Below are positions 1-22,181 of a stretch of 22,181 nt of DNA, one piece after another. The stretch comes from a virus. The stretch covers positions 1 to 22,181 of IMG/VR virus record IMGVR_UViG_3300042691_024034. One strand, 5' to 3'. Position 1 is the stretch's first letter. Each line of letters begins with the position of its first letter. A program made the translations under genes and the position numbers. The notes beneath the pieces were generated by a model. The model had not been told where the DNA came from and ran no database searches. It saw only the letters and a program-made list of their open reading frames with translations.

Positions 1-270
1 GTCCTCGGGGGTGCGGCCGGCGAACTCGCTGGTGAAGTTGCCGGACATCTTGCCGACGAGCATGGCAAGGCTCTTCGGGTACTTCGTGCCGTAGGACTGC
101 GAGAGGCAGTGGCCGTCGGCGGTCATCAGGAAGAGGCGGTACGACATGGTGCCGTCGTCCCAGACCCGGACCTTGTCGGCCTTGGGCTTGGAGAGTTTCA
201 GCATGTAGATGCCGGACTTCGTGATCGTCTTGAGGGGCACCTTGTCGGCGCCGTTGTGCGGGTTGTGCAT
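1..270 (-). CDS. Hypothetical protein, partial (3' end beyond window)
   Basis: An open frame begins at ATG 270 and runs leftwards off the window edge, giving 90 visible residues. I do not recognise the family with confidence. The visible part looks like a beta-rich small domain, with the segment SGIYMLKLSKPKADKV near residues 19-34, then a charged turn and another strand, YRLFLMTADG. This pattern loosely recalls small DNA-binding proteins of the DUF669 or SSB type that sit in ERF and RecE recombination modules, and the gene does follow such a module, but that is inference only. It starts 20 bases after the stop of the upstream gene. The leader is C- and A-rich and has no Shine-Dalgarno sequence. 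Confidence 0.75.
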   Translation of the reverse strand, partial: MHNPHNGADKVPLKTITKSGIYMLKLSKPKADKVRVWDDGTMSYRLFLMTADGHCLSQSYGTKYPKSLAMLVGKMSGNFTSEFAGRTPED

Positions 271-290
271 GGTTTCTGGGTGGTTGGGAA

Positions 291-635
291 TTAGTTAGGG
301 TAAATGGTTTTGCAGTGAGCTTTGGCTTTTAGGTTCCAAGCCGCGATCGTCAGATAACCGACGGCGTAGCACATGGCAGCCTTGTACGAACCTTGGAAGA
401 ACCAATCGGGCTGGAGGTTCTTTCCCCAGAACGGCCAGGGCTGCTCCTCGAACGTATGGATGGTCTTCACGTCAAGCGTGCGCACGCGCTCGATTTCGTC
501 CCAGCTGACGTCGGTGTCGCTGGCCTTGTGAACCACGCCACGGGAAACGCTTACGCACCAGTCGTCACACTCGAAAAGGGTGTCAACGTCGCCAATGAGC
601 TTGGCCTGCTGTTTGATGGCTTCGGTGATTTTCAT
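291..635 (-). CDS. Hypothetical protein, 114 aa
   Basis: The start is ATG 635, seven bases after the stop of the exonuclease gene, with no Shine-Dalgarno sequence. The protein has no family signature I recognise. It has an acidic N-terminal half containing the stretch FECDDWCVSVSRG, a Trp-rich centre (QPWPFWGKNLQPDWFF near residues 65-80) and a moderately hydrophobic C-terminal stretch (AMCYAVGYLTIAAW) that might be a buried helix or a weak membrane segment. Codon use has more A and T in third position than the neighbouring genes, which suggests a separate origin. By position it belongs to the recombination operon. Confidence 0.75.
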   Translation of the reverse strand: MKITEAIKQQAKLIGDVDTLFECDDWCVSVSRGVVHKASDTDVSWDEIERVRTLDVKTIHTFEEQPWPFWGKNLQPDWFFQGSYKAAMCYAVGYLTIAAWNLKAKAHCKTIYPN

Positions 636-642
636 GTTCGTA

Positions 643-1491
643 TTAGGAGAAGGACAGGGGGACCGCTTCGCCGGGCTTCTTCCAGGGCTCGACCTTGATG
701 ATCTCGGGGGAGTAGGTCGGCCACGAGTCGAACTCGGAGCACTTCTGGAAGAGGGTGATGGCCTCGAGCATCTTCATGCCGCCATCGGCCACGAGCTCCT
801 GGTCGAGCTCGAATACGGCGCCCTCGTAGGGGGCTTCCTTCTCGACGGCGATGATGCGGAAGCCGCGGGGGCTTTCGCCGTAGTTCAGCTTCCAGAGGTG
901 CATGTACCAGGCGGCCTGCAGGCGGAAGTCAGGGTTGCGCTGCAGCTCGCGGCCGAAGCCGTGCGGGGTGGCGTCCTCGCGGGTGGTCTTGAGGTCGTAG
1001 AGGTAGCCGTCTTGGCCGATGAAGTCGATGGAACCCTTGAGGGCGACTCCCATGTAGGTGCCGGTGAGCGCGATCTCGGCGGCGTGGACGCGGATGCCGT
1101 GGCTGGCCATCACGGCGCGGAGGCCGTCGGCGTAGTGGATGGCGTTGTCGTACTCGTCGCAGTCGCAGGGGACGTCGTCGGCCTTGAGGGTGGTCTTCCA
1201 GTACTCGTAGGCGGCCTTGCCTTCCTTCGTGTTCTTCTTCACGTCGGGCTCAGGCTTGTACTTGGCGAAGACGTCGGGCTGGAGCACGCAGGCGTGGGTC
1301 ATGATGCCCTCGCGGAGGGCGGCGGTGGCCTTCGGGGGGTTGGCCAGGGCGTGCTTGTACTTCGCCGGCGAGCGGAGCAGGACCTTGGCCAGCGTCTGGT
1401 TGAGACCGGGCAGGGCGTCGTAGTCGGCGCGGGTGTTGGCGAGGCTCATGGCCTTGATGCCGGTGATGTCGGGGGGCGTGTATGTCTTCAT
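643..1491 (-). CDS. RecE-like (exonuclease VIII-type) PD-(D/E)XK exonuclease
   Basis: This 282-residue protein matches the pattern of the phage exodeoxyribonuclease VIII / PDDEXK_12 group, which degrades one strand of double-stranded DNA ends so that a single-strand annealing protein can load. The N-terminal part has the family layout of a short DNA-end-binding helix region followed by an alanine-rich G-x-x-x-H element (REGIMTHACVLQP). The core then reads GSIDFIGQDGYLYDLKTT, which supplies the metal-binding Asp and the D-x-K variant of the PD-(D/E)XK site, followed by the RLQAAWYM element with the family Gln. The start at ATG 1491 is chosen because homology-like sequence begins there; an upstream in-frame start at 1572 would add 27 low-complexity residues. 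The leader is rich in AAC and has no Shine-Dalgarno sequence. Its natural partner is the ERF protein at 2412-3026. Confidence 0.88.
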   Translation of the reverse strand: MKTYTPPDITGIKAMSLANTRADYDALPGLNQTLAKVLLRSPAKYKHALANPPKATAALREGIMTHACVLQPDVFAKYKPEPDVKKNTKEGKAAYEYWKTTLKADDVPCDCDEYDNAIHYADGLRAVMASHGIRVHAAEIALTGTYMGVALKGSIDFIGQDGYLYDLKTTREDATPHGFGRELQRNPDFRLQAAWYMHLWKLNYGESPRGFRIIAVEKEAPYEGAVFELDQELVADGGMKMLEAITLFQKCSEFDSWPTYSPEIIKVEPWKKPGEAVPLSFS

Positions 1492-1603
1492 GTATGTCTT
1501 GTTGTTTGTTATTCTGGGTGGGTGGAAAGGGGAGGGGCCGGCCTGAGAACTATGGAACATACCCGGATCCAATCGGGCGAAACACAGGCCGACCCCAAGG
1601 TGG

Positions 1604-1939
1604 TCAGAGGTCCTCGTCGGGGTTGTCCACGGCGTCTTCGATGGCGCCGAGGGTGAGGGAGAGGGCCTCGGCCTTCTCGTGCAGGTTCTGGAAGGAGACC
1701 AGGAGCACGGAGATGTCGGAGCGGAGGGCGTTCAGGCGCTCGCGCAGCTCGTCGAGGTCGTGGGCGTCGTCCACGCGGGAGAGGTCGGTCACGGCCAGCA
1801 CGTTGCGCAGGCGGGTGGAGTCCTGGCTGATGCGGTTGACGTCGTTCTGGGTGACGAAGGCGGAGAGGTAGGCCTCGAGGTTGAGCGTCTCGTTGTGGAG
1901 GCGCTGGAGGTTAGCTGAGGCGGAGTCGCGGGGGCTCAT
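1604..1939 (-). CDS. Hypothetical helical protein, 111 aa
   Basis: The start ATG 1939 overlaps the stop of the upstream gene as ATGA, indicating translational coupling. The protein is almost entirely predicted helix, with repeated Leu spacing between residues 10 and 95 (for example LDELRERLNALRSDISVLL), so a coiled-coil dimer or a helical bundle is likely. It ends in an acidic tail, DNPDEDL. I do not recognise a family. It is one of three short coupled genes between the ERF protein and the exonuclease, so an accessory role in recombination or replication is possible but unproven. After it comes a 112-base gap before the exonuclease start. Confidence 0.8.
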   Translation of the reverse strand: MSPRDSASANLQRLHNETLNLEAYLSAFVTQNDVNRISQDSTRLRNVLAVTDLSRVDDAHDLDELRERLNALRSDISVLLVSFQNLHEKAEALSLTLGAIEDAVDNPDEDL

Positions 1940-2181
1940 GGGCGGGAAGGGATGGTGATCTCCTTGATGTCGCCCGGGGACTTCACGAAGTACCGGACGT
2001 TGGAGCGCTTGAGGGTGGGCCAGGTGTGGACCTTCCACGCCCGCATGGTCTGCTCGAGGCCTTTGGCGTTGGCGGCGGTGCACTCCCAGTAGGCCTCGCC
2101 GTCGAGGAGGATGAGCATGCCGTACAGGTAGACGGCGTCCTTCTCGACCAGGCGCAGGATGGACTTGGGGATGTCAGCCAT
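1936..2181 (-). CDS. Hypothetical protein, 81 aa
   Basis: The start ATG 2181 lies inside the end of the upstream gene (8-base overlap), and its own stop overlaps the next start by four bases. The sequence has the stretch YLYGMLILLDGEAYWECTAA, which looks like a beta hairpin, then a helix (GLEQTMRAWKVHTW) and a basic strand (KRSNVRYFVKSP). This is a compact alpha-beta fold of unknown family. No Shine-Dalgarno sequence is seen, so re-initiation by coupling is likely. Confidence 0.8.
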   Translation of the reverse strand: MADIPKSILRLVEKDAVYLYGMLILLDGEAYWECTAANAKGLEQTMRAWKVHTWPTLKRSNVRYFVKSPGDIKEITIPSRP

Positions 2182-2419
2182 GGCGGCGCTTGTCGGCCCA
2201 CTTTTGGCAGGCGTTCATGATGTCCTCGGCGGTCACCTTGTCGGCGTGGCGCAGGACGTACCAGATCTCGTCGCCGGCCTCGCGCATGGCCTCGTTGCGC
2301 TCCTCGAGCTGCTGGATGCGGGCCTTGGCGGCCGCGAGCTCGTTGATGCGCTGGACGTTCTCCAGGGCGTCGCGGATCGGGTCGAAGGGCTGGCCGCCCG
2401 GGGAGAGGAAGTCAGACAT
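2174..2419 (-). CDS. Hypothetical coiled-coil protein, 81 aa
   Basis: The start ATG 2419 overlaps the end of the ERF gene by eight bases and has a good Shine-Dalgarno sequence, AAGGAGG, six bases upstream. The protein has a central heptad-like stretch between residues 20 and 50 (LENVQRINELAAAKARIQQL), then a helix that ends in a basic tail (KWADKRRHG). Function is unknown. Tight coupling to the annealing protein suggests that it is made in fixed proportion to it. Confidence 0.82.
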   Translation of the reverse strand: MSDFLSPGGQPFDPIRDALENVQRINELAAAKARIQQLEERNEAMREAGDEIWYVLRHADKVTAEDIMNACQKWADKRRHG

Positions 2420-3026
2420 TGCCGGCCTCCTTCTTGACGGCGGCGTTGAACGCCGGGTTGTTGGCGATGGCGACCAGGTGCTCGCCGGAGAGGTCGGCCA
2501 GCCCTTGGCCTTCCTTGAGCCAGCCCTTGCGGACTAGGACGCGGACGGCGGCCTCGGGGTGGTCGGTGTACCCGCTGGCCTTGGCCGTCTGAGGGGTCTG
2601 GCTGGCCGCCTGAGGCGTTTTGATGGCGGGGGAGGCCGTGAGCCCGTTCCCGTCGAGGTCGAGGTCCACGGAGACACAGCAGGCGGTCTGGACCGATTGC
2701 CGGCGGATGTAGGTCAGGGCGGCGCCGATCTGCTGGGGGCTCATGCCGTCGGCCCGGATGAAGAGCATGCCGCCCGGGAAGGTCGTGCCGTCGCGGTGGC
2801 GGAAGGACGTCTGCACGCCGATGCGGCCGTCGGCCGTTGTGTCCACCACTTGGCAGAGCGCCAGGTTGTGCGCCGCGAGGACGGGCTTCACGGCGTCGAG
2901 CAGCTGGTCGAGGGAGACGTACTTCGAGCCCTTGAAGGCCGGGTTGGACTTGTTGGCGCTGACGTTCTCCAGCGCGTTGAGGGCGGCGACGAAGTCCGCG
3001 TTGGCGTCGGTGGCTTGTTTGCTCAT
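2412..3026 (-). CDS. erf: ERF-family single-strand annealing recombinase
   Basis: This 204-residue protein fits the ERF (essential recombination function) family, which forms rings on single-stranded DNA and anneals complementary strands during phage recombination and genome circularisation. The family pattern is visible in order: NPAFKGSKYVSLDQLLDAVK near residues 27-46, an FRHRDG strand with a following Gly-Gly turn, and the signature PQQIGAALTYIRRQSVQTAC near residues 98-117 followed by an Asp-rich loop (DLDLDGNG). A Pro/Gln/Ala linker then leads to a C-terminal domain of about 60 residues. The start ATG 3026 follows the previous stop by 16 bases, with a CCCAAGCACCC leader and no Shine-Dalgarno sequence. 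The RecE-like exonuclease downstream is the expected partner. Confidence 0.92.
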   Translation of the reverse strand: MSKQATDANADFVAALNALENVSANKSNPAFKGSKYVSLDQLLDAVKPVLAAHNLALCQVVDTTADGRIGVQTSFRHRDGTTFPGGMLFIRADGMSPQQIGAALTYIRRQSVQTACCVSVDLDLDGNGLTASPAIKTPQAASQTPQTAKASGYTDHPEAAVRVLVRKGWLKEGQGLADLSGEHLVAIANNPAFNAAVKKEAGNV

Positions 3027-3042
3027 GGGTGCTTGGGAAAGG

Positions 3043-3276
3043 TCAGTCGAGGTTGCCGTTGTTGGCGGCCGCCGCGTCGATGGTCTTCTGCGTCACGACC
3101 TTGAGGCGGCCGTCGATGCACAGGGACCAGTAATTGAGCTGGCCCTTGCGGCGGGGCTTGAGGGTCGAGACGACAGTGCCGTCGTGCAGGATAAGGTAGC
3201 GGGTGCCCGGGATGGCCACGGGGGGCAGCACCAGGGACTGGGTGGTCTGTTGGTTGGCGGGTAGTTCGGGGGACAT
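3043..3276 (-). CDS. Hypothetical protein, 77 aa
   Basis: The gene starts at ATG 3276, nine bases after the resolvase stop, and ends 16 bases before the ERF start. The N-terminal 20 residues are Gln/Thr/Pro-rich and probably disordered. The remainder has alternating strands (TRYLILHDGTVVSTLKPRRK and NYWSLCIDGRLKVV) and resembles a small beta-barrel or HNH-adjacent beta fold such as a small DNA-associated protein, but I cannot assign a family. The basic run KPRRKGQ would suit nucleic acid contact. The leader (CTTTCCACC) has no Shine-Dalgarno sequence. Confidence 0.75.
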   Translation of the reverse strand: MSPELPANQQTTQSLVLPPVAIPGTRYLILHDGTVVSTLKPRRKGQLNYWSLCIDGRLKVVTQKTIDAAAANNGNLD

Positions 3277-3285
3277 GGTGGAAAG

Positions 3286-3765
3286 TCAGTTGATGGCGCC
3301 ACGCTTGGCGGCGTCGAGGATGAGCAGGGCGTCGGCGTTGGCCAACGTCACCTTGATGGTCTTGTCGGAACCGAAGAGCTCGCCGGCGCGGGCCTTCAGC
3401 TTGTTCTTCCAAGCGGTGGTGGAGAGTTCGCCCTTCGTGCCGACGGGGTGGGCCTTCTGCCAGATCGCGGGGCGGACGCGGTGGACTTCCCAACCGCAGG
3501 CCACGGCCGAGCCGTAGAGCACGCCGGTGTTCCATTGCAGCTTGCCGATGGCCGAGCCGGGGATGTTCTTGCCCGTGTAGAGCGGGGGCTCCTCGAGGTA
3601 GAGCACGACCTTGCTGGCCTGCGTGGTGATGTCGGCCACCAGCTTGCAGACTTCCCAGTCCGTGCCGGGCATGTTGTAAGACGAGAGGCCGAGGTGCTGG
3701 TGCCAGGTCACGATAGCGCCGGACACGCCAGGGTCCACGGCGACAAGCAAAGGATGATTAGACAT
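3286..3765 (-). CDS. RuvC-like (RNase H fold) Holliday junction resolvase
   Basis: This 159-residue protein has the layout of phage RuvC-like resolvases, which cut four-way junctions in recombination or branched DNA before packaging. The first strand carries the catalytic Asp (VAVDPGVSGAIVTW, Asp11). The second acidic position is in YLEEPP (Glu58/59), followed by a Gly-rich helix start. The last acidic cluster is in the helix NADALLILDAAKRG (Asp145, Asp151), as expected for the family. The length is typical. The start ATG 3765 is taken because the fold begins immediately after it; the upstream extension to 3840 is Arg/Ser/Pro-rich and overlaps the transglycosylase gene. It is next to ERF and the exonuclease, which supports a recombination role. 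The leader has no Shine-Dalgarno sequence. Confidence 0.87.
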   Translation of the reverse strand: MSNHPLLVAVDPGVSGAIVTWHQHLGLSSYNMPGTDWEVCKLVADITTQASKVVLYLEEPPLYTGKNIPGSAIGKLQWNTGVLYGSAVACGWEVHRVRPAIWQKAHPVGTKGELSTTAWKNKLKARAGELFGSDKTIKVTLANADALLILDAAKRGAIN

Positions 3766-3772
3766 GGCTCGG

Positions 3773-4204
3773 TTAACGTGTCGCCTTTGCCAATCGGGCG
3801 GCGACGACCTTGGTGATGGTCGGGCAGCGCGAGAGGTCAAACCCTTTCGAGCGGAAGCCTGAGAAGCCGAGCTGGTGCGCCGCGTAGAGCTCGCCGATCG
3901 TCGGGCGGCGGCCGAGGGTTGCGGTCAGGCGGTCCTCGAGCAGGGTCAACCAGGAGGTGGCATAGGCAAGGCCGGCCTCGGGGTCGTGGGCCAGAGCGTA
4001 GGAGTAGACGGGCAGGCCGTGGGCACGGCGCCAGCGGGAGGTGTCGGCCCAAGCTGCGGGGAAGAATTGGCACAGGCCACGCTCCCCGAGACGGCCGACG
4101 GCGGCCGGGTTGCCGGATGACTCGACGCGGATGATGGCGTCACGCCACGCGGGGGAGACTGTCGCCGAGGCGCTGGCCGACAGCAGGAGAAGGAAGAGGC
4201 GCAC
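3773..4204 (-). CDS. Secreted SLT-type lytic transglycosylase (probable endolysin)
   Basis: From GTG 4204, two bases after the previous stop, the frame encodes 143 residues. The N-terminus is a clear Sec signal peptide (MRLFLLLLSASASA, with cleavage after Ala14). The mature part has the soluble-lytic-transglycosylase pattern: catalytic Glu28 in RVESSGNP, then GERGLCQFFPAAW near residues 40-52, and AHQLGFSGF in the place of the usual AYNxG element. Such enzymes cleave the glycan strands of peptidoglycan. The upstream start at 4270 would put Arg/His-rich sequence before the signal and is rejected. The lysis cassette has no other muralytic gene, so this is the best endolysin candidate, although it sits in the recombination operon. 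A virion-associated or entry enzyme is the alternative. Confidence 0.82.
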   Translation of the reverse strand: MRLFLLLLSASASATVSPAWRDAIIRVESSGNPAAVGRLGERGLCQFFPAAWADTSRWRRAHGLPVYSYALAHDPEAGLAYATSWLTLLEDRLTATLGRRPTIGELYAAHQLGFSGFRSKGFDLSRCPTITKVVAARLAKATR

Positions 4205-4206
4205 GA

Positions 4207-4488
4207 TCAGAAGCCGGTGGGGATGATGTCGCCGGTGAAGAGCTCGCCGGTGCTGTCGCGGTAGGACCACTTGAGCAGGGCGCGGCCGGAGGGCGAGACG
4301 TGGGCGTAGACGTTCACGTCAGAGCACCCGAAGAAGATGAGCATCTGCTCGCACTCGTGGGTCTGTTGGTCCACCTGCTGGTTGGCGTACTTGGGGGTCC
4401 AGTCGCCCTGGAGCACGCGGTCACGGGCGAAGACGACGCCACGGGCCAGCGTCTGGATCTCCGTGGAAGGGTTGCCGAGGTTGCTCAT
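4207..4488 (-). CDS. Hypothetical protein, 93 aa
   Basis: The start ATG 4488 overlaps the stop of the upstream gene as ATGA. Between residues 20 and 55 the protein is helical and polar (RGVVFARDRVLQGDW, then a Gln-rich stretch NQQVDQQTHECEQ). It ends in a beta-rich part (NVYAHVSPSGRALLKWSYRD). No family is recognised. The next gene begins two bases after its stop, so the three genes 4811 to 3773 form a tightly coupled block. Confidence 0.78.
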   Translation of the reverse strand: MSNLGNPSTEIQTLARGVVFARDRVLQGDWTPKYANQQVDQQTHECEQMLIFFGCSDVNVYAHVSPSGRALLKWSYRDSTGELFTGDIIPTGF

Positions 4489-4811
4489 CGGGCGGCGGCC
4501 TCGGTTTCCCAGACCTTGAGTTTGGCTTCGGCCTCGGATTTCCAAGCGCCGCGGAACTCGACGATCAGGTCGAAGTGTTCCAGAGACTGGGCGAGCCGGG
4601 CCTTGGTGACCATCGGGGCGAAGTCGCCGGAGGTCGGGGCGTCGTCGATGCGGACGGCCTTCAGTTTCTGGGCGCCGCGGGAGTAGAGGATGCCCCACAG
4701 TTCATAGGCGGAGCGGTCTTCCTTCTCCTTGCGGAAAGAGACGACGAGCTCTTTGGAGGCCTCGAGGCGCTGGGGGTCGGTGACGGGGACGGGTTTGTTT
4801 AGGGACTTCAT
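4485..4811 (-). CDS. Hypothetical protein, 108 aa
   Basis: The gene starts at ATG 4811 directly after a CCAAGCC box. The protein is rich in Lys and Glu, with an alpha-beta pattern and no membrane segment. A helix (SKELVVSFRKEKEDRSAYEL) is followed by a strand (KLKAVRIDDA), then a region ending in HFDLIVEFRGAW and a basic-acidic helix to the end (KSEAEAKLKVWETEAAAR). No family is recognised. It is coupled to the downstream gene through an ATGA overlap. Confidence 0.78.
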   Translation of the reverse strand: MKSLNKPVPVTDPQRLEASKELVVSFRKEKEDRSAYELWGILYSRGAQKLKAVRIDDAPTSGDFAPMVTKARLAQSLEHFDLIVEFRGAWKSEAEAKLKVWETEAAAR

Positions 4812-4818
4812 GGCTTGG
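4812..4818 (-). promoter_or_regulatory. CCAAGCC start-site box of gene 4485-4811
   Basis: This is an exact copy directly before ATG 4811, preceded by a run of C. Confidence 0.5.
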
Positions 4819-4826
4819 GGGGAGAG

Positions 4827-4934
4827 TTAGAACTTCGGGTTGTCGATGATCTCGAGGAGGTTCGGGCCGTCCGCGAGGAAGTAGATGACCGCCGCCAGCA
4901 CGAGGCCGAGGGCGAGGAGGGTGAGGAGTTTCAT
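4827..4934 (-). CDS. Small single-pass membrane protein, 35 aa
   Basis: A frame of 36 codons starts at ATG 4934 and stops at 4827. It encodes Met-Lys, then a hydrophobic helix (LLTLLALGLVLAAVIYFLA, residues 3-21), then a short acidic tail ending in NPKF. The gene has its own CCAAGCC box directly before the ATG, identical to the boxes of the genes on both sides, and it fills the space between them (15 and 22 bases free). Those are good signs of a real gene. The function is unknown. A small inner-membrane effector, or an anchor for a host-directed function, would be consistent with early expression. Confidence 0.72.
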   Translation of the reverse strand: MKLLTLLALGLVLAAVIYFLADGPNLLEIIDNPKF

Positions 4935-4941
4935 GGCTTGG
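4935..4941 (-). promoter_or_regulatory. CCAAGCC start-site box of the 35-aa gene
   Basis: This is an exact copy directly before ATG 4934, and it is the main support for that small gene. Confidence 0.5.
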
Positions 4942-4956
4942 TTGGGGGTTGGGAGA

Positions 4957-5247
4957 TTAGAGGGCGCCGGTGATGCACAGGGCGGTCTCGAGCGTGCTGG
5001 TCTGCTCCTTGTTGATGCGCTTGCCCTTGATGAGCTGCAGGGCGGCGTGGTAGGCCACGCAGGCGATGATGTGGCCGTCGTTGGCGTCCTCGAGGTCGCA
5101 CTCGTAGGCGTCGTGGTCGGCGTAGAGGCCGGCCTTGTAGGTGGCCTGCACCTGGTTGACGTTGCGGGTCTGCTCCTCGACGAGGCGGGCGAGGGCGACG
5201 AGCACGTTGGGGCGCTCGACGATGGTGGTGATGGCGGTGGTGGTCAT
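4957..5247 (-). CDS. Hypothetical protein, 96 aa
   Basis: The start ATG 5247 follows a CCAAGCC box. The protein is mostly helical and mildly acidic. The first helix (NVLVALARLVEEQTRNVNQV, residues 14-33) is followed by a loop rich in Asp, Tyr and Glu (ADHDAYECDLEDANDGH), then a hydrophobic helix (IIACVAYHAALQLI) and a Lys-rich stretch. The Cys/His/Asp residues of the loop could bind metal, but no recognised motif is present. It is the second gene of the operon read from the promoter near 5672. Confidence 0.76.
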   Translation of the reverse strand: MTTTAITTIVERPNVLVALARLVEEQTRNVNQVQATYKAGLYADHDAYECDLEDANDGHIIACVAYHAALQLIKGKRINKEQTSTLETALCITGAL

Positions 5248-5254
5248 GGCTTGG
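5248..5254 (-). promoter_or_regulatory. CCAAGCC start-site box of gene 4957-5247
   Basis: This is the same seven bases directly before the ATG, in a leader of ACCC and ACAC repeats. Confidence 0.5.
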
Positions 5255-5272
5255 TGTGTTGGGTGCGGGTGA

Positions 5273-5644
5273 TTATTCGGCGTTTTCGCGCTTGTGGATA
5301 AGATAGGCCATGCCCTGGAGGTGAATGGTGAACTTCTGGCCGATAGCCCAGCGCTCGGTGATAATCTTGTGGGCCTCCATCATCACGCCACGCTCGAGGC
5401 GGCGCACGATCACCTTGTCTTCGGTGACTTCAAGGGCCGGGCGCGGGTAGGCATCCTCATACGCGACGAACATCGCCATCTCGGCGTCCTCCTTAGCGTG
5501 GAAGGCTTTGCTCCATTCGACCAGCAAGTTCCGGTCGAACTTGTCGTTGAGCTTCTTGTCGATCTTCAGAAAGCGCAAGGTGGCTTCCTTGAACTCCTGC
5601 TTGGTGGCGTCGTATTTGCTAATCAGGTCGGCGTTGTTAATCAT
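5273..5644 (-). CDS. Hypothetical protein, first gene of the leftward operon, 123 aa
   Basis: The start ATG 5644 is preceded by the CCAAGCC box and lies about 20 bases downstream of the predicted transcription start. An upstream in-frame start at 5692 would lie inside the promoter and is rejected. The protein is Lys- and Glu-rich and helical (for example ATKQEFKEATLRFLKIDKKL, residues 13-32), followed by an aromatic helix with AEMAMFVAYEDAY and a C-terminal beta-like stretch. No family is recognised. As the promoter-proximal gene it is expected to be among the earliest and best expressed products of the operon. Confidence 0.77.
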   Translation of the reverse strand: MINNADLISKYDATKQEFKEATLRFLKIDKKLNDKFDRNLLVEWSKAFHAKEDAEMAMFVAYEDAYPRPALEVTEDKVIVRRLERGVMMEAHKIITERWAIGQKFTIHLQGMAYLIHKRENAE

Positions 5645-5651
5645 GGCTTGG
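5645..5651 (-). promoter_or_regulatory. CCAAGCC start-site box of gene 5273-5644
   Basis: The seven bases before the ATG read CCAAGCC on the minus strand, within a C/A-rich leader and without a Shine-Dalgarno sequence. Confidence 0.5.
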
Positions 5652-5671
5652 TGTTGGTTGGAACAGAGATG

Positions 5672-5700
5672 AGTAGACAAGCACCTTGCCAACGGGTCAA
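5672..5700 (-). promoter_or_regulatory. Sigma70-like promoter of the leftward operon
   Basis: Read on the minus strand, TTGACC (5700-5695) is separated by 17 bases from TCTACT (5677-5672). This gives five of six matches to the -35 consensus and four of six to the -10 consensus at the ideal spacing. Transcription would begin near 5665, about 20 bases before ATG 5644. One of three phased TTGCCAA boxes lies in the spacer, so a protein bound there would block RNA polymerase. Confidence 0.6.
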
Positions 5701-5742
5701 CACAATTCTTTTGCCAAGTTCCCGCTCGGGTACTTTTGCCAA
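5686..5742. repeat. Three TTGCCAA boxes with exact 25-bp phasing (operator candidate)
   Basis: The core TTGCCAA occurs at 5686-5692, 5711-5717 and 5736-5742, each exactly 25 bases from the next. The second and third share the longer unit CTTTTGCCAAGTT (5708-5720 and 5733-5745). A further repeat pair, GTTCCCGCTC with a similar tail, is at 5718-5733 and 5768-5783. The first core sits between the -35 and -10 elements of the promoter. Such phased short repeats beside a promoter are typical of a cooperative repressor or activator array. Confidence 0.55.
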
Positions 5743-5783
5743 GTTTATTGCCTTAATCGCCCCTTTTGTTCCCGCTCAGGCAC

Positions 5784-5816
5784 GTCTACATGTCGCCCCA
5801 GACATGTCGATTAGAC
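5784..5816. promoter_or_regulatory. Stem-loop downstream of the late operon
   Basis: The left arm GTCTACATGTC (5784-5794) pairs with GACATGT (5801-5807) and, after a five-base bulge, with AGAC (5813-5816), around a six-base loop. It lies about 15 bases after the last lysis gene stop. There is no T-run on the minus strand, so it may be a Rho-dependent or weak terminator. Alternatively it is an operator, since each half contains the palindrome ACATGT. Confidence 0.4.
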
Positions 5817-5830
5817 CCCTCTGGCTTGCC

Positions 5831-6154
5831 CTAGGAGGCGTTTTGACGGCGAAGGCGTAGGAAGACCGCCACCCCCACCCCTAGGCACCCTACCGACAAC
5901 GCCCAGCCCAAGTCGCGGCAGGCCTTGAGGGCCAGCGTGGCCGACGATAGGTTGCGCTCGAGGTTCTTGTCGTCGCTCTTCGTCCCCGCGTCCGTGATCA
6001 GGAGCACCATGGCCTGCGTGTCCTCGAAGCTGCGCAGGACGAAGTCGCAGATAAAGGCGGACGTGGCGGCCGCGAGCAATGCCGCGACAACCAGGAGGGC
6101 CACGGCCAGCAGCAGGTTGTTATCGGCGCTTGGCTTTTCCTTTCCCGGTGGCAC
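5831..6154 (-). CDS. Two-TM membrane protein of the lysis cassette
   Basis: The start GTG 6154 is chosen because AAAGGAG lies at proper spacing and the long upstream extension is low-complexity sequence overlapping the holin gene. The 107 residues hold a polar N-terminus, a strong membrane helix (LLLAVALLVVAALLAAATSAFI, about residues 14-35), a soluble part of about 45 residues (rich in Asp, Lys and Asn), and a second helix (LGWALSVGCLGVGVAVFL, residues 82-99) ending in the basic LRLRRQ. Its first 11 codons overlap the end of the holin gene. It is probably a second holin, an antiholin or an accessory lysis protein. The topology would leave the central part on one side of the inner membrane. 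No family is assigned. Confidence 0.75.
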   Translation of the reverse strand: MPPGKEKPSADNNLLLAVALLVVAALLAAATSAFICDFVLRSFEDTQAMVLLITDAGTKSDDKNLERNLSSATLALKACRDLGWALSVGCLGVGVAVFLRLRRQNAS

Positions 6155-6488
6155 GGCGGACTCCTTTCTCGACCTTGGCGACCTCTGCCTCGCCCTTGGC
6201 CTTGATGTATTTGAGAAGATAGTCGAGACACTCAGGGGCGGCGTAGCCGGCGGCACCCACGGCGGCCATGCGTAGGCCGGTGCTGTGGATGTGGTCCTGC
6301 ACCGCGTAGCCGACAAGGGCGGCGGTGATCGCGGCGGCCAGCACCCGGCGCACGACCCACCCAAAGGTGACCGGCTCAGTGGAGAGCAGCAGGCGGGCGG
6401 TCATGGCCAATCCGCCCAGGATGGACGCAACCACGCCGTCCTTCATCTCGGGCGGGATGTCGTCGGGGTTGACGGGGGCGGCGCTCAT
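6120..6488 (-). CDS. Phage holin (LydA / holin superfamily III-like)
   Basis: The 122-residue protein has three membrane helices at about residues 18-35, 43-63 and 70-90, and a long basic C-terminal tail (KGVRRATGKGKAKRR). The pattern SILGGLAMTARLL followed by EPVTFGWVVRRVLAAA resembles the LydA-type holins, where a first helix with Gly-Gly-x-x-Arg is followed by a Pro/Trp/Arg turn. Holins form the inner-membrane holes that time host lysis. ATG 6488 overlaps the stop of the metallopeptidase gene as ATGA. It sits in a cassette with the putative spanin, as expected. Confidence 0.78.
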   Translation of the reverse strand: MSAAPVNPDDIPPEMKDGVVASILGGLAMTARLLLSTEPVTFGWVVRRVLAAAITAALVGYAVQDHIHSTGLRMAAVGAAGYAAPECLDYLLKYIKAKGEAEVAKVEKGVRRATGKGKAKRR

Positions 6489-6775
6489 GTGATGCGGACG
6501 GGGGTGGTGTGCTTGCCCAGGAGCACGCGGCGGTAGTTCTCCTGCCAGAGTACGCGGGACACGACCTTGCCGGCGCGGTCCACTTCCTTCTCCGACATGT
6601 CAGGGAAGGCCACGTGCAGGGCCTCGTGGCAAAGCACCTCGAGCTCGCGGCGGGGAGAGAGGCGGGGGTCAATCTCGATGACCGGGCGGGCGGGGTCGGT
6701 CTCGGCCTGTCCCCATGCACGCTCTTTCCCGAGCGGCCGCCAGATGACTTTAACCTTGGGGCTTCTCTTCGGCAT
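6485..6775 (-). CDS. Small HExxH putative metallopeptidase
   Basis: The 96-residue protein starts at ATG 6775, inside the end of the lipoprotein gene. It contains CHEALH (His50, Glu51, His54), the zincin HExxH core, followed by an acidic helix SEKEVDRAGK that could supply the third ligand (Glu62 or Glu64). Before it lie a basic segment and a strand pair (KVKVIWRPLGKE, VIEIDPRLS). Small phage HExxH proteins of this type are common but mostly uncharacterised. Position between the spanin candidate and the holin suggests an envelope or lysis role, perhaps as a peptidase acting on cell-wall peptides or on a lysis protein, but it has no signal peptide. The upstream start at 6904 is rejected because it is antisense-like low-complexity sequence. 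Confidence 0.8.
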   Translation of the reverse strand: MPKRSPKVKVIWRPLGKERAWGQAETDPARPVIEIDPRLSPRRELEVLCHEALHVAFPDMSEKEVDRAGKVVSRVLWQENYRRVLLGKHTTPVRIT

Positions 6776-7457
6776 CGGGGCAGGGGCGGTTGCGGTAGTG
6801 GAACCAAACGAGGGCCACGACCAGGAGCACGAGCCCGCCCACGCCGGGCAGGAAGTAAGGGGACGCGAACAGGTAGGGCAGTCCGCCGATGCCGGCGCCG
6901 ACAAGGAAGGCCACGCTGGCCCTCAGGTACTGCCCGAGGAGCCCCATCGCTAGGGCCGCGAGGAAGCAGACGCCAGCCCCGACGGCGAAGGCGTTGCGGA
7001 TGCCTTCCGTCCGCACCTGCTCGACCTCGGCCTTCAGCGCCGTGATCTGCTTGTTGGCGTTGTCGAGGGCGGCCTTGTTCTTGGCAGCATCCTGCTCGGC
7101 CTTGGCGAAGTTAGCGTCGATGACGGCGAGCAGCTTCTTGCCCGCTTCCTCCGCCCGCTTGTATTCCTCGGAGTTATTACGGGCCACGCGGTTGCGGACG
7201 TAGTCCATGTGCGCCGCGTCCGGGCGGGGGAGATAGGCGGAGGCCACGCCGAGCTCGGCCTTCACGACGGCGGGCTTGTCGGCGTTCTCGGCCGCCACGG
7301 CGATGCTGGCCGCCACCCGCTGGTCGGACTTGTCGATCTGCGTCCCGAGGCGGGCGAGGTCGGCCGGGTCGGAGGTCGGGGTGCCCGTGCCGGCGGTGTC
7401 CTGGCTAGGCGTGCAGGCCACAAGGGCCAGCAGGGTAAGCGGCAGGACAAGGCGCAT
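6750..7457 (-). CDS. Lipoprotein with coiled coil and three C-terminal TM helices (unimolecular spanin candidate)
   Basis: The protein has 235 residues. Residues 1-15 form a lipoprotein signal with lipobox LVAC (Cys15, followed by Thr16, so not an Asp inner-membrane retention signal). Residues 16-95 are a polar region with Gly/Thr/Pro linker, and residues about 95-150 are a Lys/Glu/Ala-rich coiled coil. Three hydrophobic helices follow at about 155-178, 181-203 and 204-221, then a short charged tail. An outer-membrane lipid anchor at one end and inner-membrane helices at the other is the layout of unimolecular spanins such as T1 gp11, which fuse inner and outer membranes at the last step of lysis. 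Known examples have one C-terminal helix, so three is odd. It starts at ATG 7457, four bases after the previous gene, and overlaps the metallopeptidase gene. Confidence 0.8.
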   Translation of the reverse strand: MRLVLPLTLLALVACTPSQDTAGTGTPTSDPADLARLGTQIDKSDQRVAASIAVAAENADKPAVVKAELGVASAYLPRPDAAHMDYVRNRVARNNSEEYKRAEEAGKKLLAVIDANFAKAEQDAAKNKAALDNANKQITALKAEVEQVRTEGIRNAFAVGAGVCFLAALAMGLLGQYLRASVAFLVGAGIGGLPYLFASPYFLPGVGGLVLLVVALVWFHYRNRPCPDAEEKPQG

Positions 7458-7461
7458 GGAT

Positions 7462-7602
7462 TTATTTCCCCTTGAGCGCGTCGAGCAGCTTGCGACCTTC
7501 GGACTCGGTGGCCTTCAGGCGCTCGGCGTGCTTGCGGGCCACGAGGAGACCGGCGACGAAGCCGGCCAGGAGGCAGAGGGCGGAGGAGATGATGTACAGC
7601 AT
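7462..7602 (-). CDS. Small membrane protein, 46 aa
   Basis: The start ATG 7602 lies four bases after the previous stop, and the longer start at 7689 is rejected because it overlaps the upstream gene. The protein has one N-terminal membrane helix (MLYIISSALCLLAGFVAGLLVA) and a charged helical tail of 24 residues (RKHAERLKATESEGRKLLDALKGK). The layout resembles small i-spanin or holin-accessory proteins. It is compatible with a partner of the downstream lipoprotein, but no homology is claimed. Confidence 0.75.
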   Translation of the reverse strand: MLYIISSALCLLAGFVAGLLVARKHAERLKATESEGRKLLDALKGK

Positions 7603-7606
7603 GGGA

Positions 7607-7828
7607 TTAAAGTCGGGAGAGAAGGGCGGCGAGCTGAGCCTCGAGCTCCGCGATCCGGTCGGCGTCGGACTTGACGGGGGCAGGTTCAATGTAGGCCACG
7701 CTGACGAGATACTCGTCGGTCATGTCGGGATTGCCGAGCACCTTGCGGCCGTCCTCGCAGGTGATGGACAGGCCGTCGTCGGCCCGCGTCCAGGTCAGCC
7801 CGTTTTGGTCGATGTATTGGGATGCCAT
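7607..7828 (-). CDS. Hypothetical protein, 73 aa, possibly a fibre accessory protein
   Basis: ATG 7828 starts one base after the fibre gene stop. The protein has a beta-rich N-terminal 50 residues (GLTWTRADDGLSITCEDGRK) and a C-terminal heptad-like helix (SDADRIAELEAQLAALLSRL). Small proteins directly after the tail fibre often are fibre assembly proteins, and the coiled coil fits trimer contact, but this is positional inference only. Confidence 0.72.
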   Translation of the reverse strand: MASQYIDQNGLTWTRADDGLSITCEDGRKVLGNPDMTDEYLVSVAYIEPAPVKSDADRIAELEAQLAALLSRL

Positions 7829-7829
7829 G

Positions 7830-9965
7830 TTAGAAAGAAATCACGACTACCATGCCAGCACCACCAGCACCGCCGGCACCAGACGGAGTCCCGTTGTCGC
7901 TAGCTGCCCCGCCACCACCACCGCCGCCAGGCTGAGCGCCAGCCGCCCCTGCCGTTGAGCCTCCATTCGCGGCGCTTCGGTATCCGCCACCGCCGCCACC
8001 GGTACCGCCAAAGTATGAGGCGACTCCGCTTGTGCCAGTGGTAGGCAACAAAAGCGTGGGCACTCCAGTAGCACCAGATCCGCCAGCAACTGCAGTAGTA
8101 AATCCGCTTGCTCCAGAAACGGCAGCAAATCGGCCACCACCTGCACCGCCTGCACCGCTTACCTGATTGTTTGCAATGTTGCCGCCGCCGCCGCCACCAC
8201 CAGTTGGCAGGTCGAACATGTACCTATCAAAAGCCGAGTTGGTAGGTGCGGCGCCGGTTGTAGTGCTTCCATTTCCACCACCACCAACCTGGCTCAAGTT
8301 CGGCAAGAAATTACCAAGCAGGTTGAATGTGTTAGGAGAATAAGTAGGACCAGTTACTGCTGCCGAGGTGCCACCATTGGCCGCCGTGCTACTTTGCGAG
8401 GCTGTAAAAGTTCCAAAGATTGAAGGCGTACCGATGCCGCCTTGGTTTCCGTTTGTGCTATCGGTAGTGACAGAAGCACCGCCTGCACCGCCTGATCCGA
8501 CAGTAACAGTTACAGTCGAAGCCAATGTCGAAAGCGGAACGAACATTTGGATAAAACCTCCGGCAGTACCGCCGGCGCCGCCGCTTCGAGCTTGAGTGGA
8601 TGGAAGTCGCGAGCCAGAGCCTCCACCATTACCACCTGCCCAGATCTTAACCAAAGCCATCGTTTTACCGGCTGGCTTGGTCCACGTCGCGGTGCCAGGA
8701 GTCGTAAAGACCTGAACATCTGCGCCAGAACCGCCGCCACCGCCGCCAGCCGTGGCCCACACCAAATCCCAGGAGGTATTGCTGGCCTTGCTTAGCACCT
8801 GCCCGGTCGTGCCGCCGGAGGGGACGAGCTTCGTGGCAGGCTCCACCGCCGCAGTCCCGAGCCCGAGGTTCGTCCGGGCCGTCGAGGCCGTGGCCGTCAG
8901 CTCCGAAAGGTTGTTCGCCGTGGCGAGATACGTGGCCGAGGCCGTGGCCGTGGTCAGGTAGGCCGACATGCCCGCCGTGCTCTGGTACGTGGCCGCCGCC
9001 GAGGCGATCGTGAGATAGGGGGCCAGCGCCGTGGCGTCGATGTAGCCAGCCGGGTTCGTCTGGAGGTAGTAGGTGCTCGCCGCCGTGGCCGAGGTCAGCA
9101 GCCCCAGGGTGCCGAAGGACTTGTTCTTCCAGAGGTTCGTGGCCGACTCGTAGGCCAGCAGGTCGTTGTTGGTCTTGCTCGCGATGGCGACGTCATGCAG
9201 TTCGTCGAGCTCGTAGCCGTTCTGGATGCGGACGAGCATCGTGCCCTGATTGGCGTGCGAGCGCTCGATGACCCCGACGTAGACCAGATGGTCAGGAGCC
9301 GAGGGCTTGGTCGCCGTGAAGGTGCCCGCCGTAGTCGGGGAGAGGTAGACCTGAGTGCCCGCCGAGAAGGCCGAGGTGTCGAGGTTCTCCAGCAGGCCGG
9401 AGGTCACCGCGTAGCCGTTCTGGTTGTTCGGGATGTCCTCCAGGAGCACCGCGAAAGTCTGAGCCGAGGTCGCGTCCCCGGTCGCCAGCGCCTTGGTGAC
9501 TGTCACCTTGTTGCCCGCCGCGCCGTTGACGTAGACCACTGTCCCCTGGTCGAGCTGCGCCCCCGTCTCGTTGCGCACTTGGTTGCGGACCTGCAGGGCG
9601 AAGGGGGTCACCCACTGGGTGTTGTAGTTGGTCGCGTCAATCTTGGCGAGGACTTGGCCGTCCGTGCCGCCGATCGGGACGCCCGGGCCCGTCGCACCCG
9701 TCTGGCCGGCGGGGATGCCGAAGTTGAAGACCGCCGCCGAGGAGGTCCCCACGTTGGCCACAGTGGCCGAGGAGCCGGGGGCAAGCGTGGTCGTCGTGCC
9801 CACCGCGATGGTCGCCGCGTCGCCCTGAGCGCCCGGGGTGCCGAGCTCGATGGTCAGGGAGGCAGGCGCCGTCGAGAGGACGGACAGGGCGAGCGTGCTG
9901 TCGCTCCCGTCCACCTCCATGGTCAGGGAGCCCAGTACCAGCGAAGAGACGGAGATGGAGGACAT
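7830..9965 (-). CDS. Tail fibre with C-terminal glycine-rich receptor-binding domain
   Basis: The 711-residue protein begins with a beta-rich anchor (residues 1-85) containing short collagen-like runs (GTPGAQGD near 42-49, GQTGATGPG near 87-95). The middle (about 100-290) has the layout of phage fibre shaft modules. Residues 290-375 have repeated A-x-x-TYL units and the common fibre element TASTARTNLGLG. From about residue 404 the protein is a glycine-rich domain with GGGGGG blocks and the entry TPGTATWTKPAGKTMALVKI, typical of the Gly-rich fibre tip domain. Such tips, as in S16 gp38, are thought to form polyglycine II bundles whose loops select host receptors. Codon use changes sharply at the same point (base about 8755), from nearly all G/C third positions to many A/T. 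The gene follows the small protein at 9969-10283 after three bases. Confidence 0.93.
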   Translation of the reverse strand: MSSISVSSLVLGSLTMEVDGSDSTLALSVLSTAPASLTIELGTPGAQGDAATIAVGTTTTLAPGSSATVANVGTSSAAVFNFGIPAGQTGATGPGVPIGGTDGQVLAKIDATNYNTQWVTPFALQVRNQVRNETGAQLDQGTVVYVNGAAGNKVTVTKALATGDATSAQTFAVLLEDIPNNQNGYAVTSGLLENLDTSAFSAGTQVYLSPTTAGTFTATKPSAPDHLVYVGVIERSHANQGTMLVRIQNGYELDELHDVAIASKTNNDLLAYESATNLWKNKSFGTLGLLTSATAASTYYLQTNPAGYIDATALAPYLTIASAAATYQSTAGMSAYLTTATASATYLATANNLSELTATASTARTNLGLGTAAVEPATKLVPSGGTTGQVLSKASNTSWDLVWATAGGGGGGSGADVQVFTTPGTATWTKPAGKTMALVKIWAGGNGGGSGSRLPSTQARSGGAGGTAGGFIQMFVPLSTLASTVTVTVGSGGAGGASVTTDSTNGNQGGIGTPSIFGTFTASQSSTAANGGTSAAVTGPTYSPNTFNLLGNFLPNLSQVGGGGNGSTTTGAAPTNSAFDRYMFDLPTGGGGGGGNIANNQVSGAGGAGGGRFAAVSGASGFTTAVAGGSGATGVPTLLLPTTGTSGVASYFGGTGGGGGGYRSAANGGSTAGAAGAQPGGGGGGGAASDNGTPSGAGGAGGAGMVVVISF

Positions 9966-9968
9966 GGA

Positions 9969-10283
9969 TTAGTTCGTCACCTGGTCGATGACAGTCAGAC
10001 GGAAGGTCTCGGAGAAGAAGGTCACGCCGCCGTAGACGAACTTGATGTCGGAGCGGGCGGTGCCCAGGGAGAAGCCCTCCGTGGTCGAGGCGGGCAGGCT
10101 GGCCACGAAAGACAGGCCGTTGACGGCCATGGTGATCGTGCAGGGGTAGACCACGCCGGCCGAGTCGATGATGTCAGAGGTGACAGTCGTCGTCAGCAGG
10201 TTGGCCGGGCCGCCGGCCGCCGGGGTGTAGGTCACAGTCCCCGAGTAGGTCGTGCCGCGCTTGAAGGTGACAGTGTTGCTCAT
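9969..10283 (-). CDS. Small beta-rich virion or fibre-associated protein, 104 aa
   Basis: The sequence begins MSNTVTFKRGTTYSGTVTYT, a pattern seen in small phage proteins encoded before tail fibres (FKRGDT followed by a beta sandwich). It continues with alternating strands (TTTVTSDIID, TITMAVNGLSFVASL) and ends TFRLTVIDQVTN. It is probably an immunoglobulin-like or head-decoration-like fold, and by position a tail-tip or fibre accessory protein. The start ATG 10283 is preceded by the late box CCGCCAAGGGTAGG, five bases after the CCAAGG core. Confidence 0.75.
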   Translation of the reverse strand: MSNTVTFKRGTTYSGTVTYTPAAGGPANLLTTTVTSDIIDSAGVVYPCTITMAVNGLSFVASLPASTTEGFSLGTARSDIKFVYGGVTFFSETFRLTVIDQVTN

Positions 10284-10297
10284 CCTACCCTTGGCGG
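10284..10297 (-). promoter_or_regulatory. Late start-site box of gene 9969-10283
   Basis: CCGCCAAGGGTAGG directly precedes ATG 10283. The AAGG core has five bases to the ATG, so it could also serve as a partial Shine-Dalgarno sequence. Confidence 0.5.
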
Positions 10298-10302
10298 GGG
10301 GG

Positions 10303-11133
10303 TCAAACCTCGACAGTCGCCCCGCTCGGGTCCTTCGTATAGCCTGACCAGGAGCCGTTCCACGCGGTCAGCTCGGCGCCGTAGTAGGGGTCGGGGAACC
10401 AAGCCGGAGGGCTGGCGGGGTCAACATACTGGAACCCCTCGAAACTAACCGGGGAGGCCAAGGCCATCGGGCCTAGGTGCGTCTGCGTCACGATGAAAGC
10501 AGACCCGTCCCAGATGACGTCGGCCACCTTCCACTTCTGGCAGTTGTAATTGTAGATGGCTTGACCGCCAAAGTTGAAAAGGGTCAAGGTCACTGTGCCG
10601 GCAGGGGTATCAACGTCCTGCAAATTACTGTTATAAAGTTGATAATACTTGATGGTCTGGCCTGCCTGGAATGGTTCGCTCTTGGTGTCCGCGTCAGACC
10701 CGTCCGCCATGATGGCCAGGTAAGGCACGAAGGTGCCGACGTCGTCGTCAGGGGGGCAACCGATGACATACACGCCCCAGTTGTCAGACCCGCCCTCGAC
10801 GCTGGCCGGGTTAATGGAGATATATCCCCCAAGGTCCACCAGCGAGGAGTCGGCCGCCGTCAGCGCGTCCCCGGTGGTCTTGGAGCCGGTCGGGAAGCCA
10901 TAAAACTTTTGGATCTCGAACTGAGAAAGACCGATGACCCAGGCGGCAGTTTTCCGATAAATGGCCGAACGCACGAACCCCTTGCGGCACTGCACGCCCC
11001 ACGCCGACGCACCCTTAAACACGCTGACCTGAAACTGGTCCGGCTCACCCAGCAGTTGCCAGTCCTGAGCAAGGTCCAGCGTGCTGACGCCGTTGGCCGA
11101 CGTGAAGTTGTAGCCTGGTCCTGGCTGGAACAT
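10303..11133 (-). CDS. Tail or tail-tip protein, 276 aa, unknown family
   Basis: The start ATG 11133 lies two bases after the previous stop; an earlier start at 11253 would overlap that gene with low-complexity sequence. The protein is rich in aromatic residues and Gly/Asp, with repeated beta strands (DQFQVSVFKGASAWGVQCRK, PAGTVTLTLFNFGGQAIYNY). The beginning MFQPGPGYNF and the end WNGSWSGYTKDPSGATVEV recall surface-exposed tail tip proteins. Composition has more A/T codons than the head genes. No family is recognised. Position between the tape-measure candidate and the fibre suggests a baseplate or tail-tip protein. Confidence 0.78.
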   Translation of the reverse strand: MFQPGPGYNFTSANGVSTLDLAQDWQLLGEPDQFQVSVFKGASAWGVQCRKGFVRSAIYRKTAAWVIGLSQFEIQKFYGFPTGSKTTGDALTAADSSLVDLGGYISINPASVEGGSDNWGVYVIGCPPDDDVGTFVPYLAIMADGSDADTKSEPFQAGQTIKYYQLYNSNLQDVDTPAGTVTLTLFNFGGQAIYNYNCQKWKVADVIWDGSAFIVTQTHLGPMALASPVSFEGFQYVDPASPPAWFPDPYYGAELTAWNGSWSGYTKDPSGATVEV

Positions 11134-11135
11134 CG

Positions 11136-11966
11136 TCAGACGTTGGTCGAGGAGTAGACCAGCGGGCTGTATCCTTCGCGGTTGAAGCGCAGCTCGTAGG
11201 TCAGCTTGAAGATGTCCCCGTAGTCCTCGAAGTGTACCGAGGCGATTAGCCACTGATCGTCCTCGTCGGGAGCCTTGAAGGGCGGGGTGAAATAGGACGG
11301 GAGAAGGTAGCCGAAGCCGTCCGGCCCGCGCTGGTACATCGTCTTTCCGACGTAGCTCAGGAGGGTGTTCACGTTGGCCGAGTCGTTGGTGTAGATCGTG
11401 CCGTTGATGGTCGAGGTCGGGGCGAGGTAGGACGTGCGCTGGTACAGCTTACGGGCTGCCGCGTCATCCTGGTCGAAGAAGCCGAGGAACTTGCCGCCGG
11501 TCTTCTGCTCGAAGATCGCGCCGTTGCCACCCTGCCAGACAGGGCCCGGTGTGCTGTATGGCTTGAGGCTGGTGACAATCGTCGAAGGGGTGTAAGGCTG
11601 AGGGCCAGCGATGCCGCCAGACCCGGTCGCCACAAAGAAGTTTGGGTGGTTCTGGATAGGCTCAGTAGTCAGCGTGGCCGAGCCGGAGACGTTGGGCAGG
11701 GAGTACTCGCTCTCGGTCTCGAGGCCGATGTAGTCCACAGTGATGGTCGCGATATCGTTGGCGCCATAGCTGATGCTGATCTTGTGCGCCTTGAGTCGGG
11801 GGTCCGGGGTGAAGGAGTCGCCACGCGAGAAGGAGCCGGCGGCCACGCCGTGGTTGCACTTGTAGACGGCCTTGCAGGTCAGCACCTCGTAGCCGTCGTC
11901 GGCCACGATGTAGCCGGGCTGCAGGACGGGGGTGTCAAGGTCGTTGCCTTTGGTGATAGGGGCCAT
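11136..11966 (-). CDS. Tail or tail-tip protein, 276 aa, unknown family
   Basis: ATG 11966 follows the previous stop by three bases (TGATTTATG, the same junction as before the portal gene). Residues 40-100 form strands (HKISISYGANDIATITVDYI), and the middle is Pro/Gly/Ser/Thr-rich (GPQPYTPSTIVTSLKPYSTP). The C-terminal third contains a Gly/Phe/Tyr stretch (DGFGYLLPSYFTPPF) and strands near VHFEDYGDIFKLTYELRF. No known tail family is recognised. A distal tail or hub-like role follows from position only. Confidence 0.78.
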   Translation of the reverse strand: MAPITKGNDLDTPVLQPGYIVADDGYEVLTCKAVYKCNHGVAAGSFSRGDSFTPDPRLKAHKISISYGANDIATITVDYIGLETESEYSLPNVSGSATLTTEPIQNHPNFFVATGSGGIAGPQPYTPSTIVTSLKPYSTPGPVWQGGNGAIFEQKTGGKFLGFFDQDDAAARKLYQRTSYLAPTSTINGTIYTNDSANVNTLLSYVGKTMYQRGPDGFGYLLPSYFTPPFKAPDEDDQWLIASVHFEDYGDIFKLTYELRFNREGYSPLVYSSTNV

Positions 11967-11969
11967 AAA

Positions 11970-12782
11970 TCAGCGGGGAGGTAGGAGGGTGCGGCTGGAC
12001 TGGGTAGGACCGCCGAAGTCCGGGTACTTCTGAGGTTGGAAGCCGGTGCTCCCTTGGTCGCCCTCGACAATCCGGCGGAGCGAGTTGGCCATGTCCTCCT
12101 GGAGGACCATCTGCTTGTTGAGGATGTCAAATTGAGCGTTCATGCCGACGCCGACAGTGGCGCTGGATAGGATGGGGATGTTCTGTGCGTTTGTCCCCTC
12201 TGGTTTGCCTCTGGCGGCTTGCTCTTCCTTCAGCGCTTTCTCCGCCTCAATCTTCGCAAGACCTAGGACGAAGTCCTGCGTGCTCTTCTCCAGGGACATC
12301 GTGAACTCGGAAACGACGGGGGCACCGGTCTCCGGGCTGATGGGCACGTTCTTCATATAGTACTCGCGGCCACGGGGGTCGCGCTTCAGGAACTCCTCAG
12401 TCACGACCTGCCGGGCCTTGGCGGCCTGCTTCTGCTCCTCCTCCGTCCTAATCTCGACCTTCAGGCGCTGGGCGAGGTAGCGGGTGGCCGCGTCCACCGG
12501 GCTGGTCTTCATCTCCTCCATCTTGATGCCGGCGGCGAAGTCCACCGCCTCCTTGGCGTCCTGCTTGGCCTGGGCGATAGCTGAGGTAATGAAGTTGATG
12601 GCCTGATGAATCAGGACCATGGGGGCGAAGAAACTCATGAAGAGGTCCTTGCCGAAGTCGGTGAACTTCCTTTGCACGGCGGCCGTCTGGCGCTCCAAGT
12701 CGGACATGGCCTTCTTGGACTTGTCCACCTGCTGGGGGACGTCCGTCGTGCCCTTGATGCTGTAGTTTACGTCCGTGCTCAT
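11970..12782 (-). CDS. Short tape-measure-like protein, 270 aa
   Basis: The N-terminal layout fits tape-measure proteins: a polar start (MSTDVNYSIKGTTDVPQQVD), a helical Lys/Gln-rich stretch, then a hydrophobic helix (DLFMSFFAPMVLIHQAINFITSAIA, about residues 47-71). A long Gln/Lys/Glu/Ala helix region follows to about residue 200, and a final helix lies near ILNKQMVLQEDMANSL. Tape measures set tail length, normally with 500 to 2000 residues, so this would be one of the shortest, comparable to gene transfer agent tape measures. Genomic position (after the chaperone-like gene and before the tail-tip genes) supports the call. Start ATG 12782 has the late box. Confidence 0.68.
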   Translation of the reverse strand: MSTDVNYSIKGTTDVPQQVDKSKKAMSDLERQTAAVQRKFTDFGKDLFMSFFAPMVLIHQAINFITSAIAQAKQDAKEAVDFAAGIKMEEMKTSPVDAATRYLAQRLKVEIRTEEEQKQAAKARQVVTEEFLKRDPRGREYYMKNVPISPETGAPVVSEFTMSLEKSTQDFVLGLAKIEAEKALKEEQAARGKPEGTNAQNIPILSSATVGVGMNAQFDILNKQMVLQEDMANSLRRIVEGDQGSTGFQPQKYPDFGGPTQSSRTLLPPR

Positions 12783-12794
12783 CCTACCCTTGGG
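12783..12794 (-). promoter_or_regulatory. Late start-site box of gene 11970-12782
   Basis: CCCAAGGGTAGG directly precedes ATG 12782. The same bases encode the final codons and TAG stop of the upstream gene, so the box is read as protein there. Confidence 0.5.
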
Positions 12795-13320
12795 AGGAGG
12801 TAAAAGCCGCCATGGCCTCCTCGTCCTCGGTGGTCAGTAGGTTAATCTCCGCCCCTTTCATGCCGCTGAATGTCGTCGAGAGCCAGACGGCCTGACACTC
12901 GGGCATAGTCCAGGCACGCTCGTCCGGCACGCCATTTGAGATCAGATTGGCCACCAGATTGAGTATCCAGGGCACGCCGCTGACGCGCTGCTCGATGCGT
13001 TGCGACTCCCAGAACTTGGGCCAGTGGGACTCGAGCATGTAGGTGCGGAAGGCCAGTAGGTCGTTGGACAACCTGTCGTCGTTCTTCGCCCAAAGGTAAA
13101 GCAGGGCCTTGTCCTTCCCCGTCACCTCGTCGATGGGCAGGCCGGCGCATGTCTTGATGGCCGCGAGCATGTGCGCCGTCGTGAACTGGGCCGCCTCGAC
13201 GAAGGGCGAGTTGATGGCGTGCAGGCGTACCCGGTGCCGAAGGCAGAAGGGTGGCAGCCGATAACCGAGGAAGTCTACTTCCTGCGGATCGGTGAAGGCT
13301 AGGATGAAGCGGCGGTCCAC
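12784..13320 (-). CDS. Tail assembly chaperone-position protein, 178 aa
   Basis: GTG 13320 starts nine bases after the previous stop, in a leader with a weak GTAGGG sequence. The protein is mixed alpha-beta with an acidic C-terminal helix (TTEDEEAMAAFTSSQ) and a central helix rich in Leu and Asp (NDDRLSNDLLAFRTYMLE). It sits exactly where lambda-type phages have the tail assembly chaperone, between tail tube and tape measure. I see no clear slippery heptamer, so a G/GT-type frameshift product is not supported. Family assignment remains positional. Confidence 0.6.
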   Translation of the reverse strand: MDRRFILAFTDPQEVDFLGYRLPPFCLRHRVRLHAINSPFVEAAQFTTAHMLAAIKTCAGLPIDEVTGKDKALLYLWAKNDDRLSNDLLAFRTYMLESHWPKFWESQRIEQRVSGVPWILNLVANLISNGVPDERAWTMPECQAVWLSTTFSGMKGAEINLLTTEDEEAMAAFTSSQG

Positions 13321-13329
13321 GCCCTACGC

Positions 13330-13704
13330 TTACACGTAGGAAGCGATGCCGTCAACCTGGCGGAACTTGATGCTGACCCGGACGAAGTCCTTGTTGGACC
13401 CCTTCTCGGAAATGGACTCGATGCAGCCGCTGACCTCGTTGGACACGCCCACGTCGGTCTTGAGCTTCACAGTAATGGGGTCGCCGATCTCCGGCATGTC
13501 CGCCGTCTTCGCGATGCCTTCCACAGTGCCGGTGCGCTCCTTGCCGTCGTAGCGCAGGGTCACAGTCACGCCCGTCTCGTCGGCCACCTTGTCGTTCAGC
13601 TCGAAGGCCTTGTCCACGCTGACGCTCTGGGCGATGAAGTTGGAAATACCGGACTGCACGGCGACGCCGAACAGAACAGTCACACCTTTGAGGGAAGCGG
13701 CCAT
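13330..13704 (-). CDS. Putative small tail tube protein, 124 aa
   Basis: The 124-residue protein is beta-rich with alternating strands (VTVTLRYDGKERTGTVEGIA, DPITVKLKTDVGVSNEVSG, DFVRVSIKFRQ) and an N-terminal hydrophobic helix or strand (KGVTVLFGVAVQSGIS). The order, after the tail-terminator-like gene and before the chaperone-position gene, is that of major tail tube protein V in lambda. It is shorter than usual for tail tube proteins, so a different beta structural role is possible. The start ATG 13704 has the late box with 13 bases between the CCAAGG core and the ATG. Confidence 0.55.
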   Translation of the reverse strand: MAASLKGVTVLFGVAVQSGISNFIAQSVSVDKAFELNDKVADETGVTVTLRYDGKERTGTVEGIAKTADMPEIGDPITVKLKTDVGVSNEVSGCIESISEKGSNKDFVRVSIKFRQVDGIASYV

Positions 13705-13712
13705 AGTTGTCT

Positions 13713-13726
13713 CTTACCCTTGGCGG
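13713..13726 (-). promoter_or_regulatory. Late start-site box of gene 13330-13704
   Basis: The minus-strand sequence CCGCCAAGGGTAAG lies 8 bases before ATG 13704. Confidence 0.5.
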
Positions 13727-13731
13727 CCCGG

Positions 13732-14169
13732 TCAAGGCGCTAGGACGCAGACCACGGACAGACGCAGGACAGTCGCCCAGGCACCCGTCTGCTCGTCCAG
13801 CCCCTGGTCCTCGGAGACCACAGTCACGTCATACAGGGCCGCGTCCCCTTGGGTCGAGAATGTCGTCGTCATGGCCGTCAGGTCGGAGAGGGTGGCCACC
13901 ATGGCCGCCGCCCGGGCCCGGTGGGTCGTCAGGGTCACGTCGTTGGCGTTGTCGTGCAGGACCGCCCGGACCTGGCAGTCATAGTTGCCAAGGCCGTCGG
14001 GTAGGCCAGCGGGCGTGTTGGCCGAGTCGCAGATCACCACGACCTTGGGCATGGCCGCGTCGCCGGCGTAGTCGCCCGGGTAGATGTTGACCCCCGTGAA
14101 GGTGGCTTCGGCCTGAAGCATGGTCACGAGGTTGCCCTCGACGATGTGGCGGATGCTGGATGTGCCCAT
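13732..14169 (-). CDS. Tail terminator-like (gpU position) protein, 145 aa
   Basis: The protein is an alpha-beta mix beginning MGTSSIRHIVEGNLVTMLQA, with a central acidic and hydrophobic strand (PKVVVICDSA), an Ala/Arg helix (HRARAAAMVATLSDL) and a closing strand pair (AWATVLRLSVVCVLAP). Tail terminators of the U or Stf type have an N-terminal helix followed by a beta sheet, and this layout plus the position (after the gp10/Z-like gene and before the tube candidate) supports the call. Start ATG 14169 has a short leader, ACCACTT, without a Shine-Dalgarno sequence. Confidence 0.62.
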   Translation of the reverse strand: MGTSSIRHIVEGNLVTMLQAEATFTGVNIYPGDYAGDAAMPKVVVICDSANTPAGLPDGLGNYDCQVRAVLHDNANDVTLTTHRARAAAMVATLSDLTAMTTTFSTQGDAALYDVTVVSEDQGLDEQTGAWATVLRLSVVCVLAP

Positions 14170-14175
14170 AAGTGG

Positions 14176-15147
14176 TTACTTCTTTGATGCCTTTTCGGCG
14201 GCCTTCTTCAACCTTTGTTCCAGGTCAAGGCGCAGCTGCTTGACGCGGAGGCCGATGACAGTGCTCTTCACGTCCGCCTCGGTGCTCACGTTGTTCTTGT
14301 CGGCGATGGCGTTTCCGATGACCAAAGAGAATACATCATTGGCATCAATCAGTGTCATGTAGCCGGCCGTGCCTGGGTGGCGCTTGATGTAGGTCGGGAT
14401 GCCCCCCGTGCCGAAGTTGGTCTTCCCTTCGCGGGCAGATGGCTTTGGGAGCATCTGCAGGATCTTGAACCATCCGGACTTGAGCTTACCGACAGCAGGC
14501 GCTCGGCTTGCCACGTACTCGGCGATCTCGGAGTCCTCCTGCACGACCTCCTTGTCGCGCCAATTGCGCAGAGGCGAGAAAGGCTTTCCTCGCTTTGAAA
14601 AGCGGCCGCCATGCTGATCTCGGTATGCTTGATGGATAGGGTAAGGGTCACGCACGAACCCCATGGAACCATACTCTGACTTGCGGGTAATGGACTTGGC
14701 GAAGTAGTTCTTGGCCTTCTTGAACGCACGCTCGTCGTCGTAGTCGTTGGCGATGGCCTGCAGCACCCGCGTGCCTTTCATAAGGGTCGTTCTTGAGGCG
14801 CCTTCCAGCAGGGAACGGAACTCGGACGGGGAGCCATATTTGGTCGAGTAGGCCAGGCGCTCGGTCAGGATGAGCAAAGGTGCGATGCCCTTTCTGGCGG
14901 ATGTCGCGACGAAAATCTTGCGGACGTCACGATTGATAGACCTCTCGCCGGCCTTCTGCGCCTGGACCATCAGGCCGTTCTTGTCCGCACCCATGGGCGG
15001 GGTCAGCATCATGGACTCGCGGCACATGAGCGCCGCATTCTTGAGCCCAACGTCACGGATTGTCTGCCGGCAGGCATAGGCGTACTCCATCATGGCACGC
15101 TCGAAATCGGCCATGCTCTTGGGCTCGATCTTTACCTCTACGTTCAC
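14176..15147 (-). CDS. gp10/Z-like neck or minor tail protein, 323 aa
   Basis: The start GTG 15147 overlaps the previous stop as GTGA. The upstream extension to 15453 runs through the head-closure gene and is rejected. The N-terminal 70 residues form helices (ADFERAMMEYAYACRQTIRD, KNAALMCRESMMLTPPMGAD), a pattern like the HK97 gp10 / lambda gpZ group in which a helix is followed by a TPPMGA loop. The middle is basic, with Arg/Lys clusters (ERAFKKAKNYFAKSITRKSE), and the C-terminus is a long charged helix (KQLRLDLEQRLKKAAEKASK). At 323 residues it is longer than gpZ (about 190), so an insertion is probable. Codon use is somewhat richer in A/T than in the head genes. Confidence 0.62.
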   Translation of the reverse strand: MNVEVKIEPKSMADFERAMMEYAYACRQTIRDVGLKNAALMCRESMMLTPPMGADKNGLMVQAQKAGERSINRDVRKIFVATSARKGIAPLLILTERLAYSTKYGSPSEFRSLLEGASRTTLMKGTRVLQAIANDYDDERAFKKAKNYFAKSITRKSEYGSMGFVRDPYPIHQAYRDQHGGRFSKRGKPFSPLRNWRDKEVVQEDSEIAEYVASRAPAVGKLKSGWFKILQMLPKPSAREGKTNFGTGGIPTYIKRHPGTAGYMTLIDANDVFSLVIGNAIADKNNVSTEADVKSTVIGLRVKQLRLDLEQRLKKAAEKASKK

Positions 15148-15524
15148 TGGTTCAGCAAGATGACCTGCAAGGTCACCCAGGCGCTCGAGCGCTTGTGGGT
15201 CTGGCCGACGATGCGCAGGGTCTTCCCGTCCACGGCAATCACTTTGCCAATCCCTAGGGAGGGGATGGGGTCCTGCCCGCTGATGATGGCCGCCGATGCC
15301 CCAATAGACCCGTCTGGGAGGCTCCAGGAGGCCGTTGCAGCCGGGATGCGTACCATGTGCTGGGTCCGGTCCACAAACCCGCCTTCCTGGAAGGACTGGG
15401 TGACCACCGGGTCGGAGATCAGGCACTGGAAGGTGATGGCCCCCGCGTTGCACGAACCGGGCACGCCGAAGTCGGCCACCATCTCCTTGGCGTCGGGAAG
15501 AAACTCGGAATAGAGCGTGGCCAT
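15144..15524 (-). CDS. Head closure / head-tail joining-like protein, 126 aa
   Basis: The protein is Gly- and Ala-rich with a beta-rich C-terminal half (GKVIAVDGKTLRIVGQTHKR, WVTLQVILLNQ) and a Thr/Ser/Pro loop near the middle. Such short beta proteins directly after the major capsid gene are typical head-closure (FII or stopper type) proteins. The start ATG 15524 carries the late box CGCCAAGGGTGAG, and the gene is the first after the terminator, so it may depend on read-through or on its own start signals. Its stop overlaps the next start. Confidence 0.62.
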   Translation of the reverse strand: MATLYSEFLPDAKEMVADFGVPGSCNAGAITFQCLISDPVVTQSFQEGGFVDRTQHMVRIPAATASWSLPDGSIGASAAIISGQDPIPSLGIGKVIAVDGKTLRIVGQTHKRSSAWVTLQVILLNQ

Positions 15525-15538
15525 CTCACCCTTGGCGA
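15525..15538 (-). promoter_or_regulatory. Late start-site box of gene 15144-15524
   Basis: The minus-strand sequence TCGCCAAGGGTGAG directly precedes ATG 15524. It lies 7 bases downstream of the terminator T-run. Confidence 0.5.
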
Positions 15539-15545
15539 TTGAGTC

Positions 15546-15575
15546 AAAAAAAAGGGGCCCCCCGAAGGGAGCCCC
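15546..15575 (-). terminator. Intrinsic terminator after the major capsid gene
   Basis: On the minus strand GGGGCTCCC, loop TTCG, GGGGGCCCC form a nine-pair stem with one G-U pair and a UUCG loop, followed directly by eight T. This is a textbook strong Rho-independent terminator. It lies between capsid stop (15598) and the head-closure start, so it would separate head and tail expression unless an antiterminator acts. Confidence 0.92.
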
Positions 15576-15597
15576 AGTGTCTCGCTCTCGCCCGCGA

Positions 15598-16464
15598 TTA
15601 GGCGGAGAGGACGCGCTTGAGGTTCGCGCGGCCCTTGGTGGCGCCCATGCGGATGGCGGCCGTCAAGTAGAGGATGCCGTGCGTGTACTCGGACTCGACC
15701 ATGACGGACAGGCCGTTCATGGTGGCGATGCCGGAGTTCGGGGAGGCGGACCAGACCGAGCCGGTGCCGATGCAGATCGCGTCCTTGGAGGCGGCGAAGC
15801 CGACCAGGTTCTCGCCGTTGTTCGGGAGGCCGGCGTACTGCAGGACCTGGAGCGTGCCGATGCGGCCGACGATGCCGGTGCGCACGACGCTGTTGTCGCC
15901 CTGGGTGTTGAACGCCGAGGTCAGCTTGGCGTCCTTGCGGAGAGCGCCGATGTAGGCGGAGTTGAGCACGAGGCCGCGCTCAGCCGGGGCTTCGAGGCCG
16001 TCGAGGTAGACGTCGAGGTCAACCACGTCGTTGTAGTCGAAGTTCGCGGCGGTGATGACTTCGTTGGCCGAGTAGTTGGCGTTGGTCACGACGGCAGCGA
16101 CGGCGGCGTTGACCTTCTTGACGATCTTGGCGACCGCTTCTTCGCGGAAGGCGTTGATGATGCCGTCGGCACCCCAGGCAGCGAGCTCGGAAGCGTCGAA
16201 GCCGCGGGTGGCATGGTAGTGGACGAGCGTCACAGTGGACTTCGTGATATCGGCGTCGCCCGTTTGAGCGTAGCCGCCCGAGGCCTTGTCGAAGACGATC
16301 GCGTCGTCACCGGCGACGAAGGGGACGTCGATGGTGGTGCCGCGGTCTTCCGTGGACTGAGCCATGGTGGTGAAGACGTCGAGGACGGGGAGCTTCGGGC
16401 GGAGGTCGGCGACGATGATGTCGGCGAGCGCGGCCGGAGCGATGTTGAAACCGGAGTTAGCCAT
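15598..16464 (-). CDS. Major capsid protein
   Basis: The 288-residue protein is in the capsid position, after protease and scaffold. The N-terminal part (IAPAALADIIVADLRPKLPV) and the strand-turn pattern TTIDVPFVAGDDAIVFDKAS match the E-loop region of HK97-fold capsids. The spine-helix-like region is GIINAFREEAVAKIVKKVNA (about residues 100-120), and the closing part has beta strands ending GRANLKRVLSA. It is short compared with usual HK97-fold proteins (300-400). Start ATG 16464 has an AT-rich leader without a Shine-Dalgarno sequence. The strong terminator follows about 20 bases after the stop, suggesting that this is a high-expression gene. Confidence 0.88.
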   Translation of the reverse strand: MANSGFNIAPAALADIIVADLRPKLPVLDVFTTMAQSTEDRGTTIDVPFVAGDDAIVFDKASGGYAQTGDADITKSTVTLVHYHATRGFDASELAAWGADGIINAFREEAVAKIVKKVNAAVAAVVTNANYSANEVITAANFDYNDVVDLDVYLDGLEAPAERGLVLNSAYIGALRKDAKLTSAFNTQGDNSVVRTGIVGRIGTLQVLQYAGLPNNGENLVGFAASKDAICIGTGSVWSASPNSGIATMNGLSVMVESEYTHGILYLTAAIRMGATKGRANLKRVLSA

Positions 16465-16498
16465 AGGTGTGATTAGTAGGGATTAGGGTTGGGAAAAA

Positions 16499-16924
16499 TT
16501 AGGAGAGGCGGCCGAAGAGGATGGCGGCCTTGTGCTTCTGCAGGAAGGCCACGCGCTCGGCGCCGGCGGGCATCGCGGCGTACTGTTCCTTGATCTGCTC
16601 GACAGTCGCGGCAGGGGCTTCCTGCTTCTCGGCGGCCACCGGGGTGGTGCCGGTGCTGGCCACGATCTCGGCGGCCTGCTTGGCGGCGGAGACGTGCGTC
16701 AGTTCCAGAGCGGCGACCTTCTCGGCCAGGGCGGCGACCTCGGCGGTCAGCTCGCCGATGCGGGCGTCCTTCGCGGTGAGCTCGGCCTTGGCGGCGGTCA
16801 GCTCGTCGGCGGCGCCGATGGTCAGCTTCTCGACAGTGGCGCGGAGGTCGTCGCGCTCGGTGAGGAGGGCGGAGGCGGCGACGCGGAGGTCGGCCAGTTC
16901 AGCTTCGGGAGTCAGCTTGCTCAT
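16499..16924 (-). CDS. Nested scaffold start (Nu3-like), 141 aa
   Basis: An in-frame ATG at 16924 begins MSKLTPEAEL and would give 141 residues consisting only of the coiled-coil and C-terminal tail. Before it lies CCCAAGTTTAAGAACACC, very like CGCCAAGGTTAAGAACCGACC before the connector gene at 19932. That makes internal initiation plausible, by analogy with lambda, where scaffold Nu3 is made from an internal start. In lambda the host gene is the protease; here it is a separate gene. This is inferred from the motif only. Confidence 0.5.
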   Translation of the reverse strand: MSKLTPEAELADLRVAASALLTERDDLRATVEKLTIGAADELTAAKAELTAKDARIGELTAEVAALAEKVAALELTHVSAAKQAAEIVASTGTTPVAAEKQEAPAATVEQIKEQYAAMPAGAERVAFLQKHKAAILFGRLS

Positions 16925-17308
16925 GGTGTTCTTAAACTTGGGGGACTGGTCAAACGCGCTCGCCTCTTCCTGGTCAAGTTGCTCGGCCTTGCGCTCCGCC
17001 CAGTCGCGGGCTCGCATGATGTCGCCGGAGGTCGGACCACCCCACAACGCCCACGCCACCGCGCCGGCTCCAGGGAAGTCCTCGTTGTCGGGCTTGTTCT
17101 TCGGGGCGTCCATGTCGGCCTCGTGCCGGCGGAACCACGGCCCCATGCGCCGCACCTTGTCCTTGGAGATCCTGCCGGCCACCATGTCGCGGGCCTCACG
17201 CAGGGTCTGCTCCGTCACGCCGTCGCCTGACTTGCCTTCCTTGTGCCAGTCCAGGCCACGCTGCGCGGCCTCGCTGACGTACGACGGGACTTCGACCTCG
17301 AGGGGCAT
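16499..17308 (-). CDS. Scaffolding protein with extra N-terminal module, 269 aa
   Basis: The first 110 residues carry a conserved-looking module (SYVSEAAQRGLDWHKEG, RARDWAERK and the element FPGAGAVAWALWGGPTSGD at residues 78-96), recalling a module of RMxxWFxRHE and AWxLWGG type that I associate with several phage structural proteins. From residue 129 (MSKLTPEAE) the protein is a long coiled coil (EERDD-type helix with ATVEKL, LTAKDARIGEL and VAALAEKVAALEL), then a flexible Pro/Ala/Glu/Gln region and a C-terminal helix ending HKAAILFGRLS, the typical capsid-contact tail of a scaffold. The start ATG 17308 overlaps the protease stop by one base (TGATG). Confidence 0.82.
   Translation of the reverse strand: MPLEVEVPSYVSEAAQRGLDWHKEGKSGDGVTEQTLREARDMVAGRISKDKVRRMGPWFRRHEADMDAPKNKPDNEDFPGAGAVAWALWGGPTSGDIMRARDWAERKAEQLDQEEASAFDQSPKFKNTMSKLTPEAELADLRVAASALLTERDDLRATVEKLTIGAADELTAAKAELTAKDARIGELTAEVAALAEKVAALELTHVSAAKQAAEIVASTGTTPVAAEKQEAPAATVEQIKEQYAAMPAGAERVAFLQKHKAAILFGRLS
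16931..16943 (-). promoter_or_regulatory. Internal start-site box before the nested scaffold start
   Basis: CCCCAAGTTTAAG lies six bases before ATG 16924, matching the late box with G to T changes. It decides in favour of the nested start. Confidence 0.45.
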
Positions 17309-18099
17309 CAGAAGGACGCGAGCGCTTCCTCGAAGGAGTCGGCCAGCCCGGTGGCCAGCCCAAGCTGCACGGCCTTCTTGCCGGAGAAGGTGCCGCCCGT
17401 GAAGGCATCCTGCGAGACGTTGATGCGGGTCTGCTTGATGGACTGCATGAACTCCTCGTCGATGTCGTCCACCTGCGCCTGAAGGTCGGCCAGCTGCGCA
17501 TCGGTCAGGGACGTGCCCTCGATGCCGGCGCCCTTCAGCGGGGACTGGCGGGACTTGATGACCACCATCTTCACGCCCGCGTCGCCGTAGGCCTTGGAGA
17601 AGTCAGGGATGGCCATGTACACGCCCACGCTCCCGACGGAGCCGGAGGGCATGGCGACCACCCGGTCGGCGGCGGCGGCCAGCCAGAGGGCGGCGCTGTT
17701 CGCTTCCTCCGCGTAGGCCATGGTGGGCTTCTTCATGCGGCGGATCTTGGCGGCCAGCTCAGGCACGCCGGCGACAGTGCCGCCAGGGGAGTTGACGCGG
17801 AAGGCCACCTTCTTGACGGAGGGGTCGGCCTCGAATGCGTCAATGGCCACGCTGATGGCGTTCACGTCAGTGGCGCCGAGCATGCTTTCAATCGGGGACA
17901 CGCCCCGGCCGATGGGGCCGTCGATAGGGATGACGCCAACGCCTTCGGCGGTGACATGCGCCACCGGGCGCTCGCCCAGGAGCTTGGCCAGCACGTCGGA
18001 GAAGGCGTACTTGTCCAGGCGGGCAGAGTACTCTGCGGCCTTGGCCGGGTCGATGAGCATGGGCTCGCGGCCCTTGAGTCCGTTGGTAAGGAAGCGCAT
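17308..18099 (-). CDS. S49-family prohead protease (gpC-like)
   Basis: The 263-residue protein matches signal peptide peptidase A-like phage proteases, which mature the capsid by cleaving scaffold and portal. In order it has the strand GVGVIPIDGPIG (53-64), the oxyanion-type turn RVNSPGG (101-107), the nucleophile in ANSAALWLAAAADRVVAMP (Ser135), the SVGSVGV element (154-160), and the lysine partner in IKSRQSPLKGAG (Lys189 best fits the usual distance of about 50 residues). Unlike lambda C it has no scaffold tail; scaffold is encoded by the next gene. The start ATG 18099 is six bases after the portal stop. Confidence 0.93.
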   Translation of the reverse strand: MRFLTNGLKGREPMLIDPAKAAEYSARLDKYAFSDVLAKLLGERPVAHVTAEGVGVIPIDGPIGRGVSPIESMLGATDVNAISVAIDAFEADPSVKKVAFRVNSPGGTVAGVPELAAKIRRMKKPTMAYAEEANSAALWLAAAADRVVAMPSGSVGSVGVYMAIPDFSKAYGDAGVKMVVIKSRQSPLKGAGIEGTSLTDAQLADLQAQVDDIDEEFMQSIKQTRINVSQDAFTGGTFSGKKAVQLGLATGLADSFEEALASF

Positions 18100-18105
18100 G
18101 ATGTG

Positions 18106-19665
18106 TTAGGAATTGGGTTCTTCTTCTTCCGAGTCTTCGTCCTCGATCTCGTCCTCGTCGTCCATGTCGTCCTCCGTCTCAGGGACGGGCGCGGACGCAG
18201 GGGCCGGGGCGGGCGCCGGAGAAGACGGGGCCTGCATGTTGGAGAAGCGCTGCATGGCCTCCTCGAAGGCCACCTTGCCGGCCGTGGCCTCGACAGTCTC
18301 CTTGGCGAACAGGATGTCCTGCACCAGCTCGGAGAAGGTTTTGCGGAAGTCCACGCCCCGCTTCTTGGCGATGGCGGAGAAGGAAGTCAGGCCGGCCTTG
18401 AGGTCTTCGCGGTCGTTCGCGGAGTCGCGGCCGTTGTCGATGCTCGGGCTCTGGGGCACGCTGAACTCCACGTCCGCCCAGTTCGGGTCGTCGGGGAGAA
18501 GGCCCGCCGCGATGGCCGAGCCGATGCGCCACTGCCAGTCGGGGATGAGGTAGCAGTCGTGAAGCATGCACTGCTTGTCGCCGACGTAGCGGTCCGCCTT
18601 GCCGAGCACCATGCGCACGAGGGCGGAGCCGGCCTTGGAGCCGTCATTCACCACCTCGTAGGGTAGGCCACCGCTGGCGATCTGCCGCGAGAGGATGGCG
18701 TTGAACATGTCCATGCCCTGGCGGGGGAAGTTGGGGGCCACGCTCTTGAGGTCCTCGCCGGGCTCGAGCACCAGCAGCTTGCCGCCCATCTGGGAACCGA
18801 TGTTCCCGAAGTCCGACGTACCCATGCCGTTCAGGTCGGCCTCCATGTTCTGGTCGATGGAGCCGCCGTTCTTCGTCAGGACAGTCGGGACGTCCGTCAC
18901 GCTCTTCGTCGCCCGGAGCTCGAGCTGCATGATCTCGACCTGATCCTGCATAGAGTTGAGGGCCTGCGCCATGGGAGGAAGGCCATGCGCCCCGCTCACC
19001 CGCTTGAAGTCCGCGATGTGGAGGTAAGTGCCGACGGGCTTGAACTCGAACTGCCCTTCGCCGAACTGCACCCAGATGCCGCGCACCTCGCCGTACTTGC
19101 CGAAGACGAAGCCATCCCAGGTGTCGGGCGTCACGTCCTTAGGGTTGGTCGGGCTGATGACGCGGTGGCCCTCGATGAGCTGCTGGGTAGCCTTGCCCGT
19201 CGCCGGGTCGGTCACCTTGAGAGAGAAGATCTCGCCGTCCACCGCCCAGGTGTTGATGATGATGCGCTGGACCTGCTCCCCGGTCTTGCCGGTGATGTCC
19301 GCCTTGCGCGTGTCGCGGTAGTAGTAGTCCTCGTAAAGTCGGGCCTTGGCCGGGTCGGAAGCCCGGGACGTCGGGGTGCTGCCGTCGCCGACCACGTACA
19401 TGGTCATGTCGTTGACGTACTGAACCATGCTGGGGTAGTTCTTCTCCCCGTACCGCGCCTTCTGCAGCAGGCTCTGGCGGTCATAGGCGCTTACGTCCTT
19501 GCGGGCGTCCTGCGGCGTCGAGCCGTACCAGGCACGCCGGGCGAACGACATGCCGGCGTTCTGGAAGTTAGAGGACCAGCCAACCTGACTGGCCTTCGGC
19601 TTAGGCGCCTGAGCGCTGCCGGCCACGGGGACCTTGACCTCTTTCTTGACGGACTTCTTGGGCAT
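18106..19665 (-). CDS. Portal protein, lambda gpB family
   Basis: The 519-residue protein follows the lambda portal family pattern: an N-terminal Arg/Tyr segment (RRAWYGSTPQDARKDVSAYD), the helix LLQKARYGEKNYPSMVQYVN, a beta region around WAVDGEIFSLKVTDPATG, then the clip region (EGHRVISPTNP). The family helix MQDQVEIMQLELRATKSVTD near residues 236-255 leads to the ILSRQIASGGLPYEVVN element. The portal forms the dodecameric vertex through which DNA enters and leaves. The C-terminus has a Pro/Ala linker and a very acidic tail (EDDMDDEDEIEDEDSEEEE) which may be cleaved or bind a partner. The start ATG 19665 lies three bases after the previous stop. Confidence 0.95.
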   Translation of the reverse strand: MPKKSVKKEVKVPVAGSAQAPKPKASQVGWSSNFQNAGMSFARRAWYGSTPQDARKDVSAYDRQSLLQKARYGEKNYPSMVQYVNDMTMYVVGDGSTPTSRASDPAKARLYEDYYYRDTRKADITGKTGEQVQRIIINTWAVDGEIFSLKVTDPATGKATQQLIEGHRVISPTNPKDVTPDTWDGFVFGKYGEVRGIWVQFGEGQFEFKPVGTYLHIADFKRVSGAHGLPPMAQALNSMQDQVEIMQLELRATKSVTDVPTVLTKNGGSIDQNMEADLNGMGTSDFGNIGSQMGGKLLVLEPGEDLKSVAPNFPRQGMDMFNAILSRQIASGGLPYEVVNDGSKAGSALVRMVLGKADRYVGDKQCMLHDCYLIPDWQWRIGSAIAAGLLPDDPNWADVEFSVPQSPSIDNGRDSANDREDLKAGLTSFSAIAKKRGVDFRKTFSELVQDILFAKETVEATAGKVAFEEAMQRFSNMQAPSSPAPAPAPASAPVPETEDDMDDEDEIEDEDSEEEEPNS

Positions 19666-19668
19666 AAA

Positions 19669-19932
19669 TCAAAAGACGCGGTTATCCCAGCGGACGCTGA
19701 TGACGGACCTGCGGCGCAGGTTGGCGTACTGCTGAGGGTCGAGAAGGTAGAGGGCGTAGTTGGCCTCGGCCAGCATGTCCTTCGGAGGAAGGGCCCACTG
19801 CTTCGACACGCTCGACCCGCTGTCACTGTAGCTCACGACGTTCAACCCGGCCGTGATCGCGGAGACGGCCTTGGCGCGGATGGCCAGCAGCTCGTCTTCC
19901 GTCAGGCCGATAAATAGTCCTTGGGTCGCCAT
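19669..19932 (-). CDS. gpW-like head-tail connector, 87 aa
   Basis: The protein shows the gpW arrangement: a first helix (TEDELLAIRAKAVSAITAG), a beta hairpin (NVVSYSDSGSSVSKQWAL), a second helix (KDMLAEANYALYLLD) and a basic tail (NLRRRSVISVRWDNRVF). Lambda gpW (68 residues) has the same order and joins the portal ring to the tail. The gene also has the lambda position between terminase large subunit and portal. It is somewhat longer at both ends. Start ATG 19932 carries the late box (CCGCCAAGGTTAAG). Confidence 0.7.
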   Translation of the reverse strand: MATQGLFIGLTEDELLAIRAKAVSAITAGLNVVSYSDSGSSVSKQWALPPKDMLAEANYALYLLDPQQYANLRRRSVISVRWDNRVF

Positions 19933-19940
19933 GGTCGGTT

Positions 19941-19954
19941 CTTAACCTTGGCGG
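19941..19954 (-). promoter_or_regulatory. Late start-site box of the gpW-like gene
   Basis: CCGCCAAGGTTAAG lies 8 bases before ATG 19932. It also lies just downstream of the inverted-repeat element. Confidence 0.5.
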
Positions 19955-19966
19955 AGAAGTAAAGGG

Positions 19967-20040
19967 GGACAGACCGGGGGTTCCAAGCACCCGAGGCGCC
20001 AAGCCATCAGCACCCCAAACAACATTTCCCCGGTCTGTCC
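19967..20040. repeat. 13-bp perfect inverted repeat in the terminase-connector spacer
   Basis: GGACAGACCGGGG at 19967-19979 is exactly complementary to CCCCGGTCTGTCC at 20028-20040, with a 48-base loop that can itself fold (GGGUGC with GCGCCU on the RNA). In RNA on the minus strand the two arms give a strong GC-rich stem. A T-run does not follow. The 139-base gap holds no other clear signal. A 27-codon frame (20025-19942) starts in the loop and ends within the late box, but has no independent support. It could be a structured RNA, a regulatory element or a protein-binding site. Confidence 0.7.
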
Positions 20041-20071
20041 TCGGGTTAACGTGACCGCCTTCTGCCCTTCG

Positions 20072-21865
20072 TCAAGCATCCAAGGGCGCTTCCTCCCCGG
20101 AGCCGGACCGCCCGACGATGCCCCACCGGACGGCCACGAGCATGGCCATGATCTCGCAGTCCAGGGCGTGGTTGTCCTTCTTCCCCGCCGGCAGGACCCA
20201 CATGGGCTTACCAGACCGGCTGTCGCGGATACGCACCTCGGCGTTCAGCTGCTCGGCGTAGTCGGCCACCGCGTCCCGAGCGTAGGTGTGCACCTTCCGC
20301 ACCCGAAGGCCTGAGAGGAGGTCCTTCGCTGCCAGCGCCGAGAAGATCAGGAGCCGCGCCCGGTTCGTCTGCCCAGGGACGACGATGGCCTGCACGTCGG
20401 AGTAGAAGCGCTTGGTGGTCTGGTTGCCCGACCCCTTGACAGTGAAGTCCTCGTTGCCGGAACCCTTCGAGCACTTCCACCCACGCTTTGCCGTCTCCGC
20501 GTAGACCATCTGCGTCTGGTCGCCCGAGTCCACGAGCACCATGGCCCGGTGGACGTTCAAGGCCGCGACCATCTTGTCGAGCTCGCCCCATGTGTCCACC
20601 TTGGCGAAGGCCATCAGGCGGGAGTGCCCGGTCACCGACCACCGCCGGCAGACGAGATAGAAGTGTCCTCGTTGACAGTCTATTCCCACTGTCCGCATCG
20701 GGACAGACCCGGCAGGCGCATCCTTCCGAGGCACCACCTTGGCCTTGGGCGTTATCATGGCCTCGTCTTCCCAGTCGTCCGCGAGAGCGTAGTCGCTGGC
20801 CGTGGCCGCCGCCACCATCGTGCCCCCGTCGTCGCTCCAGGGGAGGGCCAGGTACTTCTGCTTGAAGATCTGCCGCCCGCTCTCGTCCCCGTAGTTGTCG
20901 CTGGCCTCCTTGGCCTTGAGCATGTCCACGCTGAGGGAGCCCCAGCTCGTCGAGGCAAGGGCGTTCACGTGCAGGCCGACGTACCCTTTCTTCTGCGCCA
21001 CGCCCATGGGCACGAACTCCCCTTCGGCGTTGCACTTGTTCCGCGTCTCGTTGGTATCGGCCAGCCTTGTGCCGCACTTCGCGCACTCGTACGTCGTGCC
21101 GTCCTCGACCTTGCGGTGGTCCCAGCCGGTGTCCGTCCGCGCCGTCTCAGGGAAGCGGATGAAGCTCCAGTCGTAGGGTTGCAGATGCCCGCAGCACGGC
21201 GCCTTGAAATGCCACTCGCGGCGGTCAGTCATCTCGACCAGATTGTGGAAGTCGTCCCCGACCAGACCGGGCTGGCTCGCGTAGAGCTTCTTACTCGTCC
21301 ACTCGTAGGCCTTCGTGCGGGCCATGGACTCGCCCACCGCCCCGCGAGGCCATTTCCAGATTTCGTCTCCGAAAACGTATCGGGTCGAGATGCGCTGCAG
21401 GTCTTTCTCCGTCGAGGCGCTGTTGTTGTAGACGATCGTGCCGTCCGCGAAGTCGATGGTGTCGCTCTTCGCGTTGTCGTGCGCGCTCAGGTGCTCGCGG
21501 ACCGCCGGCACCACGTTGAAGATGGGCCGGAGATAACGCAGGGTGAAGTCCTTTGCGTTCTCCTGGTTGTCCATGTAGATGACCATGTTGCCCCGGTCGT
21601 TGGCCATCAGGTAGGTCGCCGCCAAGCGCATGGTGAGGGTCTTGCCGCACTGGATCGCCCAAGGCATCGCCAACACCCGCGTCGAGGGCTCGAGGAAGAT
21701 GCGAAGCGCATGCCCTACCCACGGCCAGCGGTCCGGCCTGTACCCGCCCTTGAACGGCGAGTCAGGGATGTGCGTCACGTTGCGGGCGCACCACGCCACC
21801 GGGTCGGCGTTGTCGGGCGGCGTCAGTACCTGGCGGCCGATGGCCAGCAGCTCGGACCTGTTCAC
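20072..21865 (-). CDS. Terminase large subunit, GpA family
   Basis: The 597-residue protein packages DNA, coupling ATP hydrolysis to translocation and cutting the concatemer. The start GTG 21865 overlaps the previous stop as GTGA, with GGAGG at proper spacing; the longer start at 21919 is not needed. The ATPase part has a Walker A-like element WAIQCGKT (residues 70-76) and a Walker B-like element YVFGDEIW (Asp167, Glu168). A zinc-finger-like part has CCGH near 224-227 and CAKC at 261-264. The nuclease domain has GIDCQRGHFYLVC, LVDSGDQT and DNHALDCEIMAM, matching gpA nuclease acidic positions. This is the expected gpA layout and length (641 in lambda). Confidence 0.97.
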   Translation of the reverse strand: MNRSELLAIGRQVLTPPDNADPVAWCARNVTHIPDSPFKGGYRPDRWPWVGHALRIFLEPSTRVLAMPWAIQCGKTLTMRLAATYLMANDRGNMVIYMDNQENAKDFTLRYLRPIFNVVPAVREHLSAHDNAKSDTIDFADGTIVYNNSASTEKDLQRISTRYVFGDEIWKWPRGAVGESMARTKAYEWTSKKLYASQPGLVGDDFHNLVEMTDRREWHFKAPCCGHLQPYDWSFIRFPETARTDTGWDHRKVEDGTTYECAKCGTRLADTNETRNKCNAEGEFVPMGVAQKKGYVGLHVNALASTSWGSLSVDMLKAKEASDNYGDESGRQIFKQKYLALPWSDDGGTMVAAATASDYALADDWEDEAMITPKAKVVPRKDAPAGSVPMRTVGIDCQRGHFYLVCRRWSVTGHSRLMAFAKVDTWGELDKMVAALNVHRAMVLVDSGDQTQMVYAETAKRGWKCSKGSGNEDFTVKGSGNQTTKRFYSDVQAIVVPGQTNRARLLIFSALAAKDLLSGLRVRKVHTYARDAVADYAEQLNAEVRIRDSRSGKPMWVLPAGKKDNHALDCEIMAMLVAVRWGIVGRSGSGEEAPLDA

Positions 21866-22173
21866 CGCGTCGCCTCCTCCAGCCGCTTCGACAGATCGGC
21901 CCGGGCGGAGCGTGCCCACTCGCGCAAGGCCGCGTGCGCCGTCGGCGGGTCGTTAGGGTTCGCCTTGTCCCCGGCCTCCACGTCGAGCTTGTCGAACTTG
22001 GCAAGCACCTCGCCCATCAGCTCGACCATCGCCTGCTTGGCGTCTTCCGCCTTGATGTAGTCGCGGGCCATCAGGGCGCGGCGCTCCTGCTCCTCCTCCA
22101 GGTTGACCAGCGTCTTCAGACTCTGGTTATACGCGGTCTGGTACTTCCCCTGGTTAGGGTCGCCGGTCTCCAT
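21862..22173 (-). CDS. Terminase small subunit-like protein, possibly 5'-truncated by the window edge
   Basis: The visible frame from ATG 22173 gives 103 residues, but the frame stays open to the right edge, so a longer product with an N-terminal DNA-binding HTH domain is likely. The visible part has the helical C-terminal layout of Nu1-like terminase small subunits (NLEEEQERRALMARDYIKAE, then AMVELMGEVLAKFDKL), the part that follows the HTH and contacts the large subunit. It ends with a charged helix (REWARSARADLSKRLEEATR). The stop overlaps the large-subunit start. Together they form the packaging enzyme. Confidence 0.75.
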   Translation of the reverse strand: METGDPNQGKYQTAYNQSLKTLVNLEEEQERRALMARDYIKAEDAKQAMVELMGEVLAKFDKLDVEAGDKANPNDPPTAHAALREWARSARADLSKRLEEATR

Positions 22174-22181
22174 CGCCGCCT

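Follow-up and report, generated by a model that had tools for sequence, protein, structure and literature searches.

The window analysed here, the whole 22,181 nt of IMG/VR virus record IMGVR_UViG_3300042691_024034, carries on its minus strand the gene order TerL, gpW-like, portal, S49 protease, a 269-codon gene, and major capsid protein (MCP) (Table 1). Within the 269-codon ORF, ATG 16924 is in frame and opens 141 codons (MSKLTPEAEL...), exactly the pair of ORFs described in the first-pass annotation of this DNA. The long product begins MPLEVEV and the nested product (M)SKLTPEAE. The protease is an ORF of its own whose stop codon shares one base with the start of the long gene (TTCTGATGCCC), and because that start sits on the protease stop and has none of the start boxes described below, it is probably used by translational coupling. 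ATG 16924 is preceded by CCCAAGTTTAAGAACACC. In the N-terminal part of the long protein, column conservation stops at about residue 112; the nested protein's long helix begins at its residue 6. This places ATG 16924 at the boundary between an N-terminal module (N-module) and a coiled coil, where it had been placed from the sequence at first reading.

Table 1. Features of the nested gene, its neighbors and the start boxes in the window
Feature	Position	Strand	Basis or remark
Full-length gene, 269 aa	16499..17308	(-)	ORF; N-module + linker + scaffold module
N-module, residues 1-120	16949..17308	(-)	phrog_2859-type domain
Nested gene, 141 aa, predicted scaffold	16499..16924	(-)	ORF, AlphaFold model, stand-alone homologs
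TGATG overlap of protease stop and full-length gene start	17306..17310	(-)	1 nt overlap, no box
Stand-alone S49-type head maturation protease	17308..18099	(-)	Pfam PF01343 1e-20; phrog_53 6.9e-54
MCP	15598..16464	(-)	phrog_283 4.8e-13
Nested-gene start box and leader, GTTTGACCAGTCCCCCAAGTTTAAG-AACACC	16925..16955	(-)	28.8 bits, scaffold-free model
gpW-like gene box (ATG 19932)	19933..19965	(-)	33.8 bits
126-aa gene box (ATG 15524), directly after MCP terminator (15575-15554)	15525..15549	(-)	21.2 bits
124-aa gene box (ATG 13704)	13705..13737	(-)	30.1 bits
270-aa gene box (ATG 12782), over last codons of preceding gene	12783..12807	(-)	17.8 bits
104-aa gene box (ATG 10283)	10284..10308	(-)	27.6 bits
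Intrinsic terminator after MCP, 9-bp stem + T8	15546..15575	(-)	T run abuts 126-aa gene box

An AlphaFold model of the nested protein (m1772a72ea3eb; mean pLDDT 86) has one long helix of 86 residues (6 to 91) followed by short C-terminal helices (108 to 137). Scaffolds of tailed phages are mostly helical or coiled-coil proteins encoded between protease and MCP, and the nested protein, as modelled, has both properties. Its position, its helical fold and the absence of a rival candidate point to the nested coiled coil being a scaffold with a coat-binding end. Pfam and phrog profiles gave no match to known scaffolds for the nested protein, which would suit a different head protein, such as a decoration or internal protein. 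We consider that identity unlikely: in every relative the coiled coil is encoded after the maturation protease and before the MCP, its predicted structure is a single long helix with a short C-terminal helical unit, and no other scaffold candidate is found at that place.

The N-module shows 80% mean column identity and about 60 invariant columns across 37 relatives, and is thus under strong constraint. Its only profile match is phrog_2859. Elsewhere its fusion partners are prohead proteases, portals, XkdF-like proteins and an MCP gene (BFVD matches are among the sources), and since these are several different head proteins in other phages, it can be regarded as a widespread companion of head genes. 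In Roseobacter phage CRP-831 (L083, positions 2968-5889), a 974-aa gene annotated as MCP consists of the N-module followed by protease-like and MCP regions. No solved relative of the N-module was detected by sequence, nor by fold with a model of pLDDT 71 (no match below E = 2).

A scan of IMG/VR identified 80 related loci; these are often fragments and include many near relatives, so that the counts given here are not counts of independent events and correspond to roughly a dozen lineages. With the query split into N-module (residues 1-120) and scaffold module (residues 129-269), four arrangements were found. The scaffold stands alone directly behind the protease in 20 loci with a readable start (L081, which is the window in reverse, was left out of this count); N-module and scaffold are joined, as in the window, in most remaining loci; a HAD phosphatase-like domain is joined to the scaffold in L037, L038, L039, and L054; and N-module, HAD domain and scaffold are combined in L069 and L072-L079. 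On comparison of these loci the slot upstream of the scaffold is variable: it is empty, or holds the N-module, the HAD phosphatase-like domain, or both. The HAD module (positions 3724-4140 in L037) replaces or follows the N-module and is always in frame with the scaffold. Across L037-L039, L054 and L069-L079 it contains DIDDT/DIDGT, LTNRP, and FIDN motifs; it scores just under the cut-off for Pfam Hydrolase_6 (7.5e-6; 26.4 against 27 bits) and matches the phrog_415 polynucleotide kinase at 5.8e-9, phage polynucleotide kinase families being its nearest relatives. Its motifs are those of an active phosphatase, and it is a candidate phosphatase-like enzyme.

N-module and scaffold share a single open frame wherever both are present (54 of 54 loci); at loci whose junction can be read, the long start lies on the protease stop with a -1 overlap in 47 of 54. 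The stand-alone genes of the 20 close relatives, whose scaffolds are 77-94% identical to that of the window, all begin at the residue that matches M129 of the window's long protein. Their leader has the form (C/G)TTTGACC-N5/6-CCAAGTTTAAGAAC-N1-3-ATG, with the core AAGTTTAAGAAC-N1-3-ATG unchanged in all 20. Mostly the scaffold frame contains a stop upstream of the start (TAA, within TTTAAG, three codons ahead of the start), and the stand-alone leader is therefore noncoding. One of these relatives, L034, is 99% identical to the window in the protease, 94% in the scaffold module and 95% in the MCP, and has no N-module. In the HAD-scaffold fusions the same leader is coding, one extra base (AACATC) opening the frame. 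Fusion of the scaffold to a module upstream of it is also seen in about 12 more distant lineages.

The leader of the nested gene (CCCCCAAGTTTAAGAACACC-ATG) had been noted in the first-pass annotation for its resemblance to that of the gpW-like gene (CGCCAAGGTTAAGAACCGACC-ATG). The resemblance holds, but the shared element is longer than proposed there, has two parts, and precedes six genes rather than two. Its form is about TT[G/T]ACC-N7-CCAAG[G/T]-N-TAAG (consensus about TCTTTACC-N6-CCAAGGTTAAG), with halves separated by 12-13 nt, not 17. We scanned the window with a 25-nt weight matrix built from 20 nonscaffold sites of these phages at a threshold of at least 8 bits; scaffold sites were excluded from training, and some sites used for training have the same sequence as the window's gpW-like and 124-aa gene sites, so that the scores of those two are not independent. 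Exactly six sites were found in the whole window, all on the minus strand and 0-8 nt before an ATG. Shuffled sequence yields 0.4 such sites per strand, and a score of 28.8 bits from a scaffold-free matrix is therefore not a chance match at the nested gene. All six boxes precede ORFs of the head and tail (virion) gene block, and none lies in the recombination/early half; in the long contigs L086-L091 and L100, the matrix scan places boxes at the same gene set. Some box copies have partial inverted-repeat character (CTTGACC-N10-GGTTAAG). A long inverted repeat, GGACAGACCGGGG...CCCCCGGTCTGTCC (positions 19950-20060, minus strand), lies between TerL and the box of the gpW-like gene, in a region with a predicted folding energy of -47.7 kcal/mol for 110 nt.

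No box was detected at the protease, portal, or MCP starts, the MCP leader reading AATCCCTACTAATCACACCT. This MCP leader (positions 16465-16498, minus strand) is nearly free of G and rich in CTAAT/CCCTAA repeats (e.g., CCCTAATCCCTACTAATCACACCT). It is kept in all lineages, does not resemble the box, and is possibly a separate strong start signal.

In distant phages, whose scaffolds are 35-60% identical to that of the window, the box sequences differ from the window's. Within one such phage, the gpW-like, 126-aa, 124-aa, and 270-aa genes have a common box variant, and in most lineages the scaffold ATG inside the fused gene bears the variant of its own phage. Thus the gpW-like and scaffold sites read TTGCCAATTAACGCAGGACTAGA and TTGCCAATTTCCGCAGGACTAGC in L075, and CCCGAACTGACGGGCAATAGTAT and CCCGAACTGCTCCGCAATAAGTAT in L012; the 124-aa gene and scaffold sites read TTGCCCGTTCCCGCAGTTTCAAAGACT and TTGCCCGCCCCCGCAATTTTTAAGACC in L046; and in a thirteenth lineage, L103 from a Verrucomicrobiota metagenome-assembled genome (MAG), the corresponding pair, compared by eye, is GTTTTTACTCCCTGCCCATAGTTAT-ATG and GCTTTTTACTCAGCCCCCACTTTT-ATG. 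In a rank test, the 30 nt leading up to the internal ATG were compared with the other leaders of the same phage, all other stretches of that length in the locus serving as controls. The median fraction was 0 for lineages B, G, I, J, K, and V, the true value being unmatched by controls in the median locus, followed by 0.002 (F), 0.009 (H), 0.027 (C), 0.039 (D), 0.052 (E), and 0.187 (M, a single locus); in C, D, E, and M the internal box is weakly like the other boxes. The linker peptides vary along with the box (SPKFKNT, ANSRRT, LPAPAIFKT, FDQSRNN), and because they change as the boxes change, the constraint falls on the nucleotides. Among these comparisons, the lineage-wise co-variation argues most strongly for use of the internal start. 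Loss of both the internal ATG and the box in relatives had been named beforehand as an observation that would contradict a nested gene; relatives have kept the ATG and a box.

Two other explanations of the leader can be weighed against this pattern. Only the full-length protein might be made, with ATG 16924 and its leader left over, as a relic, from a scaffold gene that stood free until a recent fusion to an upstream module; the closest relatives do have a free-standing gene with the same leader, and the fusion in the window could be young. This is nonetheless improbable, since about 12 diverged lineages have fused forms as a rule and each retains the internal ATG, the internal ATG mostly bears the lineage's current box variant, which a relic would not track, and the nested site scores as highly as those at free-standing genes. 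It is more improbable still, to the point of being hardly credible, that the leader is conserved only for the peptide it encodes between N-module and scaffold, be it a linker or a protease cleavage site. The leader is translated in fused genes and a cleavage site would be plausible there, but the 20 stand-alone relatives have an identical core, located past the protease stop and in most cases with an in-frame stop, so that noncoding copies oppose this role; the same DNA also precedes five unrelated genes, and the linker peptides differ by lineage while the DNA tracks each lineage's box.

As to how the box works, sequence comparison leads us to lean towards a DNA-level late promoter, which would give mRNAs with a very short leader or none. 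We regard as possible, at a lower level of confidence, that the internal start is real and the box acts instead on translation, through ribosome recruitment or an RNA-binding regulator. The closeness of the box to the ATG (0-9 nt) and the AAGG at a Shine-Dalgarno-like distance in several copies would agree with action on translation, and the start-associated sequences (SAS) of cluster K mycobacteriophages have been viewed likewise (PMC3203893). Against it, the scaffold copy has AAGT and has lost the AAGG, which rules out a Shine-Dalgarno explanation for that copy; the left half, held at fixed spacing, is about 30 nt upstream, farther than ribosomes usually make contact; the distance from box to ATG differs among genes; and the 126-aa gene box follows directly on an intrinsic terminator and its T run, where new transcription would be needed. 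A T run precedes this box in most lineages. An RNA hairpin was also considered and rejected, the scaffold copy being less like an inverted repeat and its leader folding weakly (-3.6 kcal/mol). We did not detect any sigma-70 promoter with 16- to 18-nt spacing between positions 9900 and 20300.

The likeness to lambda C/Nu3 that the first-pass annotation had drawn is borne out, including its provisos that the host gene is a different one and that the protease stands alone: the scaffold is predicted to arise from an internal in-frame start in the 3' part of a longer gene, whereas the host gene is not the maturation protease, the S49 protease being separate. It differs further in that the long product consists of N-module and/or HAD domain plus scaffold, and in that the internal start bears a box common to five other ORFs of the virion block. 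Our literature search on scaffold genes with nested products or internal initiation yielded nothing beyond lambda-type cases.

The SAS and their extended form (ESAS) in cluster K mycobacteriophages comprise a short element upstream of several starts, with subcluster-specific extended variants (PMC3203893). Like them, the box of the window is a repeated element directly upstream of start codons (at six of six sites). Unlike them, it does not conform to the consensus GGGATAGGAGCCC, is two-part with fixed spacing, precedes head and tail genes, and occurs also inside a reading frame; at most it resembles SAS in the way it works, without belonging to that class. The nearest cultured phage by portal, at 23% identity, is Verrucomicrobia phage P8625 (NC_029047; L085). 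Its gp8 and gp15 starts share the promoter-like TTGACA-N17-TATTGG-N7-ATG, which would give leaderless mRNA and speaks for the promoter reading of the window's box, although its sequence and spacing are unlike those of that box; these starts, at 5408-5447 and 10732-10771, carry an inverted repeat GTATC...GGATAC. P8625 further differs from the window in having a Clp-type protease and C-terminal coiled coil in one gene, the lambda type. The portal similarity to P8625, together with two Verrucomicrobiota MAG contigs that carry the N-module, makes Verrucomicrobiota the probable host of the virus in the window.

Taken as a whole, the 269-codon gene very probably specifies two proteins, as first proposed: a coupled module-scaffold and a 141-aa scaffold from the boxed ATG 16924. 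The frame kept in 54 of 54 loci, the 47 long starts on the protease stop, and the internal box, which is either retained or present as the variant of the phage concerned, are the reasons why selection appears to maintain both products. The long protein would start on the protease stop codon (TGATG), with the N-module joined in frame to the scaffold, and the short protein, the scaffold proper, at ATG 16924 under its own box. From the arrangement of these signals we infer that both proteins are made and what their ratio would be: the strong box would give many plain scaffold molecules and coupling fewer module-scaffold molecules, that is, an excess of the plain over the long form. The module-scaffold would then coassemble with plain scaffold, bringing the module into the procapsid. 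Engineered P22 scaffold-cargo fusions act in this manner, the protein joined to the scaffold being carried into the procapsid (PMC9962691); those fusions are man-made, whereas the one in the window is natural, with the same action predicted. Tentatively, and with considerably less confidence than in the two products themselves, we suggest that this is a natural scaffold-cargo system of a family of Verrucomicrobiota phages, in which the scaffold would serve as the address tag for interchangeable modules (the conserved head-gene module, the HAD phosphatase-like enzyme, both, or none) and an in-frame late promoter would supply the excess of plain scaffold.

These phages would thus use the lambda C/Nu3 trick with a nonprotease partner that differs from phage to phage, whereas the nested start is retained; this combination suggests a slot of general use for bringing proteins into procapsids. 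In phages of this kind, gene callers will overlook the true scaffold. Each lineage's box variant may reflect the specificity of a putative late regulator, for which the co-varying box is a ready-made assay; the nested site would test that specificity at a place where the nucleotides, and not the amino acids, are conserved.
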